Shown in pieces: positions 1-64,000 of a stretch of DNA of 64,000 nt (the first letter of the stretch is position 1; each line of letters begins with the position of its first letter). Made by a program: the position numbers and the translations under genes. This stretch comes from Deltaproteobacteria bacterium. Its GTDB lineage: Bacteria > Desulfobacterota > Binatia > HRBIN30 > JACQVA1. Where the stretch lies: NCBI GenBank assembly GCA_016178705.1, contig JACOST010000014.1:558001-622000 (forward strand), written 5' to 3'. The notes under the pieces were generated by a model that was given only the letters and a program-made list of their open reading frames with translations, did no database searches and was not told the DNA's origin.

Positions 1-108
1 GCGCTCGGTCGAGCGGCCGCGACGGCGTCCGACGACTCAGCCAGTGCCGATGTGCCCGAGGAACTGGTGCAAGCGATCGTCGCGGCTCACGCAAAACAGC
101 GTGGCTGA
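1..108 (+). CDS. C-terminal end of a truncated upstream gene
   Basis: Frame 1 is open from the window edge to a TGA at 106-108 and gives about 35 residues ending in VQAIVAAHAKQRG. The composition (Ala/Asp/Glu-rich, amphipathic end) is compatible with a real protein tail, but nothing identifies a family. The following toxin-antitoxin promoter starts only a few bases downstream, so this gene probably ends where the TA locus begins. Confidence 0.4.
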   Translation, partial: ALGRAAATASDDSASADVPEELVQAIVAAHAKQRG

Positions 109-112
109 CAGT

Positions 113-147
113 TTGACATTTCAAAGCGCGGCAACCATATTGGTTGC
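113..147 (+). promoter_or_regulatory. Promoter with embedded operator palindrome for the FitA-like/PIN operon
   Basis: TTGACA at 113-118 is followed 17 bp later by CATATT at 136-141, a good sigma-70 pair. The perfect inverted repeat GCAACCA-TAT-TGGTTGC (131-147) covers the -10 element. The antitoxin ATG at 151 lies about 10 nt after the -10, so the message would be leaderless or nearly so. Ribbon-helix-helix antitoxins of this type usually repress their own operon, and the palindrome is where that would happen. Confidence 0.6.
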
Positions 148-150
148 GTT

Positions 151-393
151 ATGGCTGCCATTACACTCAAAGCATTGTCTCCTTCGTTGCATCGCGCCCT
201 TAAGACCCGCGCCTCGCGGCACAAGCGGAGCCTCAATCAGGAAGTGATCGCGGTGCTGGAGGAAGCCGTCGCACCCTCTCGCCGCGTCGACGTCGAGGCG
301 ATGTTGGCCAACGCGAAGCGCTTCCGAGATTCCCTCAAGTTCAAAGCCCGGCCCGCCGAGATCGATGCGCTCAAGCGTATAGGTCGCGCGTGA
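151..393 (+). CDS. FitA-like ribbon-helix-helix antitoxin
   Basis: An 80-residue protein. The N-terminal half (ITLKALSPSLHRALKTRA, then SLNQEVIAVLEEAV) is the Arc/FitA-type ribbon-helix-helix fold that binds operator DNA as a dimer. The basic C-terminal tail ending in RIGRA would fit into the PIN toxin's active site. The toxin follows with a 4-bp GTGA overlap, so the two are translationally coupled. The start at 151 is fixed by the palindromic promoter just upstream; no Shine-Dalgarno sequence fits. Confidence 0.85.
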   Translation: MAAITLKALSPSLHRALKTRASRHKRSLNQEVIAVLEEAVAPSRRVDVEAMLANAKRFRDSLKFKARPAEIDALKRIGRA

Positions 394-806
394 TCGTCGT
401 CGATACCAACGTACTCGCCTACCATTGGCTGCCCGGTCGCAGGGCGAGCGCGACAGAGGCATTGGCCCGACTCGATATGGAGTGGGCGGCACCGCTGCTG
501 TGGCGATCGGAGTTCCGGAATGTCCTGGCGGGTTATATCCGCTCGGGCCGCCTGTCGGTCGCAGAGGCCGAACGCGCGGTGCGCCATGCCGCGAGCTCCC
601 TGCTTGGCGGTGAGCACGTAGTGGCCGACGAGGCCGTGCTGGGCTTGGTCACCCGCTCCAAATGCTCCGCCTACGATTGCGAATTTGTGGCGCTGGCCGA
701 CGCACTCAACACGGTGCTCGTCACCGACGACAAGGCTCTGCTCGCTGCTTTTCCCAAACTCTGCCGCTCCCTCGACGACGCCATCCAAGGTCGCCTCCCC
801 TCGTGA
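390..806 (+). CDS. vapC: PIN-domain toxin (VapC/FitB type)
   Basis: A 138-residue PIN-domain ribonuclease, expected to cleave RNA when its antitoxin is lost. It begins with VVDTNVLAYHW (catalytic Asp 5), has an acidic residue in WRSEFRNVLAG, then SAYDCEFVALA and VTDDKALLAAF, the usual order of PIN acidic residues. The GTG start overlaps the antitoxin stop by 4 bp. Length is normal and the active site looks complete. Confidence 0.88.
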   Translation: MIVVDTNVLAYHWLPGRRASATEALARLDMEWAAPLLWRSEFRNVLAGYIRSGRLSVAEAERAVRHAASSLLGGEHVVADEAVLGLVTRSKCSAYDCEFVALADALNTVLVTDDKALLAAFPKLCRSLDDAIQGRLPS

Positions 807-1030
807 CCGCTCCTCCTGCCCGCGCAAGCATCCGATCGCGAGACCGTCGCGGCGGACGCGAAAACGAGGAACCAATTGGTGGTGATTGCTGTTGTTGACG
901 ACCGTGGGCACGTGTTGCTGACGGCAAAGTGATTGGTGCTATTGAGTGAGTGGCAACACGCCGCAAATCGACGAAGACATCGCCCGCGCCGGCGCTGACG
1001 CGTTCAAGTAGATCCCGATCGGTGAAGAAT

Positions 1031-1822
1031 ATGTACTCGGTTCCCATCGCCCGCATGCCCGTTCTGTCGTGGCTGGTCTGCGTCGCATTGGGCGTCGTGC
1101 TGCTTCTCGTTCCGGGTCCCGCCACCGCGGGCTGTATTGGCGACTGCGATGACGACAACGCCGTGACCGTCGACGAATTGATTACCAGCGTTGGCATCGC
1201 GCTCGGTGGTCCGCTCAGCAACTGCCGCAACGCCGACGTTGACGGCGACCAGAGCGTCACGGTCGACGAGTTGATCGCAGCCGTCGACGTCGCGTTGAGT
1301 AGTTGCCCACCGCTGAACGCACCGACACCAACGCCGACATCAACGCGCCCAACGCTGTCGCCCACGACTACTCCAACCGCCACACCGACCGGACCCGACG
1401 ATCTCGTTCCGCCAACCGGCTCGGCCCTGCCGCCGTGGCTGCAGGCCGGAAGGTATCGGCAATGGACGGCGGAGTCGTCGATTCATGCGTCAGGTGGACC
1501 GCACGGGGGATTCGTGCGGACCTTCTTGAACGACATCGTCTTGCAATCCCTCGCCGCAGGGAACGCCGCGCACCCGACGGGCGCAGCGCTGGTCAAGGAA
1601 CTGTACGGATCGAGTGACGATACGCAACCCGAAGGCTGGGCGGTCGAGATCAAGGCGCGGGCCGACAGTGCCGGTGGGTCAGGGTGGTATTGGTACGAGG
1701 GCTACGGCACGTCAGCGTTCGCCAATGGATTGGGCGTGCCGGTGTGTACGGGCTGTCACGGCGCAGACTACCGGGCGTTTGTGAGCAAAGACTTCGTGCT
1801 GAGTCCCTACCCGCTACAGTAA
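1031..1822 (+). CDS. Secreted dockerin-like/cytochrome P460-like haem protein
   Basis: 263 residues from ATG 1031. A signal peptide (hydrophobic VCVALGVVLLLV, then PATAG) precedes a Cys-bounded doublet of calcium-type loops, CDDDNAVTVDEL and VDGDQSVTVDEL (about 35-97). A Pro/Thr linker follows (about 98-125), then a C-terminal domain ending with GWYWYEGYGT and CTGCHG near the end. The CxxCH haem site close to the C-terminus, with Trp/Tyr-rich sequence before it, matches cytochrome P460-like proteins. The expected role is periplasmic or surface haem-dependent redox chemistry; the substrate is unknown. The frame extends upstream to 950, but the signal peptide supports 1031. A broken copy of its C-terminus lies at 4035-4128. 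Confidence 0.75.
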   Translation: MYSVPIARMPVLSWLVCVALGVVLLLVPGPATAGCIGDCDDDNAVTVDELITSVGIALGGPLSNCRNADVDGDQSVTVDELIAAVDVALSSCPPLNAPTPTPTSTRPTLSPTTTPTATPTGPDDLVPPTGSALPPWLQAGRYRQWTAESSIHASGGPHGGFVRTFLNDIVLQSLAAGNAAHPTGAALVKELYGSSDDTQPEGWAVEIKARADSAGGSGWYWYEGYGTSAFANGLGVPVCTGCHGADYRAFVSKDFVLSPYPLQ

Positions 1823-1884
1823 CGCCGAGCGCGGGAACTCGCGGACGCGAATGCGTGTTTGCAGGTCATGATCGAATTGGCAGG

Positions 1885-2406
1885 ATGAGCGCAAACGTGT
1901 TCCAGCGAATGGTGGTGATCGCAGCCGTGTTCATGTCGGCGATCATTCCACTTTCCGCCGCCGCGGATGTCGGCATGCCGGCTCCCGAGATTGCGGCGAG
2001 CCGTTGGCTCAACTCGACACCCAAGAGCATCGCCGAACTGAAGGGGCGCGTGGCGCTGATCCACTTCTGGACCTTCGGTTGTTACAACTGCCGTAACGTC
2101 GAGCCCCACGTGAAGGAGTGGCACCGGCAGTACGCTGAGCGTGGGTTGACGGTCATCGGTGTGCACACACCGGAAACCGCCTACGAACGCGACGTCGCGA
2201 ACGTCGAGCGCTACCTTCACGATCACGACATTCAGTATCCGATCGCGATCGATGGCGACTTCACCACCTGGAAGCGCTACGCGACCACCGCCTGGCCGAC
2301 TTGGTATCTGATCGACAAGCGAGGCATCCTCCGACATGTGCACGTTGGTGAGGGCGCCTATGCCGAGACTGAGCACGAGATTCAGTCGCTGCTATCCGAG
2401 GATTGA
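1885..2406 (+). CDS. TlpA/DipZ-like periplasmic thioredoxin-fold protein
   Basis: 173 residues with an N-terminal signal segment ([19 protein letters not shown]) and a thioredoxin fold of the AhpC/TlpA type. The redox motif is WTFGCYNC (CxxC), and the cis-Pro loop is [10 protein letters not shown]. The sequence [18 protein letters not shown] is typical of the DipZ C-terminal-like subgroup. It should carry out thiol-disulfide exchange outside the cytoplasm. It follows the P460-like gene by about 60 bp on the same strand, so it could help mature or reduce that haem protein's CxxCH cysteines; this is inference. Confidence 0.82.
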
Positions 2407-2573
2407 CGGAAGCCGCTGGCGATGAATTGTCCGCACCGCTGTCGTTGATCGCGCCGTCGTCATCGGGATTGCTTGATACCCATGACCTTCATTCGCGACG
2501 CGAGAGTCGTCGGCTTGAGACCGCTCACGCCTCACGCGATACGCGGCGCGCCGCCACCGTAGGAGTGAAGAAG

Positions 2574-3002
2574 ATGCCACCACCAATTCGTCCGCCGTTC
2601 ACCGCCGCCACGGCCCGCGCCAAGGTGCAGGCGGCGGAGGACGCCTGGAATACACGCGATCCGGAAGTCGTCGCGCGGGCCTACAGTGAAGATTCGCAGT
2701 GGCGCAATCGCACGGAATTTTTCGTCGGGCGCGCGGCGATCAAATCCTTCTTGCACCGCAAGTGGACCAAGGAGCTCGACTACCGTCTGATGAAAGAATT
2801 GTGGACGTTTACCGGCAACCGCATCTCCGTGCGCTTCGAGTACGAGTGGCGCGACGCCGATACCGATCAATGGTTCCGCACCCACGGCAACGAGCATTGG
2901 GAATTCGACGGCGACGGCCTCATGCGGCGCCGCGACATGAGCGCCAACGACATTCCGATTCAGGAATGCGATCGGCGCTATCGGGCGCCAACGGTCCAGT
3001 GA
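2574..3002 (+). CDS. DUF1348 / NTF2-like (SnoaL-type) protein
   Basis: 142 residues. The core motifs are [47 protein letters not shown] and [13 protein letters not shown], which match the DUF1348 family of small cone-shaped NTF2-like proteins. No biochemical role is established for most members. An AGGAG lies 9 nt before ATG 2574. The MOSC gene starts 9 bp after the stop, so the two form a small operon. Confidence 0.85.
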
Positions 3003-3011
3003 GGAGCAGTC

Positions 3012-3665
3012 ATGTGGGTTGCTGAACTCTGGCGCTATCCGGTGAAGTCGATGGCCGGCGAACCACTGCGCACCGCGGAGATTCAGGCCGACGGCATCCG
3101 CGGCGATCGAGTCGTCCAGGTGCGTAACGACATGTCGGGACGCACCGTAACCTCCCGCAACCGACCAGGGCTCCTCGGTCATCAGGGGCGGCTCGACGCC
3201 AACGGCGAACCACTCGTCGATGGGCGACCGTGGAGGAGCGCCGAAGTCGCGCGCGACGTTGTCGCGGCGGCGGGCGATGGGACGCGGCTGGTTCATTTCG
3301 ACGGCACCGAACGCTTCGACATCTTGCCGCTCCTGGTGGCCACCGACGGCGCGATCGCGGCGTTCGGCTACGACCGTCGCCGCCTGCGTCCCAATATCGT
3401 CGTCGGTGGTGTTCCGGGTCTGGCCGAGCGCGGGTGGGAAGGGCGCGTCCTGCGCATGGGCACTGTCGTCATCGGCGTGCAGGATCTGCGGCAGCGTTGC
3501 ATCATGACGACCTTCGACCCTGACACCCTCGATCAGGATGTCGAGGTGCTCAAGCACATCCACCGCGAGTTCGGCGGCGCGCTCGCGCTCAATTGCTCCG
3601 TGCTGCGCGGCGGCACGCTGTCGGTCGGCGATGCGGTCGAACTTCTCGATCATTCGCCTCAGTGA
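3012..3665 (+). CDS. MOSC-domain protein
   Basis: 217 residues. The N-terminus (VAELWRYPVKSMAGEPL) is the MOSC N-terminal beta-barrel signature, followed by GIRGDRVVQV. The C-terminal part contains RRLRPNIVVGGV and RQRCIMTTFDPDT, whose Cys is the likely sulfur or molybdenum-cofactor binding residue. MOSC proteins act in molybdenum-cofactor-linked sulfur transfer or N-hydroxyl reduction. A sulfite-oxidase-like Mo enzyme is encoded 2.8 kb downstream. Start ATG 3012 has GGAG just upstream. Confidence 0.85.
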   Translation: MWVAELWRYPVKSMAGEPLRTAEIQADGIRGDRVVQVRNDMSGRTVTSRNRPGLLGHQGRLDANGEPLVDGRPWRSAEVARDVVAAAGDGTRLVHFDGTERFDILPLLVATDGAIAAFGYDRRRLRPNIVVGGVPGLAERGWEGRVLRMGTVVIGVQDLRQRCIMTTFDPDTLDQDVEVLKHIHREFGGALALNCSVLRGGTLSVGDAVELLDHSPQ

Positions 3666-3673
3666 ACGCCCCT

Positions 3674-3811
3674 TCAGGAGGAAAGAGCACGCGCGACAGG
3701 GCACACCTCGTCAGGACAGACTCCGTAGTCGCAGACCCGGCAGACGGTGCGAGCCTGGTCCTCGCTCGCGACGAGGCTCGCGAGCATCTTGCTAACAAGA
3801 TGACCGAGCTG
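3674..3811 (-). pseudogene. Remnant of a MarR-like regulator (C-terminal end)
   Basis: The minus strand reads LVSKMLASLVASEDQ and then RTVCRVCDYGVCP followed by CPVARALSS and a stop. This resembles the C-terminal tail of MarR-type regulators that end in a Cys-rich RTVCRLCD motif. No DNA-binding domain precedes it; the frame runs straight into a sigma-54 activator fragment. It is one piece of a three-part scar between the MOSC gene and the hydrolase gene. Confidence 0.5.
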
Positions 3812-3905
3812 CTGTTGCTCAGCTCCTTGCCGGTCCCTGTCTCTCCAGGATTGGTACCGTCGAACCCGTCCGGGCCACGGTTTCAACCATCGACAGCACT
3901 TGCGC
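3812..3905 (-). pseudogene. Frameshifted fragment of a sigma-54 activator Walker A region
   Basis: On the minus strand one frame reads VLSMVETVARTGSTVPIL, and after an apparent 2-base deletion another frame reads GETGTGKEL, the Walker A motif of bacterial enhancer-binding proteins. The intact activator at 7412-9577 has VLSLVETVAPTSSTVLIL then GETGTGKEL, so this is a clear relative, roughly four-fifths identical by eye at base level. Nothing of the remaining AAA+ domain is present. Confidence 0.65.
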
Positions 3906-4034
3906 GGTGCCCGAGCCGCACAAATCCCTGACGAATGCGGCGTCGGTCGGATGGGCAATGTCTCCTTCGGCGACGAACTGGATGACGATGTTATTGAAGG
4001 AAAGCCCGCGCGGACCCTCGATGCGGTCTGCGTC

Positions 4035-4128
4035 AATGGCTTGGGCGTTCCAGGGTGTACCGGGTTGTCACGGCGGAAACTACCTGGAATTTGTCAGCAA
4101 GGATTTTGTGTTGAGCCCCGAACGCCCT
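4035..4128 (+). pseudogene. Frameshifted C-terminal fragment of a P460-like haem protein
   Basis: One plus-strand frame reads NGLGVPGCTG, and after a one-base insertion in the GGG run at about 4062 the next frame reads CHGGNYLEFVSKDFVLSPE. The intact protein encoded at 1031-1822 ends NGLGVPVCTG then CHGADYRAFVSKDFVLSP. This is therefore a broken duplicate of that gene's 3' end. The sequence just before it (3906-4034) has no recognisable counterpart in the intact gene. Confidence 0.75.
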
Positions 4129-4220
4129 CGATGCGAGGACGTGGTCATACAAAAGGTGCTGCGAAGCCCCTTGATGAAACTATTCCAGCGTCCGGGCATC
4201 ACAGCACAAAGGAGCAACTT

Positions 4221-5117
4221 ATGATTCAACACAGGACAGCAACCATAAATGGCCTTTCGGTGTTCTACCGCGAGGCAGGAAACCGCAACTCTCCAAAGCT
4301 GGTGCTGCTGGGAGGTTTCCCGGCGTCCTCGCACCAGTTCCGCAATCTGATCCCGGCTCTCGCCGACAAGTTCCACGTCATCTCGCCCGACTACCCGGGA
4401 TTCGGCAACACCGACATGCCCGACCCGGCCCAATTCCCGTACACCTTCGACAAGCTCGCCGAGGTCGTGGAAGGCCTGCTAGCGCAGATTGGCTTCGACC
4501 GCTTCGGCCTCTTCATGCAGGATTACGGAGGCCCCATTGGCTTCCGGATCGTCGGCCGCCATCCTGAATGGGCCGAGTGGCTTGTCCTGCAAAACACCAA
4601 CGCCTACGAAGTCGGCTTCACGTCGGCGTGGGATGGGATCCGTCACGCCCTGTGGAAGAAGCGCGGTCCCGAAACCGAAGAGCCGCTGATGCCGTTTCTC
4701 GCACTCGATGGCATCAAAATGGTGTACCTCCACGGGCACCAGCGGCCTGAGCTGATCAGCCCCGACAACTGGAACATGGACTTCCGATTCATGGAGCGTC
4801 CGAACGCACGCCGCGTACAGCTCGACCTCTTCTACGACTACCGGACGAACGTCGATCTGTACCCAGCTTGGCAGAAGTTCCTGCGCGACCGTCAGCCAAA
4901 GACGCTGATCTTCTGGGGACAGAACGACATCTTCTTCACCCCCGAGGGTGGAGATGCATACCTGAAAGACCTGCCCAACGCCGAAATGCACCGGCTCGAC
5001 TCCGGACACTTCGCGGTTGAAGACTGCCTTGACGCGATCGTAAGCAACATTCGGCGCTTCTACGACGAGAAGATGTCGCCAGCTCCCCGCACTGTGGCGA
5101 TGCGGAAGACAGCGTAG
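4221..5117 (+). CDS. Alpha/beta hydrolase, haloalkane dehalogenase-like
   Basis: 298 residues. The nucleophile elbow is FMQDYGGPIGF with Asp (residue 101) instead of Ser, as in haloalkane dehalogenases and epoxide hydrolases. GQNDIFF supplies the acid and DSGHFAVED the catalytic His; LLGGFPASSHQF is the oxyanion region. The expected chemistry is hydrolysis through an alkyl-enzyme ester; the substrate is not predictable. AAAGGAG lies 7 nt before ATG 4221. The gene stands alone, immediately after the broken-gene patch. The frame is open upstream through the scar, but the SD decides the start. Confidence 0.82.
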   Translation: MIQHRTATINGLSVFYREAGNRNSPKLVLLGGFPASSHQFRNLIPALADKFHVISPDYPGFGNTDMPDPAQFPYTFDKLAEVVEGLLAQIGFDRFGLFMQDYGGPIGFRIVGRHPEWAEWLVLQNTNAYEVGFTSAWDGIRHALWKKRGPETEEPLMPFLALDGIKMVYLHGHQRPELISPDNWNMDFRFMERPNARRVQLDLFYDYRTNVDLYPAWQKFLRDRQPKTLIFWGQNDIFFTPEGGDAYLKDLPNAEMHRLDSGHFAVEDCLDAIVSNIRRFYDEKMSPAPRTVAMRKTA

Positions 5118-5275
5118 CGACCAAATGCTCAGGTAGGGGCGGGTGCCCAGCGGTCAATGCACAATACGGCATCGCGGCACCTCCAAGGCGGGCGTGGACC
5201 ACCGCCCCGCACACGCTCCGGAGGTTCCTACGTGGTTCGTTCTCTCCACCACTACTGCAAACGGAGGATCTGCCA

Positions 5276-5584
5276 ATGACCAAGCACCGCGTTGTCACAT
5301 TCGTAGCCGTAACCCTCGTATCCGTTCTGTTCCTAGCCGGTGGGCTTCAGGCCGCCAGTATGGACGGCGTCATGATGAAGGACGGGAAGATGATGATGAT
5401 GAAGGACGGTAAGGTCGCCGGGGCGATGGAAAAGGAAATGACGATGTCCGACGGCACCAAGGTCATGATGGACGGGAAGGTGATGATGAAGGACGGTAAA
5501 GAGATGCACATGAAGGACGGTCAGATGATGATGATGGACGGCAAGATGATGGGTGGTGGCAAAGCGATGGGGATGGAGAAATAG
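5276..5584 (+). CDS. Met-rich exported DUF6799-type protein
   Basis: 102 residues: a signal peptide (FVAVTLVSVLFLAGGLQAA) followed by repeated short units of the form M-x-DG-K-MMM (for example VMMKDGKMMMMKDGK and TKVMMDGKVMMKDGKE). About 30% of the mature protein is methionine. This is the DUF6799 pattern. Dense Met motifs of this kind in periplasmic proteins often bind copper or silver, so metal binding is a reasonable guess but not shown. GGAGG is 9 nt before the ATG. A cytochrome b/molybdoenzyme pair follows. Confidence 0.75.
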   Translation: MTKHRVVTFVAVTLVSVLFLAGGLQAASMDGVMMKDGKMMMMKDGKVAGAMEKEMTMSDGTKVMMDGKVMMKDGKEMHMKDGQMMMMDGKMMGGGKAMGMEK

Positions 5585-5774
5585 CGAAGGCAGCAGTGTC
5601 CGCCGGCTTGCGGGTCAGGCACGTCGCCCGACTCTTGCCGGCACTGAAGGACTCGCTCGACTTCGTTTCCGCGCAATCGGAAGAGTGGTAGAACCCGAAG
5701 CCAGCCGAGGCGCAGCATACTCGAGCGTGGTCCGAACCCCGCCGAAGATCGACGGCAGAGAAAACGGTGGTTCA

Positions 5775-6443
5775 ATGGCAATGACCGACCAAGCTGCCCG
5801 GAAGAGGGGGCGCCTCCAACCACTTCTGATTCGTTTCGCGCACTGGGCAAACGTTCCGCTACTTATCTTCATGGCCGGGAGCGGCCTGCAAATCTTCAAG
5901 GCATATCCGGCGCTGGGACCGCGCGGAGAGTTGTACGAGTGGTATCCGTTCCAAGAAGTGCCGCCCCCGGCCTGGGTGCGCTTCGGTGGATGGCTGGGCA
6001 GTGCCCGCCATTGGCACTTCGCGCTCGCCTGGTTGCTTGTCGGAAATGCTGTCATCTATCTGCTCTACGTCTGTACACGCGGCGAGTGGCGGCGGCGTGC
6101 CTTCCTGCCGCAGCGCGATACATGGAATGCGTTGCGCATGATCGGATACTATCTGCGGCTGCGTGCCGAGCCGCCAGCGGTCGACTTCTACAACGGGCTG
6201 CAACGCCTGGCGTACAGCTCCGCCATCGGGCTCGGACTTGTCGAGGTGCTCTCGGGCTTGGCCATCTACAAACCCGTGCAGCTCCACTGGCTCGCAGCCC
6301 TATTCGGCGGCTACGACGGGGCGCGCGCCGTCCATCTGATGGGGCTCGTTCTCCTGGTGCTGTTCACCGCCGCTCACCTCGTCATGGTCGCGCTGCACCC
6401 GCGCGCCATTCTCGACATGCTGACAGGAGGCCGCCGTGGCTAG
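5775..6443 (+). CDS. Cytochrome b561-like membrane subunit
   Basis: 222 residues with four predicted membrane segments. His residues sit in the right places: LIRFAHWANVPLL (helix 1), ARHWHFALAWLLVGNAVIYLLY (helix 2 region) and RAVHLMGLVLLVLFTAAHLVMVALHPR (last helix). This is the thiosulfate-reductase/Ni-hydrogenase cytochrome b type, binding two b haems and passing electrons between quinone and a periplasmic enzyme. It overlaps the Mo-enzyme gene by 8 bp, so that protein is its partner. The frame is open from 5553, but ATG 5775 begins the recognisable protein. Confidence 0.88.
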   Translation: MAMTDQAARKRGRLQPLLIRFAHWANVPLLIFMAGSGLQIFKAYPALGPRGELYEWYPFQEVPPPAWVRFGGWLGSARHWHFALAWLLVGNAVIYLLYVCTRGEWRRRAFLPQRDTWNALRMIGYYLRLRAEPPAVDFYNGLQRLAYSSAIGLGLVEVLSGLAIYKPVQLHWLAALFGGYDGARAVHLMGLVLLVLFTAAHLVMVALHPRAILDMLTGGRRG

Positions 6444-7131
6444 CCAGATCACACGTCGCGCCGTTGTGACCGCAATCGCCGCAGGCTCGGTACTCGCGGC
6501 GATTGAGGGGCTGAGAGCTCGATCGACCTTTCTTCGCGTCATGGGGCGCTGGAACGAGCGTGTGGATCGCTTTGCGTTTTCTCGAGAGCGCCTGGCTCCC
6601 GAACCCAGTGCGGCCGACATGACCGAGGATGAGGACTTTCCAAGCTACTTCATCTCTCCCAGTATGCCGGTCGCACCAGATGATTGGGTGCTGAAGATCG
6701 GCGGACTGGTTGCCAACCCCGTCGCGTTGTCGCTCGACCAGTTGCGCGGGATGACACGAACGAACCTGCGCCTTCGACACCACTGCGTGGAAGGCTGGTC
6801 CGCGGTCGCTTCGTGGCACGGTGTGCGCCTCTGCGACATCGCCGAGGCGGTCGGCGTTGATCCCCGAGCGCGTTACGTCGAGTTCCGCTCGTTTGACGCC
6901 GGGTATTGGTCGTCATGGGATCGCGAGAGCGCCCTCCACAAGCAGACCATTCTCGCTTACGGTATGAACGGCGGCGACCTTTATCCCGATCACGGCGCGC
7001 CGTTGCGCCTCTACTCGGCGGTGAAGCTCGGCTACAAAATGGTCAAGTACCTCACCGAGGTTAATTTCCTCCCAGACCGCAGCGGCGGATACTGGGAAGA
7101 TCAAGGCTACGAATGGTTTGGGGGCGTGTAG
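6436..7131 (+). CDS. Molybdopterin-dependent sulfite-oxidase-like (YedY/MsrP-type) enzyme
   Basis: 231 residues, GTG start with AGGAGG at 6425. The N-terminus (QITRRAVVTAIAAGSVLAA) looks like a twin-arginine signal. The Mo-binding Cys lies in LRHHCVEGWSAVASWHG, the hallmark of the sulfite oxidase fold; DHGAPLRLYSAVKLGYKMVK is the other conserved cofactor stretch. With the overlapping cytochrome b gene it should form a quinone-linked periplasmic reductase or oxidase, like MsrPQ. The true substrate is unknown. A hairpin terminator follows. Confidence 0.88.
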   Translation: MASQITRRAVVTAIAAGSVLAAIEGLRARSTFLRVMGRWNERVDRFAFSRERLAPEPSAADMTEDEDFPSYFISPSMPVAPDDWVLKIGGLVANPVALSLDQLRGMTRTNLRLRHHCVEGWSAVASWHGVRLCDIAEAVGVDPRARYVEFRSFDAGYWSSWDRESALHKQTILAYGMNGGDLYPDHGAPLRLYSAVKLGYKMVKYLTEVNFLPDRSGGYWEDQGYEWFGGV

Positions 7132-7147
7132 ATTCATGTCTAAGGCC

Positions 7148-7174
7148 GGGCGTGTCTCGCGGCTCGCCCTTTTT
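7148..7174 (+). terminator. Rho-independent terminator after the Mo-enzyme operon
   Basis: GGGCG (7148-7152) pairs with CGCCC (7165-7169) and is followed by TTTTT. It lies 17 bp after the stop of the sulfite-oxidase-like gene. Confidence 0.6.
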
Positions 7175-7231
7175 GGGTCGTAAGGTGCTGCCGGCGGCGC
7201 AGGTGTCAGTGCTGATGCCGACTTAGCAGCT

Positions 7232-7360
7232 TTGCTGGTCGCCAAGGCTCGCGCGTTGGGCCGCGAGGCGAGCGGCGCTCCCTACGCCTGGTTCAGCGAA
7301 GGCTTCGACACGTGCGGCCCGAAGGACGCGAAGGCGCTGTGGGGAGAGCGCCCTATCCGA
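7232..7360 (+). pseudogene. Remnant of a cyclase/TPR-type regulator C-terminus
   Basis: The frame reads LLVAKARALGREASGAPY then AWFSEGFDTCGPKDAKALW. The end matches the conserved C-terminal signature (YGWFTEGFDT...LKEAKALL) of large adenylate-cyclase/AAA-ATPase/TPR regulators. Only about 40 residues survive; no cyclase or ATPase domain is upstream. The rest of the 280-bp gap holds the terminator and nothing else recognisable. Confidence 0.5.
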
Positions 7361-7411
7361 TGGGCGCCGCAATCGGCTGGCATGCTCCATTCCGGCCACA
7401 GCCGTTTTGAC

Positions 7412-9577
7412 TCAGCGGGTGGATGAGGAAGGTGCCTGCAGCCCCAGCTTCTTGAGGCGGCTGCGCAATGTGCTCGGCTGCAGTCCGAGGAGGCGCGCGG
7501 CGCCGTTCGGGCCTTCGATGACCCAGCTGCAGCGTTCGAGGATCGACAGAATGTGCTGCTTGCCTACCTCGTCGAGGCTACGGAGTTCAGATGTCTTGGG
7601 GTCCGGCGCGATGGCGGCGGGTGACTGGGGGGCTGAGCGTTGATCGCTTGGAGCGGCGACCACAAAATCCGGTCCGAGTTCGAGCATGGGTCCACTCGTC
7701 AACACCATGCTGCGCTCGATGATGTTCTGCAGCTCGCGGACGTTACCAGGCCAGTCGTAGGCCATCAGTTGCTCCATGGCTCGTTGCGATACCCCGTCGA
7801 TGTGCTTAGTCATCTCCCGCGCGAAACGCTCGACGAAGAAATGCACCAAGAGCGGAATGTCCTCCCGGCGCTCGCGCAGCGCCGGCACGCGGATCGGCAA
7901 CACGTTTACACGGAAGAACAGATCTGAGCGGAACCGACCTTGCGCCACCGCCTGCTGGAGGTCACGATTCGTCGCTGCGATCACACGGACATCCACCCGT
8001 CGCGTCTGGTTGCTACCGACCGGCTCGAACTCGCGCTCTTGCAACACGCGCAGGAGCTTCACTTGCGTCTCCGGCGCCAGCTCCCCGATCTCGTCTAGGA
8101 AGATGGTCCCTCCGTCCGCCAGCTCGAAGCGACCACTCCGCGCCGTCATCGCGCCGGTGAACGCACCTTTGACGTGACCGAACAGCTCGCTTTCCACGAG
8201 TCCCGCCGGGATCGCCGAGCAGTTCACTTTGACCAGCGGCCGCTCGCGTCTCGGGCTGCGATCGTGGATCGCCCGTGCGATGAGCTCTTTGCCGGTCCCC
8301 GTCTCGCCCAGAATCAGCACCGTCGAACTCGTCGGCGCTACGGTCTCGACCAGCGACAGCACCTGTCGCAGTTGCTGACTGCCGCCGACAATCTCGCGAA
8401 AGTTGTGGTCCTGCAGAATTTCCTCCTGCAGGTACACATTCTCCGCCGCCAACCGATCGCGCAGCTGTCGGACTTCCTCGTGTGCGAGACAGTCGTCCAG
8501 AGCCACCGCCACAGCGCCAGCCACCTGTTCGAGAAAATCGCGGCGCAAGCCCTCGTAGGCCCCTTTCCGCGCAGCCATGAAGAAGAGCACGCCCGGGCAG
8601 CGTTCGCCGCTCACCAGCGGCATCGCGCACAGCGATTCCATGCCCCCCTCGCTCATGACCCGGAACGTGATGGGAAAGCGTTCCCGCAGTTCGTCCCGCG
8701 AGGAGGTCACGACCCACTGACGATGCCGCAGGACCCAATCGCAGGCGGTTCCAGCTGCCGGCAGCACCGTGGGATGTGTCGGTTCTGCGTGCGCGCTCCG
8801 CGGTGTGAGAAGATGCCCCTGGAGTCGGTCGCCCTCAATGGGAAGCTCAATGCCGAAGCGCTCGGTCGGCACCAAATCCCGCAAGCACACGGCCATGGCG
8901 CCGAAGAGTTCGTCCCGCTCGAGGTGACGGCCGACGGCGGCGTTGACCTTGAGCAGCGCCTTGCGCTCCTGATCCAGGCGATCAAGCTGCTCAAACGCAA
9001 GGCAGCTGTCGAGCGCGATCGCCACCGAGTTTGCGATCTCGTCGAGCAAACGCTGGGGACAGCTTTCAAAGGCCCCCGTGGCGCGCGCCATAAATCCGAG
9101 TGCACCGAGGCAGCGGTCCTGCACCAGCAGCGGCAGGACGACAAGCGACTGCATACCCTCTTCGACGAGCCTTTGGTAAGTCGTCGGGAAACTCTCGCGG
9201 ACTTGCTCCGGCGACGACACCACCATCGGCTGCCGGTACTGAACAACCCATGCCGCGACCGATTCTTCCGGAATGCGCTCACCCTCGAACAACTTCACCA
9301 CACCGTGCACGGCGTAAACGCTGACTGCGGCTCCCTGCGAGTCGGGAACCAGGACGATGAGCCGCTCGGCAGGCAGCAGCCCCTCCATCTCTTCAGCGAT
9401 CGCCCCGAAGAGCCCTTCGCGATCGCGGTGCTTACTCAATGCTTGGCTGATGCCCAGCAGCGCCGCCAACGTATCCTGAGGCAATTCAGGCTGACGATTC
9501 GTCTCATCAATCGTGATCGGGCGTTGGGCGCGATCGACGTGTAGCGCGCGCAGTGGCGGGGAGTGCTCGTGGGCCAT
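7412..9577 (-). CDS. Sigma-54-dependent activator with two GAF domains
   Basis: 721 residues. Two GAF sensor domains (about 35-200 and 210-370) are followed by a coiled linker (RQLRDRLAAENVYLQEEI), an AAA+ domain (about 395-630) with Walker A GETGTGKE, the sigma-54 contact loop GAFTGA, Walker [13 protein letters not shown] and arginine finger FRVNVLP, and a Fis-type HTH (AARLLGLQPSTLRSRLKKLG) at the C-terminus. It should sense a small molecule and open sigma-54 promoters. No response-regulator receiver is present. No -24/-12 promoter was found nearby, so its targets are unknown. It diverges from the GlcG-cupin gene. Confidence 0.92.
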   Translation of the reverse strand: MAHEHSPPLRALHVDRAQRPITIDETNRQPELPQDTLAALLGISQALSKHRDREGLFGAIAEEMEGLLPAERLIVLVPDSQGAAVSVYAVHGVVKLFEGERIPEESVAAWVVQYRQPMVVSSPEQVRESFPTTYQRLVEEGMQSLVVLPLLVQDRCLGALGFMARATGAFESCPQRLLDEIANSVAIALDSCLAFEQLDRLDQERKALLKVNAAVGRHLERDELFGAMAVCLRDLVPTERFGIELPIEGDRLQGHLLTPRSAHAEPTHPTVLPAAGTACDWVLRHRQWVVTSSRDELRERFPITFRVMSEGGMESLCAMPLVSGERCPGVLFFMAARKGAYEGLRRDFLEQVAGAVAVALDDCLAHEEVRQLRDRLAAENVYLQEEILQDHNFREIVGGSQQLRQVLSLVETVAPTSSTVLILGETGTGKELIARAIHDRSPRRERPLVKVNCSAIPAGLVESELFGHVKGAFTGAMTARSGRFELADGGTIFLDEIGELAPETQVKLLRVLQEREFEPVGSNQTRRVDVRVIAATNRDLQQAVAQGRFRSDLFFRVNVLPIRVPALRERREDIPLLVHFFVERFAREMTKHIDGVSQRAMEQLMAYDWPGNVRELQNIIERSMVLTSGPMLELGPDFVVAAPSDQRSAPQSPAAIAPDPKTSELRSLDEVGKQHILSILERCSWVIEGPNGAARLLGLQPSTLRSRLKKLGLQAPSSSTR

Positions 9578-9796
9578 ACGTACGAATGGTTCTTGAACGG
9601 GCGCATTCTGACCGGGTCGTTGTGTTGATGCAAGCAGCGTCTATCACACAACAAAATCACGTTGTCTGCCATTGGTAGACCGCTCGAATTCCGGAGAGCG
9701 TCTGTGCCGCTGCTCGGACGTTCTCGATCCATCATCTCGACGTAGCGCGAAACCCCGCGGCCCCGGATGCATCGAAGGTGGCGGAGGATTGCGACC

Positions 9797-10678
9797 ATGA
9801 CGTCGTCCGTATATCGCTTGATTGCGCTGCCGCTTACGATCTTGATCGCCGGAGCGAGCGCTTCGGCGCAGATCATCGAGAGAAAGGGACTCACGCTGGA
9901 TGGCGCCAACTTGGTCATCGCCGCCGCGACGGCCGAGGCCAAGAAGCTCAACGCGCCCGGCGGTGTGATCGCGGTCGTCGACGACGGCGGAAACCTCATG
10001 GCGTTGGCGCGGCTTGACGGTACCTTTGCGGCCGGAGCCAACATCTCCATCGGCAAGGCCCGTACCGCCGTCCTATTCAAGAAGCCCACGAAAGTTTTCG
10101 AGGACATCATCAACAAGGGCCGGACGGCGATGACGGCGCTCAATGACTTCACGCCGCTGCAGGGGGGCATTCCGATCGAAGTCGACGGCGCGATCGTCGG
10201 CGGCGTCGGGGTCAGTGGCGCCGCCAGCGCCGCGCAGGACGAGGAGCTGGCGATTGCCGGCGCTGCGGCTGCAAAGAGTTTCATGACGGCGGCTAGCGCG
10301 AGCGTGCCGCCGGCAGTTTCGTTCTTCAACAAAGACGCGGTGGCGCAAGCCTTCGCCAAGGGGGCCGTGTTGTTCGACGGCGCGGGCCGTAACTACATGG
10401 TGCACGCCAGCCGCCGCGACAAGCCGGGCCTGGTCGAGATCCACACCAAGGACACCGACATCATTTACGTGCTCGACGGCGGCGCGACGTTCGTAACCGG
10501 CGGGACCATCGTCGACGGCAAAAGCACCGAGCCCGACGAAATCCGCGGCGCCAGCATCCGTGACGGCGACACGCGCCACATCGCGAAGGGCGACGTCATC
10601 ATCGTTCCCAACGGGACGCCGCACTGGTTCCGTGAAGTGCCGGGTGTGCTGACGTACTACGTCGTGAAGGTTCGCTGA
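9797..10678 (+). CDS. Secreted GlcG/HbpS-domain protein fused to a cupin
   Basis: 293 residues from ATG 9797, with GGAGG 11 nt upstream. Signal peptide (IALPLTILIAGASASAQ), then a GlcG/HbpS domain (about 25-165; GGVIAVVDDGGNLMALARLDG and GGIPIEVDGAIVGGVGVSG), then a cupin (about 180-293; GLVEIHTKDTDIIYVLDGGA and KGDVIIVPNGTPHWF). GlcG-type domains bind haem or small ligands; the cupin's HxxxxD and PxGxPHWF residues suggest a metal site. The fusion is exported. It precedes an SMP-30 protein by about 120 bp, with a palindromic repeat between them. Confidence 0.82.
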   Translation: MTSSVYRLIALPLTILIAGASASAQIIERKGLTLDGANLVIAAATAEAKKLNAPGGVIAVVDDGGNLMALARLDGTFAAGANISIGKARTAVLFKKPTKVFEDIINKGRTAMTALNDFTPLQGGIPIEVDGAIVGGVGVSGAASAAQDEELAIAGAAAAKSFMTAASASVPPAVSFFNKDAVAQAFAKGAVLFDGAGRNYMVHASRRDKPGLVEIHTKDTDIIYVLDGGATFVTGGTIVDGKSTEPDEIRGASIRDGDTRHIAKGDVIIVPNGTPHWFREVPGVLTYYVVKVR

Positions 10679-10702
10679 TGTGCGATTGGCGTCGCATCCG
10701 GC

Positions 10703-10778
10703 GTAGGGGCGAGGCATGCCTCGCCCTCTTCTCGTTGCGCCGCGCGTTGCCGGAGGGCGACGCATGCGTCGCCCCTAC
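10703..10778. repeat. Paired-palindrome REP element, copy 1
   Basis: Two arms, GGGCGAGGCATGCCTCGCCC and GGGCGACGCATGCGTCGCCC, each a perfect 20-bp palindrome, flank a short spacer. The outer ends GTAG and CTAC also pair, so the element can fold either as two small hairpins or one large one. A second copy lies at 39028-39108. It sits between two genes likely to be co-transcribed. Confidence 0.85.
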
Positions 10779-10795
10779 AGCAAGAAGGATTGGTG

Positions 10796-12427
10796 ATGAA
10801 GATGAAGACGTGTGATCGCTTGTTGCTTGGCATGGCGATCGTCGTCGGCTGTGCGGGCGCGGTCCGCGCGCAGAATGCGGCTGCGGTTCCTTCCGGATCG
10901 CCTGCCGCAACCATCGATCTCGCGACGGTCGATGGCGCGAGGCTGGTGAACGGAGAGTGGCGCTACAGCGACACCAAGATCATCGACGTCGATTTCAAAG
11001 CGCCGGGGCCGGACGGCCAGCCGACGGGAAGCCCGATCAAAACCTACGACTACACGCCGCACGCCGGTGGCGGGGATTTCGACGACTCCAAGTGGGAGAC
11101 CATCGGCGCAACCACGCTGAGCGAGCGCCGCGGCGCCGGCCGTCTGTGCTTTAACTGGTACCGGATCAAGCTCACCGTTCCCGAGCGGATCGGTGAGTAC
11201 AATCCAACCGGCGCCACCGTCGTCTTCGAGACCTCCGTGGACGACTATGCCGAAGTGTGGGTCGATGGCGAGTTGCCCCGCGCGCTTGGACAGATGGGCG
11301 GATCCGTCATCAGCGGCTGGAACGCATCGAACCGTCTCGTCGTCGGCCGCAACGTGAGGCCCGGGCAACAGATCCAACTCGCCGTGTTCGGCGCCAACGG
11401 TCCGTTGTCCAATCCGCCGACGAACTTCATCTACATGCGCTTCGCCAAGCTCGAATTCTATCCCGGCGCGCACGGCCCGGTGGCGATTATCCCGAGCGAA
11501 GTCAATGTCGAAGTCGTGCGCATCGATCCGGCGATCGATGTCATCGTCGGTGTCAATCCCAAGATCTTCAAACTCGCCGAAGGCTTCAAATTCACCGAAG
11601 GTCCGATCTGGGTGCGCGACGGCGCGTATCTGCTGTTCAGCGATCCCAACAGCAACATCATCTACAAGTACAGCAAGGACGGACAGCTCTCGGTGTTCCG
11701 CCAGCCCAGCGGCTACGACGGCGCCGACATCGCCGAGTACGGTCAGCCGGGATCGAATGGACTCACGCTCGACAAGCAAGGGCGGCTGACGATCAACGAG
11801 CACGGCAATCATCGCGTCACGCGTCTCGAAAGGAACGGCCAGCTCGTCGTGCTCGCGGATCGCTACGACGGCAAGCGGCTGAACAGTCCGAACGACCTCG
11901 TCTACAAGTCCGACGGCGCGCTGTACTTCACCGACCCGCCATTCGGGCTGCCAAAGTTCTTCGACGATCCACGCAAGGAATTGCCGTTCAGCGGCGTCTT
12001 CCGTATTGCCGACGGCAAGCTGCAACTGGTCAGCAAAGATCTCAAGGGGCCCAACGGTCTCGCCTTCTCGCCCGATGAGAAGTATTTCTACCTCACCGAT
12101 TGGGATGAACAGAAGAAGGTGGTCATGCGCTACGAAGTGAAGGCAGACGGTACGCTGGCGAATGGCGAGGTGTTCTTCGACATGACCAGCGCTCCTGGTG
12201 ATGATGCGCTCGACGGGGTGAAGGTCGATCAGCAGGGCAATCTCTACGTGTCGGGTCCGGGCGGACTGTGGGTGCTGTCGCCCGCCGGCAAGCACCTCGG
12301 CACCATCATTGCGCCGAAGCACGTGCACAACATGGCGTGGGGCGATGAGGACGCGAAGACGTTGTACCTCTGCGGTCGCAGCGCTCTGTATCGCATGCGG
12401 CTCAACATTGCTGGAGTCCGCCCGTGA
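10796..12427 (+). CDS. SMP-30/gluconolactonase-like secreted protein with N-terminal beta-sandwich
   Basis: 543 residues: signal peptide ([18 protein letters not shown]), an N-terminal region (about 30-215) with [19 protein letters not shown] resembling a galactose-binding-like sandwich, and a C-terminal beta-propeller of the SMP-30/LRE family. Propeller features are [52 protein letters not shown] and [19 protein letters not shown]; the Glu, Asn and Asp metal ligands are present. A sugar lactonase is the likely role. AAGAAGGA precedes ATG 10796. The GH63-like gene follows by 25 bp. Confidence 0.85.
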
Positions 12428-12452
12428 TGAGCCGCACACGAGAGGCACGAAC

Positions 12453-15128
<2,676 letters not shown>

Positions 15129-15216
15129 CTAGGCGATGGGGTCGAAACCTTCGTGCGCAGTCAGCATCGAAGTGCTGAACGACGCCGCTGCGTGCGGCCG
15201 CGAAGGGAGACTCATC

Positions 15217-15723
15217 ATGAATCGCATTGTTGAATTGCTCGCGTTCGCCGACCGGCTGGCGAATCGCATTGGCAACGCCTTGAGGTGGTTGCCGCTGACC
15301 GTCGCGCGCCTCACGGTCGGCGTCGTGTTCGCCCAATCGGGGTGGGGCAAGCTCCATGACCTCGCCAAGGTCACCGACTACTTCACCGAACTCGGGCTGC
15401 CGGCCCCGGCGTTCCAAGCGATGTTGGCGTCGACGACCGAATTGGTGTGCGGCTCGCTGCTGCTGCTCGGCTTGGCGACTCGGTTCGCGGCGGTGCCGTT
15501 GATGATCACGATGACCGTCGCGCTGCGCACCGCGTTGTGGTCGCAGATCGATTCGCTCGGCAGCCTCTTCGGTCTCGCCGAGTTCCTTTACATCGCGCTG
15601 CTGCTCTTCCTCGCCACCAACGGCGCCGGCCCGCTGTCGCTCGACTGGCTGATCGGGTGCGTGTTCTCCGCGCCGGCGACGACTCCGTCGGCTGCGCGCC
15701 GCACGTCGACGGCGCTGGCGTAG
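15217..15723 (+). CDS. DoxX-family membrane protein
   Basis: 168 residues with four hydrophobic segments. LPLTVARLTVGVVFAQSGWGKLHDL is the DoxX N-terminal pattern, followed by FTELGLPAPAF and VCGSLLLLGLATRFAAVPLMITM. DoxX proteins are small inner-membrane proteins linked to quinone or redox stress functions; no specific partner is visible. The preceding bases contain AAGGGAGA upstream of ATG 15217. The VOC gene follows by 23 bp, suggesting an operon. Confidence 0.85.
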   Translation: MNRIVELLAFADRLANRIGNALRWLPLTVARLTVGVVFAQSGWGKLHDLAKVTDYFTELGLPAPAFQAMLASTTELVCGSLLLLGLATRFAAVPLMITMTVALRTALWSQIDSLGSLFGLAEFLYIALLLFLATNGAGPLSLDWLIGCVFSAPATTPSAARRTSTALA

Positions 15724-15746
15724 CGCGTCCTTGTTGACCTCTCGTC

Positions 15747-16772
15747 ATGCGTCGCCGATTCCTGATCGCCGTCGTCGCCTGGTGGTCGCTGGCGCTGAAT
15801 GCGTCGCGGCCACCGTCGACGTTCGCGGCCCCATTGGTCACGGCGGTGGATGCGGTCGGCATGACTGTGCGCGACGCCGATCGCTCGCTCGACTTCTATT
15901 CGCGCGTGCTGGGATTCGCGGTGGTGTCCGATGTAGAGGTCGCCGGCGAAGCGTACGAGCATCTCGAAGGCGTGTTTGGCTTGCGGATGCGCGTCGTTAC
16001 GCTTCACTTGGGCGACGAACGGCTCGAACTGACCGAGTATCTCGCGCCGCGTGGCCGGCCCGTTCCGGTCGACTCGCGCAGCAACGACCGTTGGTTCCAA
16101 CACATCGCGATCATCGTCAGCGATATGGATCGTGCGTACCGCTGGCTGCGCGACAACAAGGTCGAGCACGCGTCGAGCGGACCGCAACGCCTGCCCGACT
16201 GGAATCCAAACGCCGGCGGCATCGAGGCTTTCTATTTCAAAGATCCCGATGGGCACTCACTCGAAATCTTGCACTTCCCACCCAACAAGGGCGCCGCCAA
16301 ATGGCACGCGGCGGCGGCCGACAAACTGTTCCTCGGGATCGATCACACGGCGATCGTCGTCGGGGATACGGAGGCGAGCCTGCGATTCTATCGCGATGCG
16401 CTCGGACTGCAGGTCGCGGGCACGAGCGAGAATTTCGGCACGGAGCAAGAGCACCTGAACAATGTCTTCGGAGCGCGGCTGCTGATCACCAGTCTGCGCG
16501 CGGCAACCGGTCCCGGCATCGAGTTCCTCGAGTACCTGGCCCCGCGCGACGGCCGGCCGATACCGGACGGTCTGCGGGGCAACGATCTCGCGCATTGGCA
16601 AACCCGGCTAATCACCGCCGAACCGAAGAAGGCAGCTGAGGTGTTGCGCGGGCTCAAGGTCGGCTTCGTGTCACCGAGTCTGACAACTCTCCCCGGGACC
16701 GCCTTGGGATTTCGCTCGGGATTGATGGTGCGCGATCCCGACGGCCACGCGATGCTGCTGGTTGGGCCCTGA
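15747..16772 (+). CDS. Exported two-domain VOC (glyoxalase-fold) protein
   Basis: 341 residues. A signal sequence (FLIAVVAWWSLALNAS) precedes two vicinal-oxygen-chelate domains: one at about 32-180 (VGMTVRDADRSLDFYSRVLGF ... FYFKDPDGHSLEIL) and one at about 195-341 (DHTAIVVGDTEASLRFYRDALGL ... MVRDPDGHAMLLVGP). Each has the paired His/Glu positions of VOC metal sites (QHIAII, HSLEIL; DHTAIV, FLEYLAP). Exported VOC proteins are less common than cytoplasmic ones. A lyase, isomerase or dioxygenase activity is possible; the substrate is unknown. Confidence 0.82.
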   Translation: MRRRFLIAVVAWWSLALNASRPPSTFAAPLVTAVDAVGMTVRDADRSLDFYSRVLGFAVVSDVEVAGEAYEHLEGVFGLRMRVVTLHLGDERLELTEYLAPRGRPVPVDSRSNDRWFQHIAIIVSDMDRAYRWLRDNKVEHASSGPQRLPDWNPNAGGIEAFYFKDPDGHSLEILHFPPNKGAAKWHAAAADKLFLGIDHTAIVVGDTEASLRFYRDALGLQVAGTSENFGTEQEHLNNVFGARLLITSLRAATGPGIEFLEYLAPRDGRPIPDGLRGNDLAHWQTRLITAEPKKAAEVLRGLKVGFVSPSLTTLPGTALGFRSGLMVRDPDGHAMLLVGP

Positions 16773-16823
16773 ACGGCTCCCGGCGTCGGTGACACCGCCG
16801 GCCATTCGCAGCATCGAAGTACC

Positions 16824-18407
16824 GTGCAACAGTTACTCACCATGCCGATCGACGGTCCCGAACTTTTGCGAGCAATGCTCGTGTCGCTCGCGGCTCTCGC
16901 TGGCGCCGCGTTCGTCCACTGGGCGTTGCGCCGTGTCGGTCGCCGTCTTCCTCTCCTCATCGCCCGACGGTTGGGCTGGCAGCTGTCGCCGGGAATGCAG
17001 CTCCCGTGGCAGGGCATTCTCGAATTGACACTCCTCATCCCGAAGATCGGTGTCTGGATCGGTTCAATAGTGTTTGTCAGCGATCAGTTCGGCCCGCTGC
17101 AGCAAGCCCGTACGATGTTCACCCACGTGGTCGAGATGAGCATCACCATGCCACTCTTTGCGCTCAGCGGGCGCAGTTATTCTGCGATCGACGTGCTCGA
17201 ACTGCCGGCGGTGCTCGCGGCGCTCTGGGTCGGCGTGAGCGTGGTGACGCGTGGACTCAAGCTGCACGTGCTCAGTGCCGCCGGCATGGAGCGCGGCGCG
17301 CAAGAAGCGGTCGCACTGTTGACGCGCTACACGCTGATTTTTCTCGGCGCCATTGTGGTTCTGCAAACGTGGGGCATCGACGCCAGCTCGCTGACGTTCG
17401 TGGCCAGCGTGCTGGGTGTCGGCATCGGCTTCGGCTTGCAGCACATCGCCAACAACTTCGTCAGCGGCCTGGTCGTCAGCCTCGAACGCCCGATTCAGCC
17501 CGGCGATTTCGTCAAGGTCGGCGAGTGGACCGGCACGGTCGAAAAGATCGGGCCGCGCAACACCGAGATTCGCACCACCGACAACGTCAGCATTCTGGTT
17601 CCGAACTCGCGCTTTCTCGAAACCGAAGTGGTGAACTGGAGCCACGGCGATCCGTTGTCGCGGATTCAGGTTCCCGTCGGCGTCGCCTACGGTTCCAACA
17701 TCGCTCGCGTCCGCGCCGCCTTGCTCGAAGCCGCCCACAGCCATCCGGATGTTGTGCGCGATCCCCGGGCGAGCGTGGAGTTCCAAGCCTTTGGCGAGAG
17801 TGCCCTGCAGTTCGAGCTGAAGGTGTGGACGCGCGATCCGCGTATTCAAGACCGTCTCCGCAGCGACTTGAACTATCGCATCGAAGCCAACTTGCGCCGC
17901 GATAACATCCCGGTGCCGTTCCCGCAGCGCGACTTGCACCTGCGCTCGCCGCAACTCGACCAGATTCTCACCGCCTGGAGCCGGCAACAGTTCAGCGAAG
18001 CCGAGTTGGCCGCCTCCAATCATCGGAAAGCTCCGGTGGAGGTTCCGCAGGGGCCGCTCAACGGGAACGCGGTCGCGGACGACCTTGGGCCCCGCGCATG
18101 GAGTGACGAAGAGCTGCGCGCCGTCGTCGATCGTATGCGCGGCGCTGACGGCATCTCGATCAGCGACCGGCGCCATCTGTTGACGGTCTATCGCAGCTGC
18201 TTCGTCGGTCGCGAGGCCGTGGACTGGATGACGCGCGCGCTCGGCTTGACCCGGATCGAGGCGGTCGCGTTGGGGCAACTCCTGATGGAACGCGGCGAGA
18301 TGCATCATGTGCTCGACGAGCACGGATTCAAGGACAGCAACTTCTTCTACCGCTTCCGCGCCGACGGCGCTGATGCGATCGCGGCGGAGGCGAGGATTCG
18401 GGCGTGA
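16824..18407 (+). CDS. MscS-type mechanosensitive channel with C-terminal DEP domain
   Basis: 527 residues. Several N-terminal membrane helices lead into the MscS pore and beta domain (SVLGVGIGFGLQHIANNF, SLERPIQPGDFVKVGEW, PNSRFLETEVVNWS, then the alpha/beta C-terminal part to about 365). After a linker comes a DEP-like domain (about 425-520) with DGISISDRRHLLTVYRSCF, GREAVDWM and FKDSNFFYRFRADG. DEP domains usually mediate membrane or receptor targeting in signalling proteins, so this channel may be regulated through it. GTG 16824 is assumed; ATG 16842 is an alternative. Aquaporin lies downstream, suggesting osmotic function. Confidence 0.85.
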   Translation: MQQLLTMPIDGPELLRAMLVSLAALAGAAFVHWALRRVGRRLPLLIARRLGWQLSPGMQLPWQGILELTLLIPKIGVWIGSIVFVSDQFGPLQQARTMFTHVVEMSITMPLFALSGRSYSAIDVLELPAVLAALWVGVSVVTRGLKLHVLSAAGMERGAQEAVALLTRYTLIFLGAIVVLQTWGIDASSLTFVASVLGVGIGFGLQHIANNFVSGLVVSLERPIQPGDFVKVGEWTGTVEKIGPRNTEIRTTDNVSILVPNSRFLETEVVNWSHGDPLSRIQVPVGVAYGSNIARVRAALLEAAHSHPDVVRDPRASVEFQAFGESALQFELKVWTRDPRIQDRLRSDLNYRIEANLRRDNIPVPFPQRDLHLRSPQLDQILTAWSRQQFSEAELAASNHRKAPVEVPQGPLNGNAVADDLGPRAWSDEELRAVVDRMRGADGISISDRRHLLTVYRSCFVGREAVDWMTRALGLTRIEAVALGQLLMERGEMHHVLDEHGFKDSNFFYRFRADGADAIAAEARIRA

Positions 18408-18428
18408 CGCGTTCTTCACACGAGGTGG

Positions 18429-18562
18429 GCCCCTCGATACGCAGGCTCTCGATACGAAGCCTCCGGCTTCTACTCGGGCCTGCTACTCGGGGAAACGGTT
18501 TCTCTTCGGCGGTTCACTCCCCGTTTGCCCGAGTAGATCGCGAAGCGATCGTATCGAGGGCC
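18429..18562. repeat. Nested inverted repeat upstream of aquaporin
   Basis: Outer arms GGCCCCTCGATACG and CGTATCGAGGGCC pair; inner arms CTACTCGGGGAAACGG (about 18484) and CCGTTTGCCCGAGTAG (about 18520) pair with one mismatch. The element fills almost the whole gap between the MscS and aquaporin genes and stops 5 bp before the aquaporin start codon. Confidence 0.75.
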
Positions 18563-18567
18563 TGCTA

Positions 18568-19392
18568 GTGCAAACCCTGCGTGACGCGCTGAAGCAGCAT
18601 TGGCCCGAGTATCTGATGGAGGCCGGTGAACTCGCGACCTTCATGATCGCGGCGTGTGTTGTCGTCGCGCTGCTCTATCATCCCAGCTCGTCGGTTGGCG
18701 CGCTGGTGTCGAGCGACGTCGTACGCCGCCTGTTGACGGGCATCGCCATGGGCCTGACCGCGATCGCGATCGTCTACTCGCCGTGGGGCAAGCGGTCCGG
18801 CGCGCACTTCAATCCCGCGGTGACGTTGACGTTCCTTCGGCTCGGCAAAGTCGCGCCGTGGGACGCCGCGTTTTACGTGTTCGCTCAGTTCGTCGGCGGC
18901 TGGGTTGGCGTTGCGCTCTGTGTGGTACTGCTCGGCGATCTGATTCGCCATCCGAGCGTGAACTACGTGGCCACCGTGCCGGGAGCGGCGGGGATACAGA
19001 TCGCCTTTCTCTCTGAGTTCGTGATGTCCTTCGGCCTGATGACCGTGGTGCTCACCGTGTCCAACACGCCACGACTGGCGCGCTTCACCGGAGTGTTGGT
19101 TGGTGCGGTCGTGGCGGCATACATCGCCATCGAGGCGCCGCTATCCGGCATGAGCTTGAATCCGGCGCGCAGCCTCGGACCCGCGCTTGTCGGCCACGTG
19201 TGGTCGGCGCTGTGGGTGTACTTCATCGCGCCGCCGCTCGGCATGCTGCTAGCGGCCGAAGTGTACGCGCGGGTGAACGGCGTCGGCTGCGCCAAGCTGC
19301 ATCACGACAATCCGTTGCGTTGCATTTTCTGCGAGCATCACGCCCAGCCGCGGGCCATTGTGAGTCGCGCGCCGCGGCCGCTGGTCGGTTGA
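18568..19392 (+). CDS. Aquaporin / MIP-family channel
   Basis: 274 residues from GTG 18568. Six membrane helices and the two NPA signatures: GAHFNPAVTLTFLRLG and GMSLNPARSLGPALVG. The first loop has MEAGELATFMIAACV, typical of bacterial MIP proteins. It should pass water or small neutral solutes. The C-terminal tail is unusual, with CAKLHHDNPLRCIFCEHH, four Cys/His pairs that could bind a metal. The start sits immediately beyond a large inverted repeat, so the ribosome-binding region lies in repeat DNA. The MscS gene upstream is a likely operon partner. Confidence 0.88.
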   Translation: MQTLRDALKQHWPEYLMEAGELATFMIAACVVVALLYHPSSSVGALVSSDVVRRLLTGIAMGLTAIAIVYSPWGKRSGAHFNPAVTLTFLRLGKVAPWDAAFYVFAQFVGGWVGVALCVVLLGDLIRHPSVNYVATVPGAAGIQIAFLSEFVMSFGLMTVVLTVSNTPRLARFTGVLVGAVVAAYIAIEAPLSGMSLNPARSLGPALVGHVWSALWVYFIAPPLGMLLAAEVYARVNGVGCAKLHHDNPLRCIFCEHHAQPRAIVSRAPRPLVG

Positions 19393-19393
19393 T

Positions 19394-19422
19394 TTGACAA
19401 CGATCCACGAGGTGATTTGCTA
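19394..19422 (+). promoter_or_regulatory. Possible promoter with minimal leader
   Basis: TTGACA (19394-19399), 17 bp, then TTGCTA (19417-19422). The -35 is perfect, the -10 poor. The next gene's GTG at 19428 lies 6 nt beyond it, which would make the transcript leaderless. The AAGGAGG at 19422-19428 touches the start codon and cannot act as its SD. Confidence 0.3.
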
Positions 19423-19427
19423 AGGAG

Positions 19428-20141
19428 GTGCCGTCGCTTCGAACCTTCGCAAGGCTCCTCGTGCCGCGGCCTGTGCGCCGTCTCGCGCGCGAACAGCATC
19501 GGCGCTACGTGTTTCGCCGCGCCATGCGGCGACTCTTCAAGCAATCGCAGAATGCCGAGTTTCCGCTACCCGTACTCTCCGATCTGGTCTACGGCTGGGC
19601 GAACTCGTGGTCGGTGAAGCCGGAGTACATCGCGGCCTTCCTCCGCGGTGCGCGCGAGGCCGAGGGACCGATACTCGAATGTGGGTCGGGTTTGTCGACC
19701 GTACTACTCGGATCGGTCGCGCAACGCACGGGCAACCGAGTGTGGTCGCTCGAACACGACCGCGCGTGGGCGACGCGCACGCGCGATGCGTTGCGCCGCT
19801 TCGGCATCACCAGCGTCGAGCTCTGCGTTTCAGATCTCCGCGACTACGGCTCGTACACCTGGTACGACCCGCCCGCGGCTCGTCTGCCCACCGATTTTGC
19901 ATTGGTGGTCTGCGATGGTCCGCCAGGACAGACCCCCGGAGGTCGCTACGGGTTGTTGCCGATTCTTGGCGCGCATCTCAAGCCCGGCTGCACCATCTTG
20001 CTGGACGATGCCGCGAGGCCGATGGAGCGCGAAGCACTCGCCCGCTGGGCCCACGAACTGGGCGTCGAATCTACAATCCATGGGGTCGACAAGCCGTTCG
20101 CGGCGCTCGTGGTCCCGTACGTATCGAACAAGGGAGACTAG
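19428..20141 (+). CDS. SAM-dependent methyltransferase-like protein
   Basis: 237 residues. After a basic N-terminus, EGPILECGSGLSTVLLGSVA resembles motif I (E-x-G-x-G-x-S), VWSLEHDRAWATRTRDAL motif II, and DFALVVCDGPPGQTPGGRYG motif IV; LKPGCTILLDDAARP follows. This is the class I Rossmann methyltransferase layout, close to small-molecule or sugar O-methyltransferases. No substrate can be inferred. The start is uncertain: GTG 19428 abuts AAGGAGG, and an in-frame GTG at 19461 is an alternative. Confidence 0.72.
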   Translation: MPSLRTFARLLVPRPVRRLAREQHRRYVFRRAMRRLFKQSQNAEFPLPVLSDLVYGWANSWSVKPEYIAAFLRGAREAEGPILECGSGLSTVLLGSVAQRTGNRVWSLEHDRAWATRTRDALRRFGITSVELCVSDLRDYGSYTWYDPPAARLPTDFALVVCDGPPGQTPGGRYGLLPILGAHLKPGCTILLDDAARPMEREALARWAHELGVESTIHGVDKPFAALVVPYVSNKGD

Positions 20142-20160
20142 CCTTGATCCGACATGAAAC

Positions 20161-20290
20161 TCACCGCCGAGAGCGCGGAGATCGCAGAGAGAGAGTCGGC
20201 ACGAGGGTATTCGGCGAAATTCGTCGATCTCATTGGCAATAGACTTTCTCCCGCTTTTTGGCTCGGCGCTCTTGGCGCGCTCTGCGGTGA
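20161..20290. repeat. Intergenic inverted repeat (TCACCGCGGAG type), copy 1
   Basis: Left arm TCACCGCCGAGAGCGCGGAG pairs with right arm GCGCGCTCTGCGGTGA, with a looser AGATCGCAGAG/CTC-rich middle. The same element occurs at 23440-23584 and 24439-24529. It occupies most of the 244-bp gap before the GMC oxidoreductase gene. Confidence 0.7.
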
Positions 20291-20385
20291 ATCCGCTTAT
20301 GTCACATCAATGCTAGTGTTGCGCCACGCGTAACGCGCCGAGCGGCGCGGCATCCAAACCGATGATCAACGCGCAGGAGGGTTCC

Positions 20386-21933
20386 ATGGCGGGCGATACT
20401 CATTACGACGTGATCATCATCGGCAGCGGGGCCGGCGGCGGTACGCTGGCCTACAAGCTGGCGCCGTCGGGTAAACGCATCCTGCTGCTCGAACGCGGAT
20501 CGTACGTCCCGCGTGAAAAGGAAAACTGGGATTCGCACGCCGTCAACGTCGAGGCCCGTTACCACATCAAGGAGCCGTGGTTCGATAAGGACGACAAGGA
20601 GTTTCACGCCGGCGCCCACTACTTCGTCGGCGGCAATACCAAGTTCTATGGCGCCGCGCTGATTCGCTTGCGCGAGAAGGACTTCGGCGAGGTTCGGCAT
20701 CACGGCGGCGTGTCGCCGGCGTGGCCAATTCGCTATCAAGACCTCGAAGCGTATTACACGACCACCGAGCATCTCTACCAAGTACACGGGCAGCGCGGCA
20801 CCGATCCGGTCGAGCCGCCGGCGAGCGCGCCGTATGAGCATCCACCGCTCAGCCACGAGCCACGCATCAAACAACTCGTCGAAGACATGACGCGACTCGG
20901 CCACCGGCCATTTCCGATGCCGGTCGGCATCATGCTCGACGAAAAGAATCCGCAGAAGAGCAAGTGCATCCGTTGCAACACCTGCGACGGCTATCCGTGC
21001 TTGGTCAACGCCAAGGCCGACGCGCAGGTGATCTGCGTCGATCCGGCACTAGCGTACCCGAACGTGACGCTGTTGACCGATGCCTACGTCGCGCGCCTTG
21101 AAACCAGCGCGTCGGGACGTGAGATCACCGCGGTGCACGTCGAGCGCGGTGGGGAGAAGGCGCGCTACACGGCCAACGTCATCGTGTCGTCGTGCGGCGC
21201 GATCAACTCGGCGGCGTTGCTGTTGCGCTCGGCCAACGACCAACACCCGCACGGCCTGGCCAACGGCTCCGATCAGGTCGGCCGCAACTACATGTGCCAC
21301 GTCAACTCGATGTACTTGGCGGTGTCGCGGGATCGCAACCCGACGCGCTTCAACAAAACCTTCGGCCTGAACGACTTCTACTACGGCGACAAAGAGTTCC
21401 CACATCCAATGGGCCACATCTCAATGCTAGGGAACGCCGACGCCAACATCCTGCGCCTCGGCGCGCCGCGCATTGCGCCCAACATGACGCTGGAGATCAT
21501 GGCGGAGCACACGCTGCCGTTCTGGATGACGACGGAAGATCTGCCCGACTCCCACAACCGCGTGACCTTGACCGAGAACGGCCGCATACGGCTGTCGTAC
21601 GCCCCGAACAACGAAGAGGCGCACAAGCAGTTGCAGGCGCGCATGAAGGGCATCCTCAAAGAGATCGGCTGTCACGATCACTGGGTGCCGCTCAACGCAT
21701 ACATCCCCGGCCGCATCCCACTCGCCGGCGTGGCGCATCAGAACGGCACGTGCCGCTTCGGCCGCGATCCCAAGACCTCGGTGCTCGACGCGAACTGCAA
21801 GGCGCACGAACTCGACAATCTCTACGTCGTCGACGGCGGCTTCTTCCCATCGAGCGGCGCGGTGAATCCCGCGCTAACCATCATGGCCAACGCGCTGCGA
21901 GTCGGCGATCACTTGCTCGAGCGATTGAAATAG
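20386..21933 (+). CDS. GMC-family flavin oxidoreductase
   Basis: 515 residues. FAD-binding GSGAGGGTLAYKLA and LLERG stand at the N-terminus; the C-terminal GMC signature is NLYVVDGGFFPSSGAVNPAL. A Cys cluster KCIRCNTCDGYPC (about 195) is typical of the bacterial GMC subgroup. GHISMLGNADANIL and HQNGTCRFG (active-site His region) are present. It should oxidise an alcohol, sterol or sugar; substrate unknown. GCAGGAGG (20373-20380) fixes ATG 20386 over the upstream ATG 20362. Confidence 0.9.
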   Translation: MAGDTHYDVIIIGSGAGGGTLAYKLAPSGKRILLLERGSYVPREKENWDSHAVNVEARYHIKEPWFDKDDKEFHAGAHYFVGGNTKFYGAALIRLREKDFGEVRHHGGVSPAWPIRYQDLEAYYTTTEHLYQVHGQRGTDPVEPPASAPYEHPPLSHEPRIKQLVEDMTRLGHRPFPMPVGIMLDEKNPQKSKCIRCNTCDGYPCLVNAKADAQVICVDPALAYPNVTLLTDAYVARLETSASGREITAVHVERGGEKARYTANVIVSSCGAINSAALLLRSANDQHPHGLANGSDQVGRNYMCHVNSMYLAVSRDRNPTRFNKTFGLNDFYYGDKEFPHPMGHISMLGNADANILRLGAPRIAPNMTLEIMAEHTLPFWMTTEDLPDSHNRVTLTENGRIRLSYAPNNEEAHKQLQARMKGILKEIGCHDHWVPLNAYIPGRIPLAGVAHQNGTCRFGRDPKTSVLDANCKAHELDNLYVVDGGFFPSSGAVNPALTIMANALRVGDHLLERLK

Positions 21934-21980
21934 CAACCGCGGCTCCCGTTTCAAACTTGGGTCCCTTTCTCGCGAGCACG

Positions 21981-22097
21981 CCCTTCGAGACGCCGCCAAA
22001 AGGAAGGCGGCTCCTCAGGGCGAGCGGTTGTACTATTGCCTTCAAACTTTCCGTTCGCCCTGAGGAGGCCCCATCTTTTCGGGGCCGTCTCGAAGGA
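21981..22097. repeat. Inverted repeat (CCTTCGAGACG/CTCCTCAGG type), copy 1
   Basis: Outer arms CCCTTCGAGACG and CGTCTCGAAGG; inner arms CTCCTCAGGGCGAGCGG and CCGTTCGCCCTGAGGAG. It fills much of the 310-bp gap between the GMC and amidohydrolase genes; the rest shows no gene. A relative lies at 47073-47177. Confidence 0.8.
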
Positions 22098-22243
22098 CCT
22101 GCTCGCTGTCTAACTACACTCTCCACGGAGGAAGGTCAGGATGAAGGCCCTTCCACGCGGAGATGAAATGGTCACGGGTAGCAACCGGCCTGTCCTTGCG
22201 TGAGCGCATGATCGGTGAAAGTTTAGATTCGAGGAAAAGACCG

Positions 22244-23428
22244 ATGCGCAAACTAGACTACGCGATGTACGACGCGGACAATCATTACTACGAGCCCGAC
22301 GACTGCTTCACCCGCCACATCGAGGAGCGCTACAAGAAGCGAACCGTGTGGGTCGACCGGGCGAACAACGGCCGCATGTACGTGGGCAGCGAACGCTGCC
22401 ATTTCTTCAGCGTTGGAGTTGGCGACAGCGTGGGGCCGCCGGGGATTATGAAGGAATTCCTGCGTGGGGTGGACGACGCAGGGGGCAGCCCCAGCCTGAG
22501 CCCGATCAATGCGCTGCAGGTTCGGGAGTTCGTCGATCGCGCCGCTCGTCTCGCCAAGATGGACGAACAGCACGTCGAGGCGTGCTTGATGCTCCCGACC
22601 GCCGGAGTCGGCGTCGAGCCGCAATTGCGCACGCCGCAACACCGCGAGGTGTTGTACCCTACCCTGCGCGCGTTCAACCGCTGGCTCGAAGAAGACTGGG
22701 GCTACGGCGCCGACGGTCGCATCTTCGGTGCGCCGATCAATTCGATGGTCGATCTGGACGAAGCGATCCGAGAACTCGACCGGTTGCTCGCCAAAAGCGC
22801 GCGCTTCATGATCGTGACGGCGGGCCCCATCGAGGGGCGGTCGCCGGGTGATCCGTGCTTCGATCCATTTTGGGCGCGCTGCGAGGAGTCGGGCATCAAC
22901 GTCGTCTACCACATTGGCCGCACCCCATTCAGCGAGATCTACAACACGCCGTGGGGGCTCAGGCCGCATCCGCCGTCGCATCGCCACTCGCTAATGGAGT
23001 ACGTGCTGTCGTTCACCGATCGGCCGGTGGCCGACACGATGACCGCGCTGATCGCCGACAACGTCTTCGGACGGTTTCCGCGGCTCAAGGTGCTGAGTGT
23101 CGAGTACGGCTCTTCGTGGGTGGCCCCCTTGCTCACCAAGCTCGATCACATCGCGCGCCTCTACAGCAAAGACATGTGGCGCTTCGGCGCGCCGCCGATG
23201 AAACCGAGCGACATGTTTCGCCAGAATGTCTGGGTCGCGCCGTTCTTCGAGGACGACATCGCGCAGTTGGCCGAGGCCATCGGTGTCGAACATGTGCTGC
23301 ACGGTTCGGACTATCCGCATCCCGAGGGCCTACTGTGGCCCGCCGAGTTCGCGGAAGAGCTGACGGAGTTGTCCGACGATGCGGTGCGGAAAATCATGCG
23401 CGAGAATCTGCGCGCGCTCGTCGCGTGA
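22244..23428 (+). CDS. Amidohydrolase-2-family metal-dependent hydrolase
   Basis: 394 residues. It begins MYDADNHYYEPDDCF, the metal-binding D-x-D/N-H-x-x-E variant of the amidohydrolase 2 family. NVVYHIGRTPFSE supplies a further His, and HVLHGSDYPHPEG is the C-terminal HGSDYPH metal/catalytic motif. The family includes decarboxylases and hydrolases of aromatic acids or lactones. ATG 22244 follows GAGGA at 22231. With the SDR and GMC genes nearby it could belong to a small catabolic set; this is inference. Confidence 0.85.
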   Translation: MRKLDYAMYDADNHYYEPDDCFTRHIEERYKKRTVWVDRANNGRMYVGSERCHFFSVGVGDSVGPPGIMKEFLRGVDDAGGSPSLSPINALQVREFVDRAARLAKMDEQHVEACLMLPTAGVGVEPQLRTPQHREVLYPTLRAFNRWLEEDWGYGADGRIFGAPINSMVDLDEAIRELDRLLAKSARFMIVTAGPIEGRSPGDPCFDPFWARCEESGINVVYHIGRTPFSEIYNTPWGLRPHPPSHRHSLMEYVLSFTDRPVADTMTALIADNVFGRFPRLKVLSVEYGSSWVAPLLTKLDHIARLYSKDMWRFGAPPMKPSDMFRQNVWVAPFFEDDIAQLAEAIGVEHVLHGSDYPHPEGLLWPAEFAEELTELSDDAVRKIMRENLRALVA

Positions 23429-23439
23429 TAAGAAGTGCC

Positions 23440-23584
23440 TCACCGCGGAGAGCGCTGAGAGCGCAGAGAAGACGGACGATGAAGGGATAAGGCGCAAAAC
23501 AAAGTCCACCCCCAATGAGGTTGGCGAAGCGGCCCATGTGCTCCGCTGATTCTGTCTCTGCGATCTCTGCGCGCTCTGCGGTGA
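23440..23584. repeat. Intergenic inverted repeat (TCACCGCGGAG type), copy 2
   Basis: TCACCGCGGAGAGCGCTGAG and the following GAGCGCAGAG pair with CTCTGCGATCTCTGCGCGCT and CTGCGGTGA at the other end. It begins 12 bp after the amidohydrolase stop and ends 37 bp before the SDR start. Confidence 0.8.
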
Positions 23585-23621
23585 ACGTTCTGTCGAATCC
23601 ACACTAGTGAGAGGAGCAGCG

Positions 23622-24401
23622 ATGGGGCAATTGCGGAACAAGGTCATCGTCATCACCGGCGCCGCGTCCGGCATCGGCCAGGCGTGCGTTACCCGTTGCG
23701 TCGTTGATGGTGCGCGCGTGATCGGCACCGATATCGCGGCGGCGCCGCCAGGCAACAGCGCGGAGTTCGCTCACGTCGATGTGTGCGATGAAGCCGCGGT
23801 CGACGCGCTGATGCAGCGAGTGGCCGCCACGTATGGGCGCATCGACGGCGTCGTCAACGCCGCGGGCATTGCCGGTGGCGGACCGGCGCATCTGCTCGAC
23901 GCGGCGGCGTGGGATCGCGTGATCGAAGTCAACTTGAAGGGGACGTTCCTCGTCTGCAAGCACGCCATCGCGCGCATGCTCGCGCAAGCGGCGGTCGACG
24001 ATGAACGCGGTTCGGTGGTGACCATCGCCAGCGTCGAGGGATTGGAAGGCACCGCCGGTGGCAGCGCCTACAACGCATCCAAGGGCGGCGTCGTGCTGCT
24101 CACAAAGAACCTCGCGATCGATTATGGCCGCCAGGGCATTCGCGCCAATGCGATTTGTCCCGGATTTATCGAGACGCCGATGCTCGATGGCGTGTTGACC
24201 ATGCCAGGCATGGAGCCGGTGCTGGCGTCGATCCGCCACGAACACAAGTTGCGGCGCCTCGGCCGTCCGGCGGAGATCGCCGCGGTCGCCAGCTTCCTGC
24301 TGTCGTCCGACGCCTCATTTGTTTCCGGCCAAGCCATCGCGGTCGACGGTGGCTACACCGCCGGCCGCGATCACGGCGTAACGGAGTTGATGGGGCTGTA
24401 G
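23622..24401 (+). CDS. Short-chain dehydrogenase/reductase
   Basis: 259 residues. TGAASGIGQ is the dinucleotide-binding motif, NAAGIAGGG the structural NAG motif, and the catalytic residues are Ser in TIASVEGLEG and YNASK. The acidic residue after beta-2 (GTDIAAA) suggests NAD rather than NADP. PGFIETPM and the C-terminal SGQAIAVDGGYTAG are typical of classical SDRs. ATG 23622 has GAGGAG 5 nt upstream. Substrate unknown. Confidence 0.9.
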   Translation: MGQLRNKVIVITGAASGIGQACVTRCVVDGARVIGTDIAAAPPGNSAEFAHVDVCDEAAVDALMQRVAATYGRIDGVVNAAGIAGGGPAHLLDAAAWDRVIEVNLKGTFLVCKHAIARMLAQAAVDDERGSVVTIASVEGLEGTAGGSAYNASKGGVVLLTKNLAIDYGRQGIRANAICPGFIETPMLDGVLTMPGMEPVLASIRHEHKLRRLGRPAEIAAVASFLLSSDASFVSGQAIAVDGGYTAGRDHGVTELMGL

Positions 24402-24438
24402 GGCGCTAACGCAACGCGCAATGAGACAGGAAAATGCT

Positions 24439-24529
24439 TCACCGCGGAGTGCGCCGAGGGCGCAGAGCCGAGAGAGAGTGAGAAGTTCAGCTGTGATTGT
24501 CTTTGCGGTCTCGGCGATCTCGGCGGTGA
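24439..24529. repeat. Intergenic inverted repeat (TCACCGCGGAG type), copy 3
   Basis: TCACCGCGGAGTGCGCCGAG pairs with TCGGCGATCTCGGCGGTGA. Shorter than the other copies because the middle is reduced. It separates the SDR from the convergent hydrolase and may act as a two-way terminator. Confidence 0.75.
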
Positions 24530-24571
24530 GTTCGCTTGGTTACGTCATGGATCACGTCGGCTTTGCGGGCA

Positions 24572-25375
24572 TCAGCTCGCGTCGCCGGCGAGGAACGTTC
24601 TGATATCCGGCAGCGCCTGCGCGTCCTGCACGAAGAACGCGTGGCCGCCTTCGTAGACGCGGAGCTCGGCGCCGACGACGTGCGCGGCGATCCACTCGCC
24701 GTTGGCGAGCGGGGCGATGCCGTCGAAACGGCCGCAGGCCACCAACGTCGGACACGTGATCCGCGGCAAGCACGCACACACATCGTGATAGCGGCGCGCT
24801 TCAATCTGCTCGCGCTCACCGCGAAGCTGCTCGGTCGTCTTCGGCTCGGTTCTGCGCGCGGCCATCATCTCGACCAGCGCGCGATCGCTCGGATGTGCCG
24901 CCAGCCACTCGGGCGTGAAGCGCGTGTCGAGGATGCGCAACCCGATGGCGGCCTGCTCGTCGGCCGGCAACTTCGCCAGCGTGTGCAGTGGATACGACGC
25001 GCCGCCGGCCCCGCCCGGCGAGGTACACACCAGCGCGAGACGTTCGACCCGCTCGGGCCAGGTCACCGCGAACTCTTGCGCCACCATGCCGCCGAAGCTG
25101 ACACCGATCACGCGGCACGTCGCCCAGCCGAGATGGTCGAGCAACGCCGCGGCGTCCGCCGCGTAGTCGGCCATCGAGTACGGTCCGGGTGGAATCGCCG
25201 TACGGCCGAGGCCGCGTTGGTCGTGGGCCACGACATCGAAGCGATCGGCGAACGACCAAATCAGCGGCGCGCTCGATCCGAGCGTCGCCCCCGACCCGTT
25301 GAAGAACAACAGCCGCGGCCCGCTGCCGCGGCGCTCGTAGTAGATCTCGATTCCGCTGGCTACGACGGTTGTCAT
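24572..25375 (-). CDS. Alpha/beta-fold hydrolase
   Basis: 267 residues. Oxyanion region LLFFNGSGATL, HDQRGLGRTA, nucleophile elbow GVSFGGMVAQEFA (Ser), acid in ACGRFDGIAP and His in YEGGHAFFVQD. This is the 3-oxoadipate enol-lactonase/aminoacrylate hydrolase-like subgroup. The substrate is not predictable. ATG 25375 is chosen because the conserved region (VVASGIEIYYERRGSGP) starts there. The Phd-like gene ends 4 bp upstream on the same strand. Confidence 0.85.
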   Translation of the reverse strand: MTTVVASGIEIYYERRGSGPRLLFFNGSGATLGSSAPLIWSFADRFDVVAHDQRGLGRTAIPPGPYSMADYAADAAALLDHLGWATCRVIGVSFGGMVAQEFAVTWPERVERLALVCTSPGGAGGASYPLHTLAKLPADEQAAIGLRILDTRFTPEWLAAHPSDRALVEMMAARRTEPKTTEQLRGEREQIEARRYHDVCACLPRITCPTLVACGRFDGIAPLANGEWIAAHVVGAELRVYEGGHAFFVQDAQALPDIRTFLAGDAS

Positions 25376-25379
25376 GACG

Positions 25380-25691
25380 TCATCTGCCACGCGCACGTTT
25401 CTTGCGCGTCGGCTGGATGCGTTGGTCAGCGGTTCCACGCAACCCGAACAAGTCACGCACCTCCGCCAGCGAGCGGCTGCGACCGGCCGCGAAGTCGCGC
25501 CGCGAGCGCTCGATGATCTTGAGAAATTGTGGACTACGGCTCAATGACAGCACCTCACGGTCGACGTTCTTCAAGGACACAACGGCCGCGATCGGCCGAT
25601 TCCGCCCCCTCACAAGCACGATGTCGTCATCCAACTCGCTAGCGTACTCGGCCAGCGATCGGGACGCCTCGGACAGCTTCATGGTCTTCAT
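25380..25691 (-). CDS. Phd/YefM-type antitoxin without adjacent toxin
   Basis: 103 residues. MKLSEASRSLAEYASELDDD then IVLVRGRNRPIAAVVSL is the Phd/YefM N-terminal DNA-binding and dimerisation pattern. The C-terminal part (IIERSRRDFAAGRSRSLAEV) would bind a toxin. No PIN, Doc or RelE-like protein follows: downstream lies the alpha/beta hydrolase. Its start overlaps the end of the uncharacterised gene upstream by 53 bp, an unusual arrangement. Confidence 0.75.
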   Translation of the reverse strand: MKTMKLSEASRSLAEYASELDDDIVLVRGRNRPIAAVVSLKNVDREVLSLSRSPQFLKIIERSRRDFAAGRSRSLAEVRDLFGLRGTADQRIQPTRKKRARGR

Positions 25692-26370
25692 AGTTCGAGA
25701 CACCCGACCGGTTCCACAGACTCCAGTCGAGATCCAACAGGGATTTTCCGTTCGCAAGATATTCACGGCTCCAAACCTGGATCGAGTCGTACGCGGCCTC
25801 GTCCAGCGAACTCCACCTGACAATCCACTTGCCAGCCAAGTCGCACCCTTTGCGACTGAGTTCGGCAAGCACCGATTTGTCGAGAGGTAGGTGCGCGTAC
25901 TTGTACCCCGACGCCGCGACTGCGAAGTCCTCGGCTACGCCGAGTGCGCTTGCTGTGTAGATGTACTTCAGCGACATGTTCACCCACTTCTGAGACTGCC
26001 CCGGGCGCATTGTCTGGCTTTTGCCCCAGGAGCCCATCCGATCTTCGACCCCGCGCCTAGTCTCTAGGTGCCAGTCATCGAAGACAGACTCGGCGGTTGG
26101 AGGCGAGGCTCCGAGATGGATGATGCGATCTTCAATCCAGGCCGCCGAACTGTGCAGCCGGTCCGCTTTGTCTTCGCAACCACGGAAGCCGTGAAGGGTG
26201 CGGTTGAAGTCAAGGTAGGCGCGCCACAGGTAGCGACTCCAGCGGAGCCCCTTGCCGAGGCGATCCCCAGAGCCCATGTACGCCTGGACGAGGAACTCAG
26301 CGAAGTTGGCGCGGGTAAGCGCGCTTCCCTCGTATACCGTCACACCATCCTGCGGCACGGCGCCCTCCAC
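25639..26370 (-). CDS. Uncharacterised protein in antitoxin-rich region
   Basis: 243 residues, not recognised. The N-terminal half has VYEGSALTRANFAEFLVQAY and a run of aromatic and basic residues (LRWSRYLWRAYLDFNRTLHGF); the middle has QKWVNMSLKYIYTASALG; the C-terminal half is Trp-rich (KWIVRWSSLD, LDLDWSLWN). No signal peptide or membrane segment. It overlaps the Phd-like gene by 53 bp. Base and codon use are less GC-biased than the flanking genes, suggesting transfer. GTG 26370 is assumed; an in-frame GTG at 26343 is possible. Confidence 0.6.
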   Translation of the reverse strand: MEGAVPQDGVTVYEGSALTRANFAEFLVQAYMGSGDRLGKGLRWSRYLWRAYLDFNRTLHGFRGCEDKADRLHSSAAWIEDRIIHLGASPPTAESVFDDWHLETRRGVEDRMGSWGKSQTMRPGQSQKWVNMSLKYIYTASALGVAEDFAVAASGYKYAHLPLDKSVLAELSRKGCDLAGKWIVRWSSLDEAAYDSIQVWSREYLANGKSLLDLDWSLWNRSGVSNYEDHEAVRGVPIAGRVR

Positions 26371-26694
26371 TCCCTGTTGTCTCTAACCACGATTCGACTC
26401 CCTAAGAGATTCTGCAACCCCCCGCGAGTTTCGCGGCATAACGTGCCAGCGGCATGACGCTGTTGTTCGTCACAACCTGTTTGGAAGTCAAATGAGTAGA
26501 GCACGGAAGTTCCTACTCGGTCTCGGGACGCCATGGGGTAAATTTCGCGGGCTGACGCTTGAGGGTTTTCCCGTCGTCCGGCCGAATGAGACCTGCGGTG
26601 GCGAAGACGAGACGCCAGCCGGATGGCGAAAAAATCCCGTTGAACTGAACCGCGTACCACCGACGTTGGCTCCGTGGGCGCGACCGGCTGTGCG
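26371..26694. other. 324-bp gap with no convincing gene
   Basis: No frame here has coding character. The AT content is higher than average. The minus strand begins with GCCTAAC (complement of 26694-26700), directly at the end of the YgiT gene, and a GTTAGAG occurs at 26381-26387. The region may be degenerate cassette or attC-type DNA, but the spacing is too long for an ordinary attC. Confidence 0.4.
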
Positions 26695-26961
26695 TTAGGC
26701 ACTCAGTCCCTGGAATGCTGCAACCGGCACCCGCCGTTCAACCGCGACTGATTTGCGTAGGGTCTTGATGCGCTCAATCTCGTGTAAGGTCTGCGCCGTG
26801 AAGTACGACTCGCCACAGTGTGGACACGACCACATGGGGATGCTTTCAATTACCAGTAGCGCTGATCCGCGACCAAAGCTACGAGTGACTTCTCGGTGCT
26901 GCACACCCGCTCGACCACACGCCGCACAGCGCGGCTTAGGCGCGGTAGACCGTGAGGACAA
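26695..26961 (-). CDS. YgiT-type zinc-finger protein (MqsA-like antitoxin partner)
   Basis: 88 residues from a TTG start at 26961. Two Cys pairs, RCAACGRAG and SCPHCGESYF, form the YgiT zinc finger; the C-terminal IERIKTLRKSVAVERR resembles a short XRE-type end. It overlaps the DUF4258 gene by 26 bp. DUF4258 and YgiT-zinc-finger genes are a recurring toxin-antitoxin pair, the DUF4258 protein being RelE-like. No ATG is available in this frame near the motif, so TTG is the best start. Confidence 0.75.
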   Translation of the reverse strand: MSSRSTAPKPRCAACGRAGVQHREVTRSFGRGSALLVIESIPMWSCPHCGESYFTAQTLHEIERIKTLRKSVAVERRVPVAAFQGLSA

Positions 26962-27217
26962 AGAGCGTTCCGTCCGGGGCGAGCTTGACGACCGCTTCTG
27001 CGGAGCCATCGCTGAGCGTGCGGCCTCGGACGATATATTTGACTTCACGCGTTTGCCGGTCGCGCTGGCGCTCGACGATCGCGCCCGTGAGGACGATGTT
27101 TTCGAGATCGAGGACGGTGAGATAGTCATCATCAAGTTCCTCCGCCGCGTGGATAGACACGGCATAATTCAGACAACGGATCAAATCACGAAGCCGGTTG
27201 ATGGTAACGCGGGCCAC
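26936..27217 (-). CDS. DUF4258 (RelE-like) putative toxin
   Basis: 93 residues. YAVSIHAAEELDDD and LTVLDLENIVLTGAIVERQ, then VKYIVRGRTL and LFVLTVYRA, match the DUF4258 pattern of small RelE/MqsR-fold proteins. It would be a translation-dependent mRNA interferase, with the overlapping zinc-finger protein as antitoxin. Toxin-first gene order is usual for this pair. Immediately upstream is an attC-like site, so the pair looks like one mobile cassette. Confidence 0.78.
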   Translation of the reverse strand: MARVTINRLRDLIRCLNYAVSIHAAEELDDDYLTVLDLENIVLTGAIVERQRDRQTREVKYIVRGRTLSDGSAEAVVKLAPDGTLFVLTVYRA

Positions 27218-27247
27218 ATCGGCATTCTATCGGAGTCTTGGTGGTGT

Positions 27248-27321
27248 GCCTAACCTCCCGTCGGCGGATGCAGCGGACCCAGGAAGAGCCGAAGCAATGA
27301 GCTGATCCGTTCGGGTTGGAT
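27248..27321 (-). other. attC-like recombination site between GFA and DUF4258 genes
   Basis: Read on the minus strand: ATCCAAC (fits RYYYAAC) at 27315-27321, then CGGATCAG, a central stretch, CTGCATCCG, and finally GTTAGGC (fits GTTRRRY) at 27248-27254, for 74 bp in all. CGGATCAG pairs with CTGCATCCG if one base is bulged, as in real attC sites. It lies exactly between the stop of one gene and the start of the next, where a cassette's attC should be. No integrase gene is in the window. Confidence 0.4.
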
Positions 27322-27337
27322 GACATCCCTCGCCTGA

Positions 27338-27721
27338 TCACGGGTACTCTCCCCGACCCTTTGGATACTGTGCCTCCCACTCGCGGCCGTTGAATTGGCG
27401 AATACTGATTTCGTCAGCCGTGCCGCGGTCGAGGCAGCGCGCGTTCACACTGAAACCGTCCGGATGCGAGCGCGGCACGTAAAAGGACTTGATCCCACAG
27501 ATCGAACAGAACAAGTGCTTGGCGGTGAGCGTGTTGAAGGCGTAGGTCGTTAGCACCTCAGCACCGGAGAGCAGCTTGAACTGGTCCGCGGGAACGATGA
27601 GATGCAGGTAACCGACCTTGGCGCACATGGAGCAGTTGCACTCCGATACCTCCAGCTTCGCCGCAGCGATCACCTCGAACCGGACGCGACCGCAGTGACA
27701 ACCTCCAACGTGCGTAACCAT
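27338..27721 (-). CDS. GFA-family (glutathione-dependent formaldehyde-activating-like) protein
   Basis: 127 residues. Zinc-binding Cys motifs: GGCHCGRVRFEV, SECNCSMCAKVG and FCSICGIKSFYVPRSHPDG, the full set for this fold. Members include S-hydroxymethylglutathione synthase-like and CENP-V proteins; the substrate of most is unknown. AGGAG lies 7 nt before ATG 27721. GFA proteins are frequent passengers of integron cassettes, which fits the attC-like site at its 3' end. A different GFA-fold protein is encoded at 59997-60512. Confidence 0.88.
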   Translation of the reverse strand: MVTHVGGCHCGRVRFEVIAAAKLEVSECNCSMCAKVGYLHLIVPADQFKLLSGAEVLTTYAFNTLTAKHLFCSICGIKSFYVPRSHPDGFSVNARCLDRGTADEISIRQFNGREWEAQYPKGRGEYP

Positions 27722-27799
27722 GCATGCTCCTATCTTTCTTCGAACACCGCGCCGTTGAGCCGCAGCGGGAGAATCCGATGTCACCACCGGTAATCCGCT

Positions 27800-28069
27800 T
27801 CATTCCGCCGTCGGATCGGACGGTGTGCTCGACGCATCACTCGCGTTTCGATATCGCGTAGAAAAGCACCAGCCCCAAATCGCCTCTCCGACGAGAAGCA
27901 AGGCGACAAGAGCCGGCGACCAGACCCAGCACCGAGAAAGGTTTGGGTCCGACGGATGGTAGTATGCGTTGATGTCTCGGGTGAGATGGTTTCCCAACGC
28001 GAATACCGTGAGACCAACCACGACAACGATCAACGCCACTCGATACCAAGCGGGGATCTGCCTTCTCAT
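27800..28069 (-). CDS. Small two-helix membrane protein
   Basis: 89 residues with two hydrophobic helices (VALIVVVVGLTVFALG and WSPALVALLLVGEAIWGW) and a short charged tail. Between them lies NAYYHPSDPNLSRC. No family recognised. It is followed by the GFA gene on the same strand. Small hydrophobic proteins of this size are common in accessory cassettes. Confidence 0.55.
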   Translation of the reverse strand: MRRQIPAWYRVALIVVVVGLTVFALGNHLTRDINAYYHPSDPNLSRCWVWSPALVALLLVGEAIWGWCFSTRYRNASDASSTPSDPTAE

Positions 28070-28565
28070 ACCGAAGTCTCAGTTCGAATCGGGCGTATCA
28101 ACGAAACCAGCAACCGCGCCAGACTTCGCGTGTTCGCCCGGCGCACCCATGCGCGCCTCATACACCCGAAGGCGTCACGGACTCAACGAACTGCGCGACG
28201 CCACTCAAGTGAGATCGAGGCGTGTTGATCTGCGGCGGCCCTCTCGCGGATGAAGAATCGCCGGCCTTCCCCGTAACTAACCTTGATGTGACAGAACATG
28301 GGTGGTGGGGTCACTGTTTGCTCGCACCAGTTGCGCGGTCGGGCAGGGTTCCAACGTGCCATTCTTAACGTCATCGAGAATGAGGTTTTGGGAGGGCGAG
28401 GCTCCCGCCGAGCCGCCGTACCATCACCGCGCCAGCGGCTCGCCGGGAGGCTCGCCCTCCCAGATTCGCCCACCGATCCATTGTTACATCAGGGCTAAAC
28501 GTGAGATCGGTCGTTCGGCGAGAGTCGTCTCGTAGATGGCGAGCGAGATCGACCACCTTCAGTGC
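28070..28565. other. 496-bp gap containing a REP-like palindrome
   Basis: No convincing gene. The notable feature is the repeat at 28390-28461. A second, imperfect inverted repeat GTGACAGAACATGGGTGGTGGGGTCAC lies at about 28287-28313. The rest shows no coding bias. Confidence 0.5.
28390..28461. repeat. REP-like palindrome (GGGAGGGCGAGGCTCCCGCCGAGC type)
   Basis: Left arm GGGAGGGCGAGGCTCCCGCC with GAGCCG pairs with right arm CGGCTCGCCGGGAGGCTCGC ending CCTCCC, around a 22-bp loop. The arms are near-perfect complements. It is a single copy in this window. Confidence 0.75.
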
Positions 28566-28937
28566 CTACAACGGTAGCACCAAGTGCGAGGGGAGATTGT
28601 CGAGCATGGTGCCGTCCGATGTGGCGAGTCGCCAACCTCTGTACATAGCGTGCGCGGCGATGAAGCGATCGAAGGGATCGCGGGTCCAGGTTAGATCGAG
28701 CGCGTGTCGAATGATTCCGGACAACGGCGGATCGTCAACCGTCCACCGTGGATCTTCGGCTGCCGCCTCGGCTGGGCGAGCGGTCTTGAAGACGCCGCGG
28801 CCGACCTCGTGCAGAAATTGCATCTCGAGCAGGGCCACCGGCGTGAACCGCAGCCTGCCGGTGTGCGGACCAAGCGGACGAGCGCGGCGGTGGCCGGCGA
28901 GCAGAAACAATACCGCGTTGGTGTCGAGCAAAATCAT
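28566..28937 (-). CDS. vapC: PIN-domain toxin (VapC-like)
   Basis: 123 residues. It begins ILLDTNAVLFLLAG (first catalytic Asp), has TPVALLEMQFL (Glu), RDPFDRFIAAHA and LATSDGTML, the order of PIN acidic residues. The ATG at 28937 overlaps the antitoxin stop by 4 bp (ATGA). A longer in-frame start at 28997 would overlap the antitoxin extensively and is rejected. Confidence 0.85.
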   Translation of the reverse strand: MILLDTNAVLFLLAGHRRARPLGPHTGRLRFTPVALLEMQFLHEVGRGVFKTARPAEAAAEDPRWTVDDPPLSGIIRHALDLTWTRDPFDRFIAAHAMYRGWRLATSDGTMLDNLPSHLVLPL

Positions 28938-29200
28938 CGTGGGCGTTTGGGGCTCCGCGGAGTCTTCAGTCGCAACCGATTGCCAGGTGCGGTCCATTCC
29001 CAGGTCCAGCCGATCTCCAGCAGTCGCGGGTCCGTGACCTGGAAGAAGGCCTTTGCGCGCGCTGAGGGGCGATTGGGCGCGTCAGCCACGAGGCGAAACC
29101 GCCGACCGCGACGCGCGATGATCACCGGCTCTCCACGCTCGGCGCGATCGAGCGCCCCGGCCAAACTCTCCCGCAACGTCGATACGGTGTACTGCTTCAT
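28934..29200 (-). CDS. Phd/YefM-type antitoxin
   Basis: 88 residues from ATG 29200: KQYTVSTLRESLAGALDRAE then GEPVIIARRGRRFRLV is the Phd fold, and the C-terminal part (DPRLLEIGWTWEW) is the toxin-wrapping arm. It precedes its PIN toxin with a 4-bp overlap. The operator palindrome at 29204-29217 lies 3 bp upstream of the start, arguing for autoregulation and for this start over the upstream ATG 29287. Confidence 0.82.
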   Translation of the reverse strand: MKQYTVSTLRESLAGALDRAERGEPVIIARRGRRFRLVADAPNRPSARAKAFFQVTDPRLLEIGWTWEWTAPGNRLRLKTPRSPKRPR

Positions 29201-29203
29201 ATG

Positions 29204-29217
29204 TGTACAGATGTACA
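29204..29217 (-). promoter_or_regulatory. Phd-VapC operator and short-leader promoter
   Basis: TGTACA-GA-TGTACA (plus strand) is a double hexamer palindrome ending 3 bp before the antitoxin ATG on the minus strand. On the minus strand TTGCAT, 17 bp, TACATC gives a plausible promoter whose -10 lies inside the palindrome. The leader would be shorter than 10 nt. Confidence 0.5.
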
Positions 29218-29267
29218 GCGGCCCGAAACCGGATGCAAACTGAGAGGGTGGTCGGCGCCGTTCGCGT

Positions 29268-30629
29268 TCAGGCCACAGGAAATTCAAACCCCTTCGGGAT
29301 TACTACGATGCCGTTGTCGGTGACTGTGAAGCGGGCGCGATCGCGTTCGAGGTCGTAGCCGATGCGCTCGCCGGCGGGGATGCGGACGCCTTTGTCGATG
29401 ATGGCGCGGCGGACTTTGGCGTGGCGGCCGATCTCGACATCGTCGAAGATGACGGCGTCTTCGACGTGCGCCCAACTGTGCACGAACACCCGCGGGCCGA
29501 GGATCGAGTGCTCGACGCGCGCGCCGCTGATGATGCAGCCGTTGCCGGCCAGTGAGTCGAGCAGTTGCCCTTCACGTTCGACGCCGCGGAATACCGTCTT
29601 CGCCGGCGGCGCTTGCACTTGGTAGGTGCGGATCGGCCACTCGGAGTCGTAGAGGTTGAACGTCGGGCTGACCGAAACCAAATCCATGTTCGCGTCGAAG
29701 TAACTGTCGAGCGTGCCAATGTCGCGCCAGTACTTCACCCCACCGCTGTTGCGATCGCGAAAAGGATAGGCGAAGACGCGGCGGCCGCTCTGCATCATGT
29801 GCGGGATGATGTCTTTGCCGAAGTCGTGGTGACTGTCGCGCACGGCATCGCCGCGTAGTTCGCGCACCAGCACGTCGGTGTTGAAGACGTAAATCCCCAT
29901 CGAGGCGAGCGCACAGTCGGGATTGTCCGGCATCGGCTCTGGATCGTCCGGCTTCTCGTGGAACGAGCGAATGCGCCACGCATCGTCGGCGGCCATGACG
30001 CCCAAGCGGCGGGCTTCCGCGCGTGGCACCTCGGTGCACGCCACGGTCAGCTCGGCGTGGCTGCGCAAGTGCGCCGCGATCATCTCGCTGTAGTCCATCT
30101 TGTAGATGTGATCGCCGCCGAGCACGAGCACCAGCGCCGGCCGCTCCATCTCGATGGTGTAGATGTTCTGGAACAACGCGTCGGCCGTGCCTTGATACCA
30201 GCGATCGCTCGATCGCTGCTGCGGGGGAATCACGTCGACGCCTTCGTCGAGCTCGCGCTGCAAAATGTTCCACGCCTGCTTGATGTGACGGTCGAGCGAA
30301 TACGACTTGTACTGCGTCAGCACGTGCATGCGCCGAATGCCGGAGTTGATGCAGTTGGAGAGCGTGAAGTCGATGATGCGGTAGTTGCCGCCGAACGGGA
30401 CCGCTGGCTTGGCGCGATCGCGGGTGAGCGGGGCGAGGCGTTCGCCCTGACCGCCGGCCAACACCATCGCTACCGTCTGTCGCAAGACGCTACCGACCTG
30501 AACGTTGTCGGTGCGAACCGTTGCATTGCGCAGCGCACGCCACTCGGTTGAGCGAATCGACTCGTGCGAGTCGTGCAGACGCCACGGCGACGGCGAATCG
30601 GTCCAGCGACTTTCGACTGCGACAGCCAT
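29268..30629 (-). CDS. glgC: Glucose-1-phosphate adenylyltransferase
   Basis: 453 residues. AMVLAGGQGERLAPLTRDRA is the nucleotidyltransferase loop, KPAVPFGGNYRIIDFTLSN follows, then LVLGGDHIYKMDY, FHEKPDD and GVKYWRDIGTLDSYF, with a C-terminal left-handed beta-helix. It makes ADP-glucose for glycogen synthesis. It starts 18 bp after the STAS-sigma gene on the same strand, so the two look like an operon. The N-terminal extension before VRTDNVQVGS is longer than usual; an internal start is possible. Confidence 0.93.
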   Translation of the reverse strand: MAVAVESRWTDSPSPWRLHDSHESIRSTEWRALRNATVRTDNVQVGSVLRQTVAMVLAGGQGERLAPLTRDRAKPAVPFGGNYRIIDFTLSNCINSGIRRMHVLTQYKSYSLDRHIKQAWNILQRELDEGVDVIPPQQRSSDRWYQGTADALFQNIYTIEMERPALVLVLGGDHIYKMDYSEMIAAHLRSHAELTVACTEVPRAEARRLGVMAADDAWRIRSFHEKPDDPEPMPDNPDCALASMGIYVFNTDVLVRELRGDAVRDSHHDFGKDIIPHMMQSGRRVFAYPFRDRNSGGVKYWRDIGTLDSYFDANMDLVSVSPTFNLYDSEWPIRTYQVQAPPAKTVFRGVEREGQLLDSLAGNGCIISGARVEHSILGPRVFVHSWAHVEDAVIFDDVEIGRHAKVRRAIIDKGVRIPAGERIGYDLERDRARFTVTDNGIVVIPKGFEFPVA

Positions 30630-30647
30630 TGTATGGCTCCGGCCCCC

Positions 30648-31544
30648 TTACGCCGTGTGTGCGGCGTTGAGCGGCATGGACTCCGCGGCTTGGAACTCGC
30701 GCTCCAACAACGTCCGCAGCGCTTGGCGAGCGCGGTGGAGGCGCACTTTGACGGCGTTGGGCGTGACGCCGAGCAGAGCGGCAACTTCCTCGGTGTCCAG
30801 CTCTTCGATGTCGCGCATCATCAGCACGGTGCGATAGGTCTCCGGCAGCCGTTCGATGCAGGCGCGGACCTGCGCGCGGGTCTCGCGCTGCTCCAGCAGG
30901 TCGGCGCTCGGCGCGCCCCATTGGCGCGGATCATCGACGTGGTACCCCTGGTCGTCGAAGCGAGGCAGCAACTCATCGATTGATTGCTCGGGCTTGCGGC
31001 GACGGCGGCGCAGCTTCATCAGCGCGGCGTTGACGACGATGCGATGCAGCCAGGTGGAGAGTTGCGAACCGCCGCTGAAGCTCTTGAGGCCGCTGAACGC
31101 CGACAGAAGCGCGTCTTGGACGGCATCGCGGGCGTCGTCTTCGCTCTTCATCAAACGGCGGGCGGTGGCGAGCATGCGGCCACCGTACTCGCGCACGAGC
31201 TGCTCGAAGGCTGGCTCATCGCCACTGCGCAGTCGTGCGAGCAGATTGCTCTCAGCGGTGGGCGCGTCGGCCTGCGCAGCCACGGTGTGATCGTTGCGCA
31301 ATAGCTCTTGGAGAAATCCGGAACAGCCGAGGAGGACCGCTCCATCGTGTTCGAGACGCCGCAAGCCCGCATGGGCTGCGCGGTCAACGAAGGTGACGCC
31401 AGCGAGGTCCAGAAACACCGGCTGCGATGATGCGAACATCTGTACTGATCCGCTCAGTTCGTCCATATCTCCCTCCGTGATGCGTCCCTCGACACGCAGC
31501 AGTGCTGCGCTACCGTTCTCACTTGCTCGCGTAATTCGAATCAT
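30648..31544 (-). CDS. STAS-domain/ECF sigma factor fusion
   Basis: 298 residues. The first 90 (VEGRITEGDMDELSGSV then PVFLDLAGVTFVDRAAHAGL) have the STAS/anti-anti-sigma layout, including the segment that normally carries the phosphorylated Ser: here FVDRAAHAGL has no Ser at that place. From about 100 comes an ECF sigma factor: sigma-2 (FEQLVREYGGRMLATARRLM ... DARDAVQDALLSAF) and sigma-4 (IERLPETYRTVLMMRDIEEL ... VAALLGVTPNAVKVRLHRAR). It would recruit RNA polymerase, with the STAS part perhaps binding a regulator. It appears to be co-transcribed with glgC. Confidence 0.88.
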   Translation of the reverse strand: MIRITRASENGSAALLRVEGRITEGDMDELSGSVQMFASSQPVFLDLAGVTFVDRAAHAGLRRLEHDGAVLLGCSGFLQELLRNDHTVAAQADAPTAESNLLARLRSGDEPAFEQLVREYGGRMLATARRLMKSEDDARDAVQDALLSAFSGLKSFSGGSQLSTWLHRIVVNAALMKLRRRRRKPEQSIDELLPRFDDQGYHVDDPRQWGAPSADLLEQRETRAQVRACIERLPETYRTVLMMRDIEELDTEEVAALLGVTPNAVKVRLHRARQALRTLLEREFQAAESMPLNAAHTA

Positions 31545-31668
31545 CTTGAGCTAGGGACAGAGCAACGGCTGTGCCGCACTGCTGAGCCGGCGCAACTAAC
31601 TGGAACGAGTGTGCGAGGAGATGAGATCCGCGAAACGGTCGTGAGGCAGCCCGCGAAATATCGCGGAT

Positions 31669-34977
<3,309 letters not shown>

Positions 34978-35103
34978 GACAGCGCCATCTTGTGGCTCGG
35001 CGAGTTCGCGCACACGTCCCAGTCTGCTTCCTTGCGATGCGCATATCTTGCACTCGGGAACAACCTGAGTCTACCCGCTCATCGGTGACGGCCCCTTCGG
35101 GTC

Positions 35104-35832
35104 TCAGACGACCGTGCGCAGGGCGCGGCGGGCGGTGCGCGTAACCAGGGTGGTCACCACGACGGTGGCCACCAAGCCGAGCCCGAGCACCGCGTAGTAG
35201 CCCGCGCCCTTTTCAACGGCGGCGCCGCCGGCGAGGGCGGCGACATCGCCGGCGAGTTTTCCATAGTAAACGTAGAGGACAGTGCCGGGCAGCATGCCGA
35301 GTGAGGCGACGACGTAATCAAGGAAGCGCACGTGAGTCAGCCCGAGCGTGTAGTTGAGGAGATTGAAGGGGAACACCGGCGACAGCCGGAGCAGAAACAC
35401 GATGCGGCGGCCCTGCGCGCCAACGGCGCGATCGATCGCGGCGAAACGCGCGTTGCCCGCCAGGCGTCGCTCAATGGCGGACCGCGCGATGTAGCGCGAC
35501 ACGCAAAACGCCGCCGATGCGCCGAGCGTCGCGGCGATGAAGACGTACACAACGCCCGCACCCAATCCGAAGATCGCTCCCGCCGCCAAGGTCAGCAGCG
35601 AACCCGGCAGAAAGGCGACCGTCGCGAGCGCGTAACCGATGATGAATACGACCGGGCCCAACGCGCCGAGGCCGTTCACCCAGGTCGCGAACTGCGGAAT
35701 GTACCCGCCAGCTTGGCGCGCCAGCACGAGGACCCCGGTCAACGCGGCCAAAATCACGACGGCTCGCACGAGCGTGAGTCGTTGCGGTGCTCGGTCGCTC
35801 ATCGCCGCGGGGTTGTCGATCAAGTCTTCCAT
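35104..35832 (-). CDS. TVP38/TMEM64 (DedA-like) membrane protein
   Basis: 242 residues with several membrane helices. ALATVAFLPGSLLTLAAGAIFG and LLRLSPVFPFNLLNYTLGLT are the VTT-domain signatures (FxPGxxLxxxxGxxFG and RxxPxxPxxLxNYxxG). This family includes DedA-type lipid scramblases or transporters. GAGGAG lies just before ATG 35832. It is divergent from the glucose dehydrogenase gene, with about 90 bp between them. Confidence 0.9.
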   Translation of the reverse strand: MEDLIDNPAAMSDRAPQRLTLVRAVVILAALTGVLVLARQAGGYIPQFATWVNGLGALGPVVFIIGYALATVAFLPGSLLTLAAGAIFGLGAGVVYVFIAATLGASAAFCVSRYIARSAIERRLAGNARFAAIDRAVGAQGRRIVFLLRLSPVFPFNLLNYTLGLTHVRFLDYVVASLGMLPGTVLYVYYGKLAGDVAALAGGAAVEKGAGYYAVLGLGLVATVVVTTLVTRTARRALRTVV

Positions 35833-35922
35833 TCGTCGCTTCTCCTCTTCAGCATTGGGTGCCGCAGACGCAATCCTGGTTTCACCCTGGAAACCTGTGC
35901 CGAACGGTGGCATCGAAGGGCC

Positions 35923-37032
35923 ATGAAAGCCATTGCCGTCTTCCCGAAGACCCGCACGGCGGATCTGATCGTTCACCCGGCGCCGACGATCTCGGCACCG
36001 ACCGACGTCAAGTTGCGCATACTCGAGGTGGGGATCTGCGGCACCGACCGCGAAATCTGTACGTTCGAGTATGGGACGCCGCCGACCGGCTCGGACTATC
36101 TCGTCATTGGACACGAATCGCTCGGTGAAGTAGTCGAGATCGGTTCCGCGGTCTCACGGGTCAAGGTTGGCGATCTGGTGGTGCCGATGGTCCGTCGCCC
36201 GTGCGCGCACGCGGAGTGCGTTGCCTGTCGCGCCGGGCGACAAGACTTTTGTTACACCGGCGACTTCACCGAGCGCGGTATCGGCGGCCGGCACGGTTTC
36301 ATGACGGAGTTCGTGGTCGACGATCAGCAGTACATGAACGTCGTGCCGCACACGTTGCGCGACGTGGCGATTCTGGTCGAGCCGCTGACGATCGCGGAAA
36401 AGGCGCTCACCCAGATCTTTCAAGTGCAGAAGCGATTGCCGTGGGCGACTCCGCCCGAGCCTGGCCAAGCCCGCGATCATGGCCACCGGGCGGTCGTGCT
36501 CGGCGCCGGACCGGTGGGCTTGCTGGGTGCGATGGCCCTGCGGGTAGCGGGGTTGGAGACCTACGTCTACTCGCGTGAGCCGGCGCCCAATCCGAAATCC
36601 CAACTCGTCGAAGCCATCGGCGCGCACTACGTGTCGTCTGCCACCGACTCAGTCGCGCAACTCGCCGCGCGGGTCGGCAACATCGACGTCGTGTATGAAG
36701 CGACAGGTGCGTCAGGCCTGTCGTTCGAGGTGATGAAAGTTCTCGGCATCAACGGGGTGTTCGTTTTCACCGGAGTGCCGGGTCGCAAGGCGCCGATCGA
36801 GGTCGACACCGATCTGATCATGCGCGACGCGGTGCTCAAGAATCAGGTGATCTTCGGCACCGTCAACGCCGGACGCGAGACGTTCGAAGATGCCATTCGC
36901 GACCTCGGCATCTTCGTGCAGCGCTGGCCGCAGGCGGTCGCCTCGCTGATTACTGGTCGGTTTCCGATCGAAGCCTATCGCGACTTGTTGTTCGGCCAGC
37001 CGACGGGCATCAAGAATGTCATCCGCCCGTGA
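35923..37032 (+). CDS. Glucose 1-dehydrogenase-like zinc-dependent medium-chain dehydrogenase
   Basis: 369 residues. Zn ligands CGTDREI and GHESLGEVVEIG; structural-zinc-like Cys/His cluster RRPCAHAECVACRAGRQDFC; substrate loop TGDFTERGIGGRHGFM; Rossmann motif VLGAGPVGLLGAMA. The order and the TERGIGGRHGF motif match archaeal-type glucose dehydrogenases. It should oxidise glucose (or another aldose) to the lactone. The stop overlaps the next gene by 17 bp. With the SMP-30 lactonase-like protein, a glucose-to-gluconate route is possible. Confidence 0.88.
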   Translation: MKAIAVFPKTRTADLIVHPAPTISAPTDVKLRILEVGICGTDREICTFEYGTPPTGSDYLVIGHESLGEVVEIGSAVSRVKVGDLVVPMVRRPCAHAECVACRAGRQDFCYTGDFTERGIGGRHGFMTEFVVDDQQYMNVVPHTLRDVAILVEPLTIAEKALTQIFQVQKRLPWATPPEPGQARDHGHRAVVLGAGPVGLLGAMALRVAGLETYVYSREPAPNPKSQLVEAIGAHYVSSATDSVAQLAARVGNIDVVYEATGASGLSFEVMKVLGINGVFVFTGVPGRKAPIEVDTDLIMRDAVLKNQVIFGTVNAGRETFEDAIRDLGIFVQRWPQAVASLITGRFPIEAYRDLLFGQPTGIKNVIRP

Positions 37033-38977
37033 TCCAAAAGCCTATGATCCGAAAGCCGAGTGGCTCGAGGCCGACGGTCTCGGCGGGTTCGCTTCGGGGA
37101 CCGTCGCTGGAACGCGCACTCGGCGCTACCACGCCCTCCTACTCGCGGCGACCACAGCGCCCACCGGACGAATGGTCCTGGTCAATGGATTCGATGCGTG
37201 GGTGGAGACGGCGAGCGAACGGTTTGCGATCTCGTCGCAGGCGTACACGCCGGGCGTGATCCATCCTGATGGCGCACGGCGGATCTATCACATGGCCATC
37301 GATCCGTGGCCACGCTGGCGCTTTCGCCTCGGTGACGGCACCGTGGTCGAACAAGAGATCTTCGTGCCGCACGGCACGGCCATGGCTGTCGTATGCTGGC
37401 ACCTCGCCGAGCACGCTGAGGGCAGTGAGCGCGCGATCCTATCGATCCGTCCGTTTCTCTCGGGGCGCGACTATCATTCACTGCATCACGAAAACCCCGC
37501 GTTTCGATTCGAGGCCGAACGGCACAGTGAACGATTGGTGTGGCGTCCGTACCCAGGTGTCCCGGCTGTCATCGCGCTCACCAATGGCGAGTACCTCCAC
37601 CAGCCAGACTGGTATCGCAGTTTCACGTACGACGCCGAGCGCGCACGCGGGCTCGACTCCACCGAGGACCTCGCGTCGCCGGGCGTCTTTCGCTGGGATC
37701 TGACGGCCGCCGACGCGGTGTGGATTGTCGCGGCCGAAGGCTGCGGTCGTGACGCACTCAAAGCTGACGAATCGGCAGCTGACTGCGCGGCGCGATTGCG
37801 CGCGGTCGAAACCCGCCGGCGAAAATTCCCGTCGCGTTTGCACCGCGCTGCCGACGCCTACATCGTCGAGCGCGAGCGGGGCAAAACGATCGTCGCCGGC
37901 TACCCATGGTTCACCGATTGGGGCCGCGACACCTTCATCGCCATGCGCGGACTCTGTCTCGCCACCGGCCGACTCGACGACGCGCGCGCCATCCTGCTCG
38001 ACTGGGCGGCCGCGGTTTCCGAGGGCATGCTGCCCAATCGCTTCCCCGATCACGGCGCCGCTCCGGAGTTCAACGCGGTCGACGCGTCGCTGTGGTTCAT
38101 CATCGCGGTGCACGATTTTCTCCAGGTGGCGAAGGCGAACAAGAAGCGCGTGACCGCGCGCGATCAAAAGACATTGCAGGCGGCGATGACGAGTATCTTG
38201 GACGGCTACGCGAAGGGCACGCGCTACGGCATTCGGCTCGACGCCGACGGCTTGATCGCCGCCGGCGAACCGGGCGTGCAACTGACTTGGATGGATGCGA
38301 AGGTCGGTGACTGGGTGGTGACACCGCGCAGCGGCAAGCCGGTCGAGATCCAAGCTCTGTGGCTCAATGCGCTGCGCATCGCCGGCGCGGGTTCCGAACG
38401 ATGGGCGTCAGTCTTTGCGCGCGGCTACGAATCGTTCCGCGCCCGCTTCTGGAACGAAGCGGGTGGCTATCTCTACGACGTGGTCGATTGCGATCATCGC
38501 GCCGGCACGGTCGACCCGGCGTTCCGGCCGAACCAGATCTTCGCGGTGGGCGGTCTCCCCTACCCCGTGCTCGATGGTGACCGCGCTCGCCGTGTTGTAG
38601 CTGCGGTTGAAGAGCGTCTGCTGACACCAATCGGTTTGCGTTCGCTGGCTCCCGGCGAAACGGGATACATCGGACGCTACCAAGGCGGCGTGCGCGAGCG
38701 TGACGGTGCCTATCACCAAGGGACCGTATGGCCATGGCTGCTGGGGCCGTTCGTCGAGGCGTGGGTGCGCGTGCGTGGCGACACCACCGCCGCCAAGCGC
38801 GAGGCGCGCACCAAATTTCTTGAGCCTTTGTTGCGTCAGTTGGACGGTGCGGCGCTCGGCCACATCGCCGAGGTTGCCGACGGTGATCCACCGCATACGC
38901 CAGGAGGCTGCCCGTTCCAGGCGTGGTCGGTCGGTGAAGCCCTCCGGCTCGACCAGGTTGTGCTCAAGACCGACTAG
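37016..38977 (+). CDS. Amylo-alpha-1,6-glucosidase / glycogen debranching enzyme
   Basis: 653 residues. The N-terminal part (EWLEADGLGGFASGTVAG then RRYHALLLAA) and GYPWFTDWGRDTFIAMRGL, GMLPNRFPDHG, NAVDASLWFI and QLTWMDAKVGDW are the signatures of bacterial GDE/amylo-alpha-1,6-glucosidases; YHQGTVWPWLLGPF lies at the C-terminal end. It removes branch glucose from glycogen, releasing free glucose. The 17-bp overlap with glucose dehydrogenase couples it to glucose oxidation. Confidence 0.92.
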   Translation: MSSARDPKAYDPKAEWLEADGLGGFASGTVAGTRTRRYHALLLAATTAPTGRMVLVNGFDAWVETASERFAISSQAYTPGVIHPDGARRIYHMAIDPWPRWRFRLGDGTVVEQEIFVPHGTAMAVVCWHLAEHAEGSERAILSIRPFLSGRDYHSLHHENPAFRFEAERHSERLVWRPYPGVPAVIALTNGEYLHQPDWYRSFTYDAERARGLDSTEDLASPGVFRWDLTAADAVWIVAAEGCGRDALKADESAADCAARLRAVETRRRKFPSRLHRAADAYIVERERGKTIVAGYPWFTDWGRDTFIAMRGLCLATGRLDDARAILLDWAAAVSEGMLPNRFPDHGAAPEFNAVDASLWFIIAVHDFLQVAKANKKRVTARDQKTLQAAMTSILDGYAKGTRYGIRLDADGLIAAGEPGVQLTWMDAKVGDWVVTPRSGKPVEIQALWLNALRIAGAGSERWASVFARGYESFRARFWNEAGGYLYDVVDCDHRAGTVDPAFRPNQIFAVGGLPYPVLDGDRARRVVAAVEERLLTPIGLRSLAPGETGYIGRYQGGVRERDGAYHQGTVWPWLLGPFVEAWVRVRGDTTAAKREARTKFLEPLLRQLDGAALGHIAEVADGDPPHTPGGCPFQAWSVGEALRLDQVVLKTD

Positions 38978-39027
38978 CCCAGTGTCGTGTCTCGCAAGTA
39001 TCAGTAACATGCGATCTTCTCTGAATC

Positions 39028-39108
39028 GTAGGGGCGATGCATGCATCGCCCTCCGTCTTCTGCGCAGTGGGCGCGTCAATTCGCGGGCGACGCATGCATC
39101 GCCCCTAC
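39028..39108. repeat. Paired-palindrome REP element, copy 2
   Basis: Arms GGGCGATGCATGCATCGCCC and GGGCGACGCATGCATCGCCC, with the same GTAG and CTAC ends as copy 1 at 10703-10778. The variable bases flanking GCATGC change in matched pairs, except one mismatch in the right arm. It sits in the 210-bp gap before the Lnt operon. Confidence 0.85.
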
Positions 39109-39187
39109 AGGGAAGGGGACATCTCGCCACATGTCCGCTTGCGCCCGCGACCGGCTCTTCATATCGTAGCGCCGCAAACCAGCGGCG

Positions 39188-39910
39188 ATGGCGAACGCAA
39201 CACCACCGACGAAGCAGCGGGTAGATGACGACGGCGTCCGGATCGTCGAGACCACGGGCGTGCGCAGCAGTGTCTGGTTGCTCGCATTGGCGCTCGGACT
39301 CGTCGGCGTTGCCGTGATCCTGTTTGTCCGGCCGATGTCCAATCGCACCGTGAGCCACATCGACGAACCGCGACGGGCGCCGGCGAACAACGCGATGGCG
39401 AGCAACAAACTTCCCGCGCAACAACAGCCAGTGCCGGTGCCGGTGGTGCCACGAGTACCGCCGAGCGCCGCCGATGCAGCGGGCGGCGCCGTTGCGCCTG
39501 CAGGCCAGAAGGTCGCCCAACCGAACGCGGCCCAACCAAACGCCGCCCCCGATGACGATGCGGCGGCACCGGAGGCACCCGAGGCACCGATGTTCGGCCC
39601 GTTGGTGGCGGGTGAGGGCATTGCGGTGTTTCCGCCGCCGGGAACCAAGCCGATCAAGCGCGGCATCCTCGTGCCCGAGGACTTCGAATTGCCGCCCGGC
39701 TACGTGCGCCACTACCAGGCCACCGATGACGGCGAACGGGTGCCTGCCATTTTGATGTTCCATCCCGACTACCAGCCGGTCGACGAACGCGGCGCGCCGA
39801 TCAAATTGCCTGCGGACCGCGTCGTCCCGCCCGAGATGGCCCCGCCCGGTTTGCCGATCCAGATGTTGGAAGTTCCTGACGACGGCACCGCGCCGGGCTC
39901 CACGCCGTGA
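39188..39910 (+). CDS. Single-pass membrane protein with Pro-rich linker, unknown
   Basis: 240 residues. A short cytoplasmic N-terminus, one helix (WLLALALGLVGVAVILFV), a long Pro/Ala/Gln-rich linker (about 65-135), and a compact C-terminal part with GEGIAVFPPPGTKPIKRGIL, VPEDFELPPGYVRHYQATDD and RVVPPEMAPPGLPIQMLEVP. Family not recognised. The stop overlaps the Lnt start by 4 bp (GTGA), so the two are coupled; it may act in envelope biogenesis. This is position-based inference. Confidence 0.7.
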   Translation: MANATPPTKQRVDDDGVRIVETTGVRSSVWLLALALGLVGVAVILFVRPMSNRTVSHIDEPRRAPANNAMASNKLPAQQQPVPVPVVPRVPPSAADAAGGAVAPAGQKVAQPNAAQPNAAPDDDAAAPEAPEAPMFGPLVAGEGIAVFPPPGTKPIKRGILVPEDFELPPGYVRHYQATDDGERVPAILMFHPDYQPVDERGAPIKLPADRVVPPEMAPPGLPIQMLEVPDDGTAPGSTP

Positions 39911-41505
39911 CCTGGTCGGTGTGGCGGGCACGACTCGTCGTGTCCGCCGCGGTGACGGCGAGTGCGCTGGCGTTCGCGCTGTACGCGCGCGTCGAGTGGC
40001 CGTGGTTTCTGCTCGGATGGATCGGACTGACACCGTGGCTGGCGGTGCTCGATCGCACGCGCTCGCTGCGCGGCGCGTTGGCCGCGGGTGTGCTGATGTG
40101 CGAAGCCTTCGTGCTCGCCGTCTTCAGTTGGTTTCCGAGCGCAATCCAGAACTACACCCAGACGCCGTGGGCGCTCGCACTGCTGATCGTGGTGCTCGCG
40201 GCGCCGTTGCTGCAGCCGCAACTGATCACGTTTGCCGTCGCGCGCGCGCTCGCGCGTCGCGGCGGCGCCGGCCTGTGGCGCACAGCGGTCGTGGGCGCGT
40301 CCATCTACGTCGGGACTGAGTGGGCGATCCCCAAGTTGTTTGCCGACACCATCGGTCAGGGTCAGTACGCCTCGGCATTCATCCGCCAAGCTGCGGATAT
40401 CGCCGGGGCGCACGGGATCACGTTCGTGCTGATCGTCGCCAATGAGTGCGCGCTCGCGATCATCGTGAGGATGAGGACGCGCAACCACGCAGCCTCAGCA
40501 CTCGCACCGGCTGTGTGCATGTCGGCAATGGTGTGCGGCCTACTTGCCTACGGCGCCTGGCGCGTGCGGCAGTTCGGCGACGAGGGGCGTGGCGGCGACC
40601 GCGTTACCGCCGGTGTCGTCCAGGCCAATATCAGCAAGTATGGCCAACTCGCCGCACAGATGGGCACGTTCGACGCGACTCGTATGATCCTCGACGCGCA
40701 CTTCACGCTGTCGACTGAAGCGATGCAGCGCGCCGCGCTCGATCTGTTGGTGTGGCCGGAGACGGTGTATCCGACCACGTTCGGCTCGCCGAAGAGCGAA
40801 GACGGCGCCGCCTTCGACCGCGAGATCGGCGCCTTCGTGACGCGCACCGGCGTCCCGCTGGTGTTCGGCGCCTACGATGTCGAAGCCGGCGACGAGTTCA
40901 ACGCGGCGGTGTTTCTGGAGCCGGCGACCGATGGACGGCTGGCATTCGACACGTATCGCAAGCGCTGGCTGTTTCCGCTGATCGAGCGCACGCCGGCGGT
41001 CTTGGATGCACCGGCAGTGCGTCGTTGGTTGCCTTGGCTGGGCACCTGGAAGGCAGGCACCGGGCCTCAGGTCCTGTCGCTCACGATGCGTGATGGGCGC
41101 GCGCTGCGGATTGCGCCGTTGATCTGCTACGACGCGATTGATCCCGGCCTCGTCATCGCCGCGGTGCGCCAGGGCGCCGAGATCCTGGTCACGCTGTCGA
41201 ACGATTCGTGGTTCGACTGGGGCAACACGCCGCGGTTGATTCTCATCGTCACCGCGTTCCGCAGCATCGAGACGCGGCGACCACAGGTGCGTGCGACCAA
41301 CACTGGGATCTCCGCCGTGATCGACGCGACCGGCGAGTTTCGCGACACGATCGAAATGGACCGGCGCGCTATCATGGTCGCTAGCGTGGTGCCGGAACAC
41401 GCGGCGCGGACGTTGATGCTCGCCTGGGGTGACTGGTTTCCGCCAAGCGCGCTGATCGTCGGCCTTGCGCTGCTTGCTTCGACCGTGCGTTATAGCCACC
41501 GATAA
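39907..41505 (+). CDS. lnt: Apolipoprotein N-acyltransferase-like protein
   Basis: 532 residues. N-terminal membrane helices, then a nitrilase-type domain with Glu in LVWPETVYPTTFG, Lys in DTYRKRWLFPLIE and Cys in PLICYDAIDPG, the E-K-C triad. NDSWFDW and ATNTGISAVID are further Lnt signatures. It would acylate the N-terminal Cys of lipoproteins at the outer face of the inner membrane. The usual HLVPFGE after the Lys is replaced by LFPLIER, so a variant substrate is possible. GTG start within a GTGA overlap. Confidence 0.88.
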   Translation: MTWSVWRARLVVSAAVTASALAFALYARVEWPWFLLGWIGLTPWLAVLDRTRSLRGALAAGVLMCEAFVLAVFSWFPSAIQNYTQTPWALALLIVVLAAPLLQPQLITFAVARALARRGGAGLWRTAVVGASIYVGTEWAIPKLFADTIGQGQYASAFIRQAADIAGAHGITFVLIVANECALAIIVRMRTRNHAASALAPAVCMSAMVCGLLAYGAWRVRQFGDEGRGGDRVTAGVVQANISKYGQLAAQMGTFDATRMILDAHFTLSTEAMQRAALDLLVWPETVYPTTFGSPKSEDGAAFDREIGAFVTRTGVPLVFGAYDVEAGDEFNAAVFLEPATDGRLAFDTYRKRWLFPLIERTPAVLDAPAVRRWLPWLGTWKAGTGPQVLSLTMRDGRALRIAPLICYDAIDPGLVIAAVRQGAEILVTLSNDSWFDWGNTPRLILIVTAFRSIETRRPQVRATNTGISAVIDATGEFRDTIEMDRRAIMVASVVPEHAARTLMLAWGDWFPPSALIVGLALLASTVRYSHR

Positions 41506-41517
41506 GAGGAGGCGCCC

Positions 41518-41937
41518 ATGTCAACCGAGCGCGTGCAGCACGCCAACGATTTCGCCAAAGACAAACACCCCGGACTGGTCGGGGTGGAGATCTTGAGCTG
41601 CGAGGCGGATCTGGTCACCGGTCGCCTGCCCGTCACTGCCCCGCTGGTTGCTGGCACCGGGTTCTTGTGGGCGCCGGTAGTGATCACGTTGGCCGATTGG
41701 CTGTGCGCCTGCGGCATGGGTCCGAACATTCCTGCCGGCGCCAGCTTCACCACCATCGAGATGAAGGCGAACTTTCTCGGCACCGTGCGCCAAGGCGGTG
41801 CCATCGCGGGGCGGGCGACGCCGGTTCATCGCGGTCGCACCACTCATGTGTGGGACGTCGAGGTCACAGACGAGGCGACGAACAAGGTCATCGCGCTGTT
41901 CCGCTGTACCCAGATGGTGCTGCATCCGAAGCTCTGA
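41518..41937 (+). CDS. PaaI-type hotdog thioesterase
   Basis: 139 residues with the hotdog pattern: LVGVEILSCEADLVTGRLPV, TLADWLCACG (helix), SFTTIEMKANFLGTVRQGGAIAG and VHRGRTTHVWDVEVTD. It probably hydrolyses an acyl-CoA. GAGGAGG precedes the ATG; the gap to lnt is 12 bp, so it is likely the third gene of that operon. Confidence 0.88.
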   Translation: MSTERVQHANDFAKDKHPGLVGVEILSCEADLVTGRLPVTAPLVAGTGFLWAPVVITLADWLCACGMGPNIPAGASFTTIEMKANFLGTVRQGGAIAGRATPVHRGRTTHVWDVEVTDEATNKVIALFRCTQMVLHPKL

Positions 41938-41980
41938 TCTCCTCTCGGGCAAACTTTCTGCGCGGGTTCGCATTTTTTTG

Positions 41981-42009
41981 TTGACGCGAGTTTTTGGCTC
42001 GTGCTACGC
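41981..42009 (+). promoter_or_regulatory. Promoter of the first SGNH hydrolase gene
   Basis: TTGACG (41981-41986), 17-bp spacer with a T5 run, CTACGC (42004-42009). The same pattern with the same spacing and the flanking GTG-CTACG occurs before the second SGNH gene at 43719-43747. Distance to the ATG is about 79 nt. Confidence 0.55.
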
Positions 42010-42087
42010 GGCACAGCCAACATTGTACGAGTGTGCTGCTCGACACAATTCCGTGGCCGACCGGTACGCTCCGAGAGGGGGGGACAT

Positions 42088-43155
42088 ATGGATCGAATGC
42101 GGGTCTTGTTCGGAGTTGTTGTCGCGGCGGTCGCCGCAGTGGGCGTTGAGGCGCAGGCGTCCACGATCAACCAGAACACGTCATGGACGATCAACACGCC
42201 GGGGGCGACGACCACGTATCGCGTGGTCGGCTACGGTGATTCGATTTACGCCGGCTACCACGGCTCGATCTTCAACGTGGCCAAGCGCGCGGCACCGCTG
42301 GTTGACGGCGAGTACGCGGCGTATCCGTGGAACTCGAAGATTCAAGTCGTGCGCCGCACCAAGTCGGGCGCGGTGGCCTCCGACATCTACAACAACAAGA
42401 TCGTGGCCGAGAGGTCGTACATGCAGGATGCCAGCACCCGCATCGTCGAGTTCGAGATGTGCGGCAACGACTTCCTGCAAGCGCGCAGCAGTTTTGCCGG
42501 CCAGAGCGGCACGTGTAACTACGCGGTGCTCGACACCGCCCTCGCGAATTGCACCAACTATCAACAGTTGGCGATGCAGTACATCAACGCGAACGCGTCG
42601 GCGAACACCAAGGTGAAGATGATCTCGAACCTCTACTACCCGGGGTTCAACGCCGACAACGCGTTGAGCGGCTGCAACGATCCGGGCACCGGGCAGAAGA
42701 TCAACAAGCAGACCAAGTTCCTCCCCTACATCGCCCAGAGCAACTGGCGCGCGTGCAACTTCGCAAACACCTACGGCTTCAAGTGCGCCGATGATTTCGC
42801 GCAGTTCATGGGGGCGGACTACGATTCGAACGCCGACGGTCAGATCGACTCGGACGCGTTGAAGTACGTGCAGGGTGAGTCGGAATCGGCCTACGTGACG
42901 CGCATCAGCGTGACGCTGCGCTCGACGCTGCGCGACGCCAACACCCACTTCGTCAACTCCAGCACGAGTTACGACTACATCCAGTCGGACGACACGCATC
43001 CGACGTACTCGGGCGGCACCATCAGTGGCACCGGTTCAGGCGCGCCCGACTACACGGCGGCCCAGATCGTCGGCGGTAAGAACCCGATCTGGGATCACTA
43101 CGGCCACGAGCGCATGGGGTGGGCGCTGTCGGGCTTCAACCCGGCCACGCCGTGA
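42088..43155 (+). CDS. Secreted SGNH/GDSL-family hydrolase, paralogue 1
   Basis: 355 residues. Signal peptide (VLFGVVVAAVAAVGVEAQA). Catalytic blocks: GYGDSIYAGY (Ser), MCGNDFLQAR (Asn/GND block) and SDDTHPTYSG (Asp-x-x-His). Paired cysteines in CGNDF, GTCNY, ANCTNY and GCNDPG suggest disulfides. ADYDSNADGQIDSDAL is a calcium-type loop. It should hydrolyse an ester. A paralogue lies at 44034-45140. The leader ends in GGGGGGGACAT before the ATG, as in the paralogue. Confidence 0.85.
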   Translation: MDRMRVLFGVVVAAVAAVGVEAQASTINQNTSWTINTPGATTTYRVVGYGDSIYAGYHGSIFNVAKRAAPLVDGEYAAYPWNSKIQVVRRTKSGAVASDIYNNKIVAERSYMQDASTRIVEFEMCGNDFLQARSSFAGQSGTCNYAVLDTALANCTNYQQLAMQYINANASANTKVKMISNLYYPGFNADNALSGCNDPGTGQKINKQTKFLPYIAQSNWRACNFANTYGFKCADDFAQFMGADYDSNADGQIDSDALKYVQGESESAYVTRISVTLRSTLRDANTHFVNSSTSYDYIQSDDTHPTYSGGTISGTGSGAPDYTAAQIVGGKNPIWDHYGHERMGWALSGFNPATP

Positions 43156-43184
43156 ACGTGATCTTGTTGATCTGACTTGAAGGA

Positions 43185-43217
43185 CCACGGAGGCACGGCG
43201 CGGCCGTGCCTCCGTGG
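43185..43217. terminator. Perfect 15-bp hairpin between SGNH1 and the next gene
   Basis: CCACGGAGGCACGGC and GCCGTGCCTCCGTGG with a 3-nt loop. It ends 7 nt before the deazaflavin-type gene's ATG. No T tract follows, so it may terminate SGNH1, mask the next gene's start, or both. Confidence 0.6.
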
Positions 43218-43224
43218 TAAAATC

Positions 43225-43659
43225 ATGGCCGCCGCCAAACGCAACGCCCTGGTCGAACTCTTCTGGAAGGTCCATCCGCGGCTGTATCGGTGGAGCGGTG
43301 GTCGCATCGGTGGGCGAGTGGTCGGCTTGCCGGTGCTCTTGCTCACCACGACCGGCCGCCGCTCGGGACACACTCACACCAAGGCGCTGACGTATCTGCC
43401 AACTGGCGACAGTTACGTCGTCATCGCGTCGTATCTCGGTGAGCCGCACCACCCGGCGTGGTGGCTCAATTTGCAATCGAATCCACGAGCGGAAATCCAA
43501 GTCGGCAATCGCCAACTCGCGGTGGTCGCGCGCGAAGCCGACGGCGAAGAGCGCGAGCGCCTGTGGAACGAGATCGTCAGTCGGCAGCAGGACTACGCCG
43601 AGTATCAAAGCCGCACCCAGCGCCGCATCCCGGTTGTGGTGCTGGATCCCGCGCTCTGA
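43225..43659 (+). CDS. Nitroreductase/deazaflavin-dependent (DDN-type) oxidoreductase
   Basis: 144 residues. LLTTTGRRSGHTHTKALTYL, SYLGEPHHPAWWLNLQSNP and QVGNRQLAVVAREADGEE are DDN-family signatures (G-R-x-S-G, P-x-W-x-x-N-L). Such proteins bind F420 or related cofactors. It lies between the two SGNH paralogues. A strong hairpin covers the region just upstream of the start, and no good SD is visible. A related protein is encoded at 61147-61587. Confidence 0.85.
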   Translation: MAAAKRNALVELFWKVHPRLYRWSGGRIGGRVVGLPVLLLTTTGRRSGHTHTKALTYLPTGDSYVVIASYLGEPHHPAWWLNLQSNPRAEIQVGNRQLAVVAREADGEERERLWNEIVSRQQDYAEYQSRTQRRIPVVVLDPAL

Positions 43660-43718
43660 ATCTCGGGTTCGCCGTTGCCTGACCGTTGTCTCTGGCCATC
43701 GTCTGGCCACCGTTTTGA

Positions 43719-43747
43719 TTGACAGGGTTTTTTCCGCTGTGCTACGG
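43719..43747 (+). promoter_or_regulatory. Promoter of the second SGNH hydrolase gene
   Basis: TTGACA (43719-43724), 17-bp spacer containing T6, CTACGG (43742-43747), closely matching the promoter at 41981-42009. The leader to ATG 44034 is about 286 nt and shows no recognised gene; it ends in a small GC hairpin (about 43992-44012) and GGGGGGGACAT. Confidence 0.55.
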
Positions 43748-44033
43748 GCACGCAGCATCGTTACCAACAGCGTGAACGAGGGTGCCGAAGTGCGGTCGAA
43801 CCTGACTTGCCGGCGTATGCAGTTGCCTGTGCGCTTCAGTGAGCGTGGTCGCTCGCGAAGGAATCGCCGCGCAACGGAGTCGCACGACGCACGCGCGCCA
43901 CCACCCTCGCTTCAGTCGGCGAGTACCGCCACCCGCATCCGCGCGATCACGCAGCGATCGCGCGACGATCATCTGCTCGCAACCAGTTAGCCAGCCGCCG
44001 CCGCTCGGCGGCTCAAGGAATTGGGGGGGACAT

Positions 44034-45140
44034 ATGAATCGACAGCTCACTGAACGCATGCGTCGGACGTTGCTCGTGATCGGATTGGGCGCGACCATCG
44101 CGCTGAGCGCTGAGGCGCAGGCGTCCACCATCAACCAGAACACGTCGTGGACGATCGATCGCGCCGGCACCACCACGAAGTACCGCGCGGTCGGCTACGG
44201 GGACTCGATCTTCGCCGGCTATCGCGGTTCGATCTTCAACGTCGCCAAACGCGCCGCCACCTTGGTCAATGGCGAGTACGCCTCGAACGCGTGGGGGACC
44301 GATCTTGAGGTGATCCGCCGCACCAAGTCGGGCGCGGTGGCCTCCGACATCTATAACAACAAGATCGTGGCCGAGCGCTCGTACATGCAGAACACGACCA
44401 CGCGCATCGTCGCCTTCGAGATGTGCGGCAACGACTACCTGCAGGCGCGCAGCAACTTCAACGGCCAGAGCGGCACCTGCAACTACAGCCAACGCGACAC
44501 CGCGCTCGCCAACTGCACGAACTACATGGGCCTAGGGATGCAGGCGATCAATCAGTACGCCACCACGGCCACGGTCAAGATGATCGCGAACCTCTACTAC
44601 CCCGGCTACAACGCCGACAACGGCTTGAGCAATTGCACCGATCCGACCACCGGCCAGCGCGTCAACAAGCAGGACAACTTCCTGCCGGTGCTGGCGCGCA
44701 GCAATTGGCGCGCGTGCCATCTGGCCGAGACCAACGGATTTGCCTGCGCCGACAGCTTCGCGCAGTACATGGGCGCCGACTACGACTCGAACGGCGACGG
44801 CCAGATCGATTCCGATGCGCTGCGCTACGTCTCGGGCGAGTCGGAAGACGCGTACGTAACCCGCATCAGCGTGACGCTGCGTGCGACTATCCGCGACGCC
44901 AACACCCACTTCGTGAATTCGAGCACGAGCTTCGACTACATCCAGTCGGACGATACCCATCCAACCTACAGTGGTTCGGCGACCATCGGCATCAACATCT
45001 TCACTGGGAGCGGCTCGGGCTCCGGCGCGCCGGACTACAGCGGTGGCCAGATCGTCGGCGGCAAGAATCCCGTGTGGAACCAGTTCGGCCACGAACGCAT
45101 GGGATGGGCCCTGTCAGTCTTCGATCCGGCCACGCCGTGA
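44034..45140 (+). CDS. Secreted SGNH/GDSL-family hydrolase, paralogue 2
   Basis: 368 residues. Signal peptide (TLLVIGLGATIALSAEAQA), then GYGDSIFAGY, MCGNDYLQAR and SDDTHPTYSG, as in paralogue 1, with the same cysteine pattern and calcium-type loop (YDSNGDGQIDSDAL). An insertion IGINIFTGSGSGSGAP near the C-terminus distinguishes it. By eye roughly three-quarters of residues match paralogue 1. Its long leader suggests different post-transcriptional control. Confidence 0.85.
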   Translation: MNRQLTERMRRTLLVIGLGATIALSAEAQASTINQNTSWTIDRAGTTTKYRAVGYGDSIFAGYRGSIFNVAKRAATLVNGEYASNAWGTDLEVIRRTKSGAVASDIYNNKIVAERSYMQNTTTRIVAFEMCGNDYLQARSNFNGQSGTCNYSQRDTALANCTNYMGLGMQAINQYATTATVKMIANLYYPGYNADNGLSNCTDPTTGQRVNKQDNFLPVLARSNWRACHLAETNGFACADSFAQYMGADYDSNGDGQIDSDALRYVSGESEDAYVTRISVTLRATIRDANTHFVNSSTSFDYIQSDDTHPTYSGSATIGINIFTGSGSGSGAPDYSGGQIVGGKNPVWNQFGHERMGWALSVFDPATP

Positions 45141-45167
45141 TCGAGTAGCGACTCGTTTGTCGACGCA

Positions 45168-45200
45168 TGACTCAGCCGGGCAAGTGTCCCGGCTGAGTCA
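45168..45200. terminator. Two-way hairpin terminator
   Basis: TGACTCAGCCGGG and CCCGGCTGAGTCA, a perfect 13-bp stem with a 7-nt loop, placed between the convergent SGNH2 gene and the membrane-protein gene. No T tract. Confidence 0.65.
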
Positions 45201-45236
45201 TGGGGCATGGAACATCGATGTGTCCGGCCGCGGCGT

Positions 45237-46115
45237 TCACTGCAGGAACGGCCGCAGCACAAGCAGCGGAACGCCAAGGTAGTACACCATCCAGCACGTG
45301 ATCTCGGCGGCGCGGCGGATCGGTTGCGTGCGGGTGGGAGCAAGCCACGTCCCGAACAGCGCTCCGGCTTCGGCGACCGCGCGCCACACGCTGGCATAGA
45401 GTACGAGATAGATCACCACCAAGCCCCACGAGATGCCGAGAGTCTTGAAGTACGGGCCGACCCCTTCGAGATAGTACTGCCCGAGCACCCCGCCGTAGGC
45501 GATGTGCTGGTGCGCGGAAAACCACACCGCGGTCGGTAAGGTGGCAAAGAGGACGAACTTGACGAGTCGGTGATGCCATCGCCATAAATCGACGCTCGCC
45601 CTCGCGTCGGCGTAGACCATGAGAGTATCCGCGCGCGCCGCGCGTGCGGTCTCAACTCCACCGCGCGCGCTGAGCGCGGAGAGCAGGGGCATGGGATTCG
45701 CCAGTTCCAGTCCATAGGACAACTTGCGACCCGATCGCATCCACAGCGAAAGGCCAGGCCCGGGTAGCGGCAACTTCCACGCGGCGACCCGCGCGATGGC
45801 GGCGTACGGGATGTCCACTTGCAAATCGCGGCCACGGAGCGCGAGTTCATCGTCGTGCAGCTCCACCGTTGCTGAGAATGCGCGCTGGATGAGCGACGCG
45901 GCGCAGGCGGGCAGGCCCGCAAACACCGCGACGATACGCACGAGAGCAAACAGCGGGACGAACTGGTCGACCTCGAGCAGCCACAGACCGATGCCAACCA
46001 GGCTCGCTCGACTCACTGCGATCAGCACACCGGCGACGATCCGCCACGTGTTCGGATAGGCGCTCACACGCAGCGCGTTTCGCTCGGGTGTGTTGGGCGT
46101 GTTCTGCGCGCGCAC
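45237..46115 (-). CDS. Uncharacterised multi-pass membrane protein
   Basis: About 292 residues from GTG 46115. Hydrophobic helices occur near the N-terminus (IVAGVLIAVSRASLVGIGLWLL and FALVRIVAVFAGLPACAA) and in the C-terminal third (FVLFATLPTAVWFS, LVVIYLVLYASVW, ITCWMVYYLGVPLLVL). The middle (VELHDDELALRGRDLQVDIPY) resembles a PH-like soluble part. No family recognised. It follows the esterase gene on the same strand. The start is uncertain. Confidence 0.6.
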   Translation of the reverse strand: MRAQNTPNTPERNALRVSAYPNTWRIVAGVLIAVSRASLVGIGLWLLEVDQFVPLFALVRIVAVFAGLPACAASLIQRAFSATVELHDDELALRGRDLQVDIPYAAIARVAAWKLPLPGPGLSLWMRSGRKLSYGLELANPMPLLSALSARGGVETARAARADTLMVYADARASVDLWRWHHRLVKFVLFATLPTAVWFSAHQHIAYGGVLGQYYLEGVGPYFKTLGISWGLVVIYLVLYASVWRAVAEAGALFGTWLAPTRTQPIRRAAEITCWMVYYLGVPLLVLRPFLQ

Positions 46116-46171
46116 CGATCTCGTATATGCAGAATCGATGCGCGCCTCAATCGAGGTAGCGTCGTGCGAGG

Positions 46172-47011
46172 TTACGTCGCGGCTGATTCCTCGTCGGCTT
46201 CCGCGATTGGCGCAGCGACCCGCGGCACCAGTGGCCAGCGCCAACCGGTCGGTGGTTGGAATGGCTTCCACTCTCCCTCCGGCTGCGCGAGGCGATCGGC
46301 GATCGTCAGCAGCGCGACGGGATGGTGTCCGATCCCGAGGTGGCTGCTCTCGACTTCGATGTTCTCGCATTGCGGCCCGGGTCGCGCGATGCAGCTCTGC
46401 CACGCGACGATTCCATCGCTGCGGCTATAGATCGCCGTCATCGGTACGGGCAACGGATCGGCGAGCTGTTCGCGGAGGGCGGCTTCGTTCGGGAGCGGTG
46501 GACGCCGTGCGCGCAAGAAGCCCGGAACGTTCACCGCGCGGAGATCGCGGAAGGGACTCGCCAACGTGATCACCAGCCGCACGTCGGAAGGAAACCGACG
46601 CGCCAGCTCCCGCGCATAGACTCCGCCCAAGCTCCAGCCGATCAGACTCACCGTGCGGCCGTAACGTTGCCGCAACTCGGCGAACCGTTGCCGCAAACCC
46701 GCGACCGTCTCGGCGGCGGGGCCAACATTGCGTCCGAGTTTCCAACCGTGAGCAGCATAGCCGCGCTCGCGCAGGAACCGGCGCAGTGCGCGTGTGGAAA
46801 AATCGCTGCCCATGAATCCGGGCAACACCAGCACGGGGTGTCCATCGCCCTTCGGCGCGCGGCGCAGAAATGGATAGGCGGCGAGCAGCGCACCAAACTC
46901 CAGGAACGCCCGGCCCTCGAGCAGCAGCAGCCCGCGACGGGGCGGCGCAATCAGCTCACGATCGACGGTTCGAGACGCCAATGAAACCTCCTCTGCCGAA
47001 ACAGCGGCCAC
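46172..47011 (-). CDS. Alpha/beta-fold esterase/lipase-like protein
   Basis: 279 residues. PVLVLPGFMGSD is the oxyanion region, VSLIGWSLGGVYARELA the nucleophile elbow, YSRSDGIV the acid and SSHLGIGHHP the His region. It resembles triacylglycerol-lipase/PGAP1-like hydrolases that lack a lid. No signal peptide; acts probably in the cytoplasm or at the membrane. The downstream membrane-protein gene starts about 57 bp after it. Confidence 0.82.
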   Translation of the reverse strand: MAAVSAEEVSLASRTVDRELIAPPRRGLLLLEGRAFLEFGALLAAYPFLRRAPKGDGHPVLVLPGFMGSDFSTRALRRFLRERGYAAHGWKLGRNVGPAAETVAGLRQRFAELRQRYGRTVSLIGWSLGGVYARELARRFPSDVRLVITLASPFRDLRAVNVPGFLRARRPPLPNEAALREQLADPLPVPMTAIYSRSDGIVAWQSCIARPGPQCENIEVESSHLGIGHHPVALLTIADRLAQPEGEWKPFQPPTGWRWPLVPRVAAPIAEADEESAAT

Positions 47012-47072
47012 AGCTTAGCAGAGGAACAGGCCGGCGACACGGGGTGCGGCAGCCCGTTGAACACGTGCGACG

Positions 47073-47177
47073 CCCTTCGAGACGGCGCTTTGCGCCTCCT
47101 CAGGACGAACGGGAGAGCGTTGTGGCACAAGGGGAAAACCGCTCATGCTGAGGAGCGCCGACAGGCGCGTCTCGAAG
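47073..47177. repeat. Inverted repeat (CCTTCGAGACG/CTCCTCAGG type), copy 2
   Basis: CCCTTCGAGACGGCGC and CTCCTCAGGACGAACGG pair with TGCTGAGGAGCGCC and CGCGTCTCGAAG. Related to 21981-22097. It lies in the 254-bp divergent gap between the esterase and DCC genes; nothing else is visible there. Confidence 0.75.
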
Positions 47178-47265
47178 CATGCGCAATTGTCGTCGGGCTG
47201 CTAGCTACGCGCGGCTCGCCTTGGCGTCGGCCATACACTACTAATGGGGCGGGATCGTCCCGCCG

Positions 47266-47697
47266 ATGGAACCTGTCGCTGCAGCCCTGCCGCCTCGCCT
47301 CATCTTGTACGACGGCGTTTGCCGATTCTGTAATCGTGCCGTGCAATGGTTGCTGCGTGTGGATCGGCGCGGCCGCTTCCACTTCGCCCCGTTGCAGGGA
47401 CCGACCGCGGCGACGCTGCGCACGCGCCACCCCGAAATCCCAACCGATACCGATAGCATGTTGTACGTGGAGTCGAGCGGCGGTGAGGAGCGGGTCTACC
47501 TGCGGTCGCAAGCCGCGCTTCAGATCTGTCGCGAGTTGGAAGGGCGGTGGCGCGCGTTGGCGTGGTTCGCATGGTTGCCGCGCGGCGTGACCGATTTCGC
47601 CTACGACACCTTCGCCCGCTCCCGCTACCGGCTCTTCGGCAAACTCGACACCTGTCCTGTCCCGTCGCCCGAGCAACGCGCGCGGTTTCTGCCGTAG
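47266..47697 (+). CDS. DCC-family thiol-disulfide oxidoreductase-like protein
   Basis: 143 residues. It begins ILYDGVCRFCNRAVQWLLRVD, the DCC signature with a CxxC pair, then FHFAPLQGPTAATL and the C-terminal YRLFGKLDTCPVP. Predicted to be redox-active with a thioredoxin-like fold; partners unknown. The DOMON-like gene follows by 17 bp. Confidence 0.88.
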   Translation: MEPVAAALPPRLILYDGVCRFCNRAVQWLLRVDRRGRFHFAPLQGPTAATLRTRHPEIPTDTDSMLYVESSGGEERVYLRSQAALQICRELEGRWRALAWFAWLPRGVTDFAYDTFARSRYRLFGKLDTCPVPSPEQRARFLP

Positions 47698-47714
47698 CTG
47701 ATAGAGTCTCAACT

Positions 47715-48281
47715 ATGTCCCTCATCGAGTCGGTGCGACTGAGATGTCACCCCCTGACGCCCGTTGACGCGACACTTCGTATGCAGGTTGGCATCAGTCA
47801 TTCTCCCGGAACTCTCGCGTTCGCCTTTCGTGTCGCCGGTGATCTGACGCGTGTACGCGTGCCACCGCCGAGCGCGCCGCGCATCGCGCATCAGTTGTGG
47901 GAACATACCTGCTTTGAAGTCTTTGTCGCCGTCGCTGGCGAGCCCGCTTACCGTGAGTTCAACTTCGCCCCGTCCGGCGAGTGGGCGGGTTACGACTTCA
48001 GTGGCTATCGAGAAGTTGTGGGGCTGGCCGACGACACGCTGGCACCGGGCATCGCCGTGCGCACGTCCCCCGATCGACTCGAACTCGACGCACTCGTCCA
48101 CCTCGATCGCTTGTCGCTGACTCGTGGACGCGCGCCGCTTCAACTCGGACTCTCCGCAGTCATCGAAGCGATCGACGGTACACTCTCGTATTGGGCGCTT
48201 CACCATCCCGACGGCAAACCCGATTTCCATCACGCCGACGCACGGTCGCTGCGGTTGGAGCCGCCAGCCGCAGAGTGGTAG
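47715..48281 (+). CDS. DOMON-like domain protein
   Basis: 188 residues with the pattern of small DOMON-like proteins: LAFAFRVAGDLTRVRVP, HQLWEHTCFEVFVAVAGE, YREFNFAPSGEWAGYDFSGY and the C-terminal YWALHHPDGKPDFHH. The expected fold is a beta-sandwich that may bind a sugar or haem. No signal peptide. The stop is just upstream of four tandem start-codon repeats. Confidence 0.8.
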   Translation: MSLIESVRLRCHPLTPVDATLRMQVGISHSPGTLAFAFRVAGDLTRVRVPPPSAPRIAHQLWEHTCFEVFVAVAGEPAYREFNFAPSGEWAGYDFSGYREVVGLADDTLAPGIAVRTSPDRLELDALVHLDRLSLTRGRAPLQLGLSAVIEAIDGTLSYWALHHPDGKPDFHHADARSLRLEPPAAEW

Positions 48282-48293
48282 GCATCGTCCGTC

Positions 48294-48361
48294 ATGAAGT
48301 TTGGACGAACATGAAGTTTGGACAAACATGAAATTCGGACAAACATGAAATTCGGAATTGA
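48294..48361 (+). repeat. Four tandem 17-bp repeats, each containing an ATG
   Basis: Units of ATGAAGTTTGGACGAAC type begin at 48294, 48311, 48328 and 48345. As 17 is not a multiple of three, the ATGs lie in shifting frames; only the last opens the namZ-like reading frame. The final unit diverges after GGA. The first three ATGs could start short decoy peptides. Confidence 0.9.
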
Positions 48362-49550
48362 TCGCTTGCTGACCGAGCCCGCGCTACGCAAGCCCCTCAT
48401 CGGTCGCCGGGTAGCCTTGCTGGCTCATCCCGCTTCACTGACGCGCGATCTCGTGCACTCGCTCGATGCGCTGGCCGCCGTCGGTGACTTGACCATCGCC
48501 GCCGCCATCGGCCCGCAGCACGGGCTGCGCGGTGACAAGCAGGACAACATGGTCGAGTCGTCCGACTTCATCGATCCGGCGCACGGCATTCCGGTGTTCA
48601 GCCTTTACGGCACGGTGCGGCGGCCGACGGCGGCGATGATGGACACGTTCGATGTTTTGCTCGTCGACTTGCAAGACGTCGGTACCCGCATCTACACGTT
48701 CGTCACCACGCTGCGCTACATGCTCGAAGCTGCCGCGACCGCGCGCAAAGCTGTGTGGATTCTGGATCGACCGAATCCGATCGGGCGGCCGATCGAAGGA
48801 CTGCGCCTGCGCCCGGGCTGGGAGAGTTTCGTCGGCGCAGGGTCGCTGCCTATGCGCCACGGGCTCACGCTCGGCGAACTCGCGCGCTGGTTCGTGCGGA
48901 CGCTTCATCTCGACGTTGAGTGTGAGGTCGTGACCATGGATAGCTGGGCCCCGTCACGCGCGCCGGGGTACGGTTGGCCGCTTGGTGAGCGCACGTGGGT
49001 GAACCCGAGCCCGAACGCATCCAATCTCTGGATGGCGCGCTGCTTCCCCGGTACGGTGATGCTCGAAGGCACGACGCTCTCCGAAGGGCGCGGCACGACG
49101 CGCCCGCTGGAGATCTTTGGCGCGCCCGACATCGACCCGCGCACGCTGACGGCGAAAATGACATCGTTGGCGGCAAACTGGATGAGCGGTTGCCGACTCC
49201 GTTCCTGCTGGTTCGAGCCGACGTTTCACAAGCACTTCGGGCAACTGTGCGCCGGCGTGCAGATTCACGTCGAGGACGCGAGCTACGATCACGATCGCTT
49301 CCGTCCTTGGCGGCTCGTCGCGCTCGCCTTCAAGGCGTTGCGCGCGCTGCGACCGGATTACGAACTCTGGCGCGACTTCGAGTACGAATACGAGCGCGAT
49401 CGTCTTGCCATCGACCTCATCACCGGCAGCGAGTTACTGCGACGCTGGGTGGATGACCCAACATCGACACCGGCCGATCTCGATGCGCTCACTGCGCCCG
49501 ACGAGACGGCGTGGCGCGACGAACGCGAGGCGTCTCTGCTCTATCGCTAG
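48345..49550 (+). CDS. namZ: NamZ-type exo-beta-N-acetylmuramidase (DUF1343)
   Basis: 401 residues from the fourth repeated ATG. GRRVALLAHPASLTRDLVHS, GPQHGLRGDKQDNM, YGTVRRPTAAMMDTFDVLLV, DLQDVGTRIYTFVTTLRYML, ILDRPNPIGRPIEGL and MLEGTTLSEGRGTTRP are all conserved DUF1343 motifs. NamZ removes terminal N-acetylmuramate from peptidoglycan fragments. No signal peptide is evident, so a cytoplasmic recycling role is possible. No SD lies before the fourth ATG other than the repeat itself. Confidence 0.9.
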   Translation: MKFGIDRLLTEPALRKPLIGRRVALLAHPASLTRDLVHSLDALAAVGDLTIAAAIGPQHGLRGDKQDNMVESSDFIDPAHGIPVFSLYGTVRRPTAAMMDTFDVLLVDLQDVGTRIYTFVTTLRYMLEAAATARKAVWILDRPNPIGRPIEGLRLRPGWESFVGAGSLPMRHGLTLGELARWFVRTLHLDVECEVVTMDSWAPSRAPGYGWPLGERTWVNPSPNASNLWMARCFPGTVMLEGTTLSEGRGTTRPLEIFGAPDIDPRTLTAKMTSLAANWMSGCRLRSCWFEPTFHKHFGQLCAGVQIHVEDASYDHDRFRPWRLVALAFKALRALRPDYELWRDFEYEYERDRLAIDLITGSELLRRWVDDPTSTPADLDALTAPDETAWRDEREASLLYR

Positions 49551-49572
49551 GCAGCGCTCGCGCGGAGAGACG

Positions 49573-51192
49573 ATGTACGTTCGGCATCAGTTGATTGCGT
49601 GGTTGGCGAGGAAGCGATTTCAGCATCGACCCTGGCGGATGATCGCGGCGATCATGACCCTGCTGACCTTCGCTGGATCGGCAACCCTTGCTGGAGTCGT
49701 CCTGCCGTCACCTGCTGAGTGCGGAAACGGTGTGGTCGAGGACGGCGAGGAGTGTGACGACGGCAATCTGTTTGGCGGCGACGATTGCGCATCCAACTGT
49801 ACCAACGAGATCCAAGCCCCGTTCGTGCTCGACACGTCGGGCAATCCGCCGCGGTCGCGGGCGATCGTGCAGACGGCAACCTTCGTGTTCTCGCTGAATT
49901 TCTCCGGCAGTCAGCTCAGCCGCATTGGTAAGCCGGGGCCCGACGGCATCATCCCGGTCGCGCTGCGAGTCGATGAGGTTCTCTTCAACCCGATCCGCGT
50001 GCCAGGGATCGCCTGCATTTGCTCACGCGCGATTGAGTTCGACGACTTCGGTCCGGGCAACGCCGGTGTCGGACAGATCGGCTGCGGCGCGGACGGACTG
50101 TCGGGCGTCAATGTCGATGTCGATATCGATCATCACATCGGGGTCGTGGGCGAGAATGGATTCACCGAAGCGGACTGTGTGGCTGCCGGCGGAGTTGTCG
50201 AAGACGGCTCGCCCAATCATCCGCACGCCGGGGTGTGCAACGGTGCGGTCCACACCACGCGCTCGGGCGCAGGCCCGGCGGGCTCGGCGGTGGTGACGCT
50301 ATCCACCAGCTTTGATGTCATCGACGATGACGGCTCGTGTCGAATCGAGACCGCCACGAAAGTCTGCGAGGGTGGCTCGAACACGGGGATGTTGTGCGCG
50401 GCCACACCGGATGTCTGCGTGGGTGGCAAGTGTGTTCCCGCCAAGGGTGCCGATGGCATTCCGTGCAATGATGACGATCCGCTCGCCGTTCGCGGTGCAG
50501 CGCAGCTGGTATTCAACACGACCGGGACCGTGCGGGCGGCGGTGCGCAACGCCAACAATGTTCCCAGCGCCAACATCGCCGAGAGCGAGAGCTGCGGCGA
50601 ACACCCGTGCCTCACATCCGCGACCGGCTTACCGTTCGACTGCGACAAGCTCGTGGGAACGGGCACGGGTGGCGGCATCGTCGTCAGCGCGTTTCCGGCG
50701 CTCGACGCGGCGCTGCCGGGCGATACGGTCAACACCGTCATCATCGCCGAGCAATCGGCGCCGACGTTCACGGAGACGCCCACCGCGACGATTGATCCGA
50801 CTCCCACCGAGACGCCGACACCGACCGCTAGTGCGTCGCCGACCGATACACCAACCGCGACACCCACCGAAACGGTCACAGCGACCGCGACCCCAACCGC
50901 CACCGATACGTTGACGCCGACGCCGTCGGCGACTCCCACGGACACGCTCACCCTGACGCCGACCGCGACATTGCCTCCGACTGAGACGCCGACCTCACCG
51001 CCGCCATGCGTCGGCGACTGCGACGGGTCGCTGACGGTGACGGTCGACGAACTCGTGCGCGGCGTGCGGATCGCCCTCGACGAGGCGCCGCTGAGCAACT
51101 GCCCCGAGTTCGACGCGGACCACAGTCAATCGGTCACCGTCGAAGAACTCGTGCAAGCAGTGAGCAATGCGCTCGACAGGTGCGGGCCGTAG
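49573..51192 (+). CDS. Secreted DUF4215/PT-rich/dockerin-like protein
   Basis: 539 residues. A signal-type helix (MIAAIMTLLTFAGSATLA) is followed by a myxobacterial-type Cys-rich repeat (ECGNGVVEDGEECDDGN), a Cys-containing beta-rich body (about 85-390), a long Pro/Thr repeat (about 395-475; units like PTETPTPT), and a C-terminal calcium-loop doublet, CDGSLTVTVDEL and FDADHSQSVTVEEL with NC and C ends. The same doublet lies N-terminal in the P460-like protein at 1031-1822. It is likely surface-exposed or secreted; function unknown. Confidence 0.82.
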   Translation: MYVRHQLIAWLARKRFQHRPWRMIAAIMTLLTFAGSATLAGVVLPSPAECGNGVVEDGEECDDGNLFGGDDCASNCTNEIQAPFVLDTSGNPPRSRAIVQTATFVFSLNFSGSQLSRIGKPGPDGIIPVALRVDEVLFNPIRVPGIACICSRAIEFDDFGPGNAGVGQIGCGADGLSGVNVDVDIDHHIGVVGENGFTEADCVAAGGVVEDGSPNHPHAGVCNGAVHTTRSGAGPAGSAVVTLSTSFDVIDDDGSCRIETATKVCEGGSNTGMLCAATPDVCVGGKCVPAKGADGIPCNDDDPLAVRGAAQLVFNTTGTVRAAVRNANNVPSANIAESESCGEHPCLTSATGLPFDCDKLVGTGTGGGIVVSAFPALDAALPGDTVNTVIIAEQSAPTFTETPTATIDPTPTETPTPTASASPTDTPTATPTETVTATATPTATDTLTPTPSATPTDTLTLTPTATLPPTETPTSPPPCVGDCDGSLTVTVDELVRGVRIALDEAPLSNCPEFDADHSQSVTVEELVQAVSNALDRCGP

Positions 51193-51209
51193 TCTCTGCT
51201 CGGTCCGTC

Positions 51210-51258
51210 CCACGACTCACGAGTCACGGCTCACGAGTCACGATTCACGATTCACGAA
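51210..51258 (+). repeat. Short degenerate CACGAGTCACG tandem repeats
   Basis: CACGACTCACGAGTCACG, CTCACGAGTCACG and ATTCACGATTCACGA follow one another in the gap before the SDR gene. The units are about 7-14 bp, related to each other and partly self-complementary (CTCACGAG). Confidence 0.7.
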
Positions 51259-51294
51259 CCCCGACGCCTCTCGACGAAACGCTTCGCTCATGAA

Positions 51295-52131
51295 ATGAGA
51301 ATGCCCATGTCTACCGATACGCTCTTTCACTCGAAGTACGGCCCGTGGGCGCTCGTCGCCGGGGCGGCCGTTGGCCTCGGGGCGGAGTACGCGCGGCAGA
51401 TTGCCGCGCACGGGCTCAACCTGGTCTTGCTCGATCGCGACGGCGAGCCGCTGCGTGCGACCGCGGATGAGATTCAGTCGCGTTACGGGGTGAAGACCAA
51501 AGCGGTCACCCTCGATCTCGCGCGTGCCGATCTCGTCGCTGTGTTGCAGCCGCAAGTCGCTGACATTGAGATCGGTCTTGTCGTTTACAACGCCGCGATC
51601 GGCACGGTCGCGCCGTTTCTCGAAATTCAGCCGGCGCACTTCGAAATGATGGTGGACGTCAACTGTTGCGGGCCGCTGCGCCTCGCGCACGCATTGCTGC
51701 CGGCGATGGTTAGCCGTGGGCGTGGTGGTCTCATCCTGATGTCGTCGATGTCCGGCAATGTTGGGTCGACGCAGCTCGCGGTATACGCAGCGAGCAAAGC
51801 CTTCAACCTGGTACTGGCCGACGCACTGTGGGCGGAGATGCGCCCGCACGGCGTCGATGTGTTGGCCGTCCAACCAGGCTCGACCCGCACGCCGGGCTGG
51901 CTCTCGTCGCAGAAGGCGGGAGAAGACGAGATGATGCCGGCGATGGAACCGGCCGAGGTCGTACGTGAAGCCCTGGCGACACTCGGCGTGGAGCCAGTGG
52001 TGGTGGCGGGAGACGCGAACAAGCAGGGTGCTGCAATGCTCGCGAGTCTTCCCCGTCGTCAGGCGATCGAGTTGGTGAGCGCGATCACGGAGAAATTGGT
52101 GCGCAACGACCGCGCGCCAAAGGTATCCTGA
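51295..52131 (+). CDS. Short-chain dehydrogenase/reductase
   Basis: 278 residues. LVAGAAVGLGAEYARQIAAH replaces the usual TGxxxGIG with AGAAVGLG; YNAAIGTVAP is the NAG region; Ser in LMSSMSGNVG and YAASKAFN form the active site; VQPGSTRTPGW follows. Ketoreductase or dehydrogenase of unknown substrate. Three in-frame ATGs (51295, 51301, 51307) compete; none has a good SD. Confidence 0.88.
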   Translation: MRMPMSTDTLFHSKYGPWALVAGAAVGLGAEYARQIAAHGLNLVLLDRDGEPLRATADEIQSRYGVKTKAVTLDLARADLVAVLQPQVADIEIGLVVYNAAIGTVAPFLEIQPAHFEMMVDVNCCGPLRLAHALLPAMVSRGRGGLILMSSMSGNVGSTQLAVYAASKAFNLVLADALWAEMRPHGVDVLAVQPGSTRTPGWLSSQKAGEDEMMPAMEPAEVVREALATLGVEPVVVAGDANKQGAAMLASLPRRQAIELVSAITEKLVRNDRAPKVS

Positions 52132-52137
52132 TCTCGT

Positions 52138-52554
52138 TCAGCCCGACAACTGCGCCATCAGGCCAGCGAGGTCTGATAGGTGGACATCCTCCGCGACGAG
52201 TCCGTCAGGGCCCATGCGAGTGAAGGTAGCGCCTTCGATTCGTACGCGCCGGCCGGTCGGCGGAATACCGAACAATTCGCCCTGATGCGTACCGGTCAAG
52301 ATCCAGCGGTCGGCGTGACGATCCCCGTCGATGATCAGCTCCACGCGTTCGAGATGAAAGTCGGGGAACGCGGTGAGCAACGCGACCGCTCGCGCACGGA
52401 CGGCGGCACGTCCGTGTGACTCGATGGGCGAGCCGATCTCACGAACGACCGCGTCCTCGGCAAATACCGCGGCCACGGCGTCCGGGTCGTGCGCGTTCCA
52501 CGCCGCGTACGTACGGTCGTTGATGTCCTGCGTGCGTTGTCGGTGGTCAGTCAC
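52138..52554 (-). CDS. SnoaL/NTF2-like protein
   Basis: 138 residues from GTG 52554. RTYAAWNAHDPDAVAAVFAEDAVVR, HGRAAVRARAVALLTAFPDF and HQGELFGIPPTGRRVRIEGA are typical of ester-cyclase/SnoaL-like NTF2-fold proteins. It may be an isomerase, hydrolase or non-catalytic binder. A longer in-frame start at 52620 would overlap the neighbouring gene end and is less likely. Confidence 0.8.
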   Translation of the reverse strand: MTDHRQRTQDINDRTYAAWNAHDPDAVAAVFAEDAVVREIGSPIESHGRAAVRARAVALLTAFPDFHLERVELIIDGDRHADRWILTGTHQGELFGIPPTGRRVRIEGATFTRMGPDGLVAEDVHLSDLAGLMAQLSG

Positions 52555-52616
52555 GGGCGCGCACCCTACCAACGACAGCGCTGACGGCGCAACCGTTGGA
52601 GAGGCGCCAGTGGGAT

Positions 52617-53318
52617 TCACCGCGCGCGGCCGGCGCGCAGTGCAGCGGCCGGGTCCATGTCGGTGTAGGCGCGATTGCCATAGATTGCCGCAGCCAAGAA
52701 GCCCGCGCCACTGAGCGCGTTGAAGACCGCGATGGCGCCGCTGTGTCCGCCGTCATCGCTCGTCGCGAGGTTGGTCAAAGCGATCCCGAGATGAATGAGG
52801 AAGAAGAGCAAACAGACGGACTGCACCAGTCGGATGCCCTTCCGCTGACCCCACAGCGAGGCGGGAAAGAGCGTGAATGTCAGCAGGAGATGCCAGCCGG
52901 CCATGTGGTTCGCCATTTTCAGCGCCCAGTCGCTCTGTTGCTGCGCGGCGCGCAAGACGTAGAGGTAGCTGGCCACAAACCCGGCGCCGGAGGCCGCCAG
53001 TGCGAAGCCAGCGTGGATCCACGTCGACCGGCTCGGCCGCGCGCGCAACGCATCTTCGCGCCAAGCGGCGCGGCCGTCGACGTGTACTTGCACATCGTGC
53101 GCGCCGCGGTCGTTCGTCACCAGTTGCATGACGATCGAGGCGCCGCCGGGCATCAGCAGGCCACCGACACCACGCTCCAACTCGCCGCGGCTCCGCGCGT
53201 GCAAGACGGCCGCGCCATCGAACACGAGCCGCCCACTGTCGTAACTGTAGTCGCCCTCGAACACCGCTCGCGGCCAACCTGGTAGCGGCAGCAGAAACCC
53301 TAGTTCGAGTTCAGCCAT
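52617..53318 (-). CDS. Uncharacterised membrane protein with N-terminal soluble part
   Basis: 233 residues. The first 95 are soluble and beta-rich (FEGDYSYDSGRLVFDGAAVLH); four helices follow (AGFALAASGAGFVASYLYVL, GWHLLLTFTLFPASLW, VQSVCLLFFLIHLGIALTNLA, GAIAVFNALSGAGFLAAAIYG). No family recognised. Start ATG 53318 is preferred over 53330. Confidence 0.62.
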   Translation of the reverse strand: MAELELGFLLPLPGWPRAVFEGDYSYDSGRLVFDGAAVLHARSRGELERGVGGLLMPGGASIVMQLVTNDRGAHDVQVHVDGRAAWREDALRARPSRSTWIHAGFALAASGAGFVASYLYVLRAAQQQSDWALKMANHMAGWHLLLTFTLFPASLWGQRKGIRLVQSVCLLFFLIHLGIALTNLATSDDGGHSGAIAVFNALSGAGFLAAAIYGNRAYTDMDPAAALRAGRAR

Positions 53319-53464
53319 TGCTCTGATCACGCGTCCATTTCGCTTCGCCGCTAAGCGGTCGCACTTGATTCAAGGCGAGCGCAGCGTCATTGATGCTGTG
53401 CATAGCCTGACTGCCATATCGTTCTTCCCGAAGGTCTGCGATAGGCGGCCGGTTGGCCGATCAA

Positions 53465-54433
53465 ATGCGACGCGCTAGACGAGTGTACGGTGGACTGTTG
53501 CGCCGGGCGGCGCGAATCGTCGATCGCCTTGCGCCCGGTGCGGTGGCGGCCGCTGCAACCATTCTGCGCAACGTGGCAGACCAGACCTCGCCTGGCGGTC
53601 GCTTCTGGTTGCAGTACGCCGGCGCGCGCTTTCAGCTCGATGTAGTTGAGGAACGCCCCTTCTGGTACCAAACATTCTCCCGTTGGGCCGCGGGTATGGA
53701 AGTCTACGAGCTGACCATGATCGAGTGTCTGACCCGGTTGGTGCTCCGGACCGAGGCCCCGCGGTTCGTGGACATCGGGGCTTTCATGGGTCACTACGCG
53801 TGCTACGTAGCCGCACTGACCGGTGATCAAAGCGAGGTGTACGCGATCGAGAGCAATCGCCGCTACTGCGCCGCCATCGAGCGATCGGTGCGGCTCAATG
53901 GACTCTCCAAGCTCAAGGTCTACAACGCGGTGCTCTCTGATCGTGTGGAAGTCGCGGCGATCGACGAGCAGGAAGTGCGGTTCGACGCCTCCGGCAAGCA
54001 TTCCGCGCGCACCACGACGTTGGATGAATTGTGCCGACAGGAAACCATCCGGCCGGTGATCGCTAAGATCGATGTACACGGTACTGAGGGCAAGGTGCTC
54101 ATGGGGATGCAACATCTCATGAAAGACTCGGTCGACTTCGTTTTGCTCGAGCTTCATTCCGAGGACTGGCTACATCGCTATTCCGGAGGCATGAGCCGCG
54201 CAGACGTGCTCGGGATATTCGAACGCGCCGGTTTTCACCTCTTCTATGTGGCGGGCCACCGCTCCTCAGGGTCTCCTGAGCGACAACAGACCATGAGCGC
54301 CGACGCTTTGACTTATCGGCGGGTGACTTCGCAGTCGAGCGACCTGTTGCTGTTCGATCGGCCGGACGACGTACTGTTGCTCGGCAGCAAGGTGGCCGAT
54401 GTCGAACCATTGCTGCGGCCCCGAACTGACTAG
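53465..54433 (+). CDS. FkbM-family methyltransferase
   Basis: 322 residues. PRFVDIGAFMGHYACYVAAL is the SAM-binding motif I, VYAIESNRRYCAAIERSVRLN motif II, SARTTTLDELC and IAKIDVHGTEGKVLMGMQHLM match FkbM family signatures, and FVLLELHSEDW ends the core. It transfers a methyl group, often to an O of a sugar or lipid; substrate unknown. The gene stands alone. Confidence 0.85.
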   Translation: MRRARRVYGGLLRRAARIVDRLAPGAVAAAATILRNVADQTSPGGRFWLQYAGARFQLDVVEERPFWYQTFSRWAAGMEVYELTMIECLTRLVLRTEAPRFVDIGAFMGHYACYVAALTGDQSEVYAIESNRRYCAAIERSVRLNGLSKLKVYNAVLSDRVEVAAIDEQEVRFDASGKHSARTTTLDELCRQETIRPVIAKIDVHGTEGKVLMGMQHLMKDSVDFVLLELHSEDWLHRYSGGMSRADVLGIFERAGFHLFYVAGHRSSGSPERQQTMSADALTYRRVTSQSSDLLLFDRPDDVLLLGSKVADVEPLLRPRTD

Positions 54434-54553
54434 GCCGAGCGGTCAGATCGGCGACGCGACTACCGCTTGATTCAGGAGGCCAGGGGCGGCATTGAAGGAA
54501 GCCGCGCTCGCGACGGCGGGCAATCACTCTCGCTGCTTAGAAAGGACGACACC

Positions 54554-55780
54554 ATGGCCATCGACTTTAGCTTTCCCCCCGAGATCGACGCACTGCGACT
54601 GAAGGTGCGCGACTTCATCGCGCAGGTCGTGCGACCTGCCGAAGCAAAGATCGCCGAACGCGAGGGCGACCGCCGGTTTCTGATTCAGTCGATTATCGAG
54701 ATGCGCGTCGCGGCGAAGGACTGGGGTTTATGGCTGCCGCACATGCCGAAGGAGTTCGGCGGCATGGGGCTCGGACACGTGGCGATGGCCGCAGTGTCGG
54801 CCGAGGCTGCCAAGTCGGGCTTCGGCCCGTTTGCCCTGAACGCGCAGGCGCCCGACGAAGGTAACATGCACACTCTTCTGCACTGGGCCACCGATGCGCA
54901 GAAGGAGAAGTACCTGCGGCCGTTATGCGAGGGCATGGCGCGCTCGTGCTTCGCGATGACCGAACCCGAAGTCGCGGGCTCCGACCCGACGCTCATCCAG
55001 ACTCGCGCCGTGCTCGACGGTGACTCGTGGGTCGTCAACGGCCACAAATGGTTCATCTCCGGCGCCAGCGGCGCACAGTTCGCGATTCTCATCGCGCGTA
55101 CCGAAGACAATCCCGAGATTCCGCAGGCGGCCAACTCGGCGTTCCTAGTTGATCTCCCGTCGCCGGGATGGAGCGTTGTCCGCGATGTCGCGACTATGGC
55201 CGGCCGCCACAACCACGCCGAGATCCGCATCGAGAACCTGCGCGTGCCCAAGGAGAACATGGTTGGCGGCCGCGGTCAGGGGCATCTCCTCGGACAAGCC
55301 CGCCTCGGCCCGGCGCGACTCGCGCACTGCATGCGTTGGATCGGCCAGGCCGAGGTTGCGCTCGACATGATGGTCGACCGCGCGCTCAATCGTTTCGCGC
55401 ACGGTTCGCTGCTCTCTGAGAAACAGGGCATCCAATGGCTGATCGCCGACTCGACGATGGAGTTGTACCAGTGCAAGCTGATGGTGCTGCACGCCGCCTA
55501 CAAGATCGATCGCGGCGAAGACTTCCGCAGCGAAGTGTCGATGGCCAAACACTTCGTCGCCAACTCGCTCGGGCGTATCATCGACCGCGCCATCCAAGTG
55601 CACGGCGCGCTCGGCTACTCAACCGACACGCCGCTAGCGCACATGGCCCAGCAAGCCCGCTGGGCGCGCTTCGCCGACGGCGCCGACGAAGTGCATCAAT
55701 GGCGCATCGCGCAACGCACCATCGACGCCTACAAGCGCGACAAGTCAACGCGCGCGGCGACGGGGAATTTGCCGCTGTGA
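54554..55780 (+). CDS. Acyl-CoA dehydrogenase
   Basis: 408 residues. FAMTEPEVAGSDPTLIQTRA is the FAD/substrate region, HKWFISGASGAQFAILIART and FLVDLPSPGWSV follow, and the C-terminal helices include MAKHFVANSLGRIIDRAIQV and HGALGYSTDTPLAHMAQQAR. It catalyses alpha-beta oxidation of an acyl-CoA with FAD; the catalytic Glu cannot be assigned from sequence alone. GAAAGGACGAC precedes ATG 54554. Broken copies of its 3' third lie at 56475-56566, 57335-57712 and 57808-57881. Confidence 0.92.
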   Translation: MAIDFSFPPEIDALRLKVRDFIAQVVRPAEAKIAEREGDRRFLIQSIIEMRVAAKDWGLWLPHMPKEFGGMGLGHVAMAAVSAEAAKSGFGPFALNAQAPDEGNMHTLLHWATDAQKEKYLRPLCEGMARSCFAMTEPEVAGSDPTLIQTRAVLDGDSWVVNGHKWFISGASGAQFAILIARTEDNPEIPQAANSAFLVDLPSPGWSVVRDVATMAGRHNHAEIRIENLRVPKENMVGGRGQGHLLGQARLGPARLAHCMRWIGQAEVALDMMVDRALNRFAHGSLLSEKQGIQWLIADSTMELYQCKLMVLHAAYKIDRGEDFRSEVSMAKHFVANSLGRIIDRAIQVHGALGYSTDTPLAHMAQQARWARFADGADEVHQWRIAQRTIDAYKRDKSTRAATGNLPL

Positions 55781-55966
55781 CGGCGGGTGGGATTCGCCGC
55801 GCCGATTCGCTGAGCTCTTTTCGAGTAGTAGACTTTGCCGGACGACGCCTTCAGTACTCCCGACACGCCGATTGCCTCTGGTCGGCGAAACGGACGCGCT
55901 CAGTGGTCTCGCTCGCGCAAGAGTGCGAGGCGCCGGGCGCGGCGGGACGGTCCTACTTCACGCTTG

Positions 55967-56191
55967 CTACAGGGCCGATTCGATATCTTCGCGCCGGAGT
56001 TCACAGTCTCGCAAAATCTGGTTCATCAGGCCCGGACCGATGGTCTCGCCTGCGTGCATCGGTACCACAGTTGCGCGCCCATCTGCATGGCGCAGATAGT
56101 GGTGACTCCCGCGAATACGAATGAGTTGGAACCCGAGCTTGCCCAGCGCGGCGATCAGAGTCTTGCCGGTCAGACGGGGCAGCTTGGGCAT
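55967..56191 (-). CDS. hicA: HicA-type mRNA interferase toxin
   Basis: 74 residues: KLPRLTGKTLIAALGKLGFQ, then RGSHHYLRHADGRATVVPMH, with the catalytic His in GSHHYL and dsRNA-binding-like fold. HAGETIGPGLMNQILRDCEL completes the HicA pattern. The start codon overlaps the HicB stop by one base (TAATG). Size is normal. The order hicB-hicA is the less common of the two known arrangements. Confidence 0.9.
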   Translation of the reverse strand: MPKLPRLTGKTLIAALGKLGFQLIRIRGSHHYLRHADGRATVVPMHAGETIGPGLMNQILRDCELRREDIESAL

Positions 56192-56406
56192 TACCCAACC
56201 GCGACTCGCTGCACCCCAACGAAGTCCAACGGCGGAGCCTCGTCCCCTTGGACATCCAAGCAAAGCTGAATCGCTTCGCGAACGCGCTCGATCAACTGGT
56301 CGAGTGAACGTGCCTGCGTATGGCAACCGCGCAGCGTGGGCACCGTGGCGACGTAGTAGCCTTCCGAATCCCGCTCGATTAGCACATCAAATTCGCGCTT
56401 CATCAT
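56191..56406 (-). CDS. hicB: HicB-type antitoxin
   Basis: 71 residues. FDVLIERDSEGYYVATVPTL, RGCHTQARSLDQLIERVREA and IQLCLD are the HicB N-terminal RNase-H-like domain. There is no room for a C-terminal DNA-binding domain, so this is the short HicB form. GGAGGG lies directly before the paired ATGs at 56406 and 56403. hicA follows with one-base overlap. Confidence 0.9.
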   Translation of the reverse strand: MMKREFDVLIERDSEGYYVATVPTLRGCHTQARSLDQLIERVREAIQLCLDVQGDEAPPLDFVGVQRVAVG

Positions 56407-56474
56407 CCCTCCGTTCTCAACGACACGGCGATCTTACCCGTTGCGACTAGAGGAAGCTACGCCAGGCATCAGCC

Positions 56475-56566
56475 GGCCGCATCATTGATCGCGCAAACCA
56501 GGTGCATGGCGCGCTCGGCTACTCGACCGACACGCCCTTCCTGAGCCCCTTCGAAGGGCCGCTGCA
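56475..56566 (+). pseudogene. Acyl-CoA dehydrogenase 3' fragment 1
   Basis: Reads GRIIDRANQVHGALGYST, DTP, then an extra FLSPFEG, then PLH. It matches the intact gene (GRIIDRAIQV...) and carries an inserted CTGAGCCCCTTCGAAGG-type stretch that the intact copy lacks but fragment 2 also has. It ends just before the vapBC promoter. Confidence 0.8.
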
Positions 56567-56569
56567 CGC

Positions 56570-56603
56570 TTGCCATGCGCAAAGCGAATCGTGTAGATAC
56601 ACG
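56570..56603 (+). promoter_or_regulatory. vapBC promoter with operator palindrome
   Basis: TTGCCA (56570-56575), 18 bp, TAGATA (56594-56599). The perfect palindrome CGTGTA-GA-TACACG (56590-56603) covers the -10. The vapB ATG is at 56612, giving a leader under 12 nt. Same design as at 113-147 and 29204-29217. Confidence 0.5.
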
Positions 56604-56611
56604 GCATAGAT

Positions 56612-56860
56612 ATGAAAACGGCCAAGCTCTTCAAGCACGGAGGCAGCCAAGCGGTGCGACTGCCGAAGGAGTTTCGGCTCGATGGCACAGAGGTCTTCAT
56701 CGAGCGACGAAGGGGGGGCGTCGTCTTGCGCCCGAAGACGCGAATCAGGACGCTCGCTGATCTTGCGCGCTACATGCGGGATCGGTTTGCCGTCACCTCC
56801 GACTTCCCTGGACGGGAGCAACCGAGAGCGCAGCAGAAGCGAGAGCTCCGGTTCGAGTAG
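56612..56860 (+). CDS. vapB: VapB-type (AbrB-fold) antitoxin
   Basis: 82 residues: [20 protein letters not shown] and [20 protein letters not shown] form the swapped-hairpin AbrB/SpoVT fold of VapB; the C-terminal tail ([15 protein letters not shown]) would bind the toxin. The PIN-toxin gene follows by 5 bp. The operator upstream fits autoregulation. Confidence 0.88.
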
Positions 56861-56865
56861 ACGCG

Positions 56866-57294
56866 ATGGCGACGGCGTTTGTGCTCGATACCGACGTCTG
56901 CATTGACCTCATTCGCGGCCGTGTTCCGGCCAACGACTCAGAAAGCGGGCGGATCGCCCTCGCCGCCAGCGTCATCTCCAGCGTCACGTTAGCGGAGTTA
57001 GAAGTTGGCGTGGTCAAGGCGCCGAACCGTCCGCGGCAACAGCTCGACGACTTCTTGGAGCAGGTTCTGGTCGCCGATTTCGACACCGCCGCGGCTCGTC
57101 ACTACGGCGAGATCCGCGCCCACTTGGAGAAGAAGGGGAGCACCATCGGTCCGCTGGATCTGTTGATCGCCGCGCATGCTCGGAGCCGCGGCGCCAGTCT
57201 GGTGACCGCGAATGTCCGGGAGTTTCGCCGTGTCCCCGGGCTGAAGTGCATCGGATGGATACGCGTCTCACGGATCGCGCAGCCAGGCAGATAG
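56866..57294 (+). CDS. vapC: PIN-domain toxin VapC
   Basis: 142 residues. FVLDTDVCIDLIRGR, VTLAELEVGVVKAP, IGPLDLLIAAHARSRGASL and VTANVREFRRVPGL are the PIN catalytic stretches (Asp, Glu, Asp, Asn/Glu). This is the tRNA-targeting VapC (MvpA) type in many bacteria, though specificity cannot be read from sequence. Flanked on both sides by acyl-CoA dehydrogenase fragments. Confidence 0.9.
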   Translation: MATAFVLDTDVCIDLIRGRVPANDSESGRIALAASVISSVTLAELEVGVVKAPNRPRQQLDDFLEQVLVADFDTAAARHYGEIRAHLEKKGSTIGPLDLLIAAHARSRGASLVTANVREFRRVPGLKCIGWIRVSRIAQPGR

Positions 57295-57334
57295 TCGGCC
57301 GGCCTTGAGTGGTTTCGCCGATCTCCGACAAGCC

Positions 57335-57712
57335 GGTATCCAGTGGCTGATCGCCGACTCGACGATGGAGTTGTACCAGTGCAAGCTGATGGTGCTGCAC
57401 GCGGCATACAAGATCGATCGCGGTGACGACTTCCGCAGCGAAGTGTCGATGGCCAAGCACTTCGTCGCCAACTCGCTCGGGCGCATCATCGACCGCGCCA
57501 TCCAGGTGCACGGCGCGCTCGGCTACTCGACCGACACGCCCGTCCTGAGCCCCGTCGAAGGGCCGCTGGCGCACATGGCTCAGCAAGCCCGTTGGGCGCG
57601 CTTCGCCGACGGCGCCGACGAAGTGCATCAATGGCGCATCGCGCAACGCACCATCGACGCCTACAAACGCGACAAGTCGACGCGCGCGGCGACGGGGAAT
57701 CTGCCGCTGTGA
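57335..57712 (+). pseudogene. Acyl-CoA dehydrogenase 3' fragment 2
   Basis: In frame from GIQWLIADSTMELYQ to the natural stop TGA at 57710-57712; over 90% identical to the intact gene by eye. It carries an in-frame 8-residue insertion (PVLSPVEG) after YSTDT. The first two-thirds of the gene are missing and there is no start codon in place, so it is a 5'-truncated copy. Confidence 0.85.
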
Positions 57713-57807
57713 TGTCGGGCGGGCTTCGCTCGATCAGCCCGGCGATCACCGCCGCACCATGAAGATCGAACGTCTCCCATCCGATTTTCATGGATCGCCT
57801 TTGGGGC

Positions 57808-57881
57808 AAGCTCATGGTGTTGCCACCACCCACAAGATCGATCGGGGTGAAGACTTCCGCAGCGAAGTGTCGATGGCCACC
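57808..57881 (+). pseudogene. Acyl-CoA dehydrogenase fragment 3, and surrounding unassigned DNA
   Basis: AAGCTCATGGTGTTGC and then ACAAGATCGATCGGGGTGAA followed by GACTTCCGCAGCGAAGTGTC match the intact gene's KLMVL...KIDRGEDFRSEVSMA, but one base is deleted in between. The rest of the gap 57713-58069 has no gene; GACACTTCAAAACCGGCCAG at about 57915 may be an old IS-end remnant, unconfirmed. Confidence 0.7.
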
Positions 57882-58069
57882 CCTCTTCACCCCAAAATCC
57901 GGCCAGTCGTCGACACTTCAAAACCGGCCAGTTGTACCGGGCGTCGAGACGGAAGTCGGTCTAGCTCTTCGAGACGTCATCCTGCAAGGAGTGATGCCTC
58001 TTCGTGCGAGCTACCGGCCCTTTGCGCGCCGCGGGGGGCGCCGATCCCGCCCACGATTTGCCTGCCGCC

Positions 58070-59326
58070 CTAATCCCTAACCCCGGTGCGCTCGGCTGCG
58101 AGTTGAGCCAGGCGCGCCTGCAGGAACCGACGCTCGGCGGGCTGGCGCGTCAGCTCAAGCGCACGTTGGTAGGAGGCCCGCGCCGCCTCGGCGAGGCCGA
58201 GCCTCCGCTGCATGTCGGCGCGCGCGGCGTGGGCCAGATGGTAATCGTCGAGGTCGCCCTGCGCCAGCACCGCTTCGATGGCCGCGAGCCCGGCCTCGGG
58301 CCCGTCACGCATGCCGAGGGCAACTGCGCGGTTCAGGGCCACCACCGGCGAGGGGTCGACGCGACACAGCACGTCGTAGAGCGCGACGATCTGGACCCAG
58401 TCGGTTTCGCCGGCGCTCGGCGCCTCGACGTGAACAGCGGCGATGGCCGCCTGCAGGAGGTAGGGTCCGACGCGTCGCGAGCCCAGAGCCCGCTCGATCA
58501 GGCCCTGAGCTTCAGCGATCCGCCCGCGGTCCCATAGCGACCGGTTCTGATTCTCCAGCAGGATGAGGTCGCCGGCCGCGTCGACGCGCGTGGCGCGCCG
58601 CGCCTCGTGCAGCAGCATCAGGGCGAGCAGGCCCAGGGCCTCGGGTTCGTCGAGGAGCTCGACCACCAGCCGGCCCAGCCGGATCGCCTCCGCGCAAAGA
58701 TCGTCCCGCGTCAGGCTCTGCCCCTGGGTCGCCGCATAGCCCTCGTTGAAGATCAGATAGACCACCTGCAGCGCACTCTCGAGCCGCGCTGGTAGCTCGG
58801 CGAGGGCCGGGACCTCGTAGGGGATGGCCTCGTCGCGGATCTTCGCCTTCGCCCGCACGATGCGCTGAGCGATGGTCGGTGCGGGCGCCAGATAGGCGCG
58901 GGCGATCTCCTCGGTGGTCAGCCCGCCCACCTCGCGCAAGGTGAGCGCGATGCGCGCGTCCGGCGCGAGCGCCGAGTGGCAGCAGGTGAAGATCAGCCGC
59001 AGTTCGTCATCCTGAATGTGCTCGGGCATGGTCGTCTCCGGCGCCGGGTCCGCCAACGCTGCCAGCTCTGGCAAGGCGTCCGCCAGCCGCGCCTGCCGGC
59101 GCCAGCGGTCGATGATCTTGAAGCGGCCAGTGGAGACCAGCCAGGAATAGGGATTGGTCGGAACGCCCTCGCGCGGCCATTGCTCGGCCGCGGCGGCGAA
59201 GGCCTCGTGAAGAGCCTCCTCTGCCGCGTCGAAGCCGCCGAGGAGCCGAATCAGCGTCGCGAGCACGCGCCGCGCCTCGGTGCGGTAGGCAGCCTCCAGG
59301 GCGTCACGCGCGCCGGCCGTGCTCAT
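58070..59326 (-). CDS. ECF42-type RNA polymerase sigma factor with C-terminal TPR-like extension
   Basis: 418 residues. Sigma-2 and sigma-4 motifs: LIRLLGGFDAAEEALHEAFA, NPYSWLVSTGRFKIIDRWRR, LIFTCCHSALAPDARIALTLR and EVGGLTTEEIARAYL. A long C-terminal part (about 185-418) is helical and Ala/Leu-rich, as in the ECF42 group (DUF6596/TPR). Its stop and start arrangement with the YciI-like gene (4-bp ATGA overlap) is characteristic of this sigma group. Target promoters unknown. Base use differs slightly from flanking genes, suggesting transfer. Confidence 0.88.
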   Translation of the reverse strand: MSTAGARDALEAAYRTEARRVLATLIRLLGGFDAAEEALHEAFAAAAEQWPREGVPTNPYSWLVSTGRFKIIDRWRRQARLADALPELAALADPAPETTMPEHIQDDELRLIFTCCHSALAPDARIALTLREVGGLTTEEIARAYLAPAPTIAQRIVRAKAKIRDEAIPYEVPALAELPARLESALQVVYLIFNEGYAATQGQSLTRDDLCAEAIRLGRLVVELLDEPEALGLLALMLLHEARRATRVDAAGDLILLENQNRSLWDRGRIAEAQGLIERALGSRRVGPYLLQAAIAAVHVEAPSAGETDWVQIVALYDVLCRVDPSPVVALNRAVALGMRDGPEAGLAAIEAVLAQGDLDDYHLAHAARADMQRRLGLAEAARASYQRALELTRQPAERRFLQARLAQLAAERTGVRD

Positions 59327-59688
59327 AGTTGCGGACGGGGCTTGCTAAAGTCCACGATCGGCCGCACCTCGATGAAGCCCAGCCTGGCCAGCGGAATCCC
59401 CGCCGCGATCCGCACGGCCTCGTTGAAGTCGCGCGCCTCGATCAAAATGAAGCCGCCCAGCACCTCTTTGGTCTCCATGAACGGACCGTCGGTCGCCGAC
59501 ATCTTCCCGTCGCGGACCTGCACGGTCATGGCTTGATCGGGCAGCTGCAGGGCTTGGTCCATCACCATGTTGCCGCTGGCCTTCAACTCGTTGTTGTAGA
59601 CCCCGGAAGCGCCGAGGACCACCTTGGCCTCCGCGCTTTGACCGAAGACTTTCTGGGGGTCGAAGTAGATCAAGCAGGCATAGCGCAT
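59323..59688 (-). CDS. YciI-like (DGPF) protein
   Basis: 121 residues. It has YACLIYFDPQKVF, the DGPF-type motif TDGPFMETKEVLGGFILIEA and a C-terminal FIEVRPIVDF. YciI/DGPF proteins are linked to ECF41/42 sigma factors; the ATGA overlap with the sigma gene supports a functional pair. It may act as a sensor or effector. Confidence 0.9.
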   Translation of the reverse strand: MRYACLIYFDPQKVFGQSAEAKVVLGASGVYNNELKASGNMVMDQALQLPDQAMTVQVRDGKMSATDGPFMETKEVLGGFILIEARDFNEAVRIAAGIPLARLGFIEVRPIVDFSKPRPQL

Positions 59689-59837
59689 GATGGGGCTCCT
59701 TTTTCTCGCACCTTGAATACGCCTTGTCGTTCAGCGCCGCTGGAATTCGACACAGTACAATTTTTTTCAGGCGATTGTCGAAGCGGCACGGCGCGCGGCG
59801 ACTAGGACGGTGATCCCTTCGCCCAGGAGCCCTGGCC

Positions 59838-59993
59838 ATGACCACCGATACCCCCTTCGTTCCGCTCACCTGCGGCTGCAAATGCGGGAAGGTGCGCTTC
59901 AACGCCGCCGACGCCGCGTCGCAATATGCCCTAGAGACAACCACCGCGGGGTCTATGGCGGCTTTGCCCCGATGTTCGACAGCACAGGAGTAG
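59838..59993 (+). pseudogene. Truncated GFA/DUF6151-like protein fragment
   Basis: 51 residues: VPLTCGCKCGKVRFNAAD is the N-terminal zinc motif of GFA/DUF6151-type proteins, but the frame closes soon after with unrelated sequence. It ends 3 bp before the intact GFA-like gene, so it is probably a leftover of a related gene. Confidence 0.55.
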
Positions 59994-59996
59994 CTG

Positions 59997-60512
59997 ATGT
60001 CTGCACCACCGAAGAACGACATGACTGCTTCATGCTCATGCGGAAGCGTCGAACTCGAAGCGATCGGCGCTCCAATTTCAAGCGTTGTCTGCTACTGCGA
60101 CGATTGCCAGGAAGGTTCCCGCCAAATTGAAGCGTTACCGAATGCACGTCCCGTTCAAGATCCCGATGGCGGAACCGCATACATCCTCTTCCGGAAGGAT
60201 CGCGTCAGATGCTCGAGGGGCGCCCGGCTCTTGAAGAGCCACAAGATCAGAGAGAGATCGGCCACAAATCGAGTCGTCGCCACCTGCTGCAATTCAGCCA
60301 TGTTCCTCAACTTCGATGACGGGAGGCATTGGGTTTCGATGTACCGGGCGCGGGTTCAAGGAGATATCCCGCCCTTGCAGATGCGCATTTGCACAAAGTT
60401 CAAGCCCGAGAACGGCGATGTTCCGAGCGACGTGCCCAGTTACTCGACTTTCCCCCTAAAGTTTCTGGCGAAGCTCCTTGCTGCCCGGATTGCAATGCTG
60501 CTTCATCGATGA
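59997..60512 (+). CDS. GFA-fold/DUF6151-type zinc protein
   Basis: 171 residues. ASCSCGSVELEAIGAP, VVCYCDDCQEGSRQIEAL and VATCCNSAMFLNF are the zinc-binding Cys motifs; the body resembles DUF6151/GFA proteins. AGGAG 6 nt before ATG 59997. With the divergent ECF42-YciI pair it may form a small transferred group. Substrate unknown. Confidence 0.8.
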   Translation: MSAPPKNDMTASCSCGSVELEAIGAPISSVVCYCDDCQEGSRQIEALPNARPVQDPDGGTAYILFRKDRVRCSRGARLLKSHKIRERSATNRVVATCCNSAMFLNFDDGRHWVSMYRARVQGDIPPLQMRICTKFKPENGDVPSDVPSYSTFPLKFLAKLLAARIAMLLHR

Positions 60513-60713
60513 GCCTCGGTCGTGCGGGCGCATGTGTCCGCGGGCGGAAAAGGGGGCAAGACACCCAGGCGCTCGGCAAATCGCGTGGACACCTGACTGG
60601 CCGGGTTTGAATCGGCGCCAAAGTCGGTGGACACCTCCTCATCACTGGCCGGATTTGCTGCGAGCCGGCGTCGGCGCGGCCCTCGGACCTCGATCCCAGC
60701 CGCTTTCAGGTAG

Positions 60714-60860
60714 CCGTTGATCGGAGAATCTGATCGAGGAGTCCTCGTGGTAGTGTTCACGGTGCGACAGCCAGGAGACGTGGTGCGCCTCATCAGTGCG
60801 CGTCCAGCCCGCAGGAAGGAGCGCAGGCAGTATGAAGAGAGCAAAAGACTTTCCAATTGA
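60714..60860 (+). pseudogene. 5'-truncated BrnT toxin remnant
   Basis: In frame: LIGESDRGVLVVVFTVR, then DVVRLISARPARRKERRQYE and SKRLSN before TGA at 60858. This is the BrnT C-terminal third; an in-frame TAG at 60711 and no upstream homology show the first two-thirds are gone. It overlaps the brnA start by 29 bp in another frame, as intact pairs do. Confidence 0.75.
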
Positions 60861-61095
60861 GCAGGCGCGTCGCGTGACCGCGCGTGAAGTGGAGGCGGCA
60901 CGCAAGGCCATCGAAGAGAGGCTGGGGCGCAAGCGAGTCCGGCGGGGACGGCCACCGAAGGGGGACGAAAAGTACGCACCCTTCTCGATTCGCTTGCATC
61001 CTCGTGTGATCGCTTGGGCTAAGAAGGAAGCGAAGCGGCGCGGTTTGGGATACCAGACGGTGATCAACGAAGCGTTGATCAAGGCGACCGCGTAG
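60832..61095 (+). CDS. brnA: BrnA-type antitoxin, orphan
   Basis: 87 residues: KDFPIEQARRVTAREVEAAR then KYAPFSIRLHPRVIAWAKKE, AKRRGLGYQTVINEAL is the BrnA ribbon-helix-helix region. GAAGGAGCG precedes ATG 60832. Its BrnT toxin is truncated, so the locus may now act only as a repressor or be decaying. Confidence 0.85.
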   Translation: MKRAKDFPIEQARRVTAREVEAARKAIEERLGRKRVRRGRPPKGDEKYAPFSIRLHPRVIAWAKKEAKRRGLGYQTVINEALIKATA

Positions 61096-61146
61096 ATGCG
61101 TTCGGATTGAGATTGAAGCTGGCTCGTTGGAGAGGAGATTCATTCC

Positions 61147-61587
61147 ATGCACATCCCTCGCTTCATGCGGCAGGTGAACCGGGTGTTCACCAATCCACTC
61201 CTGGGCACGTTCGCTTGGCTGGTTCCGCCGCTGGCCATTGTGCACCACGTCGGGCGCAAGAGCGGACGACCGTACCGCACACCGGTGGTCGCCTTCCCCA
61301 GCGCGGCCGGCTTCGTGATTCCCATGACCTACGGCCGTGATGTCGACTGGGCACGCAACCTCGTCGCTGCCGATGGTTGCGAAATCGTGCAAATGGGCCG
61401 GCGAACCAACTTGTGCAACCCGCGCATCGTCGGCTTCAAGGTTGCCGAGTCGCATCTTCCCGCCGCCGTGCGCCCCGTTCTACGCGCTGCGGATTTTCCC
61501 GGCTACGTTCTGCTCGACACCGCCACCGACAAATCGCGCCGCGCGGAGAAGTCATCGTCGCGTTCGAAACCGGCGCGCAACCGCTGA
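61147..61587 (+). CDS. Deazaflavin-dependent (DDN-type) oxidoreductase
   Basis: 146 residues. HHVGRKSGRPYRTPVVAFPS and GFVIPMTYGRDVDWARNLVA are DDN-family signatures, followed by the C-terminal DFPGYVLLDT. It should bind F420 or a related flavin. The cytochrome P450 gene follows by 70 bp; both could act in a shared oxidative route. Related to 43225-43659 but clearly a different subgroup. Confidence 0.83.
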   Translation: MHIPRFMRQVNRVFTNPLLGTFAWLVPPLAIVHHVGRKSGRPYRTPVVAFPSAAGFVIPMTYGRDVDWARNLVAADGCEIVQMGRRTNLCNPRIVGFKVAESHLPAAVRPVLRAADFPGYVLLDTATDKSRRAEKSSSRSKPARNR

Positions 61588-61657
61588 CCATCACGCTGGT
61601 CGTGACACCCCGCGTGCGACAGGCTACTGTCGTCCGGCAACGAGGAGATGCCGAACG

Positions 61658-62917
61658 ATGACTGCAGCGGAGCAAACGTTCGATCCCGCAACACTCGATC
61701 TCATCACCCCCGAACACTACGAACAGAACGGGTATCCGCACCCGGAGTGGACGTGGCTGCGGCGCCACGACCCGGTCTTCTGGTACGATCGCTCGAACGT
61801 CGATCCGTTTTGGGCGATCACCAAGCATGCCGACATCATCGCCATTGGCAAACAGCCGGAGCTGTTTCTCAATGCGCCGCGTCTCGCGGTGTTCACCAAT
61901 GATCTACCGCCGCCGCCGGAAGGTCAGTCGCGGCACTTGCTCAACATGGACCCGCCGGATCACAACCGCTACCGCCGCATCAGCAGCGGATGGTTTACCC
62001 CGCGCGCCATCCGAGCCATGGACGGCAACATCGAACGCGTGACTCGTGAAGTGCTCGATGCCGCAGCCGAGAAGGAGGAGGGCGACTTCGTCCGCGACAT
62101 CTCGGCGAAGATCACGATCGCGGTGATCGCGGAGATGCTCGGCGTGCCGCGGCCCGATTGGGATCTGCTGTTTCGCTGGACCAACGAGATCATCGCCCCA
62201 CAAGATCCCGAGTTCCAGCACGGGGCCACACCCACCGAGACAATCGAACGCTCGCGCATAGAACTCTTCACCTACTTCCACGATCTTGCCACGCGGCGGC
62301 GCAGCCAACCGAGCGACGACATCGTGAGCGTCATCGCCAACGCTCAGATGAATGACGAGCCGCTGCCCCCGGTGGAGTTGCTCTCGTATTTCTTTCTCCT
62401 CGTCGTGGCCGGCAACGAGACCACTCGCAATGCGATGACCGGCGGGATGCTGGCTCTTCTCGATCACCCCGACGAATGGGAGAAACTCCGCCACGACCCC
62501 GCGCGGCTGGATGGCGCCGTCGAGGAGATCGTGCGGTGGACGACGCCGGTGATCCAGTTTGCGCGCACGGCGACGCGCGACACCGAGCTGCGCGGCAAGA
62601 CGATCCGCACCGGTCAGTCGGTGTGCCTATTTTATGGCTCAGGCAACCGCGACGACGAGGTGTTCCAGGATCCTTTCACCTTCCGCATCGACCGCGAGCC
62701 CAATCCGCACATCGGTTTTGGCATGGGCGAGCACGTGTGCCTGGGCGCGCACCTCGCCCGCCTCGAACTTCGCCACGCCTTCGGACAGCTCCGCGCGCGA
62801 CTCGAACGGTGCGAGCTCAGTGGCCCGGTTGCGCGCGTTCGTTCGAGTTTCGTCGGCGGGATTAAGCGCGCGCCGATGCGCTGGCGCATCGCGCCGGCTC
62901 ATGCAGCGACGAGTTGA
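61658..62917 (+). CDS. Cytochrome P450
   Basis: 419 residues. I-helix VAGNETTRNAMTGG (oxygen activation), K-helix EEIVRW (ExxR) and haem loop FGMGEHVCLGAHLARLEL with the Cys ligand; N-terminal LLNMDPPDHNRYRRISSGWF is typical of soluble bacterial CYPs. Soluble type, needing ferredoxin and reductase not seen here. Substrate unknown, though close relatives oxidise steroids or fatty acids. GAGGAG is 10 nt before ATG 61658. Confidence 0.93.
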   Translation: MTAAEQTFDPATLDLITPEHYEQNGYPHPEWTWLRRHDPVFWYDRSNVDPFWAITKHADIIAIGKQPELFLNAPRLAVFTNDLPPPPEGQSRHLLNMDPPDHNRYRRISSGWFTPRAIRAMDGNIERVTREVLDAAAEKEEGDFVRDISAKITIAVIAEMLGVPRPDWDLLFRWTNEIIAPQDPEFQHGATPTETIERSRIELFTYFHDLATRRRSQPSDDIVSVIANAQMNDEPLPPVELLSYFFLLVVAGNETTRNAMTGGMLALLDHPDEWEKLRHDPARLDGAVEEIVRWTTPVIQFARTATRDTELRGKTIRTGQSVCLFYGSGNRDDEVFQDPFTFRIDREPNPHIGFGMGEHVCLGAHLARLELRHAFGQLRARLERCELSGPVARVRSSFVGGIKRAPMRWRIAPAHAATS

Positions 62918-62923
62918 CCTCGC

Positions 62924-64000
62924 TCATCCCATCGGCCCCTGATACACTTCCGCGAACCGCATCAGCAGCTCCATCGGGATCGCCAGGTTGGCGTCGCGGT
63001 CGGTCTTCACGCACACCACCGCCGGGCCCTTGGCGGCTTTGGCGCGGCGGAGGGCGGACTCAACGTCTTCGATCCGCTCGGCGTACTCGCCGTAACAGCC
63101 GAGACCTTCGGCGACACGATCCCAGCGCACTGTCCCTTGCTGGGTGCCGAACGTCTGGCCGTAGAGCATCTGCTCGTTCGGCTCCTCCATGGTCCATGAG
63201 CCTTCGGCGAAGACGATGGTCGTGATCTTCACGCCGTCGCGCGCCGCGGATTGCATCTCCATGAAGTTGAAACCGGCGGCGCCATCGCCGGTCACGCACA
63301 CGACCTCGCGCTGCGATGCGCCGAGCTTCGCGCCGATGGCCGACGGAATGCCGGTGCCGAGCATGCCGAGTTCGAGAATGTTGTGGTACGAGCGCGGCTG
63401 CGTCGGCGGCAAACACGAGTGCGCCCACAGCGAGGTGTTGCCACCGTCGGCGGTATAGACCGCGTTCTTGCCGAAAACCGCGCCGACTGTTTGCAGCACG
63501 TGTGCCGGATGGATGCCGGGGCCCTTCCAACCCGCAATCGGCGCCAGCAGTTCATCCCACCAGGCCTGTGCCGCTTGTCGATAGCGCGCGAGGTCGGCGC
63601 CGTCGCGCGGACGCGCTTTCATGTTTCGCAGCAGTTGTACGAGTCCCTCGATGGTGTGCTTGGCGTCGGCGACGATGCCGAGCGCCAACGGTCGAGTAAC
63701 ACCCATGTTGCGCGCGTCGATGTCGATCTGGATGAGCCGCTGATGCGACGGATCGCCCCAGTACTTGTCGAACGGAAGGTCGAGATTGCCAAGCCGCGAC
63801 GCGGCGACGAGCACGACATCGGCTTCCTGCTTCACCACATCCGCACCGCGCCCGAACCCGAAGATGTAGTTCGAATGATCGAGCGGGACGGCGGAGCGCC
63901 CGGCCATCGTGGTCATCACCGGACAGTTGAGCAACGTGACGAGTTCCAGCAGCGCGGCGTTGGCATCCGCGCGGTCGACGCCGGCGCCCGCGAGCACCAG
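62924..64000 (-). CDS. Thiamine-diphosphate enzyme, acetolactate synthase-like (partial)
   Basis: At least 357 residues; the N-terminal domain lies beyond the window edge. The middle domain has GRGADVVKQEADVVLVAASRL; the ThDP domain has LELGMLGTGIPSAIGAKLGA and GDGAAGFNFMEMQSAARDGV. The second half of the ThDP motif, normally NN about 26 residues after GDG, reads FAEGSW here. It could be a decarboxylase or synthase of the ALS family with unusual metal coordination. Convergent with the P450 gene, 6 bp apart. Confidence 0.85.
   Translation of the reverse strand: MVLAGAGVDRADANAALLELVTLLNCPVMTTMAGRSAVPLDHSNYIFGFGRGADVVKQEADVVLVAASRLGNLDLPFDKYWGDPSHQRLIQIDIDARNMGVTRPLALGIVADAKHTIEGLVQLLRNMKARPRDGADLARYRQAAQAWWDELLAPIAGWKGPGIHPAHVLQTVGAVFGKNAVYTADGGNTSLWAHSCLPPTQPRSYHNILELGMLGTGIPSAIGAKLGASQREVVCVTGDGAAGFNFMEMQSAARDGVKITTIVFAEGSWTMEEPNEQMLYGQTFGTQQGTVRWDRVAEGLGCYGEYAERIEDVESALRRAKAAKGPAVVCVKTDRDANLAIPMELLMRFAEVYQGPMG

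Follow-up and report, generated by a model that had tools for sequence, protein, structure and literature searches.

A STAS-ECF sigma factor fusion with a predicted sigma-54 promoter and a candidate sugar-oxidation and stress regulon

The fusion gene and its upstream region

The window analyzed here is a stretch of 64,000 nucleotides. On its reverse strand, positions 30648-31544 hold one unbroken open reading frame of 298 residues in which a STAS domain (residues 1-85; 31290-31544, reverse strand) is joined to an ECF sigma region made up of sigma2 and sigma4 (residues 97-281; 30702-31256, reverse strand). Eighteen base pairs 3' of this gene, also on the reverse strand, lies glgC (29268-30629), encoding a glucose-1-phosphate adenylyltransferase that scored 490 bits against TIGR02091 (cut-off 425). 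The C-terminal two thirds of the fusion exceeded the cut-offs of the Pfam models Sigma70_r2 (7.5e-15) and Sigma70_r4_2 (1.3e-18), scored 97.9 bits against TIGR02937 (cut-off 42.9), and matched solved ECF sigma factors with E values down to 7e-23. This is the composition of the ECF class, which has sigma2 and sigma4 only, and no sigma3 model was among the families listed for the fusion.

The STAS domain of the window fell under the curated Pfam cut-offs (STAS_2, 18.6 bits against 29.2; STAS, 15.8 bits against 22.6). Each of these two models was matched at E <= 0.01 by 17 of the 19 members of the STAS family, the window included, and the family profile matched the solved anti-sigma antagonists TM1442 (3e-7) and SpoIIAA (6e-5). 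Folded alone from its single sequence, the domain gave a best model with a pLDDT of 83.8 (range over five models, 83.8 to 37.0), which aligned with chain H of the RsbV/RsbW entry 6m36 at Z 10.8 (rmsd 2.1 over 84 residues) and with TM1442 at Z 9.9. Single-sequence prediction of the full-length fusion was poor (pLDDT 50.5), and no claim made here rests on it. Family profile and domain model identify residues 1-85 as a STAS domain. The phosphorylated serine of SpoIIAA and RsbV directly follows a conserved aspartate. In the window this aspartate (D54) is followed by Arg55, so that the domain carries neither the Ser nor the Thr that marks a phosphorylatable anti-anti-sigma factor at this position. 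Across the family, Ser right after the aspartate was found in 0 of 19 members and Thr in 1 of 19; the STAS domain of locus L093 lacks the conserved aspartate, and that of L040 has a serine one position later. These results bear out a first-pass annotation of this DNA, which had described an anti-anti-sigma fold (residues 1-95) and an ECF sigma factor in a single polypeptide, with no serine at the usual phosphorylation place.

Loci were read around 38 ECF copies in the class: 11 copies are fused in frame to STAS, 8 come just after a separate STAS gene, and 19 have neither, where the absence of STAS means that none lies just upstream on the same strand. The 11 fused and 8 separate copies indicate that the association of STAS with ECF is more than chance. 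The 19 remaining loci indicate that the ECF factor can do without STAS, and the 8 separate genes that a covalent tether is not required. L084, counted as STAS-less, has a divergent, weak STAS-like gene (18.8 bits), and the sequence of L087 starts at a contig end, so that the absence of STAS there may be a truncation. Fused, separate and STAS-less forms are intermixed across the ECF tree, from which L095 was left out as too short. Genes were called with an in-house caller, and wrong start codons were mended for STAS genes only. A single-query scan of genome contigs gave just one remote ECF factor, from Dyadobacter (25% identity). Among 395 sampled genomes of the phylum, most of them apparently outside the class, only the class members G000 and G017 appeared at 1e-70 among the matches listed. 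A search of openly accessible papers found none describing a STAS-ECF fusion; the word STAS in PMC3597554 is the name of an author.

Upstream of the fusion lies a predicted sigma-54 type -24/-12 promoter, GCGGCACAGCCGTTGCT (31561-31577, reverse strand), whose strict core begins 31 nt 5' of the ATG. This core (GG[CT][AG][CT]N5TTGC, sought within 90 nt 5' of the ATG) was present at 15 of 19 STAS genes versus 8 of the 679 remaining called genes (Fisher 6e-22), and began 26-31 nt 5' of the STAS ATG in 14 of the 15; the other 4 STAS genes had no strict box near the start. When 14 box-bearing STAS promoters, chosen for the box, were aligned, GG, TTGC and ATG alone were invariant and the leader was variable. 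Farther upstream, the palindrome CGCGAAATATCGCG (31652-31665, strandless) is a probable activator-binding (enhancer) site. With at most one mismatch, the form CGCGA-N4-TCGCG was found 102-232 nt upstream of 16 of 19 STAS genes (9 exact), compared with a background of 0.06 per 200 bp.

The adjoining gene (31669-35013, reverse strand) encodes a GAF/PAS sensor sigma-54 activator of 1114 residues with an AAA+ domain (PF00158) and a Fis-type HTH. The activator family was present in 14 of 19 STAS loci versus 3 of 19 STAS-less loci (p 8e-4), and lay at most 1 kb from the ECF part in 12 STAS loci. It was not seen in 5 of the 19 STAS loci, three of which have just 950-3483 bases upstream on the contig. 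The genome itself encodes rpoN (447 bits). With a -24 GG/-12 GC box, an activator and rpoN at hand, the fusion gene is predicted to be sigma-54 dependent.

An ECF-type promoter motif and the genes it precedes

A motif of ECF type, GNAAC[C/G]-N14/15-GC[A/G]TC[C/G]AA, was derived de novo. Automatic gapped-word discovery alone gave no clear motif; the pattern was first seen by eye, and its spacing and its occurrence in other loci were tested afterwards. It is found before genes of sugar oxidation and stress and before some of the anti-sigma genes. Compared with ECF target promoters, which have AAC in the -35 and CGT in the -10 element, it carries AAC in its first part and C[A/G]TC, mostly CATC, in its second, and we infer that the ECF factor of the window reads it.

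With a loose form of the motif, the 37 non-own ECF loci had 18 sites at spacing 14 and 14 sites at spacing 15, compared with 0-7 at each of 12 others. Such sites at spacings 14 and 15 lay near a same-strand gene start in 27 of 36 cases (window included) versus 2 of 26 at control spacings. In the 19 STAS-less loci, none of which belonged to the set that first revealed the motif, spacings 14-15 yielded 16 sites, 10 of them near a start, against 11 sites (2 near a start) for 16 other spacings combined; since the final pattern was fixed after the scores for all loci had been seen, these loci are not a strict hold-out. The excess in the own genome was modest, with 16 strict sites versus 7 at a spacing of 18-19 and 5 for the reversed pattern, and 5 of the 16 fell within an interval of 38 kb that surrounds the fusion and was picked afterwards (P 7e-8). 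In 594 kb, 11 strict sites were seen and 0.7 expected, the expectation being taken from 199 sites in 161.8 Mb, hand-summed over 28 of the 38 ECF genomes. Whole-genome counts over 148 genomes were noisy and are not taken as proof.

In the window, the motif GAAACC-N14-GCATCGAA (35890-35917, forward strand) ends 5 nt before the ATG of a glucose dehydrogenase-like gene (PF16912; 35923-37032, forward strand), a predicted ECF target. Overlapping this gene is that of a glycogen debranching enzyme (GDE_N and GDE_C; 37016-38977, forward strand), predicted to share its transcript. A weaker site (score 14.1 of 16.8; 35855-35883, reverse strand) precedes the divergent gene of a VTT-domain membrane protein (35104-35844). 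Further sites on the forward strand were found at 9749-9776, before HbpS-like (9797), gluconolactonase-like (10796) and MGH1/GH63-like (12408) genes; at 15144-15171, before DoxX-family and glyoxalase-family genes; at 16791-16818, ahead of an MscS-type channel gene (16824) and differing from the motif at one position; and at 20330-20357, before a GMC oxidoreductase gene.

The glucose dehydrogenase was present in 20 of 38 ECF genomes versus 4 of 110 others (p 7e-11), and in 12 of these 20 its gene lay less than 10 kb from the ECF gene. A motif scoring at least 14.8 preceded it in 9 of the 12 ECF genomes that do not belong to family f5, in 0 of the 8 that do and in 0 of the 4 ECF-less genomes, one of which (G054) scored 12.9 in the same place; in this scoring the gene start of G129 was misplaced.

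The first 108 positions of the window (forward strand) are the 3' end of a gene for an 82-residue zf-HC2 protein (G000:C14:557860-558108) whose start lies 141 bp to the left of the window, and the gene that precedes this one has an ECF motif upstream. The protein scored 38 bits against PF13490; in a zf-HC2 search the own copy scored 103 bits and the runner-up 29. The zinc motif H-x3-C-x2-C (H29, C33, C36) was invariant in the 13 aligned of 26 zf-HC2 proteins found, and the protein is predicted to be a soluble zinc-finger anti-sigma factor. A motif score of at least 13 was obtained for 8 of the 26 zf-HC2 genes in ECF loci versus 38 of 696 other genes (p 1e-4). The zf-HC2 gene was equally frequent in loci that have STAS and in those that lack it (11 of 19 each), and so shows no specific tie to STAS. 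The fusion does not form an autoregulated operon with it, as its own motif score is 7.2 and zf-HC2 is about 30 kb distant; in several STAS-less relatives, zf-HC2 is directly downstream of the ECF gene. The first-pass annotation had mentioned neither this anti-sigma factor nor the sigma-54 activator, the sigma-54 promoter or the regulon motif.

A proposed two-sigma circuit and its alternatives

The fusion with its STAS and ECF folds, the conserved sigma-54 box, the palindrome, the motif and the neighboring genes are all present in the sequence. If these elements act as their names imply, they would form a two-sigma cascade, to which we assign a probability of about two in three, running from a sensor activator through sigma-54 to STAS-ECF and on to a sugar and stress regulon with zinc-finger feedback. 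The GAF/PAS activator would sense a signal, bind the palindrome, some 110-120 bp 5' of the fusion, and drive sigma-54 RNA polymerase at the -24/-12 box, giving a near-leaderless STAS-ECF mRNA that in this genome probably runs on into glgC. From promoters with the ECF-type motif, the ECF part would then transcribe a regulon comprising the glucose dehydrogenase and glycogen debranching enzyme, the GMC oxidoreductase, the gluconolactonase-like protein, the MGH1/GH63-like glycosidase, the MscS channel, DoxX and others. The zf-HC2 operon is probably part of this regulon too, which would create a negative feedback loop. We infer each role assigned to the STAS domain: it most likely serves as a docking module, independent of phosphorylation, and tunes sigma activity by partner binding, with the anti-sigma factor or the activator as leading candidates for the partner.

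A different role for the domain, possible but doubtful, is that of a ligand- or activator-sensing extension which would silence the ECF part as long as neither a small molecule nor the sigma-54 activator is bound. The presence of STAS tracks that of the activator gene, as counted above, and a few studied ECF extensions seem to be ligand-binding in the available text of a review (PMC8103513); the 8 loci in which STAS is a separate gene argue against an extension of this type. To a similar, limited degree one may suppose that STAS is left over from an older partner-switching gene, passive or in decay, and that control lies solely in sigma-54 transcription and the zf-HC2 anti-sigma factor. The loci without STAS just upstream, the interspersed forms on the tree and the missing phospho-Ser are all consistent with this reading; decay would leave unexpected the retention of a domain of 85-90 residues with conserved positions in 19 loci, fused or separate. 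Rather unlikely, in our estimate, is a stronger version of partner binding, in which STAS would be a permanently unphosphorylated in-cis anti-anti-sigma factor within a leaderless, sigma-54-driven STAS-ECF, competing with zf-HC2 made by the ECF factor's own regulon. Under such competition expression level, not phosphorylation, would set the switch of a class-wide sugar-oxidation, glycogen and osmotic-stress program.

The first-pass annotation had described glgC as apparently co-transcribed with the fusion and had proposed direct control of storage metabolism by partner binding. The 18-bp interval was confirmed, no terminator-like site was found, and co-transcription is plausible. The wider claim, with glgC as the key target, appears improbable. 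Although glgC (at 1e-90) is present in 29 of the 38 ECF-bearing genomes of the class, it lies near the ECF gene in 2 of 38, the window and G018 (about 6.4 kb), and adjoins 1 of 11 fusions, counts in which short contigs can hide linkage. The direct linkage expected in other genomes was thus not found, and its rarity in relatives indicates that direct coupling to glycogen synthesis is no general feature. The motif is also missing before glgC (score 10.7) and before the fusion, the median of 722 genes being 9.6, and the own genome holds a second glgC copy at C14:703459. On linkage and the absent motif, glgC is rejected as a conserved target. What survives of storage-metabolism control is a weaker link, through the glycogen debranching enzyme in the predicted regulon and the glgC of G018, which is downstream of an ECF-motif gene; in addition, three other genomes with the GlgC type of the window (69-73% identical) all have the ECF factor.

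Classical RsbV/SpoIIAA partner switching, with a distant RsbW-type kinase binding and phosphorylating STAS, is highly improbable despite a fold close to that of RsbV and HATPase_c_2 matches somewhere in 18 of the 19 STAS-bearing genomes (none in G100), given that Ser directly follows the aspartate in no family member and that no convincing RsbW-type gene (HATPase_c_2, PF13581, E <= 1e-6) was found beside STAS-ECF in these 19 genomes, in a search limited by several short contigs whose sole match on a STAS-ECF contig was weak (G007; 36 bits, a 588-residue frame about 12 kb off). The earlier expectation that control is unlikely to be by a standard kinase agrees with this result.

Relation to known systems

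The fusion is a variant of a known theme, the ECF sigma factor with a regulatory extension. ECF41, ECF42 and others carry a fused extra domain (PMC3426412, PMC8103513). In the available text of these papers the studied extensions are C-terminal (SnoaL_2, tetratricopeptide), whereas here a STAS-type domain sits at the N terminus, and is often encoded by a gene of its own instead. For N-terminal extensions, the available part of the review reports no mechanistic information (PMC8103513). The present case would supply a concrete N-terminal extension with a recognizable fold, a predicted upstream switch (activator, enhancer and promoter) and a target motif; with switch and motif predicted, most steps are testable in a heterologous host.

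The STAS fold is common to the window domain and to SpoIIAA and RsbV. Unlike these proteins, the window domain has no phospho-Ser and no convincing kinase gene nearby, and the family is fused to or paired with an ECF factor. A STAS protein not fused to ECF was raised upon ECF overexpression, according to the available text of another study (PMC12826043). The EcfG-NepR-PhyR system of Alphaproteobacteria is likewise an ECF-led stress response under partner control; in its switch the response regulator PhyR acts as a mimic of EcfG, and the available part of the review mentions neither a STAS domain nor a sigma-54 step for it (PMC8103513).

The closest likeness in transcriptional control is to HrpRS-RpoN-HrpL of plant-associated bacteria and to E. 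coli rpoE P2 (RpoN with QseF), in which, by the review's available account, an RpoN-dependent activator drives an ECF gene (PMC8103513), as is predicted for the fusion. The review treats HrpL as an orphan ECF factor; the fusion differs in its STAS partner or domain and its zinc-finger anti-sigma gene, and also in its predicted regulon and predicted near-leaderless start. Partner-switching modules, ECF sigma factors and sigma-54 would be united in a single circuit.

The fusion gene, its relatives and the missing serine

Three genes follow one another on the minus strand: a sigma-54 activator of 1114 aa (35013-31669), the 298-aa STAS-ECF fusion (31544-30648) after a 124-bp gap, and glgC (30629-29268) a further 18 bp on. 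The STAS and ECF parts are encoded in a single open frame, as the first-pass annotation had proposed for one polypeptide, and on sequence grounds the identity of the ECF part is unambiguous. Downstream of glgC lies a VapC-like PIN-domain toxin gene (28566-28997), adjoined by a possible antitoxin ORF judged by eye (28934-29287).

A profile of the fusion matched 38 of 148 genomes of the class at 1e-45; in a sample of 395 phylum genomes, matches at 1e-70 were confined to two class members, the window's own genome and G017. The surroundings of 38 ECF copies were read (the window and 37 elsewhere, part of the profile matches). STAS was fused to 11 copies, encoded by a separate gene just upstream of 8 (overlapping the ECF gene by 1-4 bases in 5/8), and absent there from 19, a count that includes one copy beginning at a contig end and one with a weak, divergent STAS-like gene. 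These states were interspersed on a tree of 37 copies, with 12 changes in total by parsimony, and clustered more than shuffled labels did, as few changes being reached in 1 of 200 shuffles. In two genomes, a STAS-less ECF gene was found between two zf-HC2 genes, which encode predicted small soluble zinc-finger anti-sigmas (L035 9553-10800; L082 490-1702).

The STAS assignment fell short on the window's own Pfam scores, which were weak and under the curated cut-offs for the STAS part alone, but held for the family: 17 of 19 members matched Pfam STAS models, the family profile matched solved anti-sigma antagonists, and a confident single-domain predicted model of the window STAS matched RsbV and TM1442 structurally. 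The site following the conserved Asp, which we take to be the phosphorylated Ser position of SpoIIAA/RsbV, was R, A, G, N, E, T, P or K, and Ser was found directly after the Asp in 0/19 STAS sequences; one sequence lacked the Asp and one had Ser one place later. The absence of Ser noted on first pass in the window thus extends to all 19 sequences, which indicate a STAS domain of conserved fold without the serine.

The proposed sigma-54 step and a possible role of STAS

A strict -24/-12 core was present in the 90 nt upstream of the STAS start in 15/19 STAS genes, compared with occurrence near the start in 5/19 STAS-less ECF genes and 8/679 other genes. In 14 of these 15 it began 26-31 nt before the ATG, and only GG, TTGC and ATG were common throughout an alignment of the 14 promoters. 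If a sigma-54 promoter starts transcription some 12 nt past its -12 GC, the STAS-ECF mRNA would start a few nucleotides before its ATG and be almost leaderless. A palindrome, typically ATCCGCGANATNTCGCGG, was found upstream of STAS genes; CGCGA-N4-TCGCG with at most one mismatch occurred in 16/19 STAS loci and was exact in nine. Activator-family genes were found at 14/19 STAS loci versus 3/19 others; at 12 of the 14, no more than 1 kb separated them from the ECF part. By Pfam, six relatives were AAA+ sigma-54 activators with GAF/PAS or PAS domains and a Fis-type HTH, and rpoN is present in the window's own genome. A second GAF-domain sigma-54 activator (7412-9577, 721 aa), kin of the one beside the fusion, is divergent from an ECF-motif gene at 9797.

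The presence of STAS tracked both the sigma-54 box and the activator gene, but not zf-HC2 genes (11/19 loci with STAS, 11/19 without). It is possible that the STAS domain is a passive remnant. However, since the Ser is absent, no convincing candidate for a kinase gene was found beside the STAS genes, and the domain goes with the activator and the sigma-54 box, we favour a phosphorylation-independent docking module, whose partner may be an anti-sigma or the activator.

The putative ECF promoter motif and its predicted targets

GAAACC-N14-GCATCGAA was noticed by eye upstream of genes recurring around the ECF gene in several genomes. In the 37 other ECF loci, a loose form of the motif peaked sharply, with 18 sites at spacing 14 and 14 at spacing 15, against 0-7 at each of the remaining 12 spacings tried (10 to 23). 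A same-strand gene start lay near 27/36 motif sites (window included), compared with 2/26 at control spacings (p 9e-8). The 19 STAS-less loci, which were outside the motif-spotting set but whose scores were seen before the final pattern was fixed, peaked likewise, with 16 sites at spacings 14-15 and 11 over 16 other spacings taken together. Genome-wide, the motif excess was small; in the window's own genome, 5/16 strict sites fell within 38 kb around the fusion. One of these five, picked up by the genome-wide scan, is beyond the limits of the window and precedes a pyridine nucleotide-disulphide oxidoreductase gene that is followed by a zf-HC2 gene. Within ECF loci, motif scores of at least 13 were reached by 8/26 zf-HC2 genes versus 38/696 other genes.

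Predicted window targets, named by Pfam, are SMP-30/gluconolactonase-like, MGH1/GH63-like glycosidase, GMC oxidoreductase, glucose dehydrogenase and glycogen debranching enzyme genes, together with HbpS-like, DoxX, glyoxalase-family, MscS channel and VTT membrane protein genes. To judge from these assignments, the set may serve to oxidise sugars, use glycogen and meet osmotic or general stress. The motif also preceded glucose dehydrogenase orthologues on non-ECF contigs in G034, G013, G047 and G045; before glucose dehydrogenase, it was absent from 3/12 ECF genomes outside family f5 (G041, G017, G040) and from 8/8 genomes of f5, a family with a more distant ECF subfamily. In the window (35890-35922), 5 nt separate the end of the motif's -10 part from the ATG of glucose dehydrogenase; in six other genomes the distance is 6-8 nt. 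This spacing suggests that target-side mRNAs are leaderless too. The f5 ECF gene (e.g. G132:C431, G147:C264) has glucose dehydrogenase at most about 2.1 kb away in 7/8 f5 genomes having both, and some f5 glucose dehydrogenase genes carry, by eye, another upstream pattern, GCATCC-N15-NCATCNAA.

glgC and comparison with known systems

Direct control of storage metabolism had been proposed from the adjacency of glgC. At 1e-90, glgC was detected in 88/148 class genomes and 29/38 ECF genomes, but comparison of positions placed it close to an ECF copy in just two, the window's genome and G018 (about 6.4 kb apart), a lower bound because draft assemblies can conceal linkage; direct linkage in other genomes was not borne out. 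The window glgC shares 69-73% identity with copies in G018, G068 and G013, against 54% or less with the remaining copies among those listed, and all four genomes with this type have the ECF gene. The window's genome has a second glgC, 47% identical to the first (G000:C14:703459, about 12 kb from rpoN at 717027). In G018, an ECF-motif gene (motif score 15.6) precedes glgC by about 130 bp. Because glgC is rarely near the ECF gene, yet stands behind an ECF-motif gene in G018, it is outside the core of the ECF system and may be drawn into it occasionally. In G068 (L098 9474-10724, contig C43), a window-type glgC directly follows, in the same orientation, a response-regulator-like gene and a GAF-like sensor gene, whose domains were assigned by eye.

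Published accounts (PMC8103513, PMC3426412) already describe ECF genes driven by sigma-54, namely HrpL and rpoE P2. They also cover small soluble anti-sigmas and ECFs that carry fused extensions. The step proposed for the window fusion would resemble that of HrpL and rpoE P2. Since these elements are known, and no description of a STAS-ECF fusion was found in the open literature searched, a search that did not extend to the numbered ECF classification, what appears to be new here is the STAS fusion variant.
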